From Xenophilus aerolatus (GTDB lineage: Bacteria; Pseudomonadota; Gammaproteobacteria; Burkholderiales; Burkholderiaceae_C): 64,000 nucleotides of DNA. The position numbers and the translations under genes were made by a program. Below, in pieces: positions 1 through 64,000 of this stretch. The DNA is taken from the NCBI GenBank assembly GCA_029968055.1, contig JASCNX010000001.1:124001-188000 (forward strand). The letters are read 5' to 3'. The notes beneath the pieces were generated by a model. It was not told the origin of the DNA. It made no database searches and saw only the letters and a list, made by a program, of their open reading frames with translations. Positions within the stretch are counted from its first letter, which is position 1, and every line of letters starts with the position of its first letter.

Positions 1-240
1 CAGCACGACCACCGCAGGCAGGCGCGGCAGGGTGGCCTTCATCGCGGCGAGCGTCTGCAGGCCGTCCATGCCGGGCATGCGGTGGTCGAGGAAGACCAGG
101 TCGAAGCGCTGCGCGGACAGGCGCGCCAGGCCGTCCTCGCCGCGGTGCTCGACGGCCACGGCATGGCCCAGCCCTTCGAGCGTCTCGCGCAGCGAATCGG
201 CGAAATCCGTGTCGTCGTCGACGATCAGCAGGTCTGCCAT
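1..240 (-). CDS. Response regulator receiver domain (3' part missing)
   Basis: This is the N-terminal 80 residues of a two-component response regulator; the gene runs off the left edge of the window. The start is ATG at 240. The opening LLIVDDDTDF supplies the acidic pocket. LVFLDHRMPGMDGL around residues 49-62 carries the phospho-accepting Asp, followed by the usual PGMDG turn. The start overlaps the end of the sensor kinase gene by 16 bases, so the two are co-transcribed and almost certainly partners. The output domain lies outside the window, so the target cannot be judged. The receiver assignment is firm. Confidence 0.93.
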   Translation of the reverse strand, partial: MADLLIVDDDTDFADSLRETLEGLGHAVAVEHRGEDGLARLSAQRFDLVFLDHRMPGMDGLQTLAAMKATLPRLPAVVVL

Positions 241-1673
241 GGCATCTCCAGGATGAAGCGCGCACCCGGCGTGCCGGCCTCGTGGCGCAGTTCGCCGCCA
301 TGGGCGATGGCGACCTCGCGCGCCAGCGCCAGGCCCAGGCCGGTGCCGTCGGCGCGGCCGGTGCCGAAGGGCTCGAACAGGCGGCCGCGCAGGGTGTCGG
401 GCACGCCCTCGCCGTCGTCGGCGACGCCCAGCACGAGCAGGCCGCGCGCCGCGTCGGCCTCGGCCCACAGCCGCACGCTGCCGCCAGGGCTGCGGGCATG
501 GCGCACCGCGTTGTCGAGCAGGTTGTCGACGGCGCGCGCCAGGTGCATGGGGTCGAACACGGCGCAGGGCGGGGCGCCTTCGGCCAGCACCAGCGCCACC
601 TGGCGCTGCGCGGCCGCCGCCGCGGCCGTGGCCAGGCGCTCCTGCAGCCACGGCTGCAGCGGCACGGGCTTCGGGTTCAGGTCCAGCGGCTGGACCAGCG
701 CGAGCAGGCTGCGCACCACCGCGTCCAGCCGGTCGATCTGGCCGACGATGGTGCGCAGGGCCGAGGCCTGCGTGCCGGGGTCGGCCGCCAGCGCGTTCTC
801 GGCCTTCAGGCGCATGGCGGCGATGGGGTTGCGGATCTCGTGCGCCACGGCGGAGGTCATGCGGCCCAGCGCCGCCAGCCGCAGGTCGCGGCTGCGCTGG
901 GCCAGCGCGTCGCGGGCGGCGGCCTGCGCCTGCGCGAAGCGGGCGGCATACCCGTTGTAACTGGCGACGATGCGGTCCAGCTCGTCCAGGCCGGTGCGCG
1001 CCAGCGTCGGCATGGTGTCGGCGGGCGCGGCGGCCAGGGCGGCTTCGAGCCCGCGCAGGCGCGCCCGGCCGCGGTACAGCAGCACCGCGAGCCACAGCGC
1101 CGAGCACACGATCGCCGCCGCCAGCGCGCCCAGGCCCAGGCGCAGGCTGCCTTCGGCCGCCGCGGCGCCGAGCTGGGTGCGCGTCATCGTCCAGGCGGCG
1201 GCGCCCGGCGCGGCGAGCGGGCAGGCCGCGACGATCAGCAGTTCGCGGCTGCCGCGCACCTGCTGCGTGCGCAGGCGCTGGGTGCCCACCGCCTGCTGCG
1301 CGGTCTGCTCGATCAGCGCCTGCTCGGCCGCGGGCACGTCGGTCTTCACGCTGCTGCCTTCGTAGGTCGGGTAGGCATACGCGCCGATGCCGCCCTCGGT
1401 CCGCCAGACGCCGCCTTCGACATACGGCGCCTCGGTCAGCACCAGTTGCAGCAGCACGCGCGCGAGGTCCAGCCGCAGCGCCTTCGTGTCGGGCGCCGAC
1501 TGCGCATAGCGCTGCGCGAGCTGCTCGCAGCTGCCTTCGACGCGCGCACGGCCCAGCTCCAGCTGCATCGCCGGACTCAGCCGATACAGCCCGAGCACCA
1601 CCACGCCCAGCAGCAGGCACACCGCGAGCAGCAGGGCCCAGAACACGGCGAGTTGCAGCCTCAGGGAGCGCAT
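225..1673 (-). CDS. Sensor histidine kinase, two-TM, HisKA/HATPase
   Basis: This is an inner-membrane sensor kinase of 482 residues. The start at 1673 begins with a basic tip and a transmembrane helix (about residues 7-30). A periplasmic sensor segment of about 145 residues follows, then a second helix near 178-200 and a linker. The H-box AHEIRNP places the phospho-accepting His near residue 278. The N-box DNLLDNAVRHA is near 383-393, and the ATP-lid glycines DDGEG and GTGLGLA are near 419 and 443. It is translated just before, and overlaps, the response regulator at the window edge. The periplasmic domain is not one I recognise, so the signal is unknown. The longer reading frame upstream of 1673 is not coding. 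Confidence 0.93.
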   Translation of the reverse strand: MRSLRLQLAVFWALLLAVCLLLGVVVLGLYRLSPAMQLELGRARVEGSCEQLAQRYAQSAPDTKALRLDLARVLLQLVLTEAPYVEGGVWRTEGGIGAYAYPTYEGSSVKTDVPAAEQALIEQTAQQAVGTQRLRTQQVRGSRELLIVAACPLAAPGAAAWTMTRTQLGAAAAEGSLRLGLGALAAAIVCSALWLAVLLYRGRARLRGLEAALAAAPADTMPTLARTGLDELDRIVASYNGYAARFAQAQAAARDALAQRSRDLRLAALGRMTSAVAHEIRNPIAAMRLKAENALAADPGTQASALRTIVGQIDRLDAVVRSLLALVQPLDLNPKPVPLQPWLQERLATAAAAAAQRQVALVLAEGAPPCAVFDPMHLARAVDNLLDNAVRHARSPGGSVRLWAEADAARGLLVLGVADDGEGVPDTLRGRLFEPFGTGRADGTGLGLALAREVAIAHGGELRHEAGTPGARFILEMPWQTC

Positions 1674-1824
1674 GGGAATGAGGGGCAGGGCGGAACGAGG
1701 GTGTGAAAGGCGAGCGGAGTATGCGCGACGGCGATGCGCCGGCCCTGACGGACGCCAGCCCGTGCGCCGAGCCGCCAAAGCCCCGCGACCGACGGGGTCG
1801 GGGTGCGCGCGGACAATCCGGCGC

Positions 1825-2517
1825 ATGAGCAGCAGCACCCCCGCCCCCACCTCCCTGCAGATCGACTTCGTGTCCGACGTCTCGTGCCCCTGGTGCGCCG
1901 TCGGCCTGGCCTCGCTGGAACAGGCGCTGGCACGCGTCGGCCCCGAGATCGGCGTGCGCCTGCGCTTCCAGCCCTTCGAGCTCAACCCGCAGATGGTGGC
2001 CGAGGGCGAGGACTCTGTCGAGCACCTGCAGCGCAAGTACGGCATCAGCGAAGAGCAGGTGCGGGCCAATGGCGAGCACCTGCGCCAGCGCGGCCTGGCG
2101 GTGGGTTTTCCCTTCGACCTGGACAAGCGCAAGCGCGTGTGGAACACCTTCGACGCGCACCGCCTGCTGCACTGGGCCGAGCTGGAAGGCGAGGCGCAGC
2201 AGCTGGCCCTGAAGAAGTCGCTGTTCAAGGCCTACTTCCTCGACGGCCTCAGCCCGGCCGACCACGAGCTGCTGGTGCGACTGGCGGTCGACGCGGGGCT
2301 CGACGCATCGCGCGCCCGCGCCATCCTGGCCGGCGACGAGTACGCCGACGAGGTGCGCGAGCGCGAGCGGCTCTACACCGACGCGGGCATCCACTCGGTG
2401 CCGGCCATCGTCATCAACAACCAGCACCTGATCTCGGGCGGCCAGCCGCCGGAAGTCTTCGAGCGCGCGCTGCGCCAGATCGCCGGCGCGCAGCCTTCGG
2501 CCGTGGCGAGTGCCTGA
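1825..2517 (+). CDS. DsbA family oxidoreductase, FrnE/2-hydroxychromene isomerase-like
   Basis: This 230-residue protein is a DsbA-like thioredoxin-fold protein of the FrnE group. The sequence SCPWC puts the redox motif C-P-W-C at residues 21-24. No signal peptide is present, so it should act in the cytoplasm, unlike true DsbA. The C-terminal half carries the helical insertion and the SVPAIVINN segment with the cis-Pro loop typical of the family. ATG at 1825 follows the short divergent gap from the sensor kinase. Homologues include polyketide-associated FrnE and stress-related disulfide oxidoreductases; the natural substrate is not evident here. A second member of the same family lies at 47453-48094. 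Confidence 0.88.
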   Translation: MSSSTPAPTSLQIDFVSDVSCPWCAVGLASLEQALARVGPEIGVRLRFQPFELNPQMVAEGEDSVEHLQRKYGISEEQVRANGEHLRQRGLAVGFPFDLDKRKRVWNTFDAHRLLHWAELEGEAQQLALKKSLFKAYFLDGLSPADHELLVRLAVDAGLDASRARAILAGDEYADEVRERERLYTDAGIHSVPAIVINNQHLISGGQPPEVFERALRQIAGAQPSAVASA

Positions 2518-2595
2518 GCGGCGCGCTGTCGTCGGCCGGGAAGCCGCTGCAGCGCCTGTGCGGCCGGCGCTCGCAGCCGTGACGCCGACGGCAGC

Positions 2596-3780
2596 TCAGG
2601 CGCGGCGGCCGGCGTCGGCGAGCGCCCGTGCGACCCGCTTGCCGGCCCGATCGCGGGCCTCGAAGCGCGCCACGGCCGAGGCCACGGCATAGAGCCACAC
2701 GAACACGCTGCCCAGCAGCGCCAGGTCGGCCCACAGCGGCCGGGCACGGTGGCCGAAGAGTGCGACCACGATCAGCACCGCCACCAGGTGGGCGCAGAAC
2801 ACCGCCAGCGAGGCCGAGCCCATGGTCTCGAGCCAGCGCGGCCGAGGCAGGTGCGACAACCAGCCGGGGCCGAAGCGGAAGGCGACGATGCCGATGGCGG
2901 CCAGGTCGAGCAGGCGCAGCGGGCCGAGCCGCCATTTGTCGAACAGCAGGTTGAGCGCGGCGTCGTCGCCGAAGGGCGCCTGGCCCCACGGGCTCAGGTG
3001 TCGCCAGGCCAGGCAGCCCACGGCCACCACCACGGCGATCTGCACCACGCGGCGCGGGATCACGATCGGCTGCGCGCCAGGGGCGTTGCGGCTCGCCCCC
3101 ATCCACAGGCCGAAGAACCACAGGAACTGCCAGGCGAAGGTGTCGAAGGAGCCCGTTTCGTTGAAGGGGATCGGGATGCCGAGCACGCCCATCATCAGGT
3201 GCTCGTGCAGCCAGGGCGTCATGCCGAACTGCGCGCCGGCCCACAGCAGCGCGCTCAGCAGCATCGGCACCTGCCAGCCGTGGCGCAGCGCATAGGCCAT
3301 GACCCACGGGCTCAGCAGCATGAACAGGATGTACAGCGGCAGGATGTCCAGCAGCGCCGGCTGGTACACCAGCAGCAGCGAGTACAGGAAGCCCTCGTGC
3401 GGATGCGCGAGGTAGTACTTCAGCAGGTCCTTGACCTGCGGCTCCTCGATGTGCAGGCCGATGGCCAGCGCGGTGATCACCGTGAAGAGGAACAGCAGCA
3501 GCGCCGCCTGGCTCATGTAGATGCGCACCGCGCGCTTCCAGAACCCGCGGCGCATGGGTGCAACGCCCTGCGTGTAACCCATCCGGCCGTACACCAGACC
3601 CGAGACGAAGGCCGACAGCAGCACGAAGCCTTCCGCCGCCGACACGAAACCGAAGGGCTGGCCCAGCGGATCGGTGAAGCGCGTCGGCACGTGCGTGATG
3701 GTCATCAGCACGAGCATCAGCCCGCGCACTGCGTCGATCTCCCAGTAGCGGCGCGGCGGAGGCAGGGCGGTGTCGCTCAT
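2596..3780 (-). CDS. OpgC-like membrane protein (acyltransferase-related)
   Basis: This 394-residue polytopic membrane protein has about ten hydrophobic segments. The N-terminus reads YWEIDAVRGLMLVLMTITH, the signature of the OpgC family, in which members transfer succinyl groups to periplasmic glucans. The start is ATG at 3780, just after which the conserved block begins; the longer reading frame upstream has no membrane character. The C-terminus is basic and cytoplasmic. Known OpgC proteins modify osmoregulated periplasmic glucans, but no glucan synthesis gene (opgG or opgH) lies nearby, so the substrate here is an inference. The gene stands alone and is convergent with the FrnE-like gene. 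Confidence 0.8.
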   Translation of the reverse strand: MSDTALPPPRRYWEIDAVRGLMLVLMTITHVPTRFTDPLGQPFGFVSAAEGFVLLSAFVSGLVYGRMGYTQGVAPMRRGFWKRAVRIYMSQAALLLFLFTVITALAIGLHIEEPQVKDLLKYYLAHPHEGFLYSLLLVYQPALLDILPLYILFMLLSPWVMAYALRHGWQVPMLLSALLWAGAQFGMTPWLHEHLMMGVLGIPIPFNETGSFDTFAWQFLWFFGLWMGASRNAPGAQPIVIPRRVVQIAVVVAVGCLAWRHLSPWGQAPFGDDAALNLLFDKWRLGPLRLLDLAAIGIVAFRFGPGWLSHLPRPRWLETMGSASLAVFCAHLVAVLIVVALFGHRARPLWADLALLGSVFVWLYAVASAVARFEARDRAGKRVARALADAGRRA

Positions 3781-3995
3781 GGGCTGGGGGCTTTCATCGC
3801 AAGGGACTCTATCGGCGGAAACCTGACGGGATGTCGGTCGGCGCTCCATGACCACGTGGGCCATGCGGCATCGGCGGCTGCGGGTGGGCAGGCGGGGCGC
3901 GGTCCTACCGGCGCTTGCCGCGAGGTTCGACGGCGGTGGCGCGCAGCGGTTCCTAGGCTGTTGCGCCTGCTGACACAAAAGATGGGAACTGCACC

Positions 3996-4187
3996 ATGAG
4001 CATGCGCAAGCGCCGCCGCGGCCTGTACGCCAACATCCAGGCCAAGCGCCGCCGCATCGCGCGCGGCAGCGGCGAACACATGCGCAAGCCGGGCGAGAAG
4101 GGCGCGCCGGCCCGCGGCGCCTTCCGCAAGGCCGCGAAGACGGCGCACGGCCGGCGCCGAACGCGCCGCCGCACCGGCAAGCGTTAG
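3996..4187 (+). CDS. Small highly basic conserved protein (63 aa)
   Basis: This 63-residue, Arg/Lys-rich protein has no hydrophobic segment. It contains LYANIQAKRRRIARGSGE, followed by a MRKPG...GAP.. block. I have seen this pattern in small conserved hypothetical proteins of proteobacteria, and it argues that this is a real gene and not a chance frame. Its strong charge suggests nucleic acid or ribosome association, but that is inference. The start is ATG at 3996. Its TAG stop interlocks with the TAA stop of the convergent Lrp gene, so both terminate within the four bases TTAG. The 215 bases upstream (3781-3995) hold no other gene that I can see. Confidence 0.7.
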   Translation: MSMRKRRRGLYANIQAKRRRIARGSGEHMRKPGEKGAPARGAFRKAAKTAHGRRRTRRRTGKR

Positions 4188-4702
4188 CGGGCTGCGCTCA
4201 CGCCCAGACTGGCGATCGGCACGGTCGCCTCTTTCAGCACGCGCAGCACGAAGTGCGACTTGCTATGGCGGATACCGGGGATCTTGTAGAGCTTCTCGCG
4301 CAGCAGCCGCTCGTAGTCGCGCGTGTCGCGCACGGCGATGCGGATGTAGTAGTCGTAGTCGCCCGAGACGAGGTAGGCCTCCTGGATCTCCGGGATGGTC
4401 GCCAGCACGCGGCCGAAGTCGTACAGCGTCTCGTCGGTGTGGCTCTCGAGCGTGACCTGCACGATCACCGAATCCTGATACCCCAGCTTGCCGGCGTCGA
4501 CGTCGACCGTGTAGCGCTTGATGACGCCCTCCGCCTCGAGCCGCTTGATGCGGCCCCAGCAGGTGGTGGCCGAGAGGCCGACCTCGGTGCCGATCTCCTG
4601 CAGGGTGCGGCGCGAGTCGGCCAGCAGGATGCGCAGGATGGCCATGTCGGTCTTGTCGAAATTTCCTTCGACCGACGCGGATGATTTCCGATGGTTCTTC
4701 AT
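4184..4702 (-). CDS. Lrp/AsnC family transcriptional regulator
   Basis: This 172-residue regulator has an N-terminal winged helix-turn-helix (about residues 15-60, LLADSRRTLQEIGTEVGLS then TTCWGRIKRLEAEGVI). A C-terminal RAM/ligand domain follows, with VSGDYDYYIRIAVRD near the middle. I chose ATG at 4702, which leaves a short polar N-terminus as in other Lrp proteins; a frame extension to 4738 is less likely. It is divergent from the acetolactate synthase gene across a 65-base gap rich in palindromes. That arrangement suggests it controls that gene in response to an amino acid, a typical Lrp/AsnC arrangement. Confidence 0.93.
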   Translation of the reverse strand: MKNHRKSSASVEGNFDKTDMAILRILLADSRRTLQEIGTEVGLSATTCWGRIKRLEAEGVIKRYTVDVDAGKLGYQDSVIVQVTLESHTDETLYDFGRVLATIPEIQEAYLVSGDYDYYIRIAVRDTRDYERLLREKLYKIPGIRHSKSHFVLRVLKEATVPIASLGVSAAR

Positions 4703-4703
4703 G

Positions 4704-4733
4704 GATCGGGCCCGATTCTTCGAATTTACGAAG
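4704..4733. promoter_or_regulatory. Candidate Lrp operators between Lrp gene and acetolactate synthase
   Basis: The divergent gap holds a perfect 12-base palindrome, ATCGGGCCCGAT (4705-4716). Directly after it comes CTTCG-AATTTA-CGAAG (4718-4733), a 5-base inverted repeat around an AT-rich centre. The second has the size and AT-rich core of Lrp-type sites. The assignment as operators is inferred from position. Confidence 0.4.
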
Positions 4734-4767
4734 CACATTCTGCGCTGAGTTCTGAAAAATCGGTGGC

Positions 4768-6582
4768 ATGAACACCGAAGTGCTCCTCGACCTGCCCGCG
4801 TCGCCGTCGTCGTCCACCGCAGCGCCCGCCCTGGCGGCGCCCGCCGCGCGCGTGCCGCGCAACGGTGCCGAGGCCCTGCTCGATACGCTCGTGGCCTGCG
4901 GCGTCGACACCCTGTTCGGCTACCCGGGCGGCGCGGCGCTGCCGCTGTACGACGCGCTGCACGGCGAGCCGCGGCTTCGCCATGTGCTGGTGCGCCACGA
5001 GCAGGCGGCCGTGCACGCGGCCGAGGGCTATGCGCGCAGCACCGGCCGCGTGGGCGTGGTGCTCGTCACCTCGGGTCCCGGCGTGGGCAACACCATCACC
5101 GGCCTGCTCGACGCGATGAGCGATTCGGTGCCGGTGCTGTGCATCAGCGGGCAGGTCGCGACGGCTGTCATCGGCACCAACGCCTTCCAGGAAAGCGATG
5201 CACTGGGCATGTCGCGTCCGGTGACCAAGTGGAACGTGCAGCCGCGTCGCGCGGCGGAACTGCCAGGCGTGGTGCGCCGGGCGCTGGCCATCGCAGCCGG
5301 CGGCCGGCCCGGCCCGGTGCTGATCGACGTGCCCAAGGACGTGCAGCTGGCCCGCTTCGACGCCGCCGCCGCGCCCGCGGCCGAGCGCGTGCCCGGAACT
5401 TTGCGCCCGCCCGTGCGCGCCAGCCTGCAGCGCGCGGCCGACCTCATCGCCTCGGCGCGCCGCCCGGTGTTCTACGGAGGCGGCGGGCTCGTCAACGCCG
5501 GGCCGGCCGCCTGCGAGGCCTTCACGCGCCTCGTGCGGCAGGTGGGCGCGCCGTGCACGCTCACGCTGATGGGGCTGGGCGCCTTCCCGGCCTCCGACCC
5601 GCAGTTCGTCGGCATGCTGGGCATGCACGGCACGCTGGAGGCCAACCTCGCGATGCACGAGGCCGACCTGGTCGTGAATGTCGGCGCGCGCTTCGACGAC
5701 CGCGTGACCGGCAAGCTGGACGAGTTCTGCCCCCACGCGCGCAAGATCCACGTCGACATCGACCCCAGCAGCATCCACAAGACGGTGAAGGTCGACGTGC
5801 CCATCGTCGGCGACTGCGGCCAGGTGCTCGACGCGCTGCTCGCCCTGCCCGACCTGGAGGACCTGCCTGTCGCACGCCTCGCGCCGTGGTGGGCGCGCGT
5901 GGACCGATGGCGCGCCGCGCGCTGCCTGGACTTCACGCCGCGGGCGGACGAGATCCTGCCGCAGCAGCTCATGGCGGCGCTGCAGGCGCAGCTCGCGGGA
6001 CGCGACGCCATCGTCTCCACCGACGTCGGCCAGCACCAGATGTGGGCCGCGCAGTACCTGCGCTTCGAGCGGCCGCGCCGCTGGCTCACCTCGGGCGGCG
6101 CCGGCACCATGGGCTACGGGCTGCCGGCGGCCATCGGCGCGCAGATCGCCCACCCCGAAGCGCTCGTCGTCTGCGTGAGCGGCGATGCCTCGGTGCTGAT
6201 GAACATCCAGGAGCTCTCGACCGCGGTGCAGCACCGCGCCCCGGTCAAGCTGGTGCTGTCGAACAACGGCTACATGGGCATGGTGCGCCAGTGGCAGGAG
6301 CTCAACCACGGCAACCGCCTGAGCCACAGCTGGAACGAGGCGCTGCCCGACTTCGTGGCCCTGGCGCGCGCCTTCTGCTGGGGCGCGCGGCGCGTGAGCG
6401 AGCCGGCCGACCTCGGCGATGGCCTGGCCGAATGCCTCGCATCGCCCGGCCCGTTCTTCCTCGACGTGCAGGTGGCAGCGCAGGAGAACTGCTTCCCCAT
6501 GATGCCGGCGGGGCAGGGGCACCACCGGGTCATGCTGGGCAAGGACCGGTGGTACGAGCCGAGCGACGCGCGCACGACCTGA
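4768..6582 (+). CDS. ilvB: Acetolactate synthase large subunit (ThDP enzyme)
   Basis: This 604-residue thiamine-diphosphate enzyme condenses pyruvate with pyruvate or 2-oxobutyrate at the head of branched-chain amino acid synthesis. The catalytic Glu sits in [14 protein letters not shown] (near residue 75), after the [14 protein letters not shown] loop. The central FAD-type domain spans about 210-345. The ThDP-binding [12 protein letters not shown]...[13 protein letters not shown] block is near 471-511. About 30 extra N-terminal residues are rich in Ala and Ser. No small regulatory subunit gene adjoins it; its neighbour is an Lrp regulator. It may therefore be a secondary, Lrp-controlled isozyme, or share a small subunit encoded elsewhere. 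A catabolic ThDP enzyme is the main alternative. Confidence 0.88.
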
Positions 6583-6614
6583 AAGCCTTGAGAGCCTCGC
6601 TACGGCCGGGCGCC

Positions 6615-7577
6615 CTAGAAGCCCGGCACCGGATTGCGCCCGCGCGTGAGCACGTAGCCACCGTCCTGCCAGGCGTAGACGGCCTGCTCGTCGACACGGC
6701 TGACGCGGCCGCGTGCGGCGGGCCGTCCCTCGCTCGTGCGCGCGCCGCGGAAGCTCAGCGTCAGCGTGCCGGGCGCGTCGTCGCGCAGGCCCTGGGCGAA
6801 GCGCGCCGTGCCTTCGATGTCGAAGCAGGCATCGCGCGGCCCGGCGGCGGCGCGTGCACGCCGGCCGCCGGCGAGGATGGCTTCGCAGGCCGCCTGCGCG
6901 CCGGTGTTGGACGCCGAGAGCGCCACGCCGTCGAGCACGCGGCGCACGCCGTCGCGCTGCAGTTCCCAGGCCGACAGCCAGGTGCCGCAGTACCCCTGCC
7001 AGCAGCTGCCGTAGGTGGCGCCGAGCACCAGCCGCGTCGGTGCCACGCGGTGCACCGCGGTGTCGCCGAAGCTGCCCATGACGCCGAGGTAGTCCACCGC
7101 GTCCTGCCGCTGCGCGAGCACCCAGCCCTCGCCCTGGCGTTCGAAGACATAGGCGCCCAGCCAGGCGCCGGCCACGTGCGCATCGAGCGGATGGCCCCGG
7201 TCGTCCAGCGGCAACGTCTCGGTCAGCAGCACCGCGCGGCTGTCCGACAGGCGCACCACCTCGCGCGGCGTCACGCGGGCCGCGGTGGGCTTCGCGCTGC
7301 CCGCCACGGGCCGGCTGTCGTCGCCGAGCCCGGGCAGCGCAGGCTGTCCCACACGGGCGGTGTCGCTGTCCTGCCAGCCGGGAAAGGCCAGCGGCATCAG
7401 GTCCTGGCGGCGCAGCGAGGGGCTGCGCGCCGGCGCGGTCGCGGTCGCCGTTGCTGCTGCCGCGGCCTGGCCCGCGGCGGCGGCCGTGGGCGGCGACGCT
7501 TCCTCGCGCGAGCAGGCGGCCAGCAGCAACGCCAGGCCGAGGGCGGCACCGCAGCCGACAAGGGGAAGAGGGCGCAT
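6615..7577 (-). CDS. Predicted lipoprotein of unknown function
   Basis: I do not recognise this family. The 320-residue product starts at ATG 7577 with MRPLPLV, a hydrophobic stretch and the lipobox LLAAC, so it should be lipid-anchored. An Ala/Thr/Pro-rich linker follows, then a folded region of about 250 residues. This contains several Trp and Gly residues and three scattered Cys in the second half that could form disulfides. It is convergent with acetolactate synthase and divergent from the nitronate monooxygenase gene. Nothing nearby explains its role. The codon pattern and signal sequence make the gene itself likely. Confidence 0.75.
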   Translation of the reverse strand: MRPLPLVGCGAALGLALLLAACSREEASPPTAAAAGQAAAAATATATAPARSPSLRRQDLMPLAFPGWQDSDTARVGQPALPGLGDDSRPVAGSAKPTAARVTPREVVRLSDSRAVLLTETLPLDDRGHPLDAHVAGAWLGAYVFERQGEGWVLAQRQDAVDYLGVMGSFGDTAVHRVAPTRLVLGATYGSCWQGYCGTWLSAWELQRDGVRRVLDGVALSASNTGAQAACEAILAGGRRARAAAGPRDACFDIEGTARFAQGLRDDAPGTLTLSFRGARTSEGRPAARGRVSRVDEQAVYAWQDGGYVLTRGRNPVPGF

Positions 7578-7684
7578 CCGGGCATTGTGCGATGGCCCAC
7601 GCGCCGGCCGCGCCGATGCCCCCGCGTCCGGCACGGGGCACCTCGCGCCGCACAATGCAGCCCGTCGAGATTCGAGGAACGACC

Positions 7685-8746
7685 ATGGCCGACTTTCCCC
7701 TCGCCCAGCTGCTGGGCACCGAACTGCCCCTGATCCAGGCGCCCATGGCCGGCGTGCAGGGCAGCGCGCTCGCCATCGCGGTGAGCCAGGCCGGCGCCCT
7801 CGGCTCGCTGCCCGGCGCCATGCTCGGTGCCGACGCGCTGCGCGGCGAGATCGAGGCCATCCGCGCCGCCGTCGGCGGCCGGCCCTACAACGTCAACTTC
7901 TTCTGCCATACGCCGCCGGTGCCCGATGCCGCGCGCGAGGCCTCATGGCGCGACGCCCTGGCGCCTTATTACCGCGAGCACGACATCGATGCCGCGACGA
8001 TTGCGCTGGGTCCGGGCCGCAACCCCTTCACGGCCGAGACGGCCGGGCTGCTCGAGCCCTTGCGCCCGCCCGTCGTGAGCTTCCATTTCGGCCTGCCCGA
8101 CGAGGCGCTGCTGGAGCGCGTGCGCGGCTGGGGCGCGAAGGTGCTGGCCTCGGCCACCACGGTCGACGAAGGCCGATGGCTGCAGGCGCACGGCGTCGAT
8201 GCCGTCATCGCGCAAGGGCTCGAGGCCGGCGGCCACCGCGGGCATTTCCTGTCGCACGAGCTCACGCGGCAGCCGGGCCTCTTCGCGCTGCTGCCGCAAC
8301 TGGTGGCTGCTCTCGACGTGCCGGTGATCGCCGCCGGCGGCATCGCCGATGCGCAGGGCGTGGCGGCCGCGTTGGCGCTCGGTGCCGCGGGCGTGCAGGT
8401 GGGCACGGCCTACCTGCTGTGCCCCGAGGCGACGACCAGCGTCATCCATCGCGCCGCGCTGCAGAGCGACGCGGCGCGCCACACGGCGCTGACCAACCTG
8501 TTCACGGGCCGCCCGGCGCGCGGCATCGTCAATCGGGTGATGCGCGAGTTGGGCCCGCTGAGCGCCGCCGCGCCCGAGTTCCCGCTCGCCACCTCGGCCA
8601 TCGCGCCGCTGCGGGCCCGGGCCGAGGCCGCCGGCAGCGGCGACTTCACGCCGCTGTGGTCGGGCCAGAATGCGAGCGGCTGCCGCGCGCTTCCCGCGGC
8701 CGAACTCACGCATGCGCTCGCCCGCGGCTTCGCGGCGGCGCTTTGA
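7685..8746 (+). CDS. Nitronate monooxygenase / 2-nitropropane dioxygenase-like
   Basis: This 353-residue FMN-dependent TIM-barrel enzyme oxidises alkyl nitronates to carbonyl compounds and nitrite. It opens with LIQAPMAGVQGSALAIAVSQAG, the family's first strand and FMN loop. EAGGHRGHF is near residues 180-188, and the phosphate-binding AAGGIADAQGVAAALALGA with VQVGTAYL is near 217-244. ATG at 7685 precedes the conserved block by 15 residues, the normal length. It is followed closely by an esterase and a diguanylate cyclase on the same strand, possibly one transcript. The actual substrate of these enzymes is often unknown; propionate 3-nitronate is the usual natural one. Confidence 0.88.
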   Translation: MADFPLAQLLGTELPLIQAPMAGVQGSALAIAVSQAGALGSLPGAMLGADALRGEIEAIRAAVGGRPYNVNFFCHTPPVPDAAREASWRDALAPYYREHDIDAATIALGPGRNPFTAETAGLLEPLRPPVVSFHFGLPDEALLERVRGWGAKVLASATTVDEGRWLQAHGVDAVIAQGLEAGGHRGHFLSHELTRQPGLFALLPQLVAALDVPVIAAGGIADAQGVAAALALGAAGVQVGTAYLLCPEATTSVIHRAALQSDAARHTALTNLFTGRPARGIVNRVMRELGPLSAAAPEFPLATSAIAPLRARAEAAGSGDFTPLWSGQNASGCRALPAAELTHALARGFAAAL

Positions 8747-8781
8747 ATCCAACTGCGCTCGCTCTGCGTACCCGACCGACG

Positions 8782-9440
8782 ATGGCCGACCTCCAGCTTC
8801 CGCTCACCTTCCTGCACCGTCCCGCCGCCGCAGACACGCCTCGGCCCTGGCTGCTGCTGCTCATGCATGGCGTGAACAGCCACGAGGAAGACCTGTTCGG
8901 CCTCGCCCGCTTCGTGCCGCCGCAGTTCCACGTGCTGAGCCTGCGGGCGCCCAACGTGCTGGTGCCCGGTGCCTATGCCTGGTTCCAGTTCGCGGTGGGC
9001 GCCGACGGGCAGCGCCGCATCGACCGCGAGCAGGAGCGCGAGAGCCGCTTCCTCGTCGGCGAGCTGCTGGCGTCGGCGGCGCAGCAACTGGGCGTGCCGG
9101 CCGAGCGCGTGGTGGCCGGCGGCTTCAGCCAGGGCGGCATCATGGCGCTGTCGCTGCTGCTCACCCGGCCGGCGCTGCTGCACGGCGCCATGGTCTGGCA
9201 CAGCCGCCTGCTGCCCGAGGTGCTGCCCGACGTGGCGCCGGCCGAGGCCTTCGCCGGCAAGGCGCTGTGGGTCAGCCACGGCAGCGTCGACAACGTGATC
9301 CCGCCCGCGGCGGCGCAGGCCACGCGCGAGTTCGCGGCCACGCTGCCGCTGGCCGTGGCGGGGCGCGATTACCCAGTGGCGCACACCATCGCCGCACAGG
9401 AGCTGCGCGACAGCATGGACTGGCTGCAATCGCTCGCCTG

Positions 9441-9441
<1 letters not shown>
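8782..9441 (+). CDS. Phospholipase/carboxylesterase family alpha/beta hydrolase
   Basis: This 219-residue alpha/beta hydrolase lacks a signal peptide. The oxyanion strand is LLLLMHGVNSHEEDL. The nucleophile elbow GGFSQGG holds the catalytic Ser near residue 115. The acid is in SHGSVDNVIP and the His in YPVAHTI, near residues 170 and 204. The size and motifs fit the cytosolic carboxylesterase/acyl-protein thioesterase group. Its TGA stop overlaps the ATG of the diguanylate cyclase by one base, so the two are translationally coupled, although no functional link is obvious. Substrate unknown. Confidence 0.88.
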
Positions 9442-11168
<1,727 letters not shown>

Positions 11169-11207
11169 GGAAGAGAGACCGCTGCGCTCGTGCGTCGGGC
11201 ACGGCAA

Positions 11208-11224
11208 GCTATCTTTTTTGTAGC
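11208..11224. repeat. Short hairpin GCTA...TAGC with T-rich loop
   Basis: The gap between the cyclase and the DUF3014 gene (11169-11387) holds GCTA, a T-rich nine-base centre, then TAGC. I associate similar short AT-rich elements with intergenic regions of Comamonadaceae. It may contribute to termination after the cyclase. Nothing else is evident in this gap. Confidence 0.3.
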
Positions 11225-11387
11225 AAATGGTCGCAGAGGCAGGCCGGGTGGAACCCGGGCTTCTCCGGTCGACTCCTTCAGGCCGCGAGGGGTCGCCGCA
11301 GCTTCACAGCAGGTTACCGGCGCAAGCCCTTGCCCGGGTCCAATGGCCCGACGCGCGCCAGCCGTGCCCGACCGAGGAAGACTTGCC

Positions 11388-12287
11388 ATGACCGACCGCG
11401 AACCCGATTACCGACCTGCCGCCGAACGCCCGCTCGGGCTGATCCTCGTCATCGTCCTGGCCCTGCTGGCCGCCGGCTTCTTCGGCTGGCGCTGGTGGCA
11501 GCAGCGCCAGGCCGAATCGGCCGCGACGCCGGCGGCCACCGTCCTGGCACCCCCCGCCACGCCCGACGACGCACCACCCCCGCCGCCCGTGGCCCAGGGG
11601 CCGCAGAACCCGGTGGAGGAGATCGCGAAACCCGACCAGGCCCTGCCGCCGCTGGCCGACGCCGATGGGCGCGTGCGCTCGGCCCTCACCGAACTGCTCG
11701 GCGGCAAGAACGTCGCCGCCTTCCTGCAGATGGACGGCTTCGTGCGGCGTTTCGTCGCCACCATCGACAACCTGCCGCGCGAGCATGCGCCGGTGCAGGT
11801 GTGGCCCGCGCGGCCCACGGCCGGGGCCTTCGCGCTTGCGGGCGAGGGCGATCGGCGCACGGTCGACCCGAACAACGCGGCGCGCTACACGCCGTTCGTG
11901 CGCTTCGCCGAATCGGTCGATGCGAAGCAGGCCGCCGCGCTCTATGCCCGGCTGTACCCGCTGTTCCAGCAGGCCTACGAGGAACTCGGCTACCCGGGCA
12001 AGTACTTCAACGATCGCCTGGTGGCCGTCATCGACCACCTGCTGGCCGCGCCCGAGCCGCAGGGGCCGGTCGCCATCCGCGTGGTCGAGGTCAAGGGCGA
12101 GGTGCCCGCGCAGAAGCCGTGGGTGCGCTACGAATACGCCGACCCGAAGCTCGAGTCGCTGTCGGCCGGCCAGAAGCTGATGGTGCGGATGGGCCCGGAC
12201 AACGAGCGCCGGCTCAAGGCCCGCCTGCGCGAGCTGCGCGCCCAGGTCGCCACGGCAGCGCCGGGCGGCGCCGCGACGCGGCCCTGA
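11388..12287 (+). CDS. DUF3014 membrane-anchored protein
   Basis: This 299-residue protein has one N-terminal transmembrane helix (LGLILVIVLALLAAGFFGWRWW, in two parts, about residues 16-37). A Pro/Ala-rich spacer of about 45 residues follows, then a conserved domain. Blocks such as LGGKNVAAFLQMDGFVRRFV and RYTPFVRFAESVDA match what I recall of the DUF3014 family, which has no assigned function. The C-terminus is rich in Arg and Ala. The topology suggests a periplasmic domain held at the inner membrane. ATG at 11388 is preceded by an AAGACTT-type weak ribosome site. It is followed by an AraC-type regulator on the same strand after 113 bases. Confidence 0.8.
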   Translation: MTDREPDYRPAAERPLGLILVIVLALLAAGFFGWRWWQQRQAESAATPAATVLAPPATPDDAPPPPPVAQGPQNPVEEIAKPDQALPPLADADGRVRSALTELLGGKNVAAFLQMDGFVRRFVATIDNLPREHAPVQVWPARPTAGAFALAGEGDRRTVDPNNAARYTPFVRFAESVDAKQAAALYARLYPLFQQAYEELGYPGKYFNDRLVAVIDHLLAAPEPQGPVAIRVVEVKGEVPAQKPWVRYEYADPKLESLSAGQKLMVRMGPDNERRLKARLRELRAQVATAAPGGAATRP

Positions 12288-12400
12288 CGACGGCCGGGGC
12301 CGGCGCGGCCTGGCGGCGAAGGGATGCGCGTACTGGGTCATGCAGGATGCATGGCGCTCGGTCACACTCGGGGTTCCGTTCCGGCCCGACATCGCGACCC

Positions 12401-13318
12401 ATGCACATGCCTGCTGCCGCCTCACACGCCACCCCGGCCGATCTTCGCGACGCGCTGGGCTGCACCGCCGACCGATTGCTGCGCAACGAGCAGATCTCGC
12501 TCGACGGCGGCCTGCAGCTCTACCGCAAGACCGTGTCCGACGAACAGGCCGGCAGCGTCGAGACACCGCCCTCGGGCCGCGGCATCCTGCTGGGTGTGTC
12601 GCTGGCCGACGGCCACAGCCGGCGCATCGTCCACGCCCACCACGCGACCACGCACCACTTCGGCTGCGGCAGCATCTACGTGCGCGACTTCAACGAGCGC
12701 TACCGGGCCGACATGAAGAGCGGCTTCGATTTCCTGCTGGTGGAGTTCCCCTATGCCGCGCTCGAGCAGGACGCCGACCGCGCCGTGCCGCTGGGCCTGG
12801 GCGCGCCCAACCGCCTGACCGGCGTGCGCGACGAGGTGCTGCACCACCTGGCCCTGGCGCTGCTGCCCGCGCTCGCCCATCCCCAGGCGGCGAGCCGGCT
12901 CTTCCTCGACCATGTCACGGGCGCCATGGCGGCCCACGTGCTGGCACGCTGCGAGGGCCAGCGCACCGACCCGCCGCGCCGCCGCCGGCTGCTGCCGCGC
13001 ACGCTGGAGCTGCGGGCCAAGGAGATGCTGGCGGCGCGGCTCGACGGTGAGCTGTCGGCGCAGGAGATCGCCGACGCCTGCGGCATGTCGCGCAGCTACT
13101 TCATCCATGCCTTCCGCGAGACCACCGGCCAGACACCGCACCAGTGGCTGGTCGCGCAGCGCCTGGCACGCGCACGTGCGCTGCTCGCCAAACCCACGCT
13201 GACGCTGGCAGACATCGCGGCCACCTGCGGCTTTGCCGACCAGAGCCATTTCAGCCGCGTCTTCACGCAGCACATGGGCCTGCCGCCCGGCCGCTGGCGG
13301 CGCACCTACCGCCACTGA
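12401..13318 (+). CDS. AraC family transcriptional regulator
   Basis: This 305-residue regulator has a C-terminal AraC/XylS DNA-binding domain: two helix-turn-helix units (LSAQEIADACGMSRSYFIHAF and LTLADIAATCGFADQSHFSRVF) and the closing PGRWRR. The N-terminal part of about 190 residues contains a His-rich stretch (HAHHATTHHFGCG) near residue 80. It resembles effector domains of regulators related to GadX or RhaS only loosely. ATG at 12401 is chosen, and a few residues later lies another Met. It runs toward the small zinc-finger gene 22 bases downstream, which it may accompany in one transcript. Target and effector are not evident. Confidence 0.9.
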   Translation: MHMPAAASHATPADLRDALGCTADRLLRNEQISLDGGLQLYRKTVSDEQAGSVETPPSGRGILLGVSLADGHSRRIVHAHHATTHHFGCGSIYVRDFNERYRADMKSGFDFLLVEFPYAALEQDADRAVPLGLGAPNRLTGVRDEVLHHLALALLPALAHPQAASRLFLDHVTGAMAAHVLARCEGQRTDPPRRRRLLPRTLELRAKEMLAARLDGELSAQEIADACGMSRSYFIHAFRETTGQTPHQWLVAQRLARARALLAKPTLTLADIAATCGFADQSHFSRVFTQHMGLPPGRWRRTYRH

Positions 13319-13340
13319 ACCCTTCGAGGAGAGCGCCGCC

Positions 13341-13649
13341 ATGCCGCGTGCCTGCACCCACGCCGACAGCATCCACACCGTCACGCCCGGCTCGCTGGGC
13401 TGCGAGGAATGCCTCAAGACCGGCAGCCGCTGGGTGCACCTGCGCCTGTGCCGCAGCTGCGGCCACGTGGGCTGCTGCGACGACTCGCCCCACCGCCATG
13501 CGCGCGCGCACTTCAAGGCCACCGGCCACCCGATCATCGAAGGCTACGACCCGCCCGAGGGCTGGGGCTGGTGCTTCGTGGACAAGGTGGTGGTCGACCT
13601 GGGCACCGACACCACGCCGCAGAACGGGCCGATTCCGCGTTACGTCTGA
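13341..13649 (+). CDS. Small UBP-type zinc finger protein
   Basis: This 102-residue protein consists almost entirely of a UBP-type (ZnF-UBP, PF02148) zinc finger. The ligand pattern is visible: CTH near the start, CEEC, CRSCGHVGCCDD, then HRHARAHFKATGHP. ATG at 13341 has GAGGAG-like purines 11 bases upstream. In eukaryotes this fold binds ubiquitin C-termini; bacterial stand-alone copies are common but of unknown function, so no ubiquitin link should be assumed. It follows an AraC regulator by 22 bases and ends before a strong inverted repeat. Confidence 0.87.
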   Translation: MPRACTHADSIHTVTPGSLGCEECLKTGSRWVHLRLCRSCGHVGCCDDSPHRHARAHFKATGHPIIEGYDPPEGWGWCFVDKVVVDLGTDTTPQNGPIPRYV

Positions 13650-13677
13650 GATCGGACGACGTTCGAGAACGAAGGGC

Positions 13678-13735
13678 CGTTCATGCTGAGCCTGTCGAAG
13701 CGCCGCGCAGGGCTTCGACAGGCTCAGCCCGAACG
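13678..13735. repeat. Inverted repeat between convergent genes, REP-like hairpin
   Basis: There is a perfect 17-base stem, GCTGAGCCTGTCGAAGC (13685-13701) with its complement at 13712-13728, around a 10-base loop. It extends by CGTTC/GAACG after two mismatched bases, giving arms of about 24. Related hairpins containing CTTCGACAGGCTCAG are, to my knowledge, widely dispersed in Comamonadaceae and other proteobacterial genomes. Placed between two converging genes, it can terminate both. Confidence 0.75.
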
Positions 13736-13784
13736 GATCTTTCCTGATCGCAACGAGGCGTGACGTGCCGTTGCGCGCGCAGGT

Positions 13785-15365
13785 TCAAAGCGCCAGGAAG
13801 TGATGCACCTCCGGCCGCTGCGGTCCGATGTGCCAGCGCACCACCTCGTCCTGCAGGTCGGCATCGGCATGCGACACGCGATGGTGCTGGCGCAGGTGCT
13901 CGGCCCAGGACTCGACCATGAACCACTCGACGATGCGCTCCGGGTCGGCCGTGTGTTCGTGCAGGCCCCAGGCATAGGCGCCGTCGCGGCGGCGCTCGGG
14001 CGCCAGGCGGCGCACCGCCTCCAGGAAGGCCGGGCGGTCTTCCTTGCGCACCCGGTACTCCACCTGCACCATCACCGGGCCGCGGTCGTGCGCCACCGGC
14101 TCGGCCAGCAGCGGCTCGGGCCAGTGGCGCGAGGCCTGCAGGTCGGCCTCGCCGGCAGGCAGGCGCACGCGGTGGAAGAGCAGGGCCACGAGCAGCAGCC
14201 CGGCCGCCGCGCCCACCAGCGCGCCACGCACGCCGATCTGCTGTGCCACCAGGCCCCAGCCCAGGCTGCCCGCGGCCATCGCGCCATTGAACACCGTGAG
14301 ATAGACCGCGAGGCCACGTCCGCGCACCCAGTTCGGCAGCACAGCCTGTGCCACGCCGTTGAGCGTGGTCAGCGCCGTGATCCAGCCCACGCCCAGCACC
14401 AGCAGCAGCAGGACGGCCAGCCATTGCGGCGGCGCGAGCACCAGCGCGCCCAGCACCGCCACGGTGAGCACCGAGGCCAGAAGAATCAGGCCGTCGGCGT
14501 CGAGCTTGGCGCGCAGCCGCGGCATCACCAGCGCACCCACGATCGCACCCGCGCCCACGGCGCCCATCAGCACGCCGTAGAACCCTGCCGTGCCCTTGAG
14601 CATCTGCCGCGCCACCAGCGGCAGCAGCGCCCAGGCCGCACTGGCGAAGAGGAAGAACACGGCCGCACGCAGCAGCACGATGTGCAGTTCGCGGCTGGCA
14701 CGCGCATAGCGCAGGCCGGCCCGGAAGGCGCCGCCGAAGTTCTCCGACAGGCCTTCGGCGTCGGTGGCCGCGGGCCGCTTCCACCACAGCAGCGCGGCGA
14801 TCACGAAGACGTAGCTCGCCACATCGGCGCCGTAGGTCATCGCGGTGCCGAAGCTCGCGAGGATCAGCCCCCCCAGGGCCGGGCCGATGGCGCGTGCGAT
14901 GTTGATGCCCAGCGAGTTGAGCGCCACCGCGTTCTTCAGCTCCTCGCGCGGCACCAGCTCCGGCACGATGGACTGCCAGGTCGGCCCCATCAGTGCCGCA
15001 CCCACGCCGCCGATGAAGGTCAGCGCGATGAGGTACTCGACGGTGAGCGCGCCGGAGCGCGAGAGCAGCAGCAGGGCGGTGCTCACCGCCGCAAGCAGGA
15101 CCTGCACCACGATGAGGAAGCGCCGCCGGTCGAGGATGTCCGACAGCACCCCGGCCGGGATGGCCAGCAGGAACACCGGCAGCGTCGCCGCCGTCTGGAT
15201 GAGCGCGACCGCGGTGGGGCTGGGCGACAGGTCGGTGACCAGCCAGGCGCTGGCCACGTCGCGCATGAAGCTGCCGATGTTGCCCAGCACCGTGGCGCCC
15301 CACAGCACCGCGAACACCGGGAGCCGCAGGGGCGCGAAACTGCTTTTAGGTGCGGCTTCAGCCAT
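13785..15365 (-). CDS. MFS transporter (MFS_3 type) with C-terminal ABM-like domain
   Basis: This 526-residue protein has twelve transmembrane helices in the first 410 residues, with the MFS loop LSDILDRRRFLIV near residue 70. The last 100 residues are soluble, with YRVRKEDRPAFLEAVRRL and DPERIVEWFMVESWAEHLRQH. This looks like an antibiotic biosynthesis monooxygenase (ABM) ferredoxin-like fold attached to the transporter, as in the MFS_3/enterobactin-exporter-like family. The start at 15365 overlaps the DoxX stop by 8 bases, so it is the last gene of the five-gene operon starting at 18695. Direction of transport is not known; export of a small toxic or signalling compound is likely. Confidence 0.88.
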   Translation of the reverse strand: MAEAAPKSSFAPLRLPVFAVLWGATVLGNIGSFMRDVASAWLVTDLSPSPTAVALIQTAATLPVFLLAIPAGVLSDILDRRRFLIVVQVLLAAVSTALLLLSRSGALTVEYLIALTFIGGVGAALMGPTWQSIVPELVPREELKNAVALNSLGINIARAIGPALGGLILASFGTAMTYGADVASYVFVIAALLWWKRPAATDAEGLSENFGGAFRAGLRYARASRELHIVLLRAAVFFLFASAAWALLPLVARQMLKGTAGFYGVLMGAVGAGAIVGALVMPRLRAKLDADGLILLASVLTVAVLGALVLAPPQWLAVLLLLVLGVGWITALTTLNGVAQAVLPNWVRGRGLAVYLTVFNGAMAAGSLGWGLVAQQIGVRGALVGAAAGLLLVALLFHRVRLPAGEADLQASRHWPEPLLAEPVAHDRGPVMVQVEYRVRKEDRPAFLEAVRRLAPERRRDGAYAWGLHEHTADPERIVEWFMVESWAEHLRQHHRVSHADADLQDEVVRWHIGPQRPEVHHFLAL

Positions 15366-15753
15366 GCGTGCGTTCCTTCCGGTCGAGCCAGGCCACGAGG
15401 ATGAAGCCGCCCACCAGCCCCAGGTGCTCGAAGAAGGCATTGGCCGCGCCGAAGCGCTGCGGCTGCGGCATCTCCCAGAAGCGCAGCGCCAGGAAGGTGG
15501 CGCCCAGCGTGAAGGCGGCCAGCAGAAGCGCGCCCAGCCAGCGCAGCCGCCCGCTGAGGATCAGCGCCGACGCGCCCAGCTCCAGCACGATCACCGCCGC
15601 TGCCAGCGGCGCGGCCGGCGCGAGGCCGAAGTGCGTCATCTCGGCGATGGCGCCGTCGAAGTCGAAGGCCTTGACCAGGCCACCCTGCAGGTAGGCCGCG
15701 CACAGCAGCAGCAGGGTCGCGCGGTAGACCCAGGGCGATCGCGTCCAGGCCAT
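15358..15753 (-). CDS. DoxX family membrane protein
   Basis: This 131-residue protein has four hydrophobic helices. LQGGLVKAFDFDGAIAEM is the first conserved block of the DoxX/DoxD family; the remainder matches in spacing (VIVLELGASALILSG, then LGLVGGFILVAWLDRK). DoxX proteins are implicated in thiosulfate:quinone oxidoreduction in archaea and in redox stress complexes in mycobacteria; most are unassigned. Its ATG overlaps the amidohydrolase stop by four bases (ATGA), and its stop overlaps the MFS start. It is therefore firmly part of the operon with the amidohydrolase, XapX and isochorismatase-like genes. Confidence 0.88.
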   Translation of the reverse strand: MAWTRSPWVYRATLLLLCAAYLQGGLVKAFDFDGAIAEMTHFGLAPAAPLAAAVIVLELGASALILSGRLRWLGALLLAAFTLGATFLALRFWEMPQPQRFGAANAFFEHLGLVGGFILVAWLDRKERTHG

Positions 15754-17744
15754 CAGACCGCCCAGCAGGCGCAGCCCAGCGCGCCCCAGAAGCTCTTGAG
15801 ATCGGCCACCGGCAACCGGCTGCCCCAGGCGCTGGCGTGCGCGTGGCCATGCACGTTGCAGCTCGTCGCGCAGGCGCAGGCCTGGGCGGCGCGGCGCAGC
15901 GTGGTCTGCAGCGGCGCGCCTTCGCGGCCCCAGGCGCCGTAGCCGCCGTAGCGGCGCACGGGCGACCAGTCGGGCATGGCCGGCGGCGGCCCGCCGGCAT
16001 CCAGCGGCGCGAAGGGGCCGACACCGTAGACCACCTTGCCGCCGACCATCGTGAGCAGCGAGGTGGTGTCGGCGATCTCGGATTCGGGGCACGAGAAGAA
16101 GTCGCGGTCGGGCACGATCAGGTCGGCCAGCTGGCCGGCCTCGATGCGGCCCTTGCGGCCCTCCTCGTTGGAGAACCAGGTCACCTTCTCGGTCCACATG
16201 CGCAGGGCCGTGTCGCGGTCGAGCAGGTTGCGCTCCGGCGTGATCTGCAGCCCACCCACCGTCTTGCCCGTGACCAGCCACGACAGCGACACCCACGGGT
16301 TGTACGAGGCCACGCGCGTGGCATCGGTCCCGGCCGACACGTGGATGCCCTTGTCGAGCATGCGCTTGACCGGCGGCGTCGCCTCGGCCGCGGCCGGGCC
16401 GTAGCGCTCGACGAAGTACTCGCCCTGGTAGGCCATGCGGTGCTGCACCGCCACGCCGCCACCCAGCGCCGCGATGCGGTCGATCGAGCGCTCCGAGATC
16501 GTCTCCGCATGGTCGAAGAACCAGTTCAAGCCCGCCAGCGGCGTGTCGCGGTTCACCTTCTCGAACACGTCGAGCGAGCGGCTGATGGTCTCGTCGTAGG
16601 TCGCGTGCATGCGCCACGGCCAGCGGTTCTGCGCCAGCACGCGCACGACCTCTTCCAGCTCGCCTTCCATCTCGGCCGGCATGTCGGGCCGCGGCTGGCG
16701 GAAGTCCTCGAAGTCGGCGGCCGAGAAGACGAGCATCTCGCCCGCGCCGTTGTGTCGGAAGTAGTCGTCGCCCTGCTTGTACTTCGAGGAGGCGGTCCAG
16801 TTCAGGAAGTCCTGCTTCTCCTGCTTGGGCTTCTGCGTGAAGAGGTTGTAGGCCAGGCGGATTGTCAGCTGGCCCGCGTCCGCGAGCTGCTGGATGACCT
16901 GGTAGTCCTCCGGGTAGTTCTGGAAGCCGCCGCCGGCATCGATGGCGCCGGTGACGCCCAGTCGGTTGAGCTCGCGCATGAAGTGTCGCGTGGAGTTGAG
17001 CTGGTACTGGGGCGGCAGCTTCGGCCCCTTGGCCAGCGTGGCATACAGGATGGCCGCGTTGGGCTTGGCCAGCAGCAGGCCGGTCGGGTTGCCTGCGCTG
17101 TCGCGCACGATCTCGCCGCCGGGCGGGGCCGGCGTGTCCTTGCCGTAGCCCACGGCGCGCAGCGCGGCGCCGTTGAGCAGCGCGCGGTCGTACAGGTGCA
17201 GGATGAAGACCGGCGTGTCGGGCGCGACGGCGTTGAGCTCCTCGATGGTGGGCAGCCGCTTCTCCACGAACTGGTGCTCGGTGAAGCCGCCCACCACGCG
17301 CACCCATTGCGGCGCGGGCGTGATCGCCACCTGCTGGCGCAGCATGGCCATCGCATCGGCCAGGCTGCGCACGCCGTCCCAGCGCAGTTCGAGGTTGAAG
17401 TTCAGCCCGCCGCGGATGATGTGCAGGTGGTTGTCGATCAGGCCCGGCAGCACGCTGCGGCCCTGCAGGTCGACCACGCGGGTGCGGGTGCCGGCCAGCG
17501 GCAGGATGTCCTCGCTGCGGCCCACCTTCAGGAAGCGGCCATCGGCAATCGCGACGGCAGTGGCCAGGGGGTTGCTGCGGTCCAGCGTGGTGAACCGGCC
17601 GTTGTGCAGGATCAGCTCGGGGGTGGCGGTGTCGGCCATCGGGGCGCTCCGGGTGGGGTGGGTCTGGGCCGTGGCGGCACCGGCCGCGGCGCCCAGGGCG
17701 CCGAGGACCAGGCGGCGGCGGCCGTCGTCGATCGTGGTGTTCAT
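15753..17744 (-). CDS. Tat-exported amidohydrolase (YtcJ-like, Amidohydro_3)
   Basis: This 663-residue metal-dependent hydrolase has an N-terminal GRRRLVLGALG followed by an Ala-rich stretch and AxA. It looks like a twin-arginine signal, so export of the folded enzyme is predicted. The catalytic domain shows LPGLIDNHLHIIRGG (H-x-H metal pair, near residue 110) and HVSAGTDATR with the C-terminal metal Asp. The end of the protein (beyond about residue 615) is unusual: CACATSC, HGHAHA and a terminal GCACWAV give six Cys and three His in 50 residues, suggesting an extra metal or disulfide site. It overlaps XapX upstream and DoxX downstream by ATGA junctions. The substrate is unknown; N-substituted amides or formamides are typical of the family. 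Confidence 0.88.
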   Translation of the reverse strand: MNTTIDDGRRRLVLGALGAAAGAATAQTHPTRSAPMADTATPELILHNGRFTTLDRSNPLATAVAIADGRFLKVGRSEDILPLAGTRTRVVDLQGRSVLPGLIDNHLHIIRGGLNFNLELRWDGVRSLADAMAMLRQQVAITPAPQWVRVVGGFTEHQFVEKRLPTIEELNAVAPDTPVFILHLYDRALLNGAALRAVGYGKDTPAPPGGEIVRDSAGNPTGLLLAKPNAAILYATLAKGPKLPPQYQLNSTRHFMRELNRLGVTGAIDAGGGFQNYPEDYQVIQQLADAGQLTIRLAYNLFTQKPKQEKQDFLNWTASSKYKQGDDYFRHNGAGEMLVFSAADFEDFRQPRPDMPAEMEGELEEVVRVLAQNRWPWRMHATYDETISRSLDVFEKVNRDTPLAGLNWFFDHAETISERSIDRIAALGGGVAVQHRMAYQGEYFVERYGPAAAEATPPVKRMLDKGIHVSAGTDATRVASYNPWVSLSWLVTGKTVGGLQITPERNLLDRDTALRMWTEKVTWFSNEEGRKGRIEAGQLADLIVPDRDFFSCPESEIADTTSLLTMVGGKVVYGVGPFAPLDAGGPPPAMPDWSPVRRYGGYGAWGREGAPLQTTLRRAAQACACATSCNVHGHAHASAWGSRLPVADLKSFWGALGCACWAV

Positions 17745-18025
17745 GCGTCCTGCCCCGGTGCTGCGTTCGCGCGGGTGGACGGCTTCTTCGCGCACTGCGG
17801 CAACTCGCCGAACACATGCGGCTTGACCTGCTCGTGCAGCCACGAAGTGGCGTGCGTGTCGGGCCGCAACCATTGCTTCACCAGTGGCGGGATCTGCTCG
17901 CCGGCCAGGATGCCGAGCAACCCGACCAGCGCGATCACCGGCGGTGCCGGCGAGCGCACCTGGAACAGGCCGTAGATCACGCCGACCAGGAGGCCGAGCG
18001 CGAGTGCCAGGACGTAGGGCTTCAT
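17741..18025 (-). CDS. XapX domain membrane protein (DUF1427)
   Basis: This 94-residue protein begins with MKPYVLALALGLLVGVIYG, continues PAPPVIALVGLLGILAGEQ, and ends with a polar tail of about 40 residues containing HATSWLHEQVKPHVFG. The two glycine-rich helices and the PAPP turn are the XapX signature (DUF1427). Family function is unknown, though genes of this type are often beside hydrolases of the isochorismatase group. I took ATG at 18025; a frame extension to 18052 would overlap the upstream gene. The stop overlaps the amidohydrolase ATG by four bases. Confidence 0.85.
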   Translation of the reverse strand: MKPYVLALALGLLVGVIYGLFQVRSPAPPVIALVGLLGILAGEQIPPLVKQWLRPDTHATSWLHEQVKPHVFGELPQCAKKPSTRANAAPGQDA

Positions 18026-18041
18026 GTGCGCGTCGCCCGTC

Positions 18042-18695
18042 TCAGCCTTCATGGGCGTTGAACATCGTCTTGGCGTAGGTCACACCCAGGCCGTAGGCGC
18101 CACCCCAGCGGCGCGCGATGCCGGTGGTGAGCTCGTAGGTCTCGGCGCGCGCCCAGTCGCGCTGCAACTCGAGCAGGTACTGCAGCGAGGTCATCGGCCG
18201 CGCGCCGGCCTGCACCATGCGGTCCATGGCGCGGTCGTGTGCTTCGGTGGAGATGTCGCCGCAGGCGTCGGCGATCACGTACACCTCGAAGCCCTGGTCG
18301 ATCGCCGACAGGGCCGGGCCGACGATGCACACGCCCGTCCATAGGCCCGCCAGCACGATGCGCGGCTTGCCGATCTCGTTGATGCGGGCGATGACGGCGG
18401 CGTCCTCCCAGGTGTTCATCGAGGTGCGGTCGAGCATCGCCTGGCCGGGGAATGCCTCGGTGATCTCGCCGAACATGGGGCCCGAGAAGCTCTTCTCCGC
18501 CACGGTCGTGAGGATCGTGGACACGCCGAAGCCCGCGGCCGACTGCGCGACCAGCGCCGCGTTGTTGCGCAGCAGGGTGGCGTCGATCGACTTGGTCGCG
18601 AAGGCCATCTGCGACTGGAAGTCGATCATGACGAGCGTGTGGTCCTGCGGCTTGAGCAGGGTCGCGCCGGGGACGGGGGTGGCTTGGATGGACAT
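18042..18695 (-). CDS. Isochorismatase-like cysteine hydrolase (YcaC group)
   Basis: This 217-residue hydrolase has the isochorismatase fold. The catalytic residues are visible: Asp in LVMIDFQSQMAF (near residue 24), Lys in VAEKSFSG, and Cys in GLWTGVCIVGPAL (near residue 120). It resembles YcaC, a family of octameric cysteine hydrolases of unknown physiological substrate. There is no signal peptide, so it is cytoplasmic while the downstream amidohydrolase is predicted to be exported. It is the first gene of the operon running to 13785. It diverges from a LysR gene across 304 bases containing several ATCGA-centred dyads. Confidence 0.88.
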   Translation of the reverse strand: MSIQATPVPGATLLKPQDHTLVMIDFQSQMAFATKSIDATLLRNNAALVAQSAAGFGVSTILTTVAEKSFSGPMFGEITEAFPGQAMLDRTSMNTWEDAAVIARINEIGKPRIVLAGLWTGVCIVGPALSAIDQGFEVYVIADACGDISTEAHDRAMDRMVQAGARPMTSLQYLLELQRDWARAETYELTTGIARRWGGAYGLGVTYAKTMFNAHEG

Positions 18696-18999
18696 GGCGA
18701 GGACTCCTTGTTGGGGCGGGTGGCGGTGGCCGTGGATGCTGCGAAAGAGCAGGGCGGTTTGTCTTGTCGATTGGTCGGCCGCTTTGCACATTTGCCGCTG
18801 CAGCAGCGGCGGCGGGTGCCAGTGGGGCTGTGATTCATCGAATTCATTCACAATCCCGTCCAGGCGGATGGCCCGGCGCTGTTCTCTATGGATTTCGATG
18901 AATCGGTGCGAATCTTCGCTGGGCGGACGGCGCCGATGAACGAAATGTTGGCGTGCTTATCATCGAAAAAGTCGATGATCAAAAATGAGGCAATCGCAC
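18696..18999. promoter_or_regulatory. Divergent control region with repeated ATCGA dyads (LysR operators)
   Basis: This 304-base gap has no gene. GATTCATCGAA (18832-18842) is inverted as TTCGATGAATC (18894-18904), a perfect 11-base pair of arms 51 bases apart. A third dyad, ATCATCGA-AAAAG-TCGATGAT (18959-18979), lies just before the LysR start. The gap is more AT-rich than its surroundings. Autoregulation plus activation of the divergent operon by the LysR protein is the expected reading. Confidence 0.6.
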
Positions 19000-19908
19000 A
19001 TGCTCAAGCTGACCCTCGATGCCATCGAACTGGTCGATGCCATCGCCCTGCATGGCTCCTTTGCCGCTGCGGCGGCGCGGCTGAACCGGGTGCCCTCGAC
19101 CGTCTCTTACGCCGTGGCCAAGCTCGAGGAGCAACTGGGCCTGCGCCTGTTCGAGCGCCACGGGCCGCGCGTCTCGCTGACCGCGGCGGGGCGCGAGATG
19201 CTGGACGAGGGGCGCTGGTTGCTCAGTGCGGCCGGCGCGCTGGAATCGCGCATGCGCCAGGTCGCGACCGGCTACGAGGCCGAGCTGCGGCTGGTGCACG
19301 ACTCGCTCGTGCCCACCGACGCGCTGATGGACGACATCGCTGCGTTCGAGGCCCTGCGCTGCGGCACACGCCTGCGCATCGGCTGCGAGGCGCTCACCGG
19401 CACCTGGGAGGCGCTGCGCGATGGCCGCGCCGACATCGTGCTCGCCGCGGGCGAGGGGCCGGTCGGCGGCGGCTACCAGACCTTCATGGCCGGCACGCTG
19501 GAGTTCGTGTTCTGCGTGGCGCCGCAGCACCCGCTGGCCCGCACGCGCCGCGCGCTGCGACGCAGCGACCTCATGGAGCACAACGCGATCGTGGTCGGCG
19601 ACACCGCGCGCGCCCTGTCGGAGCGCACCGTGGGCCTGCTGGCGGGCCAGTCGCGCATCACCGTGCCCACCATGGCCGCCAAGATCGCCTGCCAGCGCAG
19701 CGGCCTGGGCCATGGCTTCCTGCCGCGCGCCTGCATCGAGGCCGACCTCGCGCGCGGCAGCCTGGTGGCATTGAAGACCGAAGAAGACCGTGCGCCCGAA
19801 TCCTTCTGGCTCGCATGGAAGACCGGTGCGGAGGGCAAGGCGCTGCAGTGGTGGCGCGATCGCTTGAAGCGCCCGCTGGTGCCGGCGCTGCTGCCCCGTT
19901 CCACCTGA
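19000..19908 (+). CDS. LysR family transcriptional regulator
   Basis: This 302-residue LysR regulator has an N-terminal helix-turn-helix (GSFAAAAARLNRVPSTVSYAV, about residues 18-38), then LEEQLGLRLFERHGPRVSLTAAG and the type 2 periplasmic-binding-like effector domain. I chose ATG at 19000, because GAGG lies nine bases upstream and the protein then begins MLKLTLDAI, as many relatives do. ATG at 18985 would add five residues. It diverges from the isochorismatase/XapX/amidohydrolase/DoxX/MFS operon and is the natural regulator of it. The inducer is unknown. Confidence 0.92.
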   Translation: MLKLTLDAIELVDAIALHGSFAAAAARLNRVPSTVSYAVAKLEEQLGLRLFERHGPRVSLTAAGREMLDEGRWLLSAAGALESRMRQVATGYEAELRLVHDSLVPTDALMDDIAAFEALRCGTRLRIGCEALTGTWEALRDGRADIVLAAGEGPVGGGYQTFMAGTLEFVFCVAPQHPLARTRRALRRSDLMEHNAIVVGDTARALSERTVGLLAGQSRITVPTMAAKIACQRSGLGHGFLPRACIEADLARGSLVALKTEEDRAPESFWLAWKTGAEGKALQWWRDRLKRPLVPALLPRST

Positions 19909-19920
19909 AGGCGGCTGCGC

Positions 19921-20793
19921 TCAGCGCAGCGTCTGCAGGTAGGCCGCGATGTCGCGTGCGTCCTGCTCGGTCACGCCCATCTGGGGCATCGCCGTGCCCG
20001 GCTTCACGGCCCGGGTCTCGCGCAGCCAGCGCACCATGCCTTCCGGCGTGTGGTCGAGCACGCCCGCGATGCGCGTGCGGCGGCCCATGCCGGCCAGTGG
20101 CGGGCCGACCTGCACCTGCGAGCCCGTCACCCCGGGGATGGTGTGGCAGGCATTGCAGGCGTACTGCGTCAGGGCCCGCTGCCCGCGCGCCGCGTCGGCC
20201 ACCCGCAGCGGCGCATCGGCCGCGGGGCCGCAGGCACCCGGCGCCGCGCCGGGCTGGCCGTCGTCGGAGGTGACGGCCCACCGGCCGCCCGTCATCGCGG
20301 CATAGCGCTCGGGCGTGAGCGTGGGCAGCGTGTCGACGAAGGCCACCACCGCCCAGAGTTCGGCGTCCGACAGCCGATGCTCCCAGGCCGGCATGCCGCT
20401 CATCTTGATGCCGTGGCGCGTGATCCAGTACAGCTCGCGCGGCTCCCAGCGGCGGCGGGCATCCACCAGCGGCCCGGGCAGGGGCTGCATGCTGCGGCCG
20501 ATCTCGCCCTGGGCGACGCCGGGGCCGCCGTGGCACTGCACGCACTTCTGCTGGTAGCAGGCCGCGCCGCGTGCGATGCGGGCCGGGTCGTCCATCGCGG
20601 GCGCCTCGACGCCGCGCGCCCGCAGCCGCACCGATCGGTGCATCGCATGTTCGAGCAGGGCGTAGACCGACTGGAAGTGCTGCTTCGTCGCCCCGACGTC
20701 GTACAGCCCGGCCTGAAGCACCACCGCGCCCACGGCCGCGCCCAGCGCGGCCGCGACGGCGAGGGTGAGCGTGACGGTCTTGAGGGTGCCCAT
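19921..20793 (-). CDS. Membrane-anchored diheme cytochrome c
   Basis: This 290-residue protein has an N-terminal transmembrane helix or uncleaved signal (residues 7-27), then two cytochrome c domains. The heme sites are CVQCH at 84-88 and CNACH at 213-217; Met ligands are probably in KMSGMP near 130 and AMPQMG near 267. The linker of about 50 residues is rich in Gly, Ala and Pro. It is divergent from the oxidase operon, 77 bases away, so it probably donates electrons to that oxidase or links it to a periplasmic dehydrogenase. It is convergent with the LysR gene. The pairing is by position only. Confidence 0.88.
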   Translation of the reverse strand: MGTLKTVTLTLAVAAALGAAVGAVVLQAGLYDVGATKQHFQSVYALLEHAMHRSVRLRARGVEAPAMDDPARIARGAACYQQKCVQCHGGPGVAQGEIGRSMQPLPGPLVDARRRWEPRELYWITRHGIKMSGMPAWEHRLSDAELWAVVAFVDTLPTLTPERYAAMTGGRWAVTSDDGQPGAAPGACGPAADAPLRVADAARGQRALTQYACNACHTIPGVTGSQVQVGPPLAGMGRRTRIAGVLDHTPEGMVRWLRETRAVKPGTAMPQMGVTEQDARDIAAYLQTLR

Positions 20794-20869
20794 CGGTTCA
20801 AGCCATTGTCCGACGCGAGGCGTTGCGATCGTGTCGGCCGATGCCGCCGACGGCCCGCAACAATGGGCC

Positions 20870-21307
20870 ATGTCCTCGACGCTTGCTGCACCTTCGCGCC
20901 CTGTCGTTTCGCAGCGCGGCGCGGGTGCGCGCGTCATGCTGCGCGGCGTGGGCGCGCTCGTCGGGCTGCTGGTGCTCGGCGGCTGCGACGGCGGCAGGCC
21001 CTTCGCGGCGCAGGCCGCCGACCGGGCACCGCAGATCGAGCGGGGCCGCGTGCTGCTGGCCCAGTACCAGTGCGGCAGCTGCCACACCATCCCGGGTGTG
21101 GCCGATGCTCGCGGTCGGCAGGCGGGCACGCTGGACGGCTTCGGGGCGCGCAGCTACATCGCGGGGCGGCTGCCCAACGAGCTGCCGGTGCTGGCGGCCT
21201 GGATCGCCGACCCGCGCGCGCTGGTGCCCACGACCACCATGCCGTCGATGGGCGCCTCGGCGGACGATGCGCTGGCCATGGCGACCTACCTGAACGCCCT
21301 GGAATGA
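20870..21307 (+). CDS. Monoheme cytochrome c lipoprotein, oxidase-associated
   Basis: This is a small class I cytochrome c. From ATG 20870 the product has 145 residues. A hydrophobic segment ends in a lipobox LGGC (Cys 39), followed by the heme motif CGSCH (68-72) and a probable distal Met in PTTTMPSMG near residue 125. A second ATG at 20936 begins MLRGVGALVG and would give a 123-residue protein with a more normal signal peptide. That shorter form may be the true one. Its stop overlaps the ATG of subunit II by four bases, so it is the first gene of the oxidase operon. Confidence 0.85.
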   Translation: MSSTLAAPSRPVVSQRGAGARVMLRGVGALVGLLVLGGCDGGRPFAAQAADRAPQIERGRVLLAQYQCGSCHTIPGVADARGRQAGTLDGFGARSYIAGRLPNELPVLAAWIADPRALVPTTTMPSMGASADDALAMATYLNALE

Positions 21308-22266
21308 GCGAAGGCATGTCCCGGCCGGCGCAGTCGGCGCTGCACGTGGGCGGCCCGGTGGCCGACACCCTGCTCGACGTGACGACGGTGCTGACCGTCG
21401 GCGCGGTGCTGATCTTCGGCGGCGTGATGCTGCTGCTGGCGATGTCGCTGCACGGTGGGCCGCGCCCGGTGCGGGCACGCTGGTGGCTGCTGGGCGGCGG
21501 CATCGCGTTCCCGGTCGCCGTGCTGTCGACGCTCTTCGTCTACGGCGAGCGCCACCGTCCCGCCTGGCGGCCTGTGCCGCCGGCCGATGCACTCGTTGTC
21601 TCCGTCACCGGACGCATGTGGTGGTGGGAGGTGCGCTACGACGACCCGCGCACCGGCCGGCGCTTCGCGACGGCCAACGAAATCCGCCTGCCGGCCGGGC
21701 GGCCGGTGTACTTCGCACTTGCCAGCGAGGACGTGATCCACAGCTTCTGGGTGCCGGCGCTCGGCGGCAAGATGGACATGGTGCCCGGCCGCATGCAGCA
21801 CCTGCTGCTGCAGGCCGACGCGCCCGGCCGCTGGCGCGGCCAGTGCGCCGAATATTGCGGCGAGCAGCATGCGCGCATGGCGCTCGACGTGGTGGCGCTG
21901 GCGCCGGCCGACTTCGAGGCCTGGGCCGATGCGCAGGCGCGACCCGTGCCGCCGCAGGATGCGCGCAACGTGCACGCCGGCCGCGCGGCCTTCCTGGCCC
22001 ACCGCTGCGACGCCTGCCACGCCGTTCGCGGCCTGACCTCGCCGGACCCGGACGGGCGCGACGGGCGCCGCGGCCCCGACCTCACGCACGTGGGCGGCCG
22101 GCTGTCGCTGGGCGCCGCCACCGTGCCCAACACGCCCGAGGCGATGCGCGAGTGGGTCGCCCACACGCAGCAGCTCAAGCCGGGCGTGCGCATGCCGGCC
22201 GGCGAGGGCCGCCTGCCGCCCGCGGCCATCGAGGACATCGCCGCCTGGCTCGGCGCATTGAAGTGA
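21304..22266 (+). CDS. coxB: Cytochrome c oxidase subunit II fused to cytochrome c (caa3 type)
   Basis: This 320-residue subunit II has two transmembrane helices (about residues 26-48 and 60-80) and a periplasmic CuA domain. The CuA ligands are His146, Cys181, Glu183, Cys185, His189 and Met192 (CAEYCGEQHARM). An extra cytochrome c domain follows, with CDACH at 235-239 and a candidate Met ligand at 297. This CuA-cytochrome fusion is the hallmark of caa3 oxidases. It lies between a monoheme lipoprotein and the fused subunit I-III gene, overlapping both. No heme A synthase, Cox11 or Sco gene is in the window, so assembly factors must be elsewhere. Confidence 0.94.
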   Translation: MSEGMSRPAQSALHVGGPVADTLLDVTTVLTVGAVLIFGGVMLLLAMSLHGGPRPVRARWWLLGGGIAFPVAVLSTLFVYGERHRPAWRPVPPADALVVSVTGRMWWWEVRYDDPRTGRRFATANEIRLPAGRPVYFALASEDVIHSFWVPALGGKMDMVPGRMQHLLLQADAPGRWRGQCAEYCGEQHARMALDVVALAPADFEAWADAQARPVPPQDARNVHAGRAAFLAHRCDACHAVRGLTSPDPDGRDGRRGPDLTHVGGRLSLGAATVPNTPEAMREWVAHTQQLKPGVRMPAGEGRLPPAAIEDIAAWLGALK

Positions 22267-24794
22267 TGCAGGAACACGCCGACCGCTTCCCCAGCAGCCT
22301 GCCGCGCCCGCCCGGCGAGCGCGAGGCGCTGGAGCGCGCGTGGGAAAGCCCGCGCGGCTGGCGGCGCTTCACGGCGGTCAACAACACGCACATCGGCGCG
22401 TACTACATCGTCGCGGCGATGGTGTTCTTCGTGCTCGGCGGCATCCTCGCGCTGCTGATGCGCGCGCAGCTGGCGGTGCCGGGCAACGACCTGGTGGGCG
22501 CGGCCACCTACAACCAGCTCTTCACCATGCACGGCACGGTGATGATGTTCCTGTTCGCGGTGCCCATCGTCGAGGCGATCGCGGTCTACCTGCTGCCGGG
22601 CATGCTGGGCGCGCGCGACCTGCCGTTCCCGCGGCTGTCGGCCTATGCCTTCTGGGCCTACGCGATCGGCGGGCTCGCCTTCTTCTGCACGGTGTTCTTC
22701 GGCGCCTCGCCCGACGGCGGCTGGTTCATGTACCCGCCGCTGACCAGCAAGCAGTATTCGCCGGGCGTCGGCGCGGACTTCTGGCTGCTGGGCATCGGCT
22801 TCATCGAGATCTCGGCCATCGCCGGTGCGATCGAGCTGATCATCGGCATCCTCTTCACCCGCGCGCCGGGCATGACGCTGGGCCGCATGCCGGTGTTCGC
22901 CTGGGCGGTGCTGGTGAGCGCGGTGATGATCGTCTTCGCCTTCCCGGCCGTGATCGCCGCCACCACGCTGCTGGAGCTGGAGCGGGCTTTCGACTGGCCC
23001 TTCTTCCTGCCGCAGCGCGGCGGCGACCCGGTGCTGTGGCAGCACCTGTTCTGGTTCTTCGGGCACCCCGAGGTCTACATCATCTTCCTGCCGGCCGCGG
23101 GCATGGTGTCGATGATGGTGCCGACGATGGCCGGCACGCCGCTGGTGGGGCAGCGCGCGGTCGTGTGGGCGCTGGTGGGCGTGGGCGTGGTGAGCTTCCT
23201 GCTGTGGATCCACCACATGTTCGCCACGGGCATCGGCATCACTGCGCTGGTGCTGACCTCGATGGCCAGCTTCGTGGTGGCCATTCCGAGCGGGCTGCAG
23301 GTCTTCGCGTGGATCGCCACCTTCTGGCGCGGGCGGGTGCGCGCGCAGTCGCCCACGCTCTTCCTGCTGGGCTTCCACTTCATCTTCGTGCTGGGCGGCC
23401 TCACGGGCGTCATGGTGGCGGTGCTGCCCTTCGACTGGCAGGCGCACGACAGCTACTTCATCGTCGCGCACCTGCATTACGTGCTCATCGGCGGCATGGT
23501 GTTCCCGGTCTTCGCGGCCATCTACTACTGGCTGCCGGTGTTCAACGGCGCGCGGCTATCGGAGCGGCTGGGGCGTTGGGTCTTTGCACTGATGTTCGGT
23601 GGGTTCAACCTGGCCTTCTTCCCGATGCACATCGCGGGGCTGCTGGGCATGCCGCGGCGCGTGTACACCTATGCCGACGGGCTGGGCTGGAACCTGCTGA
23701 ACCTGCTCTCGACGGTGGGCGCTTTCGTCTTCGCGATCGGCGTGCTGCTGTGCTTCGTCGATGCGGTGCGCGCGCTGCGCCGGCCCGAGCGCGATCATGG
23801 CAACCCGTGGCGGGCCGGCACGCTCGAATGGCTGCCGCCGCGCGACTACGGCGTGCGCAGCATCCCGCAGGTGGGCAGCACCGAGCCGCTGTGGGACCGG
23901 CCCACGCTGGCCGAGGAGGTCGAGGCCGGCCGCCACTGGTTGCCCGGCACCGTCTTCGGCGGCCGCGAGACGCTGGTGACCAGCGTGCGCGCGGCCCGGC
24001 CGCTGCACCTGCTGCGCCTGCCCACCGACGGCTGGCCGCCCTTCCTCGCGGCGGTCGGCACGGCCGGCTTCTTCCTGCTGCTCACGGTGGAGTGGATGGT
24101 GCCGGCCTTCGTCTTCGGCGCCGGCGCCATCGCGTCGATGGTGGTCTGGCTGTGGGGCTCGGACCGGGCGGCGCCGGCCGACCGTGCCGAAGTGGCGACC
24201 GGCGTCTTCGTGCCCGTCGGCGCGACCGGCCGGGGCACCCACTCCTGGTGGGCGGTGGTGGTGCTGGGGGTGGTGGACTTCGCCATCCTGGCCTCCTTCC
24301 TTTACACCTACGTGCACCTCGCGATGGCGCTGGACGTGTGCCCGCCGCCCGGCGCGTCACTCGCGCCGGCCATGGCTTCGGGCGCCAACGCGGCGCTGCT
24401 GGTCGCCGGCTCGCTGCTCATGGCCTGGAGCACGCGTGCCCGGCTCGGCGAGGGCGCCCGTGCGCAGCGCGGCGTGCGCCTGCGCACGGCGCTGGCGCTG
24501 TCGTGCGCTGCCGGGGCGTTCGCATCGGCGCTGGCCGGGCATGCGGCGGTCGGCCTGCAGCCCACGGCCGACGGCTGGAGCGCGGCGGTGGGCGTGCTGC
24601 TGGCCTACCAGGGCTTCCACCTGGCGGTGCTGGCGGTGGTGGGCGTCTACCTGGTGGCGCGCTCGGCGTCTGGCCACCTCGGGCCGCGCGCGCGGGCCAC
24701 GCTCGACAACGTGGCGCTGCTCTGGCACATCGCGACCGCGCAGGGCCTGCTCAGCGAGGCCACGGTGCGCGGCGTGCCGGCTTGGCTGGGCTGA
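22266..24794 (+). CDS. Cytochrome c oxidase subunit I-III fusion with atypical proton channels
   Basis: This 842-residue protein is subunit I (about 1-560) fused to a subunit III-like tail of five or so helices (about 620-842). Heme and copper ligands are all present: His89 (low-spin heme), His267 and Tyr271 (HPEVY), His316/His317, and His402/His404. The D-pathway acid (Asp118) and Glu269 are kept. By my alignment two conserved D-pathway asparagines are Val107 and Ser125, and the K-pathway lysine is Gln345 (IPSGLQVF in place of the usual TGxKVF). The ATG at 22266 overlaps the subunit II stop. Redox activity seems intact; proton pumping efficiency is open to question. Confidence 0.93.
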   Translation: MQEHADRFPSSLPRPPGEREALERAWESPRGWRRFTAVNNTHIGAYYIVAAMVFFVLGGILALLMRAQLAVPGNDLVGAATYNQLFTMHGTVMMFLFAVPIVEAIAVYLLPGMLGARDLPFPRLSAYAFWAYAIGGLAFFCTVFFGASPDGGWFMYPPLTSKQYSPGVGADFWLLGIGFIEISAIAGAIELIIGILFTRAPGMTLGRMPVFAWAVLVSAVMIVFAFPAVIAATTLLELERAFDWPFFLPQRGGDPVLWQHLFWFFGHPEVYIIFLPAAGMVSMMVPTMAGTPLVGQRAVVWALVGVGVVSFLLWIHHMFATGIGITALVLTSMASFVVAIPSGLQVFAWIATFWRGRVRAQSPTLFLLGFHFIFVLGGLTGVMVAVLPFDWQAHDSYFIVAHLHYVLIGGMVFPVFAAIYYWLPVFNGARLSERLGRWVFALMFGGFNLAFFPMHIAGLLGMPRRVYTYADGLGWNLLNLLSTVGAFVFAIGVLLCFVDAVRALRRPERDHGNPWRAGTLEWLPPRDYGVRSIPQVGSTEPLWDRPTLAEEVEAGRHWLPGTVFGGRETLVTSVRAARPLHLLRLPTDGWPPFLAAVGTAGFFLLLTVEWMVPAFVFGAGAIASMVVWLWGSDRAAPADRAEVATGVFVPVGATGRGTHSWWAVVVLGVVDFAILASFLYTYVHLAMALDVCPPPGASLAPAMASGANAALLVAGSLLMAWSTRARLGEGARAQRGVRLRTALALSCAAGAFASALAGHAAVGLQPTADGWSAAVGVLLAYQGFHLAVLAVVGVYLVARSASGHLGPRARATLDNVALLWHIATAQGLLSEATVRGVPAWLG

Positions 24795-24801
24795 GGCGTG
24801 T

Positions 24802-24821
24802 CGCGGGCCCCGGGGCCCGCG
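24802..24821. terminator. GC-rich palindrome between convergent genes
   Basis: A perfect 20-base palindrome built on GGGCCCCGGGGCCC lies in the 28 bases between the oxidase stop and the GST stop. It forms a strong hairpin in either transcript but has no U tract, so it is a likely bidirectional terminator or RNA-stabilising end. Confidence 0.55.
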
Positions 24822-24822
24822 C

Positions 24823-25431
24823 TCAGAGCGACCAGGTCGCCGACAGCGAGGGCCGCGCCGAGAACTCGGCATACCACGCGGCGACGGCCGGATGCCGCTC
24901 CCGCCAGCCGAGGTCCGCGAAGCGCAGGTCCAGGTACCAGAGCGCGCAGGCCACGGTGAGGGTGCCGATGTCGACACGCCCCGGCGCGATCAGCTCGGGA
25001 TGGGCCGACAGGTGCGCGAGCGAGGTCTCTGCCTTGTCGAGCTGCGCCGCGCGCCATTCGGGCCAGCGCAGCGGCTCGGGGCGCGCCACGTCCTCGTAGC
25101 GGGCGATCAGCGCGCCGTCGAGGATGCCGTCGCCCAGGGCCTGCAGGGTCAGCGTCGCCCAGCGCGCGTCGCCACCGGCCGGGAAGAGCGAGCCCTTCGC
25201 CAGGTCGTTGAGGTACTCGCACACCACGCGGCTGTCGTAGAGCACCGCGCCCTCGTCGGTGACGAAGGTCGGCACCTTGCCCAGCGGGTTCTTTTCGATG
25301 ATCGCGCGGTCGCGCGTGACCGGGTTCGCGTTCGACGGCAGCAGCTGCACGCGGTCGTTCAGGCCCAGTTCGTGGGCGGTGACCAGGCACTTGCGGACGT
25401 AGGGCGAGAAGGGGGAGAAGTAGATGTGCAT
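24823..25431 (-). CDS. Glutathione S-transferase family protein
   Basis: This 202-residue protein has a thioredoxin-fold GST N-terminal domain, with SPFSPYVRKCLVTAHELGL at the active-site end (the Ser at residue 6 or 9 is the likely catalytic residue). The loop NPLGKVPTFVTDEGAVLYDSRVVCEYL contains the cis-Pro and the glutathione-binding E/D-S pair. The helical C-terminal domain begins near residue 85. It is the last gene of the operon that starts at 34230, 30 bases after the flavoprotein gene. It may conjugate or isomerise a reactive intermediate, but that is inference. Confidence 0.92.
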   Translation of the reverse strand: MHIYFSPFSPYVRKCLVTAHELGLNDRVQLLPSNANPVTRDRAIIEKNPLGKVPTFVTDEGAVLYDSRVVCEYLNDLAKGSLFPAGGDARWATLTLQALGDGILDGALIARYEDVARPEPLRWPEWRAAQLDKAETSLAHLSAHPELIAPGRVDIGTLTVACALWYLDLRFADLGWRERHPAVAAWYAEFSARPSLSATWSL

Positions 25432-25461
25432 GGTGTTTCTGTGCTTCTGTATTTCAGCGGC

Positions 25462-27168
25462 TCATCGGTCGGGCGCTTGCGCGAGGTGGCGGCCGGCGAT
25501 CCAGCCGAAGGTCAATGCCGGGCCGAGCGTGATGCCCGGCGCGGGGTACTCGCCGCCCATCACCGAGTGCATGTCGTTGCCGGCGGCGTACAGGCCGGGG
25601 ATCGGCCGGCCGGCCGCATCGAGCGCCTGGGCGTTCTCGTTGCAGGCGATGCCGACGGCGGTGCCGATGTCGCCCGCATAGACCTCGACGGCGTAGAACG
25701 GCCCGCGCCGCAGTGGCCCGAGGCAGGGGTTGGGCTGGTGATCGGCGTCACCCAGGTAGCGGTTGTAGGCGGTGCCGCCCTTGCCGAAATCGTCGTCGCG
25801 GCCCTGCTCGGCCAGCGCATTGAAGCGCGCGGCCGTGGCTTCGAGGGCCGCGCCGTCCAGGCCCAGCGCCTCGCCCAGCGCGCGCAGCGTGGGCGCCTTG
25901 TGGAGGTAGCCGGCCTTCACGAGATGTTCGCGCGGCCGGCCACCGGGCAGCGCCAGGCCCATGCCCCACTTCTCCATGAAGTCGTGGTCGCACACCAGGT
26001 ACGCCGGCAGCGTGGGCACGGCCTCGTGCGAGCGGTACATGGCGCGCACGAACTCGTGGTACGAGGTCGACTCGTTGACGAAGCGCTGCGCCGCACCGTT
26101 GACGGCCATCAGGCCCGGCTTGGCCCGGTCCCACACGAGGTGCGGGTAGCGGGTCACGCTGCCGTCGGGGCGCTGCAGCACCGACACTGGCGCCCAGAAG
26201 GCCGGGTTGGTGTGGCCCCGGCCCAGCACGGCGCCGGCGTCGCGCGCCAGCGCGATGCCCTCGCCGCGGTTGCCCTCGGGCGACATCGACCAGGGGCCGG
26301 TGGGCTGCGGATACTGTTCGCCGCGCAGTGCCTCGCTCCACGGGAAGCCGCCGGTCGCGATGACCACGCCACGGCGTGCCCTGATGCGCATGGGGCGGCC
26401 CCGACGCACCACGGTGACGCCGGTCACGGCGCCGTCCTCGCGTTCGAGCTGTTGCAGCGGCGTGCCCAGCCAGTAGTCGATCTTGCGGTCCAGCACGCTC
26501 TTGAAGAGGCGTGCCGCCAGCGCGTTACCCAGCACGACGCGGGTGCCGCGGTGGTAGCCGCGCAGCCGGTCGGCGAAGTAGCGCAGCACCAGCTTCATGC
26601 CTTCGCGCCAGGACTTGAAGGACTTCGTGACGGCCAGCAGGTGCTTGGCGTCGGTCATCGTGATCATCATGCCGCCGAGCACCATGAACTCGGGCAGCGG
26701 GTCACGCAGTTCCTTGAACTTCGGGCCGAGTTCGCGGCCGTCGAACATGGCCGGGTCGAGCGAGCGGCCGCCCATCGCGGCGCCCTCCCGGTCGGGGTGG
26801 TAGTCGGGCGAGAAGCTGCGCGCCACGAGGCGCACGGCCGTGTGCTTCTCGAAGTAGTCGACCATGCCCGCGCCCTCGCGCAGGAAGGCCTGCTGCAGCG
26901 CGGCCGGGGCGGCATCGCCCACGGTGTTGCGCATGTACGTCCATGCCTTCTCGAAGCTGTCCGGGTGGCCGACCTTGGCGGACTGCGCGTTGAGCGGCGC
27001 CCACACGGCGCCGCCCGACACGGCGGTGGAGCCGCCCACGCGCTCGGTCTTCTCGACCAGCAGCACGCTGCAGCCCTCGATCTTCGCGGTGAGCGCCGCG
27101 GCCATGCCGCCCGCGCCCGCGCCGACCACGACGACGTCGTACTCGGCGTCCCAGGTGCCGGCCGTCAT
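25462..27168 (-). CDS. FAD-dependent dehydrogenase, 3-ketosteroid delta1-dehydrogenase-like
   Basis: This 568-residue flavoprotein belongs to the fumarate reductase/KstD group. The N-terminus has VVVVGAGAGGMAAALTA and VEKTERVGGSTAVSGGAVW for FAD binding. The C-terminal PGLYAAGNDMHSVMGG, then EYPAPGITLGPALTFG, closely resembles the KstD substrate site. In KstD enzymes a Tyr and Gly four apart (here Y-P-A-P-G) bind the 3-keto group and assist proton transfer. It should therefore introduce a double bond alpha-beta to a ring ketone. Its ATG overlaps the upstream SDR stop by four bases. The true substrate may be any cyclic ketone; no classic steroid-degradation gene is in the window. Confidence 0.88.
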   Translation of the reverse strand: MTAGTWDAEYDVVVVGAGAGGMAAALTAKIEGCSVLLVEKTERVGGSTAVSGGAVWAPLNAQSAKVGHPDSFEKAWTYMRNTVGDAAPAALQQAFLREGAGMVDYFEKHTAVRLVARSFSPDYHPDREGAAMGGRSLDPAMFDGRELGPKFKELRDPLPEFMVLGGMMITMTDAKHLLAVTKSFKSWREGMKLVLRYFADRLRGYHRGTRVVLGNALAARLFKSVLDRKIDYWLGTPLQQLEREDGAVTGVTVVRRGRPMRIRARRGVVIATGGFPWSEALRGEQYPQPTGPWSMSPEGNRGEGIALARDAGAVLGRGHTNPAFWAPVSVLQRPDGSVTRYPHLVWDRAKPGLMAVNGAAQRFVNESTSYHEFVRAMYRSHEAVPTLPAYLVCDHDFMEKWGMGLALPGGRPREHLVKAGYLHKAPTLRALGEALGLDGAALEATAARFNALAEQGRDDDFGKGGTAYNRYLGDADHQPNPCLGPLRRGPFYAVEVYAGDIGTAVGIACNENAQALDAAGRPIPGLYAAGNDMHSVMGGEYPAPGITLGPALTFGWIAGRHLAQAPDR

Positions 27169-27914
27169 GCGCCGGACCCGCCCAGCGATTTGCCGCCGTC
27201 GACGAACAGCACCTGTCCGGTGATGAAGCCGGTCTGCGGCGACACCAGGAAGGCAACGGCCTGCGCGATGTCTTCGGGCCGGCCGGCCTGGCCCGTGGGC
27301 TGCAGCGCGAGCTGCGCGGCCAGCCGTTCGGGCGTGAGCGCGCGCAGGATCGGGGTGTCGATCAGCCCGGGCGCGATGGCGTTCACGAGGATGCCGCGGT
27401 GGGCCAGCTCCATCGCGCTCGCACGCGTGTAGCCGACCACGGCCGCCTTCGACGCCACGTAGTGCGGATGGTTCTTCGCACCCAGGTAGGCGCGCGAGGC
27501 GATGTTCACGATGCGCCCGCCCTCGGGCATGGTCTTCGCCACCTCCTGCGTCAGCGTCGCGACGGCGATGAGGTTGACTTCGTAGGCGCGGCGGAAGTCG
27601 GCGTTGCTCACCTCCATGAACTTGCGTTCGTCGAAGATGCCCGCGTTGTTGACCAGGGCCCGCACGGGCGGCAGCGACTGCACCAGCGCGCGCACGGCGG
27701 CCTCGTCGGTGAGGTCGAGCACGCGGCACTGCACGTCCAGGCCCAGGGCCTGGAGGCGTGCGGTCTCGCGCGTGGCCAGGGCCTCGTCGCGGTCGACCAT
27801 GACCACGGTGTAGCCGTCGCGCGCCAGGCGCTCGACGGTGGCCAGGCCCATGCCGCCGGCGCCTCCGGTGACGAGGGCGATCGGTCGGCTGTTGCTGTGG
27901 GTGTTGTTGTCCAT
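27165..27914 (-). CDS. SDR family oxidoreductase
   Basis: This 249-residue classical short-chain dehydrogenase has TGGAGGMG for the dinucleotide (near residues 17-24), NNAG (near 90), and the catalytic Ser in NIASRAY with YVASK (near 153). DRDEAL after the second strand, with an acidic residue, favours NAD over NADP. The start ATG at 27914 is followed by a polar Asn/Ser-rich tip; an upstream frame extension is not supported. It is coupled to the KstD-like gene by an ATGA overlap and probably makes or uses the ketone that gene acts on. Confidence 0.92.
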   Translation of the reverse strand: MDNNTHSNSRPIALVTGGAGGMGLATVERLARDGYTVVMVDRDEALATRETARLQALGLDVQCRVLDLTDEAAVRALVQSLPPVRALVNNAGIFDERKFMEVSNADFRRAYEVNLIAVATLTQEVAKTMPEGGRIVNIASRAYLGAKNHPHYVASKAAVVGYTRASAMELAHRGILVNAIAPGLIDTPILRALTPERLAAQLALQPTGQAGRPEDIAQAVAFLVSPQTGFITGQVLFVDGGKSLGGSGA

Positions 27915-27933
27915 GTGTCCGATGACTCCGTTT

Positions 27934-28686
27934 TCAGGCCGAGAGGAAGCCGCCGTCCACCGGCAGCACCACCCCGTTGACATAGCTGGCCATGGGCGAG
28001 CAGAGGAAGACCACGGGGCCGACGATCTCGTCGACCTCGCCGCCGCGCGCCATCGGCACGCGCTTCATGTACCAGTCGGTGCCGCCGGGCACGGCCAGCT
28101 GGGGCGCGACCATCTCGGTCAGCATCAGGCCCGGCGCCACGGCATTGGTGCGCACGCCGAAGGGCGCCAGGTCGCGCGCCAGCGCCTGGGTCAGCGAGCG
28201 CACCGCGCCCTTGGACGCGATGTAGCCCGCCGACGAGATGCCGCTGACGAAGGCGACGATGGACGAGAGGTTGACGATGCACCCGCGCGTCTTCTTGAGG
28301 GCCGGCACGAAGGCGTGCGTGACGTTGAACAGGCCCTGCAGGTTGACCTCGATGAGGCGGTCCCACACCTCGGTGGCGTTCGGGTCGTCGATGCGCGCAC
28401 GGCCCGAAATGCCGGCGTTGTTGACCAGCAGGTCGATCGGGCCCAGCCGGGCCTCCAGGTCGGCCGCGCAGGCCTGCACCGCGGCGCGGTCGCGCACGTC
28501 GATCGCCACGCTCCAGGCCTGGCCGCCCTCAGCGGTGATGCGCGCGGCGGTGGCTTCGGCACGCGCCGTGTCGACGTCGGCCACGATCACGCGGGCGCCT
28601 TCGCGCGCAAAGCCCAGCGAGATGGCCGACCCCAGCCCGCCGCCCGCGCCGGTCACCAGCGCCAGCTTGTCCTTCAACAGATCCAT
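27934..28686 (-). CDS. SDR family oxidoreductase
   Basis: This 250-residue classical SDR has TGAGGGLG (near residue 13), Asp in VIVADVD pointing to NAD, NNAG (near 90), and a catalytic Ser in NLSSIVA with YIASK (near 155). The C-terminus PVDGGFLSA is of the usual length. It sits between livF and the other SDR of the same operon, with gaps of 31 and 19 bases. Two consecutive SDRs plus a third at 33376 suggest oxidation of different hydroxyl groups on one imported compound, or stereoisomers of it. Confidence 0.92.
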   Translation of the reverse strand: MDLLKDKLALVTGAGGGLGSAISLGFAREGARVIVADVDTARAEATAARITAEGGQAWSVAIDVRDRAAVQACAADLEARLGPIDLLVNNAGISGRARIDDPNATEVWDRLIEVNLQGLFNVTHAFVPALKKTRGCIVNLSSIVAFVSGISSAGYIASKGAVRSLTQALARDLAPFGVRTNAVAPGLMLTEMVAPQLAVPGGTDWYMKRVPMARGGEVDEIVGPVVFLCSPMASYVNGVVLPVDGGFLSA

Positions 28687-28717
28687 CCGAAATGCTCCTG
28701 ACGAGGTGAGGGCGTGC

Positions 28718-29449
28718 CTAGACGCCCAGGTAGGCCCGGCGCACGGCCGGGTCGTTCATGAGTCGGGCCGAGTCGCCCTGCAGCGAGATCTCGCCGTTCT
28801 CCAGGATGTAGGCATGGCTGGCGACGGTGAGGGCCAGCCGCACGTCCTGCTCCACCAGCAGGATCGTGAGGCCCTGCTCGCGGTTCAGGCGCTGGATGGC
28901 CTCGAAGATCTGCTCCACCAGCAGCGGCGACAGGCCCATCGACGGTTCGTCGAACATGATGAGCCGCGGGCGCGACATCAGTGCGCGGCCGATCGCCAGC
29001 ATCTGCTGTTCGCCGCCCGACAGGGTGGCGGCGCGCTGCTCCGAGCGTTCCTTCAGGCGCGGGAACAGCGTGTAGACCTTGTCCAGGTCCTCGGCCATCG
29101 CGGCGCGGTCGCGGCGCAGGAAGGCGCCGAGCTCGAGGTTCTCGCGCACGCTCATGTCCTTGAAGACCTCGCGGCCCTCGGGCACCTGCACCAGCCCGCG
29201 GCGCACGATCTCGTCCGAGGGTAGGCGGTGGATCGCCTCGCCGGCGAAATGCACCTCGCCGGCCGTGGGGTTGATGAGGTGCGAGACGGCGTTGAGCGTG
29301 CTGCTCTTGCCCGCGCCATTGCTGCCCAGCAGCGCGACGATGGCGCCCTCGGGCACGGCCAGGCTCACGCCCGAGAGGGCCTGGATGGCGCCGTAGGAAG
29401 CGCTGAGGCCGCGCACTTCGAGCAGCGGGCTCTTGGACGATTCAGGCAT
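28718..29449 (-). CDS. livF: ABC transporter ATP-binding protein, LivF type
   Basis: This 243-residue ATPase of the branched-chain amino acid (HAAT) importer family has Walker A GSNGAGKSS, signature LSGGEQQ, Walker B LIMFDEPSMGL and the switch His region LLVEQDV. The LivF type is recognised by PEGREVFKDMSVRENLELGAF. It overlaps livG by 8 bases. Together with LivG, LivM, LivH and the periplasmic receptor at 32117 it forms one complete importer. The name reflects the family, not proof of amino acid transport. Its operon partners suggest a cyclic or hydroxylated carbon source instead. Confidence 0.93.
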   Translation of the reverse strand: MPESSKSPLLEVRGLSASYGAIQALSGVSLAVPEGAIVALLGSNGAGKSSTLNAVSHLINPTAGEVHFAGEAIHRLPSDEIVRRGLVQVPEGREVFKDMSVRENLELGAFLRRDRAAMAEDLDKVYTLFPRLKERSEQRAATLSGGEQQMLAIGRALMSRPRLIMFDEPSMGLSPLLVEQIFEAIQRLNREQGLTILLVEQDVRLALTVASHAYILENGEISLQGDSARLMNDPAVRRAYLGV

Positions 29450-30209
29450 GCGCGGCTCCCTTGCCGAGGTAGGCTTCGATCACGGTGGGGTTCTCGCTGA
29501 TCTCGGCGGGCGTGCCTTCGGCGATCTTCTGGCCGAAGGACATCACGGTGATGCGGTCCGAGATGGACATGACGAGCTGCATCACGTGCTCGACCAGCAG
29601 CACGGTGATGCCGTCCTTCTCGGCCAGCCCGGTGAGCAGGTGGTCCAGGTGCTCGATGTCGCGGTTGCGCAGGCCCGCGGCCGGCTCGTCGAGCAGCAGC
29701 AGGCGCGGCTTGAGCGCCAGCGCGCGGGCGATCTCCAGCAGCTTCTGGTGGCCGAAGTCGAGTTCCTTGGCGCGCGTGTTCCGGTCGTGCGTCAGGCCGA
29801 CGCGCTCGATCAGGCTGTCGACCAGGTCGCGCACCTCGCCGCTCGGGCGGCGCAGCAGGCGGCCCAGGGTGTTGGCGCTGTGCGAATGGCAGCCCAGCAG
29901 CACGTTCTCGGCCACGCTCAGGTCGCCGAAGAGTTCGAGGTTCTGGAAGGTGCGCGCGATGCCCATGCCGGCCATGCGCGTGGGCGCATGGCGCGTCACG
30001 TCCTCGCCGTCGACCACGATGTGGCCCGCGCTCGGCTGGTAGTAGCGCGAGATGCAGTTGAAGGTGGTCGACTTGCCGGCGCCGTTCGGCCCGATGAGCG
30101 CGTGGATGGAACCGCGCGCCACCTCGAAGGACAGGTCGCTCACCGCCACCAGGCCGCCGAAGCGCACGGTGATGCCCGACACCTCCAGGAAGGGGCGTAC
30201 GCCGCTCAT
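29442..30209 (-). CDS. livG: ABC transporter ATP-binding protein, LivG type
   Basis: This 255-residue ATPase has Walker A GPNGAGKST, the LivG block GIARTFQNLELFGDLSV, a degenerate signature ELDFGHQKLLEIARAL in place of LSGGQ (usual for this subunit), Walker B LLLLDEPAAGL and the H-loop VEHVMQLVM. It overlaps both livM (ATGA at 30206-30209) and livF. It pairs with LivF as an ATPase heterodimer at the cytoplasmic face of the LivH-LivM channel. Confidence 0.93.
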   Translation of the reverse strand: MSGVRPFLEVSGITVRFGGLVAVSDLSFEVARGSIHALIGPNGAGKSTTFNCISRYYQPSAGHIVVDGEDVTRHAPTRMAGMGIARTFQNLELFGDLSVAENVLLGCHSHSANTLGRLLRRPSGEVRDLVDSLIERVGLTHDRNTRAKELDFGHQKLLEIARALALKPRLLLLDEPAAGLRNRDIEHLDHLLTGLAEKDGITVLLVEHVMQLVMSISDRITVMSFGQKIAEGTPAEISENPTVIEAYLGKGAAHA

Positions 30210-31162
30210 GCCTGCACCTCCCGCGGCGCGGCCGGACGCGCGGCGCGGCGGTTGCGGTCTGCGAACAGGCCCTTGGGCTTGAACATCATGAAGCCCATGA
30301 GGATCAGGCCGTAGATGATCTCCTGCACCGACATGAGCTGGCGCAGCAGTTCGGAGATGAGTCCGAAGGCGATGGCGCCGGCCACGGCGCCGCGCACCGA
30401 GCCCATGCCGCCCACCACGACCATGGTCAGCACCAGGATGGTGGTCTGGAAGCCCAGGCTCTCGGGATGGATGAAGGACGTGAACAGCGTGTACATGCCG
30501 CCCGCGATGCCGGCGAAGGCCGCCGAGATCGCGAAGGCGCTCTGCTTCATGGCCTTGACGTTGATGCCCATGGCCATGGCGGCGACGTCGCTCTCGCGCA
30601 CGGCCCGCAGCGCCGAGCCGTACTGCGAGCGCGCCAGCGCCACCGTGAGCCACAGCATCAGCGCCGCCAGCACGATCACGAAGGGATAGGCCTGCAGGTC
30701 GTTGGTCAGCCGCAGGCCGAACAGCTCGGCCGGGTCCATCTTCATGCCGTTGGAGCCGCCGGTGACTTTCTCCCAGCTCAGGAACACCCACTGCATCGCC
30801 TCGCCGAAGGCGAAGGTGGCCAGCGCCAGGTAGATGTCGCGCATGCGCAGCGCGAGGTAGCCGATGAGGTAGCCCAGCACCGCCGACAGCAGGCCGCTGG
30901 CGAGGATCGACAGCACGAAGGGCGGGTGCCAGGCGGTGTTGATGATGCCGGCGGTGTAGATGCCGATGCCGAAGAAGGCGGCATGCGCGAGCGCGAACTG
31001 GCCCGACTCGCCGATCACCACGTGCATGCCCAGGGCCAGCACGACGAAGACCATCAGGAGGTTGACCACGTACAGCACGTAGCCGGACACGGTGAAGGGC
31101 AGGGCGATCAGCACCAGCGCGGCGGCCAGCAGGGCCCAGCGGTCGAGGGTCATGGTTCTCAT
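30206..31162 (-). CDS. livM: ABC transporter permease, LivM type
   Basis: This 318-residue permease has about eight to ten transmembrane helices and the LivM-type loop GESGQFALAHAAFFGIGIYTAG near residue 50. The cytoplasmic coupling segment is RAVRESDVAAMAMGINV near residue 195. The C-terminal tail is basic. ATG at 31162 overlaps the livH stop (ATGA). It forms the membrane channel with LivH. Confidence 0.93.
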   Translation of the reverse strand: MRTMTLDRWALLAAALVLIALPFTVSGYVLYVVNLLMVFVVLALGMHVVIGESGQFALAHAAFFGIGIYTAGIINTAWHPPFVLSILASGLLSAVLGYLIGYLALRMRDIYLALATFAFGEAMQWVFLSWEKVTGGSNGMKMDPAELFGLRLTNDLQAYPFVIVLAALMLWLTVALARSQYGSALRAVRESDVAAMAMGINVKAMKQSAFAISAAFAGIAGGMYTLFTSFIHPESLGFQTTILVLTMVVVGGMGSVRGAVAGAIAFGLISELLRQLMSVQEIIYGLILMGFMMFKPKGLFADRNRRAARPAAPREVQA

Positions 31163-32061
31163 ACTTTCTTCACCTGCGGCTTGCCGCCCAGGATGCCTTG
31201 CGGCCGCACGATCAGCGTGACGAGGATGGCCAGGAAGGGCGCGACGACGATGGCGTTGGTGGAGATGAACAGGCCCACCAGGTTCTCGACGATGCCGATG
31301 ATCAGCCCGCCCAGCACGGCGCCGGGCAGGCTGGTGAAGCCGCCCACGATGGCCGCCGCGTAGGCCAGGATCGCGATGTGCGCGATGTCCGGCGTGATCA
31401 GGATCTTGGGCGTGATGAGCAGCGCGGCGAGCGCGGAGATCAGGCCCGCCATGGCCCACACGAGCATGCGGATGCGCGACAGGCGGATGCCCACGATCTG
31501 CGCGGCGCGCGGGTTCATGCCCACGGCGCGCATGGCCTTGCCGATGCGCGTGTGGCTGAACATCAGGTAGATCAGGACCATGGCGGCGATCGACGTGAGG
31601 AAGATCGCCACGTCCAGCCGCGTGAGGAAGGCGTCGCCGATGATCACCGGGTCGTTCGACACCAGCGAGGGCAGCGAGCGCGGCGTGTCGCCCAGGCCGG
31701 TCTGTCGCACCAGGCCCTTAAGGGCGTAGGCCAGGCCCAGCGTGGCGATGACCAGCTGCGGGCCCACGCCCTTGGAATGCGTCACGCGTTCCATCACCAC
31801 GCGCTGGAAGAGCGCTGCGCCCACGGCCACGGCGACCACGGTGACCGGGATGACCAGGGCGTACGACCAGCCGGCGATCAGCAGCAGCGACAGCGCCACG
31901 TAGCCGGCGATCATGAAGATCTCGCCCTGGGCGAAGTTCGGCACGTCGGTGGTCTTGAAGATGGCGACGATGGCGATGGCCAGCAGCGCATAGACGCTGC
32001 CGGTCACCAGCCCTGAAAGCAGGCCCTGCTGCAGGAACAGCCAGATCTCACTGAAACTCAT
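31159..32061 (-). CDS. livH: ABC transporter permease, LivH type
   Basis: This 300-residue inner-membrane permease has the LivH features GLVTGSVYALLAIAIVAIFK near residue 18 and the coupling segment MRAVGMNPRAAQIVGI near residue 185. About eight helices are visible. It starts 55 bases after the receptor gene and overlaps livM. The order receptor, H, M, G, F is the common one for this importer family. Confidence 0.93.
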   Translation of the reverse strand: MSFSEIWLFLQQGLLSGLVTGSVYALLAIAIVAIFKTTDVPNFAQGEIFMIAGYVALSLLLIAGWSYALVIPVTVVAVAVGAALFQRVVMERVTHSKGVGPQLVIATLGLAYALKGLVRQTGLGDTPRSLPSLVSNDPVIIGDAFLTRLDVAIFLTSIAAMVLIYLMFSHTRIGKAMRAVGMNPRAAQIVGIRLSRIRMLVWAMAGLISALAALLITPKILITPDIAHIAILAYAAAIVGGFTSLPGAVLGGLIIGIVENLVGLFISTNAIVVAPFLAILVTLIVRPQGILGGKPQVKKV

Positions 32062-32116
32062 AGCGTTGCGGGGGCCGGCCGCGCGTCGGCGGTCCGGCCC
32101 CGTCCCTCCGGTTGGG

Positions 32117-33325
32117 TTACTTGGGCTGGTAGGTCCAGAGGCTGCGGTAGGCGCCGGGCACCACCGCCATCTTCTCGCCGTCGAACTTCAGGTAGATGGC
32201 CGACTTCTGGCCGGCGTGGTCGGTGGGCGTGAGCTCGATCGGGCCGGCCATGACGTTCGACTCGAACTTGGTCTGCGACAGGGCCGTGAGGAACTTCTCG
32301 CGCGTGAGCTGCGGGCCGGCGGCCTTCAGCGCATTGACCACCGTCATCGCCGACGGGATGCCGTAGGGCATGTAGGTCTGCGGGTAGCCGGGCTTGGCGG
32401 CCAGCTCGGGGTAGTAGGCCTTGTACATGTCGTACACCCACTTGAGCTTGGGGCCGCCGGCCACGTCGGTCATCACTTCCTGCAGGTACACGTTCTTGAA
32501 CGCGTCCTTGTTGCCGACGTTCTCGACCAGCTGCTTCAGGTCGGCCGTGCCGTTCACGGCGATCACGATCGGCTTGGTCCAGCCCAGCTCCTGCGCCTTC
32601 TTGACCAGCAGGCTCACGGGGCGGGCGTAGGTGGTGATGAGCAGCACGTCGGGGTTCGAGGCGCGGATCTTGAGCATCGGCGCCGTCACGTCCGTGAGGT
32701 TGGGCGCCACCGATTGCACCTGCAGGTCCACGCCCAGCTTCTTGGCCTGGAACTCGGCGGCCTCGAGGTTCCAGCCGCCGTAGGCGTCGTCGTGGTTGAT
32801 GTAGCCGATCTTCTTGGCCTTGAGGTGTTCGGCCGCGAACTGCACCATCGAGCCGCCGACCGCGCGCTGCGAGATGGAGAAGGCGCCGTAGATGTACTTC
32901 GAGGGCGGATACAGCGCGCCGTCGCCCGAGGCGTTGAGCATCACCAGCGGGATCTGCGAACGCTCGACGTACTCGCGTGCGCCCACCACCGCGGCGGAAC
33001 ACGAGCCGCCGTTGAGCGCGAAGACCTTGTCCTGCTCCGTCAGCTTCTTCACGGCGGCCAGCAGGTCGTTGGCGTTGCAACGGTCGTCCTCGACCACGAG
33101 TTCGATCTTGCGGCCGTGGATGCCGCCTTCCTTGTTGACCTTGTCGTAGTACATCTTGGCCGCGTTCATGACGTCGAAGCCGTAGGCCATCGAGTTGCCC
33201 GAGAGCGGGCCGAAGAGGCCGAGCTTGATGGTCTTGTCGGTCAGGCCGGGGTCGTTCTGCGCGTGCGCGGCGAGGGTGGACAGCGCGGCCACGGCGGCCA
33301 CGAGCAAGGACTTGGCTGTTTTCAA
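32117..33325 (-). CDS. ABC transporter periplasmic substrate-binding protein (LivJ-like), TTG start
   Basis: This 402-residue receptor of the type 1 periplasmic-binding fold has a cleavable signal (KTAKSLLVAAVAALSTLAAHAQ). KLGLFGPLSGNSMAYG, the first strand and ligand loop of branched-chain amino acid receptors, follows. The frame has no ATG at the right place. The start is TTG at 33325, six bases after a strong AAGGAG. The receptor should capture the substrate of the LIV system encoded just downstream. The ligand cannot be named; relatives bind amino acids, aromatic acids, urea or amides. It lies 50 bases after the SDR at 33376 and is the second gene of the operon. Confidence 0.92.
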   Translation of the reverse strand: MKTAKSLLVAAVAALSTLAAHAQNDPGLTDKTIKLGLFGPLSGNSMAYGFDVMNAAKMYYDKVNKEGGIHGRKIELVVEDDRCNANDLLAAVKKLTEQDKVFALNGGSCSAAVVGAREYVERSQIPLVMLNASGDGALYPPSKYIYGAFSISQRAVGGSMVQFAAEHLKAKKIGYINHDDAYGGWNLEAAEFQAKKLGVDLQVQSVAPNLTDVTAPMLKIRASNPDVLLITTYARPVSLLVKKAQELGWTKPIVIAVNGTADLKQLVENVGNKDAFKNVYLQEVMTDVAGGPKLKWVYDMYKAYYPELAAKPGYPQTYMPYGIPSAMTVVNALKAAGPQLTREKFLTALSQTKFESNVMAGPIELTPTDHAGQKSAIYLKFDGEKMAVVPGAYRSLWTYQPK

Positions 33326-33331
33326 GGCGGT

Positions 33332-33337
33332 CTCCTT
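33332..33337 (-). promoter_or_regulatory. Ribosome binding site fixing the TTG start of the receptor gene
   Basis: On the minus strand AAGGAG is followed by six bases (ACCGCC) and then TTG. The spacing is ideal, there is no in-frame ATG in the signal-peptide region, and the predicted protein then starts exactly at the signal peptide. Confidence 0.8.
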
Positions 33338-33375
33338 TTTTGGATGCGGGATGGGAACGGGGAACACGGAAGAGG

Positions 33376-34230
33376 TCAGGACGCGGGCTGCGCGGCGGTG
33401 TCGCTCTTCTCGAAGCCGGGGCGGGGGATGAGGCCGAGCCAGGCCTGCGTGAGGCCGCCGTCGACGAGGAACTCCTGGCCGCTGATGTAGCTGGCGCGGT
33501 CGCTGGCCAGGAAGAGCACGGCGCCCGCGATGTCGGCCGGCGTGCTGATGCGGCCCGCGGGCACGATCTGCTCGCGGCGCTGGCGCACGGCGGGGTCCTG
33601 GTAGATGCCCTCGCTCATGGGCGTGCGGATCATGGCGGGGCTGACGACGTTGCTGCGCACGCCGTGCTCGCCCAGCTCGACCGCCAGCAGCTGCGACAGC
33701 ATCTTCACGCCGGCCTTGCTCACGCTGTAGGCACCGCTGTAGGGCTGGGGAATGGTGGCGGAGATGGAGGCGATGTGCACCATCGAGCCGCCGCCGTGGG
33801 CGACCATGCGGCGCCCGAAGGTCTGGGCGCAGCGCAAATAGCCGGTGAGGTTGACCGACAGCAGCTGGTTCCACTTGTCGAGCGCGATGTCCATCAGCGC
33901 ATCGGCGTACAGGGAGGCGGCGTTGTTCACCAGCAGCGCCACCGGCCCCCAGGCCTGCTCGACCTGCGTGGCCGCGGACTCGATGCTGGCCGCCTCGGTC
34001 ACGTCGCAGTGCAGGGTCATCACCCGCCCGGCCCGGTCGCCCAGGCTGTCGGCGATCTGCGCCAGCCGCGCGGTGTCGCGGTCCAGCAGCGCGACGCGCG
34101 CGCCGGCCGACAGCAGCTGCGCCGCCAACTCGGAGCCGATCCCGCCGCCGGCGCCGGTGACCACGCACACGCGGTCGGTCAAGCCCAGCCAGTCGCCGCC
34201 GACTTGGGGGGTGGCTTCTGCCATATGCAC
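33376..34230 (-). CDS. SDR family oxidoreductase, first gene of the LIV/KstD-like operon
   Basis: This is a 284-residue classical SDR. TGAGGGIG (near residue 26), Asp in VALLDRD (NAD preference), VNNAA near 105, and HIASISA with YSVSK (near 170) give the full active site. The start may be GTG at 34230, which follows AAGGA at a six-base distance, or ATG at 34224. It has a C-terminal extension of about 15 residues (RPGFEKSDTAAQPAS). It is divergent from the GntR regulator across 151 bases with strong dyads, and the operon continues for nine more genes to 24823. Confidence 0.91.
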   Translation of the reverse strand: MHMAEATPQVGGDWLGLTDRVCVVTGAGGGIGSELAAQLLSAGARVALLDRDTARLAQIADSLGDRAGRVMTLHCDVTEAASIESAATQVEQAWGPVALLVNNAASLYADALMDIALDKWNQLLSVNLTGYLRCAQTFGRRMVAHGGGSMVHIASISATIPQPYSGAYSVSKAGVKMLSQLLAVELGEHGVRSNVVSPAMIRTPMSEGIYQDPAVRQRREQIVPAGRISTPADIAGAVLFLASDRASYISGQEFLVDGGLTQAWLGLIPRPGFEKSDTAAQPAS

Positions 34231-34279
34231 GCTTCGTCCTTGTCTGTATGAATCACGCCCAATGCGTGAGGCGGCGATT

Positions 34280-34352
34280 ATGTATACATGTACATCGTAT
34301 TAAGGTGGTACTAACCCTTAATACGGCGTCATGGCCGCCTATATGTATACTT
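34280..34352. promoter_or_regulatory. Candidate GntR operators and dyad in divergent promoter region
   Basis: Three dyads lie in 73 bases. ATGTATACAT (34280-34289) is a perfect 10-base palindrome, and a near copy ATGTATACTT lies at 34343-34352. Between them CGTATTAAGG (34296-34305) is perfectly inverted as CCTTAATACG (34316-34325) around a ten-base centre. The GTATAC core resembles sites bound by FCD-type GntR regulators (T-x-GT-x-AC-x-A). The region is strikingly AT-rich compared with the flanking genes. Confidence 0.65.
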
Positions 34353-34381
34353 GAAAGCCTGTCACGACGGAGAAGCAAGGG

Positions 34382-35095
34382 ATGAGAACGCTGGCCCAGG
34401 ACGTCACCGAGACGCTGCGCGACTGGATCCTTCACGGCCAGATCCAGCCCGGCGAACGGCTCGAAGAGATCCCCCTGGCCGAGAAGCTGGGCGTGTCGCG
34501 CACGCCCGTGCGTGCGGCGCTGGCGACGCTGGCCAACGACGGGCTGGTCGACCACCAGCCCAAGCGGGGCTACCTGGTGCGTGGCTTCGACATGGAGGCC
34601 ATCGCGGCCGCCTACGACGTGCGTGCGGTGCTCGAGGGGTTGGCCTGCCGCAATGCGGCCACGCGCGGGCTGACCGACGTGCAGTCACAGCGGCTGCAGG
34701 ACGCGCTGGCGGAGGGCGATCGCATCCTGGCGCGAGGCGAACTGCGCCCGGAGGACCACGCGCCCTACCAGCAGATGAACGTGACGATCCACGACACGCT
34801 GCTGCAGGCCTCGGGCAACCCCTGGGTGAACCGCTTCGCGGAGCAGGCGCAGAACATCCCCTTCGCGTCGGACCGCATCATCCTGTGGGACGACCACCCC
34901 ATCATCCTGCGCTCGCATGGCGACCACCACCGCATCATCGAAGCCGTGATCGCGCGCGACGCCGTGCGTGCCGAGCAGCTCATGCGCGAGCATGTGTACT
35001 ACGCCGGCCTCATCCTTCGGCGCAACTACGAGAAGCTGATCGCCGAGGGCGAGGACGCGCCCGGCGCCAAGCCGCCGAAGCGGTCCGTCGTCTAG
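34382..35095 (+). CDS. GntR family transcriptional regulator, FCD (FadR/VanR) type
   Basis: This 237-residue regulator has an N-terminal winged helix (LRDWILHGQIQPGERLEEIPLA, in parts, then LGVSRTPVRAALATLANDGLV). A helical FCD effector domain follows, with metal-binding-type residues (Asp/His in HDTLLQASGN and HGDHHRIIEAV). ATG at 34382 has AAGCAAGGG upstream. It is divergent from the ten-gene LIV/SDR/KstD-like operon and is the probable repressor, released by the imported substrate or its acid product. Its stop interlocks with that of the convergent cytochrome gene (CTAG). Confidence 0.93.
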   Translation: MRTLAQDVTETLRDWILHGQIQPGERLEEIPLAEKLGVSRTPVRAALATLANDGLVDHQPKRGYLVRGFDMEAIAAAYDVRAVLEGLACRNAATRGLTDVQSQRLQDALAEGDRILARGELRPEDHAPYQQMNVTIHDTLLQASGNPWVNRFAEQAQNIPFASDRIILWDDHPIILRSHGDHHRIIEAVIARDAVRAEQLMREHVYYAGLILRRNYEKLIAEGEDAPGAKPPKRSVV

Positions 35096-36537
35096 CGCGC
35101 GGCGGTCGGTGGGGCGGTGGCCGCCGTCGGCGCCGGCAACTGCCGGCGCACGTCCGCCACCTGCGCGGCCGTCACCGCATCGGCGCGGTTGCCCCAGCTG
35201 CGGCGCGCGAAGCTCAGCACCTCGGCCACCTCGGCGTCGCTCAGGCGCCAGCCGAAGGCGGGCATGGCGATGGCCGCCGGCGAGCGGACGGTGCTCGGCA
35301 TGGCCGAGCCGCCCAGCACCAGGCGGATCAGCGAGCTCGGGTCCTTCGCATTCACCACGCTGTTGCCGGCCAGGGCGGGGAAGGTGTTGTCCCAACCGGC
35401 GCCGCTCGAGCGGTGGCAGGCACTGCAGTTGTTGAGGTAGACCATCGAACCCGGCAGGCCGTCGACCTGGCCGTCGCGCAGCTTGCGGGCCTCGGGCGTG
35501 TCCGCGGCTGCGGCGCGCAAGGCTGTGGGCGTGGCCGGGCCTGGCGGAGCGCCCGCTGACGGGGCGCCGACCGACTGCAGGTAGACCGCGACGGCCTTCA
35601 GGTCCTCGGCCGTCATGTGCTGCGTGCTGTTCTCCACCACCTGCACCATGGGGCCGAAGGCGGCGGAGTGGGCGGTGCGGCCGGCCTGCAGGTACTCGAC
35701 GATGTCCTGCGTGCTCCACTGCGCGGCGCTCTGCCGGTCGGTGTGGCGCAGCGGCTGGGCGTACCAGCCGTCGACCAGCGCACCGGCGAGGAAGCGGTCG
35801 CCATCGCGTTCGCTGGCGGCCTTGACGCCGCCCAGGCGGCTGCGCGGCGTGTGGCAGTCGCCGCAGTGGCCGAAGCCCTGCACAAGATACGCGCCGCGGT
35901 TCCATTCGGCGCTCTGCTGGGGCTGCGGCGTATAGCGCGTGTCGTCGAGGTAGATCCAGTTCCAGAACACCATCAGCCCGCGCATGCTGAACGGGAAGGG
36001 CAGGTCGGTAGCCGGCGGTCGCGCGGCGACGGGTTTCACCGCCTTCTGGAAGTAGGCATACAGGGCCTGCACGTCCTCGTCGCTCGCGCGCGCGAAGGAC
36101 GGGTACGGCATCGCCGGGTAGAGGTGGTGGCCGTCGGCCGCCACGCCCTGGCGCAGTGCGCGCGCGAAATCGGCCTGGCTGTAGGCACCGATGCCGGCGT
36201 CCTTGTCGGGCGTGATGTTGGTGGAGACGATGGTGCCGAAGGGCGTCTTCATCGGCAGGCCGCCCGCGAAGGGCGCACCGCCGGGGGCCGTGTGGCAGCT
36301 CACGCAGTCGGCCACACGGGCGAGGTAGCGGCCGCGTTCCACCAGCGGATCATTGGCCGGGCCGGCCGCGGTGCCGGCGGGCGCCGGTGCGGCCGGGGCT
36401 GCCACCGCAGCCGCCGCGCCTTCCGTGCGCTGTGCGAAGGTCCAGGCACTCACCAGGCCGAGACCGACCAGCACCGCCGCGCTCGCCGCCGTGCGAAGGG
36501 GCACGCGCCTGGACGCAGTCGCGAGCGGCCGCCTCAT
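35092..36537 (-). CDS. Triheme cytochrome c subunit of membrane dehydrogenase
   Basis: This 481-residue protein has an N-terminal signal/anchor (residues 14-35), an Ala/Pro-rich linker and three cytochrome c domains. The heme motifs are CVSCH at 78-82, CGDCH at 225-229 and CSACH at 371-375. This is the layout of the cytochrome subunit of FAD-dependent gluconate, sorbitol, fructose and alcohol dehydrogenases, which passes electrons from the flavoprotein to ubiquinone or an oxidase. Its ATG overlaps the GMC gene stop (ATGA), giving the order small subunit, flavoprotein, cytochrome. The C-terminus is Thr/Ala/Pro-rich. Confidence 0.92.
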   Translation of the reverse strand: MRRPLATASRRVPLRTAASAAVLVGLGLVSAWTFAQRTEGAAAAVAAPAAPAPAGTAAGPANDPLVERGRYLARVADCVSCHTAPGGAPFAGGLPMKTPFGTIVSTNITPDKDAGIGAYSQADFARALRQGVAADGHHLYPAMPYPSFARASDEDVQALYAYFQKAVKPVAARPPATDLPFPFSMRGLMVFWNWIYLDDTRYTPQPQQSAEWNRGAYLVQGFGHCGDCHTPRSRLGGVKAASERDGDRFLAGALVDGWYAQPLRHTDRQSAAQWSTQDIVEYLQAGRTAHSAAFGPMVQVVENSTQHMTAEDLKAVAVYLQSVGAPSAGAPPGPATPTALRAAAADTPEARKLRDGQVDGLPGSMVYLNNCSACHRSSGAGWDNTFPALAGNSVVNAKDPSSLIRLVLGGSAMPSTVRSPAAIAMPAFGWRLSDAEVAEVLSFARRSWGNRADAVTAAQVADVRRQLPAPTAATAPPTAAR

Positions 36538-38306
36538 GCCAGCGCTCCCGGTTGCTTGAGGTAGCGCTCGCGGATGGCTGCTGCGGCCCAGTAGGCGATG
36601 CCCGCGACCATGGCCGTGGGGTTGTAGCCGAAGTTCTGCGGAAACAGGCAGGCGCCCATGACGAACACGTTCGGCACGTCCCACACCTGGGCGTAGCGGT
36701 TCACCACGCTGGTCGACGGGTCGGTGCCCATCACCGCGCCGCCGGTGTTGTGGGTCGACTGGTAGGGCCGCGTGTCGTAGTGCGCGCCGGGCTTCATGAA
36801 GTTCAGCGACATCTGCCTGGGCCCCATGGCCTTGGCGATCTGCTCGACCTTGGTGCCGATGAACTGGGTCATCGCGATGTCGTTGGGCTTCCAGTCGAAG
36901 GTCATGCGCAGCAGGGGCTGGCCGTAGGCGTCCTTGTAGGTCGGGTCCAGGTCCAGGTAGTTGTCGCGGTAGGCCATGACCGAGCCCTGGCTGCCCACGC
37001 TGGCCTGGAAGAGGTAGCTCTCCTTCACCGCCTTCTTCCACCCTGCGCCCCAGGTGGGCGCGCCGGGCGGCGTGGCCAGCTGCTGGATCGGTCGTCCTCC
37101 TGTGTTGATGCAGTTGATGCTGGCGCCGCCAACGAAGCCCAGCGGGCCGTGGTCGAAGTTGTCGCCGTCGAAGTCGTCGATGACGTGGCCGCTCGCGCCG
37201 GCGCCCACGAAGGGGTTCATCGGCTGGTCCTTGTCGAAGATGAGCGTCGCGCCGCCGTTGAGCTGGTAGGCGTAGTTGCGTCCGACCACGCCCTGGCCCG
37301 ATGCCGGGTCGTAGGGCCGGCCGATCTTCGACAGCAGCAGCAGGCGCACGTTGTGCATCTGGTAGGCGCACAGCACCACCAGGTCGGCCGGCTGCTCGAT
37401 CTCGTTGCCCTGGGCGTCGATGTAGGTCACGCCGGTGGCCCGCTTGCCGTCGGGCGACATGTTCACGCGGACCACGTGCGAGCGCGTGCGCAACTCGAAG
37501 TTGGGCCGTTTCAGGAGCACCGGCAGCAGTGTGGTCTGCGGCGAGGCCTTGGCATAGGTGTAGCAGCCGTAGCGCTCGCAGAAGCCGCAGAAGTTGCAGG
37601 GCCCGAGCTGCACGCCGTGCGGGTTGGTATACGAGCGCGAGGCGTTGGCGGCGGCCTGCGGGAAGGGGTGGTAGCCGAGTTCGGCCGCCGCCTTGGCGAA
37701 CAGCAGGGCGCTGTTGGGCGAGGCCAGCGGCGGCAGCGGAAAGTCGCTGCGGCGCGCGCCCTCGAACGGGTTGCCGCCGGCCTGGACCTGGCCGCCGAGG
37801 TTGCCGGCCTTGCCCGAGGTGCCGCAGATCTTCTCGAACTGCTCGAAGTGCGGCTCCAGCTCCTCGTAGCTCACGCCCCAGTCCTGGATCGTCATGCCCT
37901 CGGGGATGAAGTTCTTGCCGTAGCGCTCTTCGTAGGTGCTGCGCAGCCGCAGGTCGGCCGGCAGTGGGCGCCAGTGGTGGCCGTTCCAGTGCACGCCGGC
38001 GCCACCGACGCCGGTGCCCAGCAGGAACGAGCCGTGCTGGCGGTAGGGCAGGGCGGTGTCGGCCGGCGTGTGGCGGATGGTGACCGTCTCGCGCGCCAGG
38101 TGCTGGAACAGCTTGCCGCGGATGCCGTAGCTCAGCTCGTCGGTGATGCGCGGGTAGGCGAAGTCGGGGTTGGTGTCGCGCGGCTCGCCGCGCTCCAGCG
38201 CCACGACCTTCAGGCCGGCGGCGGTCAGTTCGGTGCCCATGATGGCGCCGGTCCAGCCGAAGCCGACCAGCACCGCGTCGACCGAGGGCTTCTTCTCCGT
38301 GGCCAT
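36534..38306 (-). CDS. GMC-family FAD dehydrogenase, gluconate 2-dehydrogenase-like large subunit
   Basis: This 590-residue flavoprotein has a dinucleotide fold GFGWTGAIMGTELTAAG near residue 15 and VALERG for the ribose of FAD. GTGVGGAGVHWNGH lies near residue 98. C-terminal THNTGGAVMG and NFGYNPTAMVAGIAYW carry the His/Asn active-site pair. Four cysteines at 237, 240, 243 and 248 (CNFCGFCERYGC) suggest the iron-sulfur cluster found in bacterial FAD-glucose and fructose dehydrogenases. It probably oxidises a sugar or sugar acid in the periplasm, carried there by the Tat-signal-bearing small subunit. It lacks its own signal peptide. The substrate cannot be read from the sequence. Confidence 0.91.
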   Translation of the reverse strand: MATEKKPSVDAVLVGFGWTGAIMGTELTAAGLKVVALERGEPRDTNPDFAYPRITDELSYGIRGKLFQHLARETVTIRHTPADTALPYRQHGSFLLGTGVGGAGVHWNGHHWRPLPADLRLRSTYEERYGKNFIPEGMTIQDWGVSYEELEPHFEQFEKICGTSGKAGNLGGQVQAGGNPFEGARRSDFPLPPLASPNSALLFAKAAAELGYHPFPQAAANASRSYTNPHGVQLGPCNFCGFCERYGCYTYAKASPQTTLLPVLLKRPNFELRTRSHVVRVNMSPDGKRATGVTYIDAQGNEIEQPADLVVLCAYQMHNVRLLLLSKIGRPYDPASGQGVVGRNYAYQLNGGATLIFDKDQPMNPFVGAGASGHVIDDFDGDNFDHGPLGFVGGASINCINTGGRPIQQLATPPGAPTWGAGWKKAVKESYLFQASVGSQGSVMAYRDNYLDLDPTYKDAYGQPLLRMTFDWKPNDIAMTQFIGTKVEQIAKAMGPRQMSLNFMKPGAHYDTRPYQSTHNTGGAVMGTDPSTSVVNRYAQVWDVPNVFVMGACLFPQNFGYNPTAMVAGIAYWAAAAIRERYLKQPGALA

Positions 38307-38317
38307 GCGCTCGCTCC

Positions 38318-39052
38318 TCAGCCCTGCGGCCCGGCAATGCTGACCGGCGGCAGCGGGTAGCGCACGCCGGGGCGCTGCACCCAGTCGAGGAAGTCGGCGC
38401 GGGCACCCGGGAATCCGATCATGGCCCACGCCGCCGTGTTCTTGTTGCCGCCGTGGATCGGGTCGCTGAAGTAGCCTTCCTTGGTGTTCTGCAGCAGGAA
38501 GCCGAAGAAGTCCTGCGCGCCGAAGCCTTCGAACTGCACGGTGCCCTTGCTCATGGCGGTGAGCAGCTCGTCCTGTGCGGCGGCATCGAGCTCGGCAAAG
38601 CGCTTGCCGCCGAACTGGTTGCGGCAGTGCGTGTCGATGGCCGCGATCGCCGCGCGGTACAGCTCGCGCGGCGGCATGCGGCCCTGGTACCCGAAGAGCG
38701 GCGACGCGGCCGCGGCGAAGGGGCCCTGCATGTACCAGAGCGCGCCATGGCCCCAGGCGCTTTCCATCTGCCGATCGATGAACTCGGGCACGCCGGCCTC
38801 GATGGCGCCGGGCCCGGTATCGTCCGAAGGAATCAGCCGCGCGACGGCCGCACGCACGAAGGCCCATTCGTCGGCATGGAAGTACGTGGGTGTGTAGGGT
38901 GCGGCGGTGGCCGCGGGCGCGGTGCCGGCGGCCGGAGCCACCGCGTTCTGGGCGACCACCGTGCCCACGCCGGCGAGCGTGACGGTGGCAGGGACGAGGA
39001 CGACAGACTGGCGCAGGAAGCTGCGCCGCGCCGGACGGGACGGCTCATTCAT
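38318..39052 (-). CDS. Gluconate 2-dehydrogenase subunit 3 family protein, Tat signal
   Basis: This 244-residue small (gamma) subunit begins with PARRSFLRQSVVL, a clear twin-arginine signal followed by a hydrophobic stretch and AQN. The mature part, LIPSDDTGPGAIEAGVPEFIDRQM and later HGGNKNTAAWAMIGFPGA, matches the subunit 3 family. In such complexes this subunit is needed for folding and for hitch-hiking export of the flavoprotein, which has no signal. It precedes the flavoprotein gene by 11 bases. The 185-base gap upstream (39053-39237) shows no gene and must hold the promoter. Confidence 0.91.
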   Translation of the reverse strand: MNEPSRPARRSFLRQSVVLVPATVTLAGVGTVVAQNAVAPAAGTAPAATAAPYTPTYFHADEWAFVRAAVARLIPSDDTGPGAIEAGVPEFIDRQMESAWGHGALWYMQGPFAAAASPLFGYQGRMPPRELYRAAIAAIDTHCRNQFGGKRFAELDAAAQDELLTAMSKGTVQFEGFGAQDFFGFLLQNTKEGYFSDPIHGGNKNTAAWAMIGFPGARADFLDWVQRPGVRYPLPPVSIAGPQG

Positions 39053-39237
39053 CGCATTCTTCGGGGTGCCCGCGAGGCACCGGTGTTGTTGTGGTGCGGG
39101 CTTCGAGAATGCGCCGGCCGAGCGGCACGGCCCTGTAGGACGACTCCAACTCTGCGCCCGTTCGCGGTCAGCTTCAACTCAGCGAGGGCGCATGCGCACG
39201 CCTTGCCGCGCGGCGATGCGACGCTGCGGCGCGGCGC

Positions 39238-40224
39238 CTACATTGCCTCCAGCCCGGCCTTCTTCATCATGGTTTCGGTCAGTGCCATCTCCTGCGCGAA
39301 GCCGCGGGTGTAGGTGGCGCCGTCCTGCATGTCGACCTGCCCGCCGAGTTCCGTCAGGCCTGCGATGACCTTGGGCTGCTTCATGGCCTCGGAGAAGGCG
39401 GCCTGGATGCGTGCCACCACCGTGTCGGGCGTGCCGCGTGGCACCGAGATGCCGCCCCACGAGGTGAGCACGAGGTCCTTCATGCCGAGTTCGGCCAGCG
39501 TCGGCACCTGCGGCAGCAGTGCGTTGCGCCGCGTGCCCGCGACCGCGAGCGGCCGCAGCTTGCCGGCCTTGATCTGCGGATAGGCGACCGAGAAGATCGG
39601 TGCACCGAAACCGACCTGGCCGCCGAGCACGGCATTGACCAGTTCCGATGCGCCCTTGTAGGGCACATGCGTGGCGCTCGCCTTGCCTTCCGACAGCATC
39701 AGTTCCACGCCCAGGTGCGACGGCGTGCCCACGCCACCGGAAGCGTAGTTCAGCACGCCGGGCTGCGCGCGCGCACGGGCCAGCAGGTCGTCGAGCGTGC
39801 GGATGTCGCTCGTGCCATTGACCACCACCACGATGTCGGAACTCGACAGCCGCATCACGTGGCGGAAGTCCTTCAGGGCGTCGAAGCCCGGCTCCTTGTA
39901 CATGCGCATGTTGGCCGCCATGGGGGCGCTGGAGTAGATCCAGGTGTAGCCGTCGGCCGGCGCGTTGGCCACGATGCGCGCGCCCAGGTTGCCGGCGGCG
40001 CCGCCCTTGTTCTCGATGATCACGGGCTGGCCCAGCAGCGGGCCCACGGCTTCGGCCACCACGCGGGCGGTGATGTCCGGGCCGGTGCCGGCCAGGAAGG
40101 GCACCACCCACTTGATGGGGCGGCTCGGGTAGGTGTCGGCGCGCGCGGGCGACGCGGCAAAGGCGGGCGCCACGGCAGCGGCCAGGGCCTGGCCCAGCAG
40201 GGTGCGGCGGGTGAGTGAATGCAT
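39238..40224 (-). CDS. Bug-type (TctC family) periplasmic solute receptor
   Basis: This 328-residue receptor has a signal SLTRRTLLGQALAAAVAPAFA, with a Tat-like RR pair and a cleavage site near residue 28. The mature start YPSRPIKWVVPFLAGTGPDITAR is characteristic of the tripartite tricarboxylate transporter receptors that are expanded in Bordetella and Comamonadaceae. No TctA/TctB membrane genes adjoin it, as is common for orphan Bug proteins, which may signal or share a permease. It is the last of a ligase, dehydrogenase and receptor group, 50 bases after the acyl-CoA dehydrogenase. Its ligand is probably the carboxylic acid that the ligase activates. Confidence 0.91.
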   Translation of the reverse strand: MHSLTRRTLLGQALAAAVAPAFAASPARADTYPSRPIKWVVPFLAGTGPDITARVVAEAVGPLLGQPVIIENKGGAAGNLGARIVANAPADGYTWIYSSAPMAANMRMYKEPGFDALKDFRHVMRLSSSDIVVVVNGTSDIRTLDDLLARARAQPGVLNYASGGVGTPSHLGVELMLSEGKASATHVPYKGASELVNAVLGGQVGFGAPIFSVAYPQIKAGKLRPLAVAGTRRNALLPQVPTLAELGMKDLVLTSWGGISVPRGTPDTVVARIQAAFSEAMKQPKVIAGLTELGGQVDMQDGATYTRGFAQEMALTETMMKKAGLEAM

Positions 40225-40274
40225 GTCTCTTGTCTCCTATTTCCGTTCGGGTCCGGCCCAGGGCCGTCGGTGCG

Positions 40275-41510
40275 TCAGCGCGCGTCGCCCAGCAGTTCCC
40301 TGGCGATCGTGTTCTTCTGGATCTCGCTGGTGCCGGTGAGCACGCGGTACATGCGCAGCATTCGGAACAGGAACTCCACGCGCCGGCCCTGCACGATGCC
40401 TTCGCCGCCGTGGATCTGGACCGCGCGGTCGGCAACGCGAAAGGCCGTCTCGGAACAGCAGAGCTTGGCCATCGAGCTTTCGGCGCGGCCGTCGATGCCG
40501 GCGTCGAGCTGGCGCGCGGTGTGCAGCATCAGTGCGCGCGCCGCGGCCAGCTCGGTGGCCATCTTGGCCAGCATGTGCTGGATGGCCTGGAACTGTCCGA
40601 TGGCGCGGCCGAACTGCCGGCGCCGCAGCGCATGGTCGCGTGCATCGCGCAGCGCCACTGTGGCCAGGCCGATCATCGCCGGGCAGTGCAGCAGGCGGTT
40701 GACGGTGATGCGCCCGAGCGCCAGCGCCAGGCCGCGGCCGGGCTCGCCGATCAATTGCGTGGCCGGCACACGGTGGTGGTCGAACACGATGTCGCCGGTG
40801 CTCGACTGGCCCGCCATGGTCTTGTAGCCCGACTCCACGCGCACGCCCGGTGCATGCAGGTCGACGAAGAATGCCGAGACCTCGCGCTGCGCCGGGTCGG
40901 TGGCGGTCGAGGCCACGAGCACCGCGAAGTCGGCGAAGGGCGAGCCCGAGATGAAGCGCTTGCGCCCGTCGATGACGTAGTCGTCGCCGTCGCGCACCGC
41001 ATGCGTCTGCACGTTGCCGGCGTCGGAGCCGGCCTCGGCCTCGGTGAGTGCGAAGCAGATCGCCTTCTCGGCCTGGGCCACCGGCAGGATGAAGCGCTGC
41101 ATCTGCAGCGGCGTGGCGAAGCGGGCCAGCGCGCCCACGCGCGGCGGGCCGCTCAGCTCGCCGAAGACGTGCGGCGCGAAGGGCGAGCCGGTCGCGTAGA
41201 TCGCCTCCTTGACCAGCACGTGGTCGAGCACCGTGAGGCCCAGGCCGCCCATCTTCTCGGGCAGGGTCATGCCGTAGAAGCCCAGCGCGCGCGAGCGCTT
41301 CCACACCTGCTGCAGCAGCGCACGGTCGGCGCCGTGCTCGTGGTCGATGCCGTGCTCGCGCGCCAGATCGGCCAGCTCGCCATCGAGGAAGGCCGTGACC
41401 TGCGCGATCACCTGGGCCGCGCGCCCGGAGCCTTCGAAGGGGCCGGCGAAGAAGCGCTCGTTGCCGGTGGCGGCCGGCGCGGACGGGGCGGGGGTGGTCG
41501 TGGCGTCCAT
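40275..41510 (-). CDS. Acyl-CoA dehydrogenase family protein
   Basis: This 411-residue flavoprotein has the family motif CFALTEAEAGSDAGNVQT in the FAD region and RRQFGRAIGQFQAIQHMLAKM in the helical C-terminal domain. The usual catalytic Glu of the YEGT(S/A)EI loop is replaced by Thr (VLTGTSEI, residue 392). The base must lie elsewhere, as in isovaleryl-type enzymes, or the enzyme does something other than simple dehydrogenation. The ATG at 41510 overlaps the ligase stop by one base, coupling translation. Together with the ligase it would activate and desaturate a carboxylic acid. Confidence 0.9.
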   Translation of the reverse strand: MDATTTPAPSAPAATGNERFFAGPFEGSGRAAQVIAQVTAFLDGELADLAREHGIDHEHGADRALLQQVWKRSRALGFYGMTLPEKMGGLGLTVLDHVLVKEAIYATGSPFAPHVFGELSGPPRVGALARFATPLQMQRFILPVAQAEKAICFALTEAEAGSDAGNVQTHAVRDGDDYVIDGRKRFISGSPFADFAVLVASTATDPAQREVSAFFVDLHAPGVRVESGYKTMAGQSSTGDIVFDHHRVPATQLIGEPGRGLALALGRITVNRLLHCPAMIGLATVALRDARDHALRRRQFGRAIGQFQAIQHMLAKMATELAAARALMLHTARQLDAGIDGRAESSMAKLCCSETAFRVADRAVQIHGGEGIVQGRRVEFLFRMLRMYRVLTGTSEIQKNTIARELLGDAR

Positions 41511-43054
41511 CAGTTCACCATGCGTGTCTGGCCGGCCCAGTACGGCGCCTGCACCGCCTTGCGCATGACCTTGCCGTTGGGGTTCTTGGGCAGCGTGTCG
41601 ACGAACTCCAGCCGCCGCGGGCGCTTGAAGCCGGCCAGCCGCTCCGCACAGAAGGCATCGATCAGGGCCGCGTCGGCCGGGCGCCCCGGCTTGAGCACCA
41701 CGTGCGCCGCCACCGACTCGCCCCATTTGTCGTCGGGGATGGCGAACACGCAGGCCTCCTGCACCGCCTCGTGCTGGAACAGCACCGCCTCCACCTCGGA
41801 CGGGTAGACGTTGAAGCCGCCGCTGATGACCATGTCCTTCTTGCGGTCGACGATGTAGACGTAGCCCTCCTCGTCCATGCGGGCCAGGTCGCCCGTGTGG
41901 TAGCGGCCGTCCTTCAGCACCTCGGCCGTCAGCTCGGGGGCGCGCCAGTAGCCGGCGAAGATGTCTTCGCCGCCCACCACGATCTCGCCGATCTCGCCCT
42001 GCGCCACCGGCTGGCCCGCGTCGTCGAGGATCTGCACGTCGCATTCCAGGTAGGGCCGGCCGCAGGAGGCCAGGCGCTCCGGCCGCGCGGCGCGGGCGTA
42101 CAGGTGGTCGTCGGCCGAGAGGCCGCACACGCCCGAGGTCGTCTCGCCGGCGCCGTAGCCCTGCGACAGCACCGGGCCGAACACGTCCATGGCCTGCAGG
42201 ATGCGCGCCGGCGCCATCGGTGCCGCGCCGTAGCCGAGCCGCTGCAGGTCGGGCAGCGGCCGGTACCGGCCCTGCAGCTCGCCCAGCAGCATGTTGATCA
42301 TGGTCGGCACCATGAAGGTGTGGGTCACGCGGTCGGTGCGCATGTCGGCCAGGAAGCGCGCCGGCTCGAAGCCCGAGAAGAGGCGGATCGTCACGCCGTT
42401 GCACAGCGCGGGCACGATCTGCATGCCCGAGGCGTGCGTGATCGGGCCGACCAGCCCGAGGATGTGCCCCTCGCGCATGCCCTCCGAGCGGATGAGGAAC
42501 TTGCGCAGCTGCGCCAGGCGGTTGCCGAAGGTCTGCATGGCGGCCTTGAGCACGCCCGAGGAGCCCGAGGTGTAGTGCAGCACCGCCACCTCGTCGGCAC
42601 GGACCTGCACCGGGGTGAAGGCATCGCTGGCGCGGGCCAGGGCGGCGTCGTAGTTCGTCGCGGCGTCGCCGTCGAGCAGCAGCAGGCGCGGCATCGCGCC
42701 GCGGATGTGCGGGCGGAACTGCTCGGCCCGCTCGCGCGTGGTGACGATGATCGACGCCTCGCTGTTGGCCGCGATCTCGCCCACCTCGGCCGGCGACAGG
42801 CGCGCGTTGAAGGGTGCCTTGACCAGGCCGGCCTTGTAGCAGGCGATCTCGATCTCGACGATCTCGGCGCAGTTGGGCAGGTAGATGCCCACGCGGTCGC
42901 CGCGCGCCAGGCCCAGGCCCAGCAGCGCGTTGGCGAGGCGGTTGCTGCGCTGCTCGAGCTCGGCGTAGCTCAGGGTGCGGGCCGGGCTCAGCACCGCGAT
43001 GCGGCGGCCGTGCGCGCGCGCACTGCGGGCGACGAGCATGCCGACGTTCGCCAC
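41510..43054 (-). CDS. AMP-dependent acyl-CoA synthetase/ligase, start uncertain
   Basis: This adenylate-forming ligase has an AMP-binding motif YTSGSSGVLK, core YGAGETTSG, GDLARMDEEGYVYIVDRKKDM and the catalytic Lys in PNGKVMRKAV near the C-terminus. The start is a problem. The frame has no ATG before residue GMLVAR (43040). GTG at 43054 is listed here; it yields a full-length family member of 514 residues beginning ANVGMLVARSARAHG. GTG at 43150 gives a poor Arg-rich N-terminus. A strong AGGAG at 43103-43107 points instead at ATC (43096). The gene is coupled to acyl-CoA dehydrogenase and lies downstream of a LysR gene; its acid substrate is unknown. Confidence 0.88.
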   Translation of the reverse strand: MANVGMLVARSARAHGRRIAVLSPARTLSYAELEQRSNRLANALLGLGLARGDRVGIYLPNCAEIVEIEIACYKAGLVKAPFNARLSPAEVGEIAANSEASIIVTTRERAEQFRPHIRGAMPRLLLLDGDAATNYDAALARASDAFTPVQVRADEVAVLHYTSGSSGVLKAAMQTFGNRLAQLRKFLIRSEGMREGHILGLVGPITHASGMQIVPALCNGVTIRLFSGFEPARFLADMRTDRVTHTFMVPTMINMLLGELQGRYRPLPDLQRLGYGAAPMAPARILQAMDVFGPVLSQGYGAGETTSGVCGLSADDHLYARAARPERLASCGRPYLECDVQILDDAGQPVAQGEIGEIVVGGEDIFAGYWRAPELTAEVLKDGRYHTGDLARMDEEGYVYIVDRKKDMVISGGFNVYPSEVEAVLFQHEAVQEACVFAIPDDKWGESVAAHVVLKPGRPADAALIDAFCAERLAGFKRPRRLEFVDTLPKNPNGKVMRKAVQAPYWAGQTRMVN

Positions 43055-43102
43055 GGGGCGGGCGGCCAGCGAAGGATGTGCGGGATGGGAAATGATGGCT
43101 GT

Positions 43103-43107
43103 CTCCT
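43103..43107 (-). promoter_or_regulatory. Strong ribosome binding site pointing at a non-standard start (ATC)
   Basis: On the minus strand AGGAG-ACAGCC-ATC-ATT occurs in the ligase frame, where AGGAG-N6-ATG would be expected. The context matches the sites at 33332 and just before 52170 almost base for base. Either ATC/ATT is used as a start or a base has changed. Confidence 0.5.
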
Positions 43108-43200
43108 GGAAGTCGCGCCGGCTGCGTGGCGCGCGGCACCTCGGAGGCACTGTTCCAGAAGAGCGGCTATCGCGGAAATACGGTTTGCTGATGCGGGGCG

Positions 43201-43215
43201 ATCACCGGAAGTGAT
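43201..43215. promoter_or_regulatory. Candidate LysR box (T-N11-A) ahead of the ligase operon
   Basis: ATCAC-CGGAA-GTGAT is a 5-base dyad whose inner T...A are 11 bases apart, the LysR consensus. It lies in the gap between the LysR stop (43231) and the ligase start, where a promoter for ligase, dehydrogenase and receptor would sit. Confidence 0.45.
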
Positions 43216-43230
43216 GGCCGGCGCCGCCCG

Positions 43231-44235
43231 TCAGCGTCGGCCCAGCCACTGCGCGTTCCACGCGCCCGCCTCGATCATCCGCCGTGCCTCGTCGGCCAGC
43301 GCGTCGATCACCACCTGGGTGGCGCCATCGGGCGCGCGGCCGGCCGGCGTGGCCAGCGTGTAGGTGCGCGACAGGTCGGGGCGCACGACGCGCGCCACGA
43401 TCCATCCCGGCCGGGCCGGTGCCGACGCCTCGGGCAGCGCGCAGGCCGGCGTGAAGGTGAAGCCGGCACCGCTGGTGTAGAGCGAGCGGATGACGCGCGT
43501 CGAATCGTGCTCGTGCACGATGTCCAGCGGCACGCCCAGCGCGGCGGCGGCATCCTCCACGCTGCGGCGGATGGCGAAGCGCCGCGACTGCAGCACGAGG
43601 GGCTGGGCAGCGGCCAGTGCGAAGTCGATCTCCGGGATCGTGTCGGCGGGCTGGCGGGTCTTCCTCCTTTTGGCGCCCGGCGCCTGCAGAAGACGGGCCA
43701 CCTCGCCCGTGCTATCGCTGCCGCAGAAGAACATGGGCTCGCGGGCCAGCGGCTGGCAGCTCAGCCCGTCGACCTGCGGCGAATCGACCAGCAGGCCGAC
43801 GTCGGCACGGCGGTCGAGCATCGCCTTTTTGACCAGCAGGCTCAGGTCGTCGAGCACGAAGACGCGGATGCGCGGGTGCGAGGCCTTGAGCCGGGCGAGC
43901 ACCGGCCCGATCAGCAAGGAGGCGAGCAGGAAGGGCAGGGCCACCGTGACCGACCCTTCGGGCCCTTGCGGCAGCCGTTGGATGCGTTCGCGCATCGCGT
44001 CGGCGTCGCTGAGCAGCCGGCGTGCGTCTTCGTACAGCTGCAAGCCCGCCGGCGTGGGCGTCACGCCGGCGTGCGAGCGTTCGAACAGCTGCGTGCCCAG
44101 TTCCGCCTCCAGCTTCTTGACCTGCGCCGTCAGCGCCGGCTGCGCGATGTAGAGCGTCCCGGCAGCGCGCGACAGGCTGCCCGCCTCGAGCACGGCGATG
44201 AAGTAGCGCAGGCTTCGCAGGTCCACGGCGGACAT
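43231..44235 (-). CDS. LysR family transcriptional regulator
   Basis: This 334-residue LysR regulator opens with DLRSLRYFIAVLEAGSLSRAA and AQPALTAQVKKLEAELG, the helix-turn-helix and linker helix. The effector domain follows. A basic insertion GAKRRKTRQPADTIPE near residue 210 lengthens a surface loop compared with most members. ATG at 44235 is chosen; the longer frame upstream is proline/arginine-rich noise. It resembles the group that regulates aromatic and nitrogen metabolism (Nac/Cbl or BenM-like) only in outline. It is in line with the ligase, dehydrogenase and Bug genes and probably controls them. Confidence 0.91.
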   Translation of the reverse strand: MSAVDLRSLRYFIAVLEAGSLSRAAGTLYIAQPALTAQVKKLEAELGTQLFERSHAGVTPTPAGLQLYEDARRLLSDADAMRERIQRLPQGPEGSVTVALPFLLASLLIGPVLARLKASHPRIRVFVLDDLSLLVKKAMLDRRADVGLLVDSPQVDGLSCQPLAREPMFFCGSDSTGEVARLLQAPGAKRRKTRQPADTIPEIDFALAAAQPLVLQSRRFAIRRSVEDAAAALGVPLDIVHEHDSTRVIRSLYTSGAGFTFTPACALPEASAPARPGWIVARVVRPDLSRTYTLATPAGRAPDGATQVVIDALADEARRMIEAGAWNAQWLGRR

Positions 44236-44405
44236 CGTGCGGCTGCTACGCCGGCCGGCCCGCGGGCACAGGCCGCCGAGGCGGGAGCGGGGCGGTCGGG
44301 GCGGTGGCGGGTCGCGAGGGCATGGCGCGGGCGGGAGGGCGGGGGTGCCAGCATAGCGCCGCGACAATGCGCGCCACCGCACGGACCCCCGTTCCTGCTC
44401 GCCGT

Positions 44406-45590
44406 ATGACGCCCTCTGCCCATTCACCCTCGTCCCTCCTGGCCGACGCCACGCGCGCCTCGCTCGCGCTGCTCGAAGCCAACCTCACGCCCCACGGCAT
44501 CCTCGCCGCCAGCCGCACCGAGGCGGCGGTGGCGCGGCGCTACACGCGCATCTTCGGGCGCGATGCGGCGATCTGCGTGATGGCCATGTGCGGCAGCGGC
44601 GTGGCGGCGCTGGAGCAGGGCGCGGTGGCCAGCCTCGACGCGCTGGCGGCGCAGCAGGCGGCCAACGGGCAGATACCGAAGTACGTCGATCCCGAAGGGC
44701 AGGACGCCGACTTCTGGTACCTCGGCTGCATCGACGCGACCCTGTGGTGGCTCGTCGCGGTGGACCACGTGCGCACGCACGGCACCGTGGGTGCGACGCA
44801 CTGGTCGCGCGAGGTGGCGCTGGCCATTCAGTGGCTGCTGGGGCAGGAGCACCAGCATTTCCGGCTGCTGCAGCAGAACGAGGCCAGCGACTGGGCCGAC
44901 ATCATGCCGCGCTCGGGCTACGTGCTGTACACCAACGCGCTGTGGGCCGAGGTCAAGCGCCGCTTCGCGCTCGCCCATGCCGACGAGACGCACCACCACT
45001 TCAACCACCTCTTCAACCCCTTCCAGCGCGACCTGCCCGAATACCACCGCGCCCGCCTGCTGCGCCACTATGCGCGGCGCGGCCGGCGCGATCCGGGGCT
45101 GTACCTGAGTTTCGTCAACCTGGCGTTCGTGGGCGACGAGGGCGACGTGTTCGGCAACGTGCTGGCGGTGCTCGCGGGCCTGGCCGACGAGTCGATGGCG
45201 CACCGCATCGTTCACACGATCGATGCGGCACGCGCGGCCGAGCCCTGGCCCGTGCGGGTCACGCTGCATCCCATGGCGCCCACCCACGCGCTGTGGCGCG
45301 CCTACATGGGCCGGCACCAGCAGAACCTGGTGCACCAGTACCACAACGGCGGGCTGTGGCCCTTCGTCGGCGGCTTCTGGGTCATGGCGCTGGCACGCCT
45401 GGGCCTGCGCGCGGAGGCGCAGGCCGCGCTGGAGCGGCTGGCCCGGGCCAATGCGCACGGCGGCTGGCGCTTCACCGAGTGGTTCCACGGCCGCACGCTG
45501 GTGCCCATGGGCATGGTGGGGCAGAGCTGGAACGCGGCGACCTTCCTGCTGGCGCAGCGGGCGATCGAGGGTGGGCCGGCGGGCTGGTAG
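44406..45590 (+). CDS. Six-hairpin glycosidase (GH100 / amylo-1,6-glucosidase-like)
   Basis: This 394-residue protein has the repeated helix pairs of an (alpha/alpha)6 barrel. [20 protein letters not shown] then [12 protein letters not shown] resembles the active-site strand of GH100 invertases and of amylo-alpha-1,6-glucosidases, with Asp in CIDATLW the candidate acid. [22 protein letters not shown] is the conserved end of the fold. There is no signal peptide. It is divergent from the LysR gene and stands alone, without sugar transport or kinase genes. Specificity is uncertain: sucrose, trehalose-like or branched glucans are all possible. Confidence 0.75.
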
Positions 45591-45733
45591 CGCCGGGAGG
45601 CCGCAGGCCGGCTCGCCCCAGGGCGGCATCGGACCGGCCGGCGCCGCAATCCCGCAGGGCCGTCGGGGATTTGCGCGGTGCCGACGTGCCGCGCACGCAT
45701 GATGCGCGGCACCTTCCACTCCGACGCCCCGCC

Positions 45734-46516
45734 ATGGCCAGTCTCCAAGCACTCTTCTCCGATCCCACCGCCTGGGCGGCCCTGCTCGCCCTGGTGATCA
45801 TGGAGGTGGTGCTGGGCATCGACAACCTGATCTTCATCTCGATCCTGTCGAACAAGCTGCCCGAGTCGCAGCGCGCGCGGGCAAGGCGCATCGGCATCGG
45901 CCTGGCCCTCGTCATGCGGCTGGCGCTGCTGTCGATGATCGCGTGGCTGGTCGGCCTCACGGCACCGGTCATCGACCTGGGTTGGACCGGCCCGCTGGTC
46001 GACGGCAAGCCCAGCTTCGAGACCCAGTTCTCCTGGCGCGACCTGATCCTCATCGCCGGGGGCCTGTTCCTCATCTGGAAGGCCACCAAGGAGATCCACC
46101 ACCACATCGACCCGGTGCCCGACGAGGGCGTGTTCGACACCAGGAAGCCCGCCGTGACCATCGGCTTCTCGGCTGTGATCGTGCAGATCATCCTGCTCGA
46201 CATGGTGTTCTCGGTCGACTCGATCCTCACCGCCGTGGGCATGACCGACAACCTGGCCGTGATGGTGATCGCCGTGCTGGTGGCCGTGGGCGTGATGCTG
46301 GTGGCTGCCGACCCGCTGGCCAACTTCATCAACCGCAACCCCACCGTCGTGATGCTGGCGCTGGGCTTCCTGCTCATGATCGGCGCCGTGCTCATTGCCG
46401 ACGGCTTCGGCGTGCACGTGCCCAAGGGGTATATCTACGCGGCGATGGCCTTCTCGACCCTGGTCGAGGTGTTGAACATGCTGTCGCGGCGGTCGAAGAA
46501 GCGCCAGGCCGGCTGA
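45734..46516 (+). CDS. TerC family integral membrane protein
   Basis: This 260-residue membrane protein has seven or eight helices. The paired acidic motifs of Ter[15 protein letters not shown] near residue 25 and [15 protein letters not shown] near residue 155, are in helices and probably bind a metal. A His-rich loop ([14 protein letters not shown]) separates the halves. TerC/Alx proteins are linked to tellurite resistance and, more recently, to manganese efflux; which applies here is unknown. A basic C-terminal tail RRSKKRQAG ends the protein. The 143 bases upstream show no gene, and no manganese riboswitch is evident to me. Confidence 0.92.
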
Positions 46517-46599
46517 GCGCGGCGCCCGAGCGCGCGGCGCGGGCGCGCCGTACGATGGCAGGCCTGCCGTCCGATCCCACGCCCCACCTGCGCCCGCCC

Positions 46600-47439
46600 A
46601 TGAACGACCTGGCCCTGGCCCCTTCCGCCCACGCCTTGGTGGCCGACCTGCTCACCCTGGCCGAATGCCCGCGCGCGACCGAGTACGTCTGCGTCACCGC
46701 GCGGCGCGAGCACGGCGTGCGGTCGGCGCCCATCGACCGTCCCACGCTCGCCATCGTCCTGCGCGGCCGCAAGCGCCTGCACATGGGCGCCGACACCGTG
46801 GACCTGGAGGCGGGCGACCTGTTCGTCGTGGCGCGGCCCGGCCGGCTCGATGCCTTCAACTGGCCCGATGCCGAGGGCGTGTACCTGACCCTCATGCTGC
46901 CGCTGTGCGACGAGGTGCTCACGGCCGCCCGCACCCTCTGGGCGCAGCCGGTGCTGCCGCAGGCCGGCCCCGACGTCATCGCCATGCCGGCCGAGCGCTT
47001 GGCCGTGCCCCTCGGCGCCTGGGCCGATGCCCTGCGCCGCGCCGAATACGGCCCGGCCCGCGCGGCGCTGGCGACCCTGCTCGTGCGCCTGTGCGCGCTG
47101 GGCCACACCGCTATGCTCGCGCCCCCGCCGCCCAGCCTGTCGGCGCGCATCCGCGCGTTGGTTGCCGAACAGCCGCAACGCGCCTGGCGCTCGGCCGACT
47201 TCGAGGCCGAACTGGGCCTGAGCGGCGCCACCCTGCGGCGTCGCCTGGCGGCCGAAGGCGGCTCGCTGGTCGATGCCATCGCCGAAGCGCGCCTGGCCTG
47301 CGCCCTGCATCTGCTCTACACCACCCGCTGGCCCGTGAAGACCGTCGCCGCGCGCGTGGGGTACCGGTCGGTGGCCACGTTCTCGCGAAGGTTCGCGCAG
47401 CGCTACGGGGTGGAGGCGGGGGCGATCGGCAACGCGTGA
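46600..47439 (+). CDS. AraC family transcriptional regulator (AraC_N effector domain)
   Basis: This 279-residue regulator has an N-terminal cupin-like domain. APIDRPTLAIVLRGRKRLHMG and DLEAGDLFVVARPGR are typical of the AraC_N family (YqhC-like, PF06719). The C-terminal two-helix-turn-helix module includes ADFEAELGLSGATLRRRLAA and PVKTVAARVGYRSVATFSRRF. ATG at 46600 is used; a frame extension to 46555 is possible. Relatives often respond to aldehydes and control dehydrogenases or transporters, but no obvious target is divergent from it. It is convergent with the FrnE-like gene 13 bases away. Confidence 0.9.
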   Translation: MNDLALAPSAHALVADLLTLAECPRATEYVCVTARREHGVRSAPIDRPTLAIVLRGRKRLHMGADTVDLEAGDLFVVARPGRLDAFNWPDAEGVYLTLMLPLCDEVLTAARTLWAQPVLPQAGPDVIAMPAERLAVPLGAWADALRRAEYGPARAALATLLVRLCALGHTAMLAPPPPSLSARIRALVAEQPQRAWRSADFEAELGLSGATLRRRLAAEGGSLVDAIAEARLACALHLLYTTRWPVKTVAARVGYRSVATFSRRFAQRYGVEAGAIGNA

Positions 47440-47452
47440 GGGTGGGCGTTCG

Positions 47453-48094
47453 TCAGAGAGAGAGCGCGCCGGAAGCAGTCTGTAGGGCCGCGGCGATCTC
47501 GTCTTCGCTGCGCCCTCCCTGGATGGCCGTGTGCCCCCCGAAGATGAAATGGGGAACGGAACGAACGCCGGCCTGCGCGGCCTTCAACGCTTCCGCTTCT
47601 ACGCGACGATGCTGTTCGGGGTCGAGGGCGATGGCACGCGCCCGATCGCGGTCGAATCCGTGGTCGGCGGCGATGTCGGCCAGCACGTCCGCGTCGGCGA
47701 TGTTCTTCGCTGCGAGGAAGTACGCATCGGTGATTGCAACTGCAAGCCGGTGCTGCGCGTTCAACCCAGCAGCCGCCAGAATCACCGCATGGGCGGCCTG
47801 GGTCGGAAAGGTCCAGAGCTGGCGGCCGAGATCCAGTTCGAAGCCCGAAGCGCGGGCTTCTCCTTCGGGACGGGCGAAGGCGATTTTCGGATCGGTGATG
47901 CCGTAGCGTGAGCGCAGCAAGTCGGGAATGTAGAGGCCACCTGCAGGCGCATCGGGCAGCAGCAGGACGGGATGCTGCCGAATGTCAACCGGCAGGTGAG
48001 GGAAGCGCTCCGCCAGCACTTTGTCGAGACGGTGGTGCCCCACGATGCACCACGGGCATGTGATTTCGGTGTAGAGGTCGATTTGCATGGCCAT
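47453..48094 (-). CDS. DsbA family oxidoreductase (FrnE-like), HxlR redox module
   Basis: This 213-residue thioredoxin-fold protein has C-P-W-C at residues 13-16 (TEITCPWCIVGHHRL) and SVPHFIFGG with the cis-Pro loop near residue 180. It lacks a signal peptide. ATG at 48094 is preferred, with a second ATG at 48088. It is shorter than the paralogue at 1825 and only distantly similar. It is the last of three genes running from the HxlR divergent promoter, 77 bases after the NAD(P)-binding gene, and so probably belongs to a redox or electrophile stress response. Confidence 0.88.
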   Translation of the reverse strand: MAMQIDLYTEITCPWCIVGHHRLDKVLAERFPHLPVDIRQHPVLLLPDAPAGGLYIPDLLRSRYGITDPKIAFARPEGEARASGFELDLGRQLWTFPTQAAHAVILAAAGLNAQHRLAVAITDAYFLAAKNIADADVLADIAADHGFDRDRARAIALDPEQHRRVEAEALKAAQAGVRSVPHFIFGGHTAIQGGRSEDEIAAALQTASGALSL

Positions 48095-48171
48095 GTTCTC
48101 ATCCGCGTTGGCTGTTGGCGTGGAGGACAAATTTGGAGCGTCCTCCAGACCGTTCTCGCGTCGTTCACGCG

Positions 48172-48825
48172 TCAATGGTTGGCGATCCCTGGCGCAGCAC
48201 GAACGAACTGCCTGGCGGTCACTTGATCGACCAGAAACCTCGCGAGATTGCCTCTGGAGAGATTCATGCCGAGTCGGGTCTTTCCATACCAGCCCACATC
48301 CACACTGCCATCGGCAGGACCATCCTTGAGATTCGGGATACGTACCAGCGTCCAGTCCAAGTCCGACTTGGCGATCAAATTGCCAGTCGCCACGATGTCC
48401 TCATACCCCTTGCGCGCAATCACCTTGAACAGCAGTGCGGACGCATGGGTGCTGAAGGCAAAGCCATCTTCTGGATCACGATAGGCAGCCGTCGAAATCT
48501 GGATGAGGCGGCGCACGCCTGCGTGCTTCATCGCGGCGATGACGTGGGTCAAGCCGTGCATGACCGGCTTGTCGCCCTGCACCTTGAGACTGTTGGGACC
48601 CAGGGCGCTGATGACTGCGTCGGCACCCTGGATGCACTTTGCAATGGCACTCTGGTCTTGCAGGTCGCCGACGACGATTTCCACCCTTCCCGCGAACGAC
48701 GCGAGTTTCCTGGCGTCGCGCGTATAGACCGACAGCGTGTAGCCCTGTTTCAAGGCTTCCTCGATGATGTGCCTTCCGGTCGGCCCGGTTGCACCGAACA
48801 GCGCGATGGTCTTTGTCGCGGCCAT
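48172..48825 (-). CDS. NAD(P)-binding oxidoreductase (atypical SDR, NmrA/BVR-B-like)
   Basis: This 217-residue protein has a dinucleotide loop ALFGATGPTGRHIIEEAL at the N-terminus (GATGxTG) and VVGDLQD for the adenine site. DADAVISALGPNS-type sequence comes after the fourth strand. It lacks the YxxxK of classical SDRs and matches the atypical SDR group that includes biliverdin reductase B and NmrA-like sensors. It is four bases downstream of the azoreductase gene, so both are co-expressed. Base composition looks less GC-rich than in neighbouring genes. Function: reduction of a quinone or flavin, or a redox sensor; not resolved. Confidence 0.87.
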   Translation of the reverse strand: MAATKTIALFGATGPTGRHIIEEALKQGYTLSVYTRDARKLASFAGRVEIVVGDLQDQSAIAKCIQGADAVISALGPNSLKVQGDKPVMHGLTHVIAAMKHAGVRRLIQISTAAYRDPEDGFAFSTHASALLFKVIARKGYEDIVATGNLIAKSDLDWTLVRIPNLKDGPADGSVDVGWYGKTRLGMNLSRGNLARFLVDQVTARQFVRAAPGIANH

Positions 48826-48829
48826 GAGG

Positions 48830-49447
48830 TCACGCGGCCTTCGCCAGCAAGGCTTCGATGGCCGTTTCGGCGTTGGCGATGGCGGCCTTCACCGCATCGG
48901 CGCCGAGAACCGTGCCTTCGACACGCACCACTTCAACGTCGGTCAGGCCGATGAAGCCGAGCAGGTGCAGCAGATAGTGGGTCTGGAAGTCGAACGGTGC
49001 CCAGGCACCCTCCGAGAACACGCCGCCCGCAGCGGTCACGAGGTAGACCTTCTTGCCGGTGAGCAGCCCTTTCGGCCCCGTGTCGCCATAGCCGAAAGTG
49101 ACGCGCGGCCAAGTGACGTGATCGAACCACGCCTTGAGCTGTGAGGGCAAGCCGAAGTTGATCATGCCCGACCCGAGCACGATCACGTCGGCGGCCTTCA
49201 GTTCATCGACCAGGTCTTGGGCGACCTTCACCGCTTCCGCCTGTTCCAGGGTGCGATCTTCGGGCGCCGTGATCCGGCCCTGGATGTAGGCCGCCGTGAT
49301 GTGCGGCGGCGGATTCGCGGCGAGGTCGCGCACGGTCAGAGTGCCGCCGGTGCGGGCCTGGATGCCCTCCGCGATTTCGTTGGCAAAGCGGGTGGACAGG
49401 CTGTCGGCACCGCGCGGGCTGGAAGTGATTAGCAAGGTGTGGCCCAT
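48830..49447 (-). CDS. azoR: FMN-dependent NADH-azoreductase
   Basis: This 205-residue flavodoxin-fold enzyme begins [22 protein letters not shown], the FMN phosphate loop of Azo[30 protein letters not shown] (near residues 95-123) is the flavin and quinone site. It uses NADH to reduce azo dyes and quinones by two electrons, protecting against thiol and quinone stress. ATG at 49447 has AGGAGCC upstream. It is divergent from an HxlR regulator across about 110 bases and heads a three-gene unit with the NAD(P)-binding and FrnE-like genes. Confidence 0.93.
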
Positions 49448-49475
49448 GAAGGCTCCTAGGTATTAAAAAAGAACC

Positions 49476-49498
49476 AAGTCGGAAAGATATCCTGACTT
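49476..49498. promoter_or_regulatory. Candidate HxlR operator between azoR and the regulator
   Basis: AAGTC and GACTT are inverted around 13 AT-rich bases (AAGTCGG...CCTGACTT with one bulge). The gap is the most AT-rich stretch nearby, and the dyad lies between the two divergent starts, where HxlR-type repressors of azoreductase genes bind. Confidence 0.45.
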
Positions 49499-49556
49499 AT
49501 CAATTCATACGAAGGATGGTATGGTTCCCACCGCGTCCCCACAAGAAGGCACATCC

Positions 49557-49991
49557 ATGTCACCTGGTCACATCGCGCTGCCTGCCGATATGCCCGCCCC
49601 CGAGACGGGCGGCTGTCTGGCCACCCGGCAGATCCTGGACCGCATCGGCGACAAATGGAGCCTCTACATCGTCGCGATGCTGGCCCACGGCCCACGTCGC
49701 TTCAATGAACTCAAGCGCGGCATCGACGGCATTTCCCAGCGGATGCTCACGCTGACCTTGCGCGGCCTGGAACGCGACGGACTGGTCACGCGAACGATGT
49801 ATCCGACCATTCCTCCTCGCGTCGACTACGAACTCACCGACATGGGGCAAACGCTGCTGACGCCTGTGATGGCACTGGTCAACTGGGCGAACGACAACCA
49901 GGCCGCCATTGCCGACGCGCGTCAACGTTTTGACGACAAGCCGGAGCCGGATCAGGTCTTGATCCAGGGCGTTGTCTACGAGCGTCGATAG
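49557..49991 (+). CDS. HxlR family transcriptional regulator
   Basis: This regulator has 144 residues from ATG 49557, which has AGAAGG seven bases upstream; ATG at 49521 would add twelve residues. The winged-helix core is CLATRQILDRIGDKWSLYIV, GPRRFNELKRGIDGISQRMLTLTLRGLERDGLV and PPRVDYELTDMG. The Cys before the first helix is the conserved redox-sensing position in related quinone/thiol sensors such as YodB and QorR. It is therefore a likely repressor of the divergent azoreductase unit, inactivated by electrophiles. This is inference from the family and position. Confidence 0.92.
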   Translation: MSPGHIALPADMPAPETGGCLATRQILDRIGDKWSLYIVAMLAHGPRRFNELKRGIDGISQRMLTLTLRGLERDGLVTRTMYPTIPPRVDYELTDMGQTLLTPVMALVNWANDNQAAIADARQRFDDKPEPDQVLIQGVVYERR

Positions 49992-50158
49992 CGATTTCGA
50001 GGGCGCTGGAAGGAAGACGACAGCTCTCGCCGCCCCCGTACACAGCGATCCGACGCCGCACGGCCTTGAGCGAATCGCGCACCGAACTGAGCAACCCGCA
50101 TCGCGCTGCACCCGCACCATGAGGGGGTCGCGGGATGGCGCCGCGACATCCTCATTTC

Positions 50159-50162
50159 GGAG
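50159..50162 (+). promoter_or_regulatory. Ribosome binding site fixing a TTG start
   Basis: GGAG is followed by six bases (CCCGCC) and TTG at 50169. The frame has no ATG before the signal peptide, so TTG is the only start that fits. Confidence 0.65.
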
Positions 50163-50168
50163 CCCGCC

Positions 50169-51209
50169 TTGCCCATCGTTTCTTTTCCCGGCCGCCTGCG
50201 GCGTGCCCTGTGCGGCGCCACCTTTGGTGCCATCACGCTGGCCTTGAGCGCCGGCGCCTTGGCGCAACCCGCTTCGTCCGCGCCCGCAGCTGCATCCTCT
50301 GCACCCTCAGCGCTCCAGCAGGTCCCCGGCTACTACCACCAGGCCATCGGTTCGCTGCGTGTCACGGCGCTCTTCGACGGCGTGGTGCAGTTGCCGCGCT
50401 CGCAGATCCAGGGCCTCACGCCTACCGCCATCGACGCGCTGCTGCAGCGACGTTACGTGCCCGAGTCGCCGCAGGGGCTGCAGACAGCGGTCAACGCCTA
50501 CCTGGTCCACATCGGCGGGCGGCGTGTGCTCGTGGATGCGGGCACGGCCGATTGCTTTGGGCCGGGCTTGGGGCAGGTGACCGCCAACCTGCAGGCGGCG
50601 GGCGTGTCGCCCGCGCAGGTGGACGACGTGCTGCTCACGCATGCCCACCCCGATCATCTGTGCGGCGTGCTGGGTGCCGACGGCGCGCGCGCCTTTCCCA
50701 ACGCCACGCTGTGGCTGGACGACACCGAGCTGCGCTACTGGGAAGGGCCCGAGGCCGAGGCGCGCACGCCGCCGGCGCTGCGCTTCGTGGTCGGGCAGGC
50801 AAGGCGCGCGCTCGCGCCCTACCAGGCGGCCGGCCGGGTGCGCAGTTTCAAGCCGGGCGATGCGGGACTGCCCGCCGGCATCCGGGCACTGCGGTCGCCG
50901 GGGCACACGCCGGGCCACACCTCGTACCTGATCGATGGCGGCGATGCACAGAAGCTGCTGGTGTGGGGCGACGTGGTGCACTACCGCGTGGTGCAGTTCG
51001 CGCGGCCATCGGCCAGTTTCGAGGCGGACGTGGACCGTGCGCGTGCGATCGCTTCGCGCCGGCAGTTGCTGGCGCAGGCCGCGCGTGCGGGCTGGTGGGT
51101 GGCGGGAGCGCACTTGCCGTTTCCTGGGCTGGGTCACGTGCGCGCCGAAGGTGGCGCTTATGCATGGGTGCCCGCTGAGTTCTCGCCGCTGCCCGTCGCA
51201 GGGCGTTGA
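50169..51209 (+). CDS. Exported metallo-beta-lactamase fold hydrolase, TTG start
   Basis: This 346-residue protein has a signal peptide (basic LRRAL, a hydrophobic core, then GALAQ) and a Ser/Ala/Pro linker. The metallo-beta-lactamase domain follows. The zinc motif THAHPDHLCG is near residue 158, GHTPGHTSYLI provides the next His near 256, and VWGDVVH the bridging Asp near 270. GAHLPFPGLGHV ends the fold. Such periplasmic members include lactonases and beta-lactam-like hydrolases; the specificity is not evident. TTG at 50169 is the only suitable start. It is a single gene between the HxlR regulator and PfpI. Confidence 0.9.
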   Translation: MPIVSFPGRLRRALCGATFGAITLALSAGALAQPASSAPAAASSAPSALQQVPGYYHQAIGSLRVTALFDGVVQLPRSQIQGLTPTAIDALLQRRYVPESPQGLQTAVNAYLVHIGGRRVLVDAGTADCFGPGLGQVTANLQAAGVSPAQVDDVLLTHAHPDHLCGVLGADGARAFPNATLWLDDTELRYWEGPEAEARTPPALRFVVGQARRALAPYQAAGRVRSFKPGDAGLPAGIRALRSPGHTPGHTSYLIDGGDAQKLLVWGDVVHYRVVQFARPSASFEADVDRARAIASRRQLLAQAARAGWWVAGAHLPFPGLGHVRAEGGAYAWVPAEFSPLPVAGR

Positions 51210-51320
51210 AGGCCACCGCAGCGGCTGTTGCCGAGGAGCCTCCAAGGGCGGGCCTGGAAAGCCAGGCAGAACACCGCGCGCCTCCCAAGCGTGCGGGTGT
51301 GCGGGCGCGAACCCAAGCGC

Positions 51321-51878
51321 TCAGGCGTGCGCGCTGGCGCTCGCGAACAGCTCGACCATCGCCTTGTTGAAGGCCGGAATGTCGTCGGGCTTGCGGCTGG
51401 TGACCAGCGGCCCGTCGACCACGACCTGTTCGTCGACCCATTGCGCACCGGCGTTCGTGAGGTCGACGCGCAGCGAGGGCCACGAGGTCATGCGGCGGTC
51501 CTTCGCGCCGCCGGCATCGATCAGGGTCCACGGGCCGTGGCAGATGGCGGCGACGGGCTTGCCCGCCTCGACGAAGGCGCGCACGAAGGCGATCGCCTTG
51601 GGTTCCAGGCGCAGCGCGTCGGGGTTGACGACGCCGCCGGGCAGCAGCAGGGCGTCGTAGTCGCCGGGTTTCGCACCGTCCAGCTGCGCCTCGACCGCGA
51701 AGGTGTCGGCCTTGTCGTGATGGTTCCAGCCTTGCACCTTGGCGCCGGCGGGCGAGACGATGTGGGTGGTGGCGCCGGCAGCGTCGAGCGCGCGGCGCGG
51801 CCCGGTCAGTTCGACCTGTTCGAAGCCGTCGGTGACGAGGATGGCGACCTTGAGGTCCTGCAGTGTCTTGGATGGCAT
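51321..51878 (-). CDS. DJ-1/PfpI family protein (type 1 glutamine amidotransferase-like)
   Basis: This 185-residue protein has VAILVTDGFEQVELTGPRRAL at the N-terminus and the nucleophile elbow AAICHGPWTLIDAG, with Cys near residue 108 followed by His. The spacing DALLLPGGVVNPDALR supplies the acidic Glu/Asp region. Members act as glyoxalase III, deglycase-type or stress proteins (YhbO, PfpI). It is a single gene convergent with the metallo-beta-lactamase-fold gene. A general aldehyde or stress role is likely. Confidence 0.92.
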   Translation of the reverse strand: MPSKTLQDLKVAILVTDGFEQVELTGPRRALDAAGATTHIVSPAGAKVQGWNHHDKADTFAVEAQLDGAKPGDYDALLLPGGVVNPDALRLEPKAIAFVRAFVEAGKPVAAICHGPWTLIDAGGAKDRRMTSWPSLRVDLTNAGAQWVDEQVVVDGPLVTSRKPDDIPAFNKAMVELFASASAHA

Positions 51879-52169
51879 GGTGTGTCCCTTGGGGTTGGAG
51901 AGGAAAGAATGGAGAGGGGCGAAGGGCAGGGCGTGCGGTGGCGCCATGGCTGCGCGCGGGGATGCCGTCATGGCGCTTCGTCGGTGAGATCGACCGTCCC
52001 AGCGCCCCGCCGAACGATCAGTCTGCGCCTGTGCGATGCCCATGTGGTCGGCCGGTCCCGTGCGGGCACGTAGGAGCAGACAACACCTCGTGCCGTGGTC
52101 GGCGCGGCCTTCCTAGAATGCGGCGCCCGCGCCCCGCGCAATCCCCCCACACCGAACCAGGAGACCGCC

Positions 52170-53024
52170 ATGAAGGAAGACAGCATCGAATTCGAATCGC
52201 GCGACGGCATCCGCATCCAGGCCTGGCGCTGGGCGCCCGAGGGCACGCCGCGCGGCGTGGTGCAGGTGCAGCACGGCCTGGGCGAGCACGGAGGGCGCTA
52301 CCGCCGTTTCGGCGAGGCACTGACCGCCGCAGGCTATGTCGTCTATGCCCCCGACGGCCGAGGCTCGGGCCGCACGGCCGAGGGCCGCTACGGGCACTGG
52401 GGCCGCGACGGCTGGCCGGGCTGGGTCGACGACCTCGTGCAGCTCGATCAACGCATCCGGCAGGAGCATCCGGGGTCGAAGCTGGCGCTGGTCGGCCACA
52501 GCATGGGGAGCTTCGCCACGCAGCAGTTCCTGCTCGACCATTCGTCCGAGGTCGACGCGGCGGTGCTGCTGGGCTCGACGGAGGTCTCGGGCATCGTGGC
52601 GATGATGACGGCGCCGGGGCCGGTGGACCTGAGCGCGCTGAACCAGGGCTTCGAGCACCGCACCGGCTTCGAGTGGCTCAGCCGCGATGCCGCGGAGGTC
52701 GACGCCTACTGTGCCGACCCCGCCTGCGGCTTCGTGCCCGAGCCCTTCGTGGGCATCGAGACGCTGGCGCGCGCCGCCGACCCCGCGGTGCTGGCCGGCA
52801 TCCGCGCCGACCTGCCGATCCTCATCCTTTCCGGCGATGCCGACCCGATCGCCGGCGGCGGCGCGGCGCTGCAGGTGGTGGCGCAGCGCTACCGCGATGC
52901 GGGCGTGCGCGATGTCGAACTCACCCTGTACCCGCAGGCGCGGCACGAACTGCTGAACGAGACGAACCGCGACGAGGTCACGGCGCGGATCGTGGGCTTC
53001 CTGGACCGCACCATCGGCCGCTGA
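52170..53024 (+). CDS. Alpha/beta hydrolase, monoacylglycerol lipase-like
   Basis: This 284-residue alpha/beta hydrolase has GVVQVQHGLGEHGGRYRRF near residue 30 (oxyanion loop HGLGEH), GHSMGSFA with the nucleophile Ser near 109, Asp in LILSGDADPIAG near 232 and His in PQARHELLNE near 262. This is the serine aminopeptidase S33/monoacylglycerol lipase pattern. No signal peptide is present. The start ATG at 52170 is preceded by AGGAG six bases upstream. It is alone between PfpI and the convergent gcvP. Lipid or ester hydrolysis in the cytoplasm is likely. Confidence 0.9.
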   Translation: MKEDSIEFESRDGIRIQAWRWAPEGTPRGVVQVQHGLGEHGGRYRRFGEALTAAGYVVYAPDGRGSGRTAEGRYGHWGRDGWPGWVDDLVQLDQRIRQEHPGSKLALVGHSMGSFATQQFLLDHSSEVDAAVLLGSTEVSGIVAMMTAPGPVDLSALNQGFEHRTGFEWLSRDAAEVDAYCADPACGFVPEPFVGIETLARAADPAVLAGIRADLPILILSGDADPIAGGGAALQVVAQRYRDAGVRDVELTLYPQARHELLNETNRDEVTARIVGFLDRTIGR

Positions 53025-53040
53025 CGCCGCCGGGGCGGCG
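53025..53040. terminator. Hairpin between convergent hydrolase and gcvP
   Basis: CGCCGCC (53025-53031) pairs with GGCGGCG (53034-53040) across a two-base centre in the 25-base gap between two converging stops. It has no U tract, so termination by it is only possible. Confidence 0.35.
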
Positions 53041-53049
53041 GGTGCCGTG

Positions 53050-55974
<2,925 letters not shown>

Positions 55975-56009
55975 GGCGATGGACAGGGTCGGGATGCGGG
56001 AGCGGACAG

Positions 56010-56118
56010 CCGGACGCAGAGGACGCAGAGATTCCGCAGAGGACGCAAAAAAGTCAGATCCATTTCTCTGGCTGTTCTTTTGCGTCCTCTGCGAAACCTT
56101 CGCGTCCTCTGCGTCCGG
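56010..56118. repeat. Long composite inverted repeat between gcvH and gcvP
   Basis: CCGGACGCAGAGGACGC (56010-56026) pairs perfectly with 56102-56118, and CGCAGAGGACGCAAAA (56035-56050) with 56078-56093. The result is two perfect stems of 17 and 16 bases, separated by an internal loop and closed by a 27-base loop. Each arm itself repeats GCAGAGGACGC, so the element is built of four copies of one 11-base unit. It lies inside the operon and should fold in the mRNA. Confidence 0.85.
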
Positions 56119-56128
56119 AAGTCCGCAT

Positions 56129-56506
56129 TCAGGATTCGGCCGAGAACTTCTCGTAGGCCGTCGCGTCGAGCAGCGCGTCGAGCTGGGCCGGCTCCGACAG
56201 GCGCACCTTGAAGAACCAGCCGGCGCCGGTGGGGTCGCTGTTGGCGAGCGAGGGATCGGCGCGCAGCGCCTCGTTGACCTCGGTGATCTCGCCGGTCACG
56301 GGCATGTACACGTCGGCAGCGGCCTTGACCGACTCCACCACGCCGGCCACCTCGCCCTGCGTGAAGGCCTTGCCCACCTCGGGCAGGTCGACGAAGACCA
56401 CGTCGCCCAGCGCGTCCTGCGCATGCACCGTGATGCCGACTGTGGCGGCGGCGTTGTCGTCGGTCTGGACCCACTCGTGGTCCTTGGTGTACTTGACGTT
56501 GCTCAT
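56129..56506 (-). CDS. gcvH: Glycine cleavage system H protein
   Basis: This 125-residue lipoyl carrier has the start [13 protein letters not shown], the lipoyl-lysine turn [12 protein letters not shown] near residue 60, and [22 protein letters not shown] at the end. All are standard for GcvH. ATG at 56506 is 56 bases after gcvT. It shuttles the aminomethyl group from GcvP to GcvT. Confidence 0.97.
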
Positions 56507-56562
56507 GAAGACTCCTCGTGGATGGGATGGAAAAGATGAGGGAGAGAAAAAGGAAAGGACGC

Positions 56563-57738
56563 TCAGCCTCGGAAGTAGCGCGCCGGCACGAAAGGCATCT
56601 GCGTGACCTCCATCGGCACGGCCTTGCCGCGCACGATGGCGTCGATGCGGGTGCCGGGCTCGGCGTAGGCGGTGGCGAGGTAGGCCATGGCGATCGGGCG
56701 GTCCACCGTGGGGCCGAGCAGGCCGCTGGTGACGATGCCGATGTCCGTGCCTTCGGCGTTGCGCAGCACCGTGCCGTCGCGCACGGGCACGCGCTCCAGC
56801 GCCACCAGGCCGACGCGCCTGCGCTTCAGGGTCTGGTGGTCCAGATGTCCTGCCGCGCCCGTCGACGCGGCGAGCTGCGCCAGCACCTTCGCGGCGCCGG
56901 GAAAGCCGCCCTCGCGCGCACCGCCGGCGCGACGCACCTTCTGAATGGCCCAGGTGAGCGAGGCCTCGACCGGCGTGGTCGTGGGGTCGAGGTCGTTGCC
57001 GTACAGGCACAGGCCGGCCTCGAGCCGCAGCGAGTTGCGCGCGCCCAGGCCGATGGGCTGCACCTCGGGCTGCGCGAGCAGCAGGCGGGCCAGGCGATCG
57101 GCATCGGCCGCGGCGACGGAAATTTCGAAGCCGTCCTCACCGGTGTAGCCGCTGCGGGTGGCGAAGGCCGGCACGTCGCCGATCTTCACCGCACCGCCGG
57201 TCATGAACACGAAGCGCTCGACGCCGGGCGACAGGCGGGCCAGCACCGCGGCAGCCTGCGGGCCCTGCAGCGCAAGCAGGGCGTGGTCGGGCAGGGGCTG
57301 AACTTCGCAGCGGCTGCCGATCTTCTGCTGGATGAGCGCGAGGTCGCCTTCCTTGCATGCGCCGTTGACGATGACGAAAAGCGAATCGTGTCCTTCGTTG
57401 AAGAACATCAGGTCGTCCACGATCCCGCCGTCGTCGTTGAGCAGCAGGCCGTAGCGCTGCTTGCCCGGCGCCAGGCCGATCACGTCGACCGGCATGAGCG
57501 TCTCGAAGGCTGCCGCGGCGTCGGGGCCGACCAGCCGCAACTGGCCCATGTGCGAGATGTCGAACAGTCCGGCGGCGTTGCGCGTATGGCGGTGCTCGGC
57601 CATCAGGCCGGCGGGGTACTGCACGGGCATCGAATAGCCGGCGAAGGGCACCATGCGCGCGCCCAGTTCGAGGTGCAGGGCGTGCAGCGGCGTGTGGCGC
57701 AGTTCGGTGGCGGCGGCGGTATCGGCGGAAGAGGCCAT
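56563..57738 (-). CDS. gcvT: Glycine cleavage system T protein (aminomethyltransferase)
   Basis: This 391-residue tetrahydrofolate-dependent aminomethyltransferase has LHALHLELGARMVPFAGYSMPVQYPAG at the N-terminus, FDISHMGQLRLVGPDA near residue 60 and SGYTGEDGFEISV near residue 190. GARNSLRLEAGLCLYGNDLD follows near 226; the invariant Asp of the active site is in the latter region. It is the first gene of gcvT-gcvH-gcvP, directly after the tandem glycine riboswitch, with GGAGA before the ATG at 57738. About ten extra Ala-rich residues precede the family core. Confidence 0.96.
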   Translation of the reverse strand: MASSADTAAATELRHTPLHALHLELGARMVPFAGYSMPVQYPAGLMAEHRHTRNAAGLFDISHMGQLRLVGPDAAAAFETLMPVDVIGLAPGKQRYGLLLNDDGGIVDDLMFFNEGHDSLFVIVNGACKEGDLALIQQKIGSRCEVQPLPDHALLALQGPQAAAVLARLSPGVERFVFMTGGAVKIGDVPAFATRSGYTGEDGFEISVAAADADRLARLLLAQPEVQPIGLGARNSLRLEAGLCLYGNDLDPTTTPVEASLTWAIQKVRRAGGAREGGFPGAAKVLAQLAASTGAAGHLDHQTLKRRRVGLVALERVPVRDGTVLRNAEGTDIGIVTSGLLGPTVDRPIAMAYLATAYAEPGTRIDAIVRGKAVPMEVTQMPFVPARYFRG

Positions 57739-57789
57739 GGTGCAGGTCTCCGGGAACGAGGGCAGTCATCATCCGCGACGCAAATCGCG

Positions 57790-58013
57790 GGCCACCCCTG
57801 CTGTCCCTGGTACCTGAGAGATTCGCCCCAGCGATCGGGGTTTGCTCCTTCGGTGGGGGCCATCGACACCGCGTCGGGCCCCGCTCTCCAGCCGGGAACG
57901 CCGGCGCTGGGCCGGCGTGTCGTCAGTCCTTTTGCCTGAGCGTTCGGAACGTTGGATCCTGCGCCTTCGGCGGCCCTGCTGCGCACTGCGCGCGGGGCTC
58001 TCTCCTGACCCGG
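57790..58013 (-). promoter_or_regulatory. Tandem glycine riboswitch upstream of gcvT
   Basis: Read on the minus strand, aptamer 1 (58013 to about 57921) shows GGAGAGAG, GCCGAAGGCGCA and CTCAGGCAAAAGGACTGA. Aptamer 2 (about 57897 to 57790) shows CTGGAGAG, ACCGAAGGAGCAA and CTCTCAGGTACCAGGGACAG. These are the conserved cores of the two glycine aptamers. They are joined by a short hairpin linker. Glycine binding normally turns on the gcv operon. A further hairpin (57773-57790) without a U tract follows, so control is probably at translation or by a Rho-type mechanism. Confidence 0.93.
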
Positions 58014-58047
58014 CGGAGTGTAGTGGATCGCGGGTTCGGCGAGGCCG

Positions 58048-59325
58048 CTATCGCGCGTAGACCAGGTCGCGCAGTCCCAGTGAGATGCCGGGTACGTAGG
58101 TGATGACCATCAGGCAGGCCAGCACCACCAGCACGAACGGGATGAGCTGGGTGACGATGCGGTCCAGCGAGATGCGCGCCACCGTGCAGGCGGCGAACAG
58201 GTTCACGCCGAAGGGCGGTGTGATCATGCCCAGCGCCAGGTTGACCACCATGATCAGCCCGAAGTGCACCGGATCGATGCCGAAGTGCTGCGCCACGGGC
58301 GCGAGGATGGGCGCCAGCACGATGATCGCGGCGCTGGTCTCGATGAACATGCCGATCACGAACAGCGCGGCGTTGACGCCCAGCAGGAACATCGCTGGCG
58401 ACTTGAGCACCTCCTGCAGCCACAGCCCGATCGCCTCGGGCACGCCCGCGCGGGTGATGAGGAAGGCGAACAGGCCCGCGTTGGCGATGATGAACATGAT
58501 CACCGAGGACGAGATCACCGACTTGCGCAGGATCTGGTACAGGTCGGGCAGCCTGATCTCGCGGTAGATCACCATGCCGACGACCAACGCGTAGAACACC
58601 GCCACGGCCGACGCCTCGGTCGGCGTGAAGATGCCGCCGTAGATCCCGCCGAGGATGATGACCGGCATGAGCAGCGCCCAGCCCGCCTGCCAGAGCGCCT
58701 TGCCGAAGGGCATGCGGCCTTCGCCGTCGTTCTTGCCCCAGCCCTTCCACTTGCAGTAGACCCAGACGAAGAGCATCAGCGCGGCGCTGATGAGGATGCC
58801 CGGGCCGAAGCCGGCGATGAACAGCTCGCCGATCGACACCTCCGCGCTCACGCCATACAGGATCATCGGGATCGAGGGCGGGATGATCACGCCCAGCTCC
58901 GCGCTGGTGGCCTGCAGCGCGGCCGCGTAGGGGGTGGGGTAGCCGTGCTTGATCAACGCCGGAATCAGGATGGCGCCGATGGCGAAGGTGGTGGCCACCG
59001 ACGAGCCCGACACCGCCGCGAAGATCATGCAGGTCAGCACGCAGGTCATGGGCAGGCCGCCCTGCACGCCGCCGACGATGCTCTTGGCGAACTCCACCAG
59101 CCGGCGCGAGATGCCGCCGGTTTCCATCAGGTTGCCGGCCAGGATGAAGAAGGGAATGGCGGCCAGCGGAAACTTGTTGATCGAGTTGAACATCTCCTTG
59201 GCGGAGATCAGCATGGGTGCGCCGCTGACCTGCATGCCCAGCACCGAGGCCAGGCCGATCGAGACGGCGACGGAGATCGACAGTGCGAAGCACAGCACCA
59301 TCGTGGCGACCATCACGGGGGTCAT
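58048..59325 (-). CDS. dctM: TRAP transporter large permease subunit (DctM)
   Basis: This 425-residue membrane protein has about twelve helices. MNKF/FNSINKFPLAAIPFFILAGNLMETGGISRRLVEFA near residue 50 and GSSVATTFAIGAILIPAL near residue 110 are DctM hallmarks. The C-terminal TPPFGVNLFAACTVARISLD is also typical. The ATG at 59325 is chosen; the frame extension to 59364 runs into a repeat. It carries the sodium-coupled transport path and works with DctQ and DctP encoded just upstream. Confidence 0.94.
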   Translation of the reverse strand: MTPVMVATMVLCFALSISVAVSIGLASVLGMQVSGAPMLISAKEMFNSINKFPLAAIPFFILAGNLMETGGISRRLVEFAKSIVGGVQGGLPMTCVLTCMIFAAVSGSSVATTFAIGAILIPALIKHGYPTPYAAALQATSAELGVIIPPSIPMILYGVSAEVSIGELFIAGFGPGILISAALMLFVWVYCKWKGWGKNDGEGRMPFGKALWQAGWALLMPVIILGGIYGGIFTPTEASAVAVFYALVVGMVIYREIRLPDLYQILRKSVISSSVIMFIIANAGLFAFLITRAGVPEAIGLWLQEVLKSPAMFLLGVNAALFVIGMFIETSAAIIVLAPILAPVAQHFGIDPVHFGLIMVVNLALGMITPPFGVNLFAACTVARISLDRIVTQLIPFVLVVLACLMVITYVPGISLGLRDLVYAR

Positions 59326-59338
59326 ACCGTCGCCCCCC

Positions 59339-59385
59339 AGCTCGGCACTTCGTGTCCTCGCCACTCCCCAAGGGGGCGCCGAGCT
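59339..59385. repeat. Inverted repeat at the dctQ-dctM junction
   Basis: AGCTCGGC (59339-59346) pairs with GCCGAGCT (59378-59385), with CCCC/GGGG inside the loop. The stretch around it (to about 59400) has a composition I associate with dispersed intergenic elements of Comamonadaceae. It fills the 85-base gap between dctQ and dctM, where most TRAP operons have overlapping genes. Confidence 0.5.
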
Positions 59386-59410
59386 TGCTTGAGGCGGCTC
59401 CGCGCGGCGC

Positions 59411-59905
59411 TCATTGCGCAGTCTCCAGTTCCATGCGCTTGGGGTCGAGGTAGTTGCCCACGATGCCGATGAGCGAGAACACGGCGCCCACGGGCAGCGC
59501 CAGGTAGGCCCACACCATCGAGATGCTCTCCAGCCCGGCCATCGATTGCACGCGCCCGCGCATGGCGTAGTCGAAGCCCCACCACAGCACGACGAGCATC
59601 AGCGCCAGGGCCGCGATGCTCACGACCGCGTCGAGCAGGCGCTTGATCCTCGGCGGGCTCCAGCGGTAGAGCATGTCCACGCTCACCATGGCACCCTGGC
59701 GGAAGGCCATCGGGATGCCGAGGAAGACCATCCAGATCAGGCTCACGCGGATCAGGATCTCGCTCCACTCGGCCGGCTGCTCGAGCACGAAGCGCGTGAC
59801 GATCTGGAACATGCCCAGCGACGACGCGATCACCAGCATCAGGCAGGCCAGGGCCATCGAGAGCGCGGTGGTGCGGCGCTCCAGCCCGAGAAACATCTCT
59901 TTCAT
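59411..59905 (-). CDS. dctQ: TRAP transporter small permease subunit (DctQ)
   Basis: This 164-residue protein has four transmembrane helices. RFVLEQPAEWSEILIRVSLIWMVFLG near residue 40 contains the EW(S/T)EE-like motif of DctQ, and MVSVDMLYRWSPP near residue 73 follows. ATG at 59905 is used; TTG at 59911 would add two residues. It lies 87 bases after dctP, with an intrinsic terminator in the gap, and before dctM. Confidence 0.92.
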   Translation of the reverse strand: MKEMFLGLERRTTALSMALACLMLVIASSLGMFQIVTRFVLEQPAEWSEILIRVSLIWMVFLGIPMAFRQGAMVSVDMLYRWSPPRIKRLLDAVVSIAALALMLVVLWWGFDYAMRGRVQSMAGLESISMVWAYLALPVGAVFSLIGIVGNYLDPKRMELETAQ

Positions 59906-59928
59906 CTGCAACCCAGTCGTTCTAAACG

Positions 59929-59958
59929 AAAAAGCCCGCCAGGCCGTGCTGGGCGGGC
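59929..59958 (-). terminator. Intrinsic terminator/attenuator between dctP and dctQ
   Basis: On the minus strand GCCCGCCC...GGCGGGC forms a seven-base GC stem followed directly by TTTTT. It lies inside the TRAP operon after the receptor gene. Partial termination here would make the periplasmic receptor more abundant than the membrane subunits. Confidence 0.8.
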
Positions 59959-59992
59959 GCGAGCAGCCTGACCGAACGGACAGGTGCGGTGC

Positions 59993-60964
59993 TTACTTGT
60001 AGTCGCGGATGCGGTCGAGGTTGGCCTTGCCGAAGTCCTTCTCGAACTGGGCATTGACCGGCGCCAGTGCGGCGACGAACTTGGCCTTGTCGACGTTGTC
60101 GATCACCGTCATGCCCTTGGCGCGCAGGTCGGCCACGCCCTTGGCGTCGTCTTCGTCCACCCGCGCGCGGTTGGCCTTGGTGGCTTCCTTGGCGGCATCG
60201 AGGAAGGCCTGCTGGTCGGCCGGCGCGAGCTTGTCGAACACGCCCTTGTTCATCACGAAGATGCAGGGCGAGTACACGTGGCCGGTGAGCGTGAGGTGCT
60301 TCTGCACCTGGTCGAACTTGGCCGAGATGATCACGGGCAGCGGGTTCTCCTGGCCGTCCACGGTACCCTGCTGCAGGGCGGTGAACACCTCGGGGAAGGC
60401 CATCGGCGTGGTGATGATGCCGAAGCCCTTGTAGGCCGCGATGTGCACCGGGTTCTCCATCGTGCGCATCTTCAGGCCCTTGAGGTCGGCAGGGTCCTTC
60501 ACGTCGCGCTTGCTGTTGGTCATGTGGCGGAAGCCGTTCTCGGCCCAGGCCAGCGCCTTGAAGCCCTTGGCATCGAACTTCTTGAGCAGGTCCTGGCCGA
60601 TGGGGCCGTCGAGCACCGCGCGCGCATGCGCCTTGTCGCGAAACAGGAAGGGCACGTCGAGGATCTTGGTCTCGGGCACGAAGTTCGGCACCGGGCCGGT
60701 CGACGAGAAGGCCAGCTCCTGGGTGCCGAGCTGGACCGCCTCGATCGATTCGCGTTCGCCGCCGAGCGAGCCGTTGTAGAAGGTCTGGACCTTGTAGCGG
60801 CCGCCGGTGCGCTTGTCGACTTCCTTGGCGAAGGTGTCGATGGCGACGCCCTGGTGCGAGTTCTGCGCGGTCGAGATGCTGATCTTCATCGTGGTCTGCG
60901 CGATGGCGGCGCAGGCCATGCCAAAGCCGAGAACCAGGCCGACGGCCAAGCGGTTCAACTTCAT
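59993..60964 (-). CDS. dctP: TRAP transporter substrate-binding protein (DctP)
   Basis: This 323-residue periplasmic receptor has a signal peptide (MKLNRLAVGLVLGFGMACAAIAQ). The mature part has ISTAQNSHQGVAIDTFAKEVDKRTGGRYKV, the usual DctP first lobe, and LKGLKMRTMENPVHIAAYKGFG near residue 160 with the Arg that binds the ligand carboxylate. A sugar acid is likely as ligand, because a denD-like gene precedes it by 63 bases. The terminator hairpin follows its stop. Confidence 0.95.
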   Translation of the reverse strand: MKLNRLAVGLVLGFGMACAAIAQTTMKISISTAQNSHQGVAIDTFAKEVDKRTGGRYKVQTFYNGSLGGERESIEAVQLGTQELAFSSTGPVPNFVPETKILDVPFLFRDKAHARAVLDGPIGQDLLKKFDAKGFKALAWAENGFRHMTNSKRDVKDPADLKGLKMRTMENPVHIAAYKGFGIITTPMAFPEVFTALQQGTVDGQENPLPVIISAKFDQVQKHLTLTGHVYSPCIFVMNKGVFDKLAPADQQAFLDAAKEATKANRARVDEDDAKGVADLRAKGMTVIDNVDKAKFVAALAPVNAQFEKDFGKANLDRIRDYK

Positions 60965-61027
60965 GGGGTGTCTCCTCGGTGGAAAGTGCGCGCGGTCCAG
61001 AACGGGTCGCGGCAGGCAGGACGCTGA

Positions 61028-62044
61028 CTATGCCCTGATTGCCAGCTTCACAGCGTCGGGATTTTCACGGACGTAATCGCGGATCACGTCGTCGACGCTC
61101 GCGTCGCAGCCCAGCCCGAGCGCATGGGCCCGCGGTGTCTCGAAGCGGCCCGGCCAGGTCTTGACGATGCGCATGATGGCGGGGTCCGGCGTGCGGTCCA
61201 GCAGCGCCAGCGCCTCCGGTCCGGCCACGCGGCCGAGCGCGGCCACCATGTCGCCGACCGTGGTGCCCAGCGCCGGCAGGTTGAGCGCGGTGCGCGGGCC
61301 CCATTCGCCGTCGCTGGCTTGTGCGGCACGCACGATGCCTTCGATGGTGCGCGCCGGCGACGCGAGCGCGACGGGGGTGTCGTCGGGCACGGGGCAGGGC
61401 GCGCGCACGCCGGCCAATGGCTCGCGGAACATGCCGCTGAAGAAGCTGGAGGCCGCACCATTGGGCTTGCCGGGGCGCACGCTCACCGTCATGAGCCGCA
61501 CGCTGCGGCCGCGCACGAAGCCCTTGCGCGTGTAGTCGGCCACGAGTTGCTCGCCGATGAACTTCTGGATGCCGTAGCTGGTCTGCGGCGTGGGCAGCGT
61601 GCCGTCGCCGATGACCGGCGGCAGCGGCTGCTCAGGCGAATCGCCGAACACGGCAAGCGAGCTGGAGAACACGACCACCGGCCGGGTCCCGGCCGCACGC
61701 AGCCGCTCCAGCAGGGCATGCGTGGCGGCGAAGTTGCTGCGCATGCCGAGGTCGAAGTCGGCCTCGCACTCGCCGCTGACCGCGGCCGCCAGGTGGAACA
61801 CGACGTCGGCCTGCGACCAGAAGCTGGCATCCGGGTCTGCCAGCTGCGCATTCAGGTCGCCGGTGACGGCGACGATGCGCGGGTCGGCGGCCAGGTCGGC
61901 CGGCGCCGGCGCCCGGTCGACCAGGGTGATGCGGGTCAGGGGCTGCGCCGTGCCGCCCGCGAGCGCCAGCGTGCCGCGCTGGAGGAGGCTGCGCGCAAGC
62001 CGCGCGCCGATGAAGCCGGCGCCGCCGGTGATGACGATGTGCAT
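61028..62044 (-). CDS. denD: NAD-dependent epimerase/dehydratase family, D-erythronate dehydrogenase-like
   Basis: This 338-residue extended SDR has ITGGAGFIGARLARSLL at the N-terminus, Asp in RITLVDRA, VVVFSSSLAVFG with the catalytic Ser near residue 127, and SYGIQKFIGEQL with Tyr and Lys near 156-160. The insertion and C-terminus VRPGKPNGAASSFFSGMFREPLAG resemble DenD, which oxidises D-erythronate to 2-oxotetronate. It heads the TRAP operon, a known genomic association. The kinase and isomerase of the pathway are not in the window, so an erythronate route is inferred. Confidence 0.85.
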   Translation of the reverse strand: MHIVITGGAGFIGARLARSLLQRGTLALAGGTAQPLTRITLVDRAPAPADLAADPRIVAVTGDLNAQLADPDASFWSQADVVFHLAAAVSGECEADFDLGMRSNFAATHALLERLRAAGTRPVVVFSSSLAVFGDSPEQPLPPVIGDGTLPTPQTSYGIQKFIGEQLVADYTRKGFVRGRSVRLMTVSVRPGKPNGAASSFFSGMFREPLAGVRAPCPVPDDTPVALASPARTIEGIVRAAQASDGEWGPRTALNLPALGTTVGDMVAALGRVAGPEALALLDRTPDPAIMRIVKTWPGRFETPRAHALGLGCDASVDDVIRDYVRENPDAVKLAIRA

Positions 62045-62186
62045 GGTGGACGTGTCTCCTTCTCGGCCAGTCTAGCGTCGAAGCTGACCGGTGGCTGAGC
62101 CTGCACGAATCGGTGCAAAGGCACATACTTGGCCGCACCGGCCGTCGGCACAGGCGGCTGTTGCAGAACACAACAGGAGACTCCGC

Positions 62187-63485
62187 ATGGATGGCATCGC
62201 GCAACGCACCGTGTCCAAGATCAGCTGGCGGCTGCTGCCGCTCTTGATGGTCAGCTACTTCATCGCCTACCTCGACCGCGTCAACCTCGGCTTCGCCGGC
62301 GCGGCGATGTCGAAGGACCTGGGCTTCACCAGCACCGTGTTCGGCAACGCGGCGGGCATCTTCTTCATCGCCTACTTCCTGCTCGAGGTGCCGAGCAACC
62401 TGGCGCTGGAGCGCTTCGGCGCGCGGCGGTGGATCGCCCGCATCATGCTCAGCTGGGGCTTGATCTCCGCCGCCCAGGCCTGGGTCGGCGGCGCGACCAG
62501 CTTCAACATCGTGCGCTTCCTGCTCGGCGCGGCCGAGGCGGGCTTCTTCCCGGGCGTCATCTTCTATCTCACGCTCTGGTTCCCTGCGGCGTACCGCGCG
62601 CGCATCGTCGGCTGGTTCATGTTCGCGGTGCCCATCTCGAGCGTGATCGGCTCGCCCATCTCCGGCTACATCCTGAACATGGAGGGCCTGGCGGGCATGC
62701 ACGGCTGGCAGTGGCTCTTCATCCTCGAGGCCATTCCGGCGGTGATCCTCACCGTCTTCGTGCTGCTGTACCTGCCCGACGGGCCCAAAGACGCGAAGTG
62801 GCTGACGGCCGACGAGCGCCAGTGGCTGCAGGGAACGCTCCAGGCCGAGCGCCGCAACCGCGAATCGCTGCACGCCATGTCGTGGAAGCAGTCGCTGCTC
62901 AACTGGCGCGTGATCGCGATGGGCGTCATCTACATGGGCATCACGGTGCCGTTGTACGGCCTGGGCTTCTTCCTGCCGCAGATCATCAAGGGCTTCGGCG
63001 GGCTGGGCAACGTGGAGGTCGGCTTCATCAATGCCTTCCCGTACCTCGTCGGCGCGATCACCATGCTGCTGTGGACGCGCTGGTCCGACGCGCGGCGCGA
63101 GCGCAAGGGCTTCCTGCTGGTGCCGCTGGCCTGCATCTTCCTCGGCCTCATGGCGGCCGCCGAGATCAGCGCGCCGGTGCCCAAGATGGCGGCGGTGACG
63201 CTGGCCGCCTTCGGCATCTTCAGCGCGTTGCCGGTGTTCTGGACGCTGCCCACCGCCATCCTCAGCGGCACCGCGGCGGCGGCCGGCATCGCCTGGATCA
63301 ACTCCATCGGCAACCTCGGCGGCTACATCGGGCCGACCCTGTTCGGCGTGTTGCGCGACCGCATGGGCAACGACATCTATGCCGTGATGTTCCTGGCGCT
63401 GCTGTCGGTGCTCGGCTTCGTGCTGGTGCTGGTCGTGGGGCACGACCCGCGCGGCGAACAGGCGGGCGAGCCGGCCCGCGTCTGA
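62187..63485 (+). CDS. MFS transporter, ACS family (phthalate/sugar-acid permease-like)
   Basis: This 432-residue transporter has twelve helices. SYFIAYLDRVNLGFAGAAM at the start and the loop LERFGARRWIARIMLSWG near residue 80 are signatures of the anion:cation symporter (ACS) family, whose members carry phthalate, tartrate, glucarate or hexuronates. The charged central loop GPKDAKWLTADERQWLQ is typical. ATG at 62187 follows AACAGGAGACTCC. It is divergent from the denD/TRAP operon across 142 bases, so it may import a related acid. Confidence 0.92.
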   Translation: MDGIAQRTVSKISWRLLPLLMVSYFIAYLDRVNLGFAGAAMSKDLGFTSTVFGNAAGIFFIAYFLLEVPSNLALERFGARRWIARIMLSWGLISAAQAWVGGATSFNIVRFLLGAAEAGFFPGVIFYLTLWFPAAYRARIVGWFMFAVPISSVIGSPISGYILNMEGLAGMHGWQWLFILEAIPAVILTVFVLLYLPDGPKDAKWLTADERQWLQGTLQAERRNRESLHAMSWKQSLLNWRVIAMGVIYMGITVPLYGLGFFLPQIIKGFGGLGNVEVGFINAFPYLVGAITMLLWTRWSDARRERKGFLLVPLACIFLGLMAAAEISAPVPKMAAVTLAAFGIFSALPVFWTLPTAILSGTAAAAGIAWINSIGNLGGYIGPTLFGVLRDRMGNDIYAVMFLALLSVLGFVLVLVVGHDPRGEQAGEPARV

Positions 63486-63498
63486 GGGCCGCAAACGA

Positions 63499-63521
63499 CA
63501 AGGGCGCCCGAGGCGCCCTTG
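63499..63521. terminator. Bidirectional hairpin terminator between MFS and ETF-QO genes
   Basis: CAAGGGCGCC (63499-63508) pairs perfectly with GGCGCCCTTG (63512-63521) around a three-base CGA loop. Downstream on the minus strand comes a T-rich TCGTTTG stretch. It lies between two converging stops. Confidence 0.75.
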
Positions 63522-63536
63522 CTGGTCACCGCCGGC

Positions 63537-64000
63537 TCACATGCCGACGTAGTTGGGACCGCCGCCGCCTTCGGGCGTGACCCACACGATGTTCTGCGTC
63601 GGGTCCTTGATGTCGCAGGTCTTGCAGTGCACGCAGTTCTGAGCATTGATCTGAAGGCGCTCCTTGCCGGCATTGGCCTCGTCGGGCACGAACTCGTACA
63701 CGCCCGCGGGGCAGTAGCGCGACTCGGGCCCGGCGTACTCTGGCAGGTTGATGCGCGTGGGCACCGTCGGGTCCTTGAGCGTCAGGTGCGCCGGCTGGTT
63801 CTCTTCGTGGTTGGTGTTGCTGATGAACACCGAGCCCAGGCGGTCGAAGGTGAGCTTGCCGTCGGGCTTGGGGTAGTCGATCTTCTTGTACTGCGCGGCC
63901 GGCTTCAGGCGCGCGTAGTCGGGCTCCTTGCGGTGGATGGTCCACGGGATGTGGCCGCGCAGCAGGAACTGCTCGATGCCGTTCATCACGGTGGCCGTGT
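63537..64000 (-). CDS. Electron transfer flavoprotein-ubiquinone oxidoreductase, C-terminal part
   Basis: This is the last 154 residues of ETF-QO; the rest lies beyond the right edge. The iron-sulfur domain is clear: CPAGVYEF, then [21 protein letters not shown] with the three remaining 4Fe-4S cysteines, ending [10 protein letters not shown] as is normal for the family. The enzyme accepts electrons from ETF, reduced by acyl-CoA dehydrogenases such as the one at 40275, and hands them to ubiquinone. The stop is at 63537. Confidence 0.95.

Follow-up and report, generated by a model that had tools for sequence, protein, structure and literature searches.

Known oxidases of family A

Oxidases of family A are described with two proton routes, the D and K pathways, and the canonical A1 enzymes pump about 1 H+/e-. 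The B- and C-type enzymes, where the D-pathway residues are absent, have one K-like channel and take protons by the K side only. How pumped protons are separated from chemical ones is a long-standing dispute, conducted mostly on engineered mutants. The caa3 oxidase of Thermus thermophilus belongs to subclass A2; it carries heme c on subunit II and has subunit III fused to subunit I, as some other caa3 enzymes do not.

A COX1-3 fusion is also described in proteobacteria, under the names of 'COX operon type a' and A1 subtype a, with R. palustris BisA53 as the named example and Variovorax paradoxus in a figure legend (PMC4013037, PMC6431628). In archaeal family A oxidases, the K channel is said to have been lost seven times under one hypothesis (PMC8239418). 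Both the fusion architecture and, for archaeal A-family enzymes, the loss of the K channel are already known from the available passages of these papers.

The subunit I-III fusion and its neighbours

The P0001 gene, at 22266..24794 on the forward strand of the window (the whole analysed stretch of 64,000 nucleotides), encodes a cytochrome oxidase subunit I-III fusion of 842 aa, as judged by the ORF and by profile and fold matches. The frame is intact, with no internal stops in the translation. The protein narrowly passes the NCBIfam model TIGR02891, CtaD_CoxA (672.3 bits, the cut-off being 670.75), and its best fold match is the I+III chain of the Thermus caa3 oxidase (2yev_A, TM 0.83/0.90). 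The phmmer match to this chain spans residues 32-827, in keeping with a fused subunit III; the Pfam search yields no COX3 match. The predicted structure has a mean pLDDT of 88.4; the residue locations given below come from alignment and helix limits alone, not from atomic distances.

The alignment retains all metal ligands (His 89, 267, 316, 317, 402 and 404), Tyr271 at the position of the cross-linking tyrosine, the D-pathway entrance residue Asp118 (22617..22619, here and below on the forward strand; Pd D124, Rs D132) and Glu269 (23070..23072; Pd E278, Rs E286), and so bears out an earlier note that listed the heme, copper and Tyr ligands, Glu269 and Asp118 as present. The motif around Glu269 is FGHPEVY, the A1 form of XGHPEVY. 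The A2 subtype is rejected, as the YSHPxVY motif is absent, and so is the B/C type, as Asp118 and Glu269 are kept and the NCBIfam SoxB score, 99.9 bits, is far under the cut-off of 700. As part of the overall explanation preferred below, and as tentatively as that explanation, we regard P0001 as an accessory caa3-like cytochrome c oxidase of family A.

Subunit II is encoded at 21304..22266 (forward strand). It has the CuA site (PF00116) and, fused to it, a C-terminal cytochrome c domain (PF00034 at residues 224-319); CAEYCGEQHARM and CDACH were read directly. Its start is overlapped by a small c-type cytochrome ORF (20765..21307, forward strand; CGSCH read, start codon uncertain), for which the Pfam search gives no match. 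A divergent di-heme cytochrome c region at 19921..20700 on the reverse strand, with two PF13442 and two PF00034 stretches, is a possible electron donor. Neighbour clustering of the loci produces mainly subunit II and opposite-strand shadow ORFs, with PQQ dehydrogenase, UPF0093 or small cytochrome genes at a minority of loci, and no universal extra subunit is seen in it. The same genome also has an aa3 oxidase with the K-pathway lysine (L001), a protein that we read as bo3-like (L002) and one further gene of the COX1 family, the fourth.

The K-pathway position and the lysine-free clade

Gln345 (23298..23300) occupies the position of the K-pathway lysine (Pd K354, Rs K362), as the earlier note proposed. 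Gapless HMMER alignments set 'ipsglQvfaw' of P0001 against 'IPTGVKIFNW' of aa3-600 and 'VPTGIKFFNW' of 9wcx, and in the MAFFT alignment 36 ORFs have the Lys of their PTGxK motif in the same column as Q345. The note had named two findings that would speak against it. The first, a substitute lysine in the same helix, does not occur, helix VIII (325-355) being free of lysine; the second, a sporadic change in a decayed gene, fails, as dN/dS against a 96%-identical Xenophilus gene is 0.11 and a whole clade is lysine-free. The conservation of Gln345 among fused homologues is complete (65/65).

A tree of 89 sequences, built with the trait columns removed, is divided by one split (100/99) into 24 Lys rows and 65 lysine-free rows (57 Gln, 8 Ala); 56 of the Gln rows form one group (100/98), with L129 apart. 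The lysine-free state has one origin in this sample. The tree kept 89 of 146 rows, after removal of those whose share of gaps exceeded 15% and of near-duplicates (above 80% identity, or 97% for Ala rows); the single Thr row is among those left out. Since rows were assigned to the Gln group of the counts by their Gln at 345, its 97/97 is circular; no such circularity affects the tree or the count by fused length. The 97 Gln rows comprise 96 distinct sequences, since L006 and L074 are identical and both counted. L005, a duplicate of L003, is excluded from the alignment counts, L004 gave no tblastn match, and the fragments L018, L024_2, L057 and L130_2 have no usable 345 column.

The fused relatives (n=65) belong to the alpha-, beta- and gammaproteobacteria, with a Bacteriovoracaceae MAG besides. 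All ORFs in which position 345 is Lys, Ala or Thr are 726 aa or shorter. The unfused lysine-free relatives measure 614-644 aa from the match start, and their hosts include Bradyrhizobium, Mesorhizobium and Caballeronia. The unfused Gln set (n=28) excludes L024_1, L066 and L078, cut-off members of the fused kind, and L086, which has no start, is placed in neither group. The clade also includes a gene on pSymB of Sinorhizobium meliloti 1021.

The entrance of the K pathway has changed as well. Leu63 of subunit II (21490..21492) stands at the position of the entrance Glu (Rs E101-II), which is present in 29/29 partners of Lys-type proteins and in none of the 86 Gln-type or four Ala-type rows. The loss of the lysine and that of the subunit II Glu share one branch, so that their association is unreplicated. 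An acid four columns ahead of the lost Glu is seen in 14/87 Gln rows, possibly a shifted K entrance in some Gln members, P0001 not among them. In subunit I, position 283 is E/Q/H in 33/36 Lys-type ORFs and T/M/S/A in 92/97 Gln-type ones, while S282 is kept in 92/97 and S/T342 in 79/97 Gln-type rows. In helices VI-VIII, no acid or base gained relative to the Lys-type reaches conservation in 70% of Gln-type rows; position 297, an Arg in P0001, comes closest, being basic in 51/97 Gln-type versus 11/36 Lys-type rows.

The retained polar residues would fit a K route that still works without lysine, with Gln345, Ser342, Ser282 and Tyr271 linked by hydrogen bonds and water into an uncharged chain, protons entering at another point, and more or less normal pumping by the D side. 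B-type K channels are reported to use Thr, Ser and Tyr without Lys (PMC3084760), Gln is invariant in the 56/56 main-clade tree rows, without drift, as suits a route still in use, and the acid ahead of the old subunit II Glu may serve as an entrance where it occurs. However, the entrance Glu is missing in 86/86 rows and E/Q/H at 283 in nearly all, canonical K mutants such as K319M are reported to block heme a3 reduction (PMC12901375), and a route of this kind leaves the new glutamates described below unexplained. We consider it unlikely, though it deserves to be kept in mind.

D-pathway positions and new glutamates

The three asparagines of the D pathway (Pd 113, 131 and 199) are all replaced in P0001. 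Val107 (22584..22586; Pd N113, Rs N121) and Ser125 (22638..22640; Pd N131, Rs N139, bovine N98) had been placed at two of them by position, and the MAFFT alignment agrees. The third site is occupied by Glu190 (22833..22835; Pd N199, Rs N207), and is Asn in 36/36 Lys-type ORFs; Glu is found there in 65/65 fused and 19/28 unfused relatives. This third replacement and the glutamates listed next were absent from the earlier note and are added here.

Glu103 in helix II (22572..22574), one turn from Val107, is present in 65/65 fused and 19/28 unfused relatives (Gln in seven) and in 0/36 Lys-type ORFs. Glu181 in helix IV (22806..22808), at Pd G190, is found in 95 of the 96 Gln-type ORFs with a letter at that site and again in 0/36 Lys-type ones. 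Glu237 in helix V (22974..22976), near the outer side by topology, is nearly restricted to the fused proteins (65/65, with 1/28 unfused and 0/36 Lys-type). These three, Glu190 and Gln345 occur together in 65/65 fused ORFs and are invariant in the 47 aligned together. Hence the channel residues do not seem merely lost; to judge by this pattern, the paths look rebuilt.

The unfused relatives are less uniform. Position 118 is D in 60 and E in five of the 65 fused proteins; in the 28 unfused ones it is D in five, N in 16 and S in seven. Asn is retained at the Ser125 position in 27/28 unfused Gln relatives, and all three asparagines are kept in L129 and the Ala clade. Thus the loss of the Asn ring, as the earlier note described it, holds for P0001 but is not uniform in the clade.

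One might suppose that the D pathway has been rebuilt and the enzyme pumps with full coupling, Glu190, Glu103 and Glu181 serving as a new gate or loading chain in place of the Asn gate and Glu237 lying on the exit side. Four new acids in 65/65 fused relatives, across proteobacteria and the Bacteriovoracaceae MAG, would agree with this, and the mammalian equivalents of N139D and N207D reportedly still pump, with no effect of the mutations (PMC6934443). In bacterial enzymes, on the other hand, pumping is reportedly lost, and O2 reduction kept, when N207 becomes an acid or the N139 site a Ser. N139D and N207D are reported to uncouple it in Rs (PMC6934443), and N98D/T/S, at the site of Ser125, are said to keep O2 reduction without pumping (PMC12901375). 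Moreover, Glu237 is nearly confined to the fused proteins, and positions 118 and 190 vary in the unfused ones. A fully coupled pump is therefore improbable in our estimate.

Proposed proton intake through the D side

The residue losses, the single lysine-free origin in this sample, and the D-pathway glutamates and changed Asn gate of the main Gln clade are established here. The reading that we prefer, with a confidence slightly short of even, is that the lysine route was lost once, that the D side was rebuilt with carboxylates and takes in most protons, and that pumping is weak or absent. Protons of the reductive phase, which use the K route in canonical enzymes, would now enter mainly via the carboxylate-lined D side, with Glu190 in the old Asn gate, Glu103 about one turn deeper and Glu181 adjoining the D-channel serines under Glu269. 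Near the binuclear centre, Gln345 may have been retained to serve as an uncharged partner for hydrogen bonds. Opening of the gate would come at the expense of pumping, so that O2 is reduced with little or no pumping beyond the normal charge separation, and the enzyme could act as a fast or emergency oxidase alongside the canonical pumping aa3.

The earlier note had suggested that protons take another route or that pumping is reduced. This was reasonable and is strengthened by conservation in the clade, the lost subunit II Glu and the new conserved glutamates, with two corrections: the residues have been replaced in a conserved way, not just lost, and the loss of the Asn ring varies within the clade. 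One mutant result points the same way, as N98D or N98T added to a K mutant (written K316M) is reported to have restored the Pr->F transition (PMC12901375). Against D-side intake with weak pumping stand the mammalian mutants and the invariant Gln, an H-pathway reading offered for the same D-gate mutants (PMC12901375), and the extra glutamates, which could restore coupling. As to the order of events, K loss first and D-side change second would fit the retention of all three asparagines in L129 and the Ala clade, that is, in one long-branched MAG row and one clade.

A more far-reaching form of this mechanism, which we hold to be rather doubtful, is a single carboxylate-lined D intake for all protons in a widespread A-family class, with the K pathway abandoned. 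This would be the mirror image of the K-only B- and C-types, and the evolved counterpart of laboratory double mutants where D-gate decoupling partly rescues a K mutant.

Two further explanations concern the role of the gene. The oxidase may have another main job, such as NO reduction or keeping the chain oxidised in PQQ-dehydrogenase metabolism, so that pumping matters little. A family with a Pfam PQQ dehydrogenase representative flanks 14 of the 65 lysine-free loci examined, and inactivation of coxMNOPQ in C. necator, at most a candidate member of the clade, is reported to leave fitness unchanged under the conditions examined (PMC11540253). However, none of the A1 catalytic residues or CuA ligands is missing, and no PQQ dehydrogenase was identified beside P0001. 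We hold this explanation to be very unlikely. Neutral change in a decaying or compositionally biased gene, suggested by the single lysine (K162) in the 842 aa of a GC-rich protein, is rejected as hardly credible, given the low dN/dS, the clade-wide state, the lysine kept by the aa3 of the same genome (L001) and a relative from a 43% GC locus, L105, that has 22 Lys and still carries Gln and the same four Glu.

A conserved clade without the K lysine and the entrance residue, and with acids at the sites of decoupling mutants, provides evolved counterparts of those mutants. The pSymB member makes the question directly testable in S. meliloti 1021. Among the matches listed, annotated plasmid ones are nearly always called just 'ctaD' (the K residue was checked for S. 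meliloti 1021 only), and metabolic models may put the coupling efficiency too high where a gene bears no more than this name.

Comparison with described oxidases

The unfused lysine-free relatives share similar hosts with the coxMNOP oxidases, and CoxN of KF707, described as 66 kDa, may be compared with their 614-644 aa; the KF707 promoter is reported as very weakly expressed (PMC5492768). Their identity with coxN, known to us by description, is a lead drawn from hosts and size. The archaeal oxidases without a canonical K channel (PMC8239418) resemble the present clade, to judge by their description, in the reported loss of that channel; the sequences there are archaeal. Gln at the K position, or the full residue set of the lysine-free clade, is not described in the open passages of the literature, and an earlier mention outside them is possible. 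COX operon type a, or A1 subtype a, is likewise matched by description: it shares the proteobacterial COX1-3 fusion, and the available passages treat architecture and phylogeny, without residue changes in the K or D channels (PMC4013037, PMC6431628).

The T. thermophilus caa3 oxidase (PDB 2yev) is like P0001 in its I+III fusion, and like its operon partner in the heme c of subunit II, and is the best fold match, but the identity is 31% and P0001 has the A1 motif GHPEVY. With the canonical A1 aa3 oxidases (Paracoccus, Rhodobacter, mitochondrial), P0001 shares the metal ligands, Tyr271, Glu269, Asp118 and CuA; it differs from them in that the K-pathway Lys, the subunit II Glu and the three D-pathway asparagines are replaced, and four new conserved glutamates are present.

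The fusion gene and its neighbours

P0001, the oxidase gene at window 22266-24794 (+), is a single open frame of 842 aa. Pfam matches COX1 at residues 43-488 and yields no COX3 in the C-terminal part, and the TIGR02891 match barely exceeds its cut-off. However, phmmer aligns 2yev_A, the Thermus caa3 I+III chain, with residues 32-827, and the same chain is the best PDB match of the AlphaFold model (mean pLDDT 88.4, pTM 0.92; TM 0.83/0.90), hence P0001 is a I-III fusion. The gene immediately before it, whose stop codon overlaps the start codon of P0001, encodes subunit II, which has a CuA site and ends in a cytochrome c domain. Further upstream is a small c-type cytochrome ORF, and a region for a di-heme cytochrome c is divergent to the oxidase genes. 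The gene arrangement suggests that these cytochromes (window 19921-21307) may be the dedicated electron donor of the oxidase.

The genome contains four COX1-family genes. L001 encodes a canonical aa3 oxidase with the K-pathway lysine (AVPTAVKIFNW); L002, by our own reading probably bo3-like, also has the lysine (IPTGAKIFNW), and L004 is assigned to the family by its Pfam match.

Residues of the proton pathways

The numbering was anchored by aligning the aa3 oxidase of the same genome to Paracoccus (Pd) 1ar1. Rhodobacter (Rs) numbers are Pd + 8, some of them being given in PMC6934443. Alignments bear out the placement of Q345, V107, S125, D118 and E269 in the earlier note; Q345 corresponds to Pd K354, V107 to N113 and S125 to N131. 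That note overlooked three glutamates, E190 (Pd N199), E181 (Pd G190) and E103 (Pd G109). Judging by the helix limits of the model and the known topology of these enzymes, E190 is likely at the asparagine gate, close to the inner end of helix IV; E181 would lie nine residues further up, adjoining the D-channel serines, one of which is S183 (Pd S192); E103 would be in helix II, one turn from V107; and E237 (codon at window 22974-22976) probably lies close to the outer end of helix V, where it might serve proton exit or contact the fused subunit III. At position 197, the end of helix IV by the D-pathway mouth, P0001 (window 22854-22856) and 10 others have Phe, and 77 of 97 Gln-type rows have Lys or Arg.

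Conservation of the lysine-free state

Among 142 loci, 141 had a match, giving 146 Cox1 ORFs (duplicate L005 excluded) with Gln (97), Lys (36), Ala (8) or Thr (1) at position 345, and four fragments without a usable column; the Lys rows, picked by similarity to P0001, are a sample and not a census. L018, L024 and L057 appear to be broken up in their assemblies, by a frameshift or a break in the contig around residues 250-350. Since the Gln group is defined by residue 345 itself, the tree serves as the independent test of conservation. After removal of the trait columns, one branch (support 100/99) splits 24 Lys rows from 65 lysine-free ones (57 Gln, 8 Ala), and the 345 label needs two changes in all, the shuffled mean being 28.3. 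Going by record titles, the lysine-free side includes alpha-, beta- and gammaproteobacteria, as well as MAGs assigned to Bacteriovoracaceae, Gemmatimonadales, Rokuibacteriota and Actinobacteria. Every one of the 65 ORFs of fused length (780-870 aa) is of the Gln type, and none with another letter exceeds 726 aa, in a sample without lysine-type fusions such as that of Thermus.

The earlier note would have been undone by a sporadic change in a decayed gene. The lysine-free side being one branch, and dN/dS being 0.11 against the 96% identical Xenophilus aerolatus gene L074 (whose sequence recurs as L006 in a genus-mate), 0.24 against L007 and 0.34 against Variovorax L063, decay is rejected. Base composition is rejected as well: P0001 has one Lys in 842 aa, yet L105, whose locus is at 43% GC, contains 22 and keeps Gln345 and all four glutamates.

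Scored by bits alone (>480, then a gap down to about 412), such a gene is present in 20 of 150 same-family genomes and in 25 of 299 across the phylum, the two samples overlapping. Among the matches listed, 19 of the 20 carriers (the exception is G097) have a second one of canonical length and ~40% identity, its K residue being read in the window's genome alone. In the flanks of 65 lysine-free loci examined, one representative being scanned for each family, we observed PQQ-dehydrogenase (14 loci, 10 upstream), UPF0093 (13, all upstream) and glucose/sorbosone dehydrogenase (6) families, for example L119:1742-3664, L091:4285-4758 and L082:803-2134.

Covarying residues

E103, E181, E190 and E237 are each present in 65/65 fused ORFs; all 36 Lys ORFs lack these four acids and have Asn at the three gate sites. 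In the fused ORFs position 107 is never Asn, position 125 is Ser (47), Gly (10), Thr (6) or Ala (2), position 118 is Asp (60) or Glu (5), and position 269 is Glu (61) or Asp (4). The 28 unfused Gln ORFs (e.g. L106, L108, L049, L021) have Asn (27) or Thr (1) at 125, E181 in 27, E103 in 19 (Gln in 7), E190 in 19 and E237 in one. Their position 118 is Asn (16), Ser (7) or Asp (5), thus most of them lack both textbook proton entrances.

L129, an Actinobacteria MAG row with Gln, and the Ala clade retain N107, N125, N190 and G181 and group together (99/92) as sister to the remaining 56 Gln rows. Read most simply, loss of the lysine came first, and the main clade changed its D side afterwards; this order is provisional, as L129 is a long branch. 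A sister group of nine ORFs, eight Ala and one Thr (L054, L055, L056, the second gene of L083, L115, L116, L120, L123, L126), carries Trp at the site of the D-pathway Glu (GHPWVY or AHPWVY), with Asp at 283, retaining Asp118 and all three Asn; by motif it is neither A1 nor A2.

Proton uptake

According to the papers cited here, the K route of canonical enzymes delivers one to two protons in the reductive phase and the D route the rest (PMC6934443, PMC8361435, PMC12901375), and K319M blocks heme a3 reduction (PMC12901375). N98D, N98T and N98S reportedly keep O2 reduction and lose pumping, and the Pr->F transition is restored when a K mutation (written K316M) is combined with N98D or N98T (PMC12901375). 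Rs N139D and N207D uncouple pumping, whereas their mammalian equivalents leave it unaffected (PMC6934443); PMC12901375 favours explaining mutants of this kind by an H pathway.

P0001 combines the N98S equivalent, an acid at the N207 site and the lost lysine. Over both alternatives we tentatively favour proton uptake on the D side, where a carboxylate-lined path would take up protons and pumping would be weak or absent. A K route working without lysine is rather unlikely. That Gln345 is kept in 56/56 main-clade rows argues more strongly than anything else against this route having simply been given up; the K-route hydroxyl residues are also mostly retained in Gln rows (S282 in 92/97, Ser/Thr342 in 79/97), which speaks against a simple story. 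The subunit II Glu at the K-pathway mouth, counted at loci with a CuA ORF within 4 kb, is present in 29/29 Lys partner rows, 0/86 Gln and 0/4 Ala, and an acid four columns before it in 14/87 Gln rows. A full pump rebuilt around the altered residues is more improbable still.

Comparison with known oxidases

The COX1-3 fusion is known as 'COX operon type a' (PMC4013037), a name since replaced by A1 subtype a (PMC6431628), and losses of the K-channel are reported for family A of archaea (PMC8239418); the available text of the literature searched yielded no description of this combination of residues for the proteobacterial fusion clade. A relative on Sinorhizobium meliloti 1021 pSymB (NC_003078.1, 1033644-1036160), with SGIQVFSW and equivalents of E103, E181 and E190, makes this a convenient organism for testing. 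Against the residue definition in PMC3084760, P0001 has all the catalytic features tested and lacks the A-type K-channel residue and the Asn part of the D channel.
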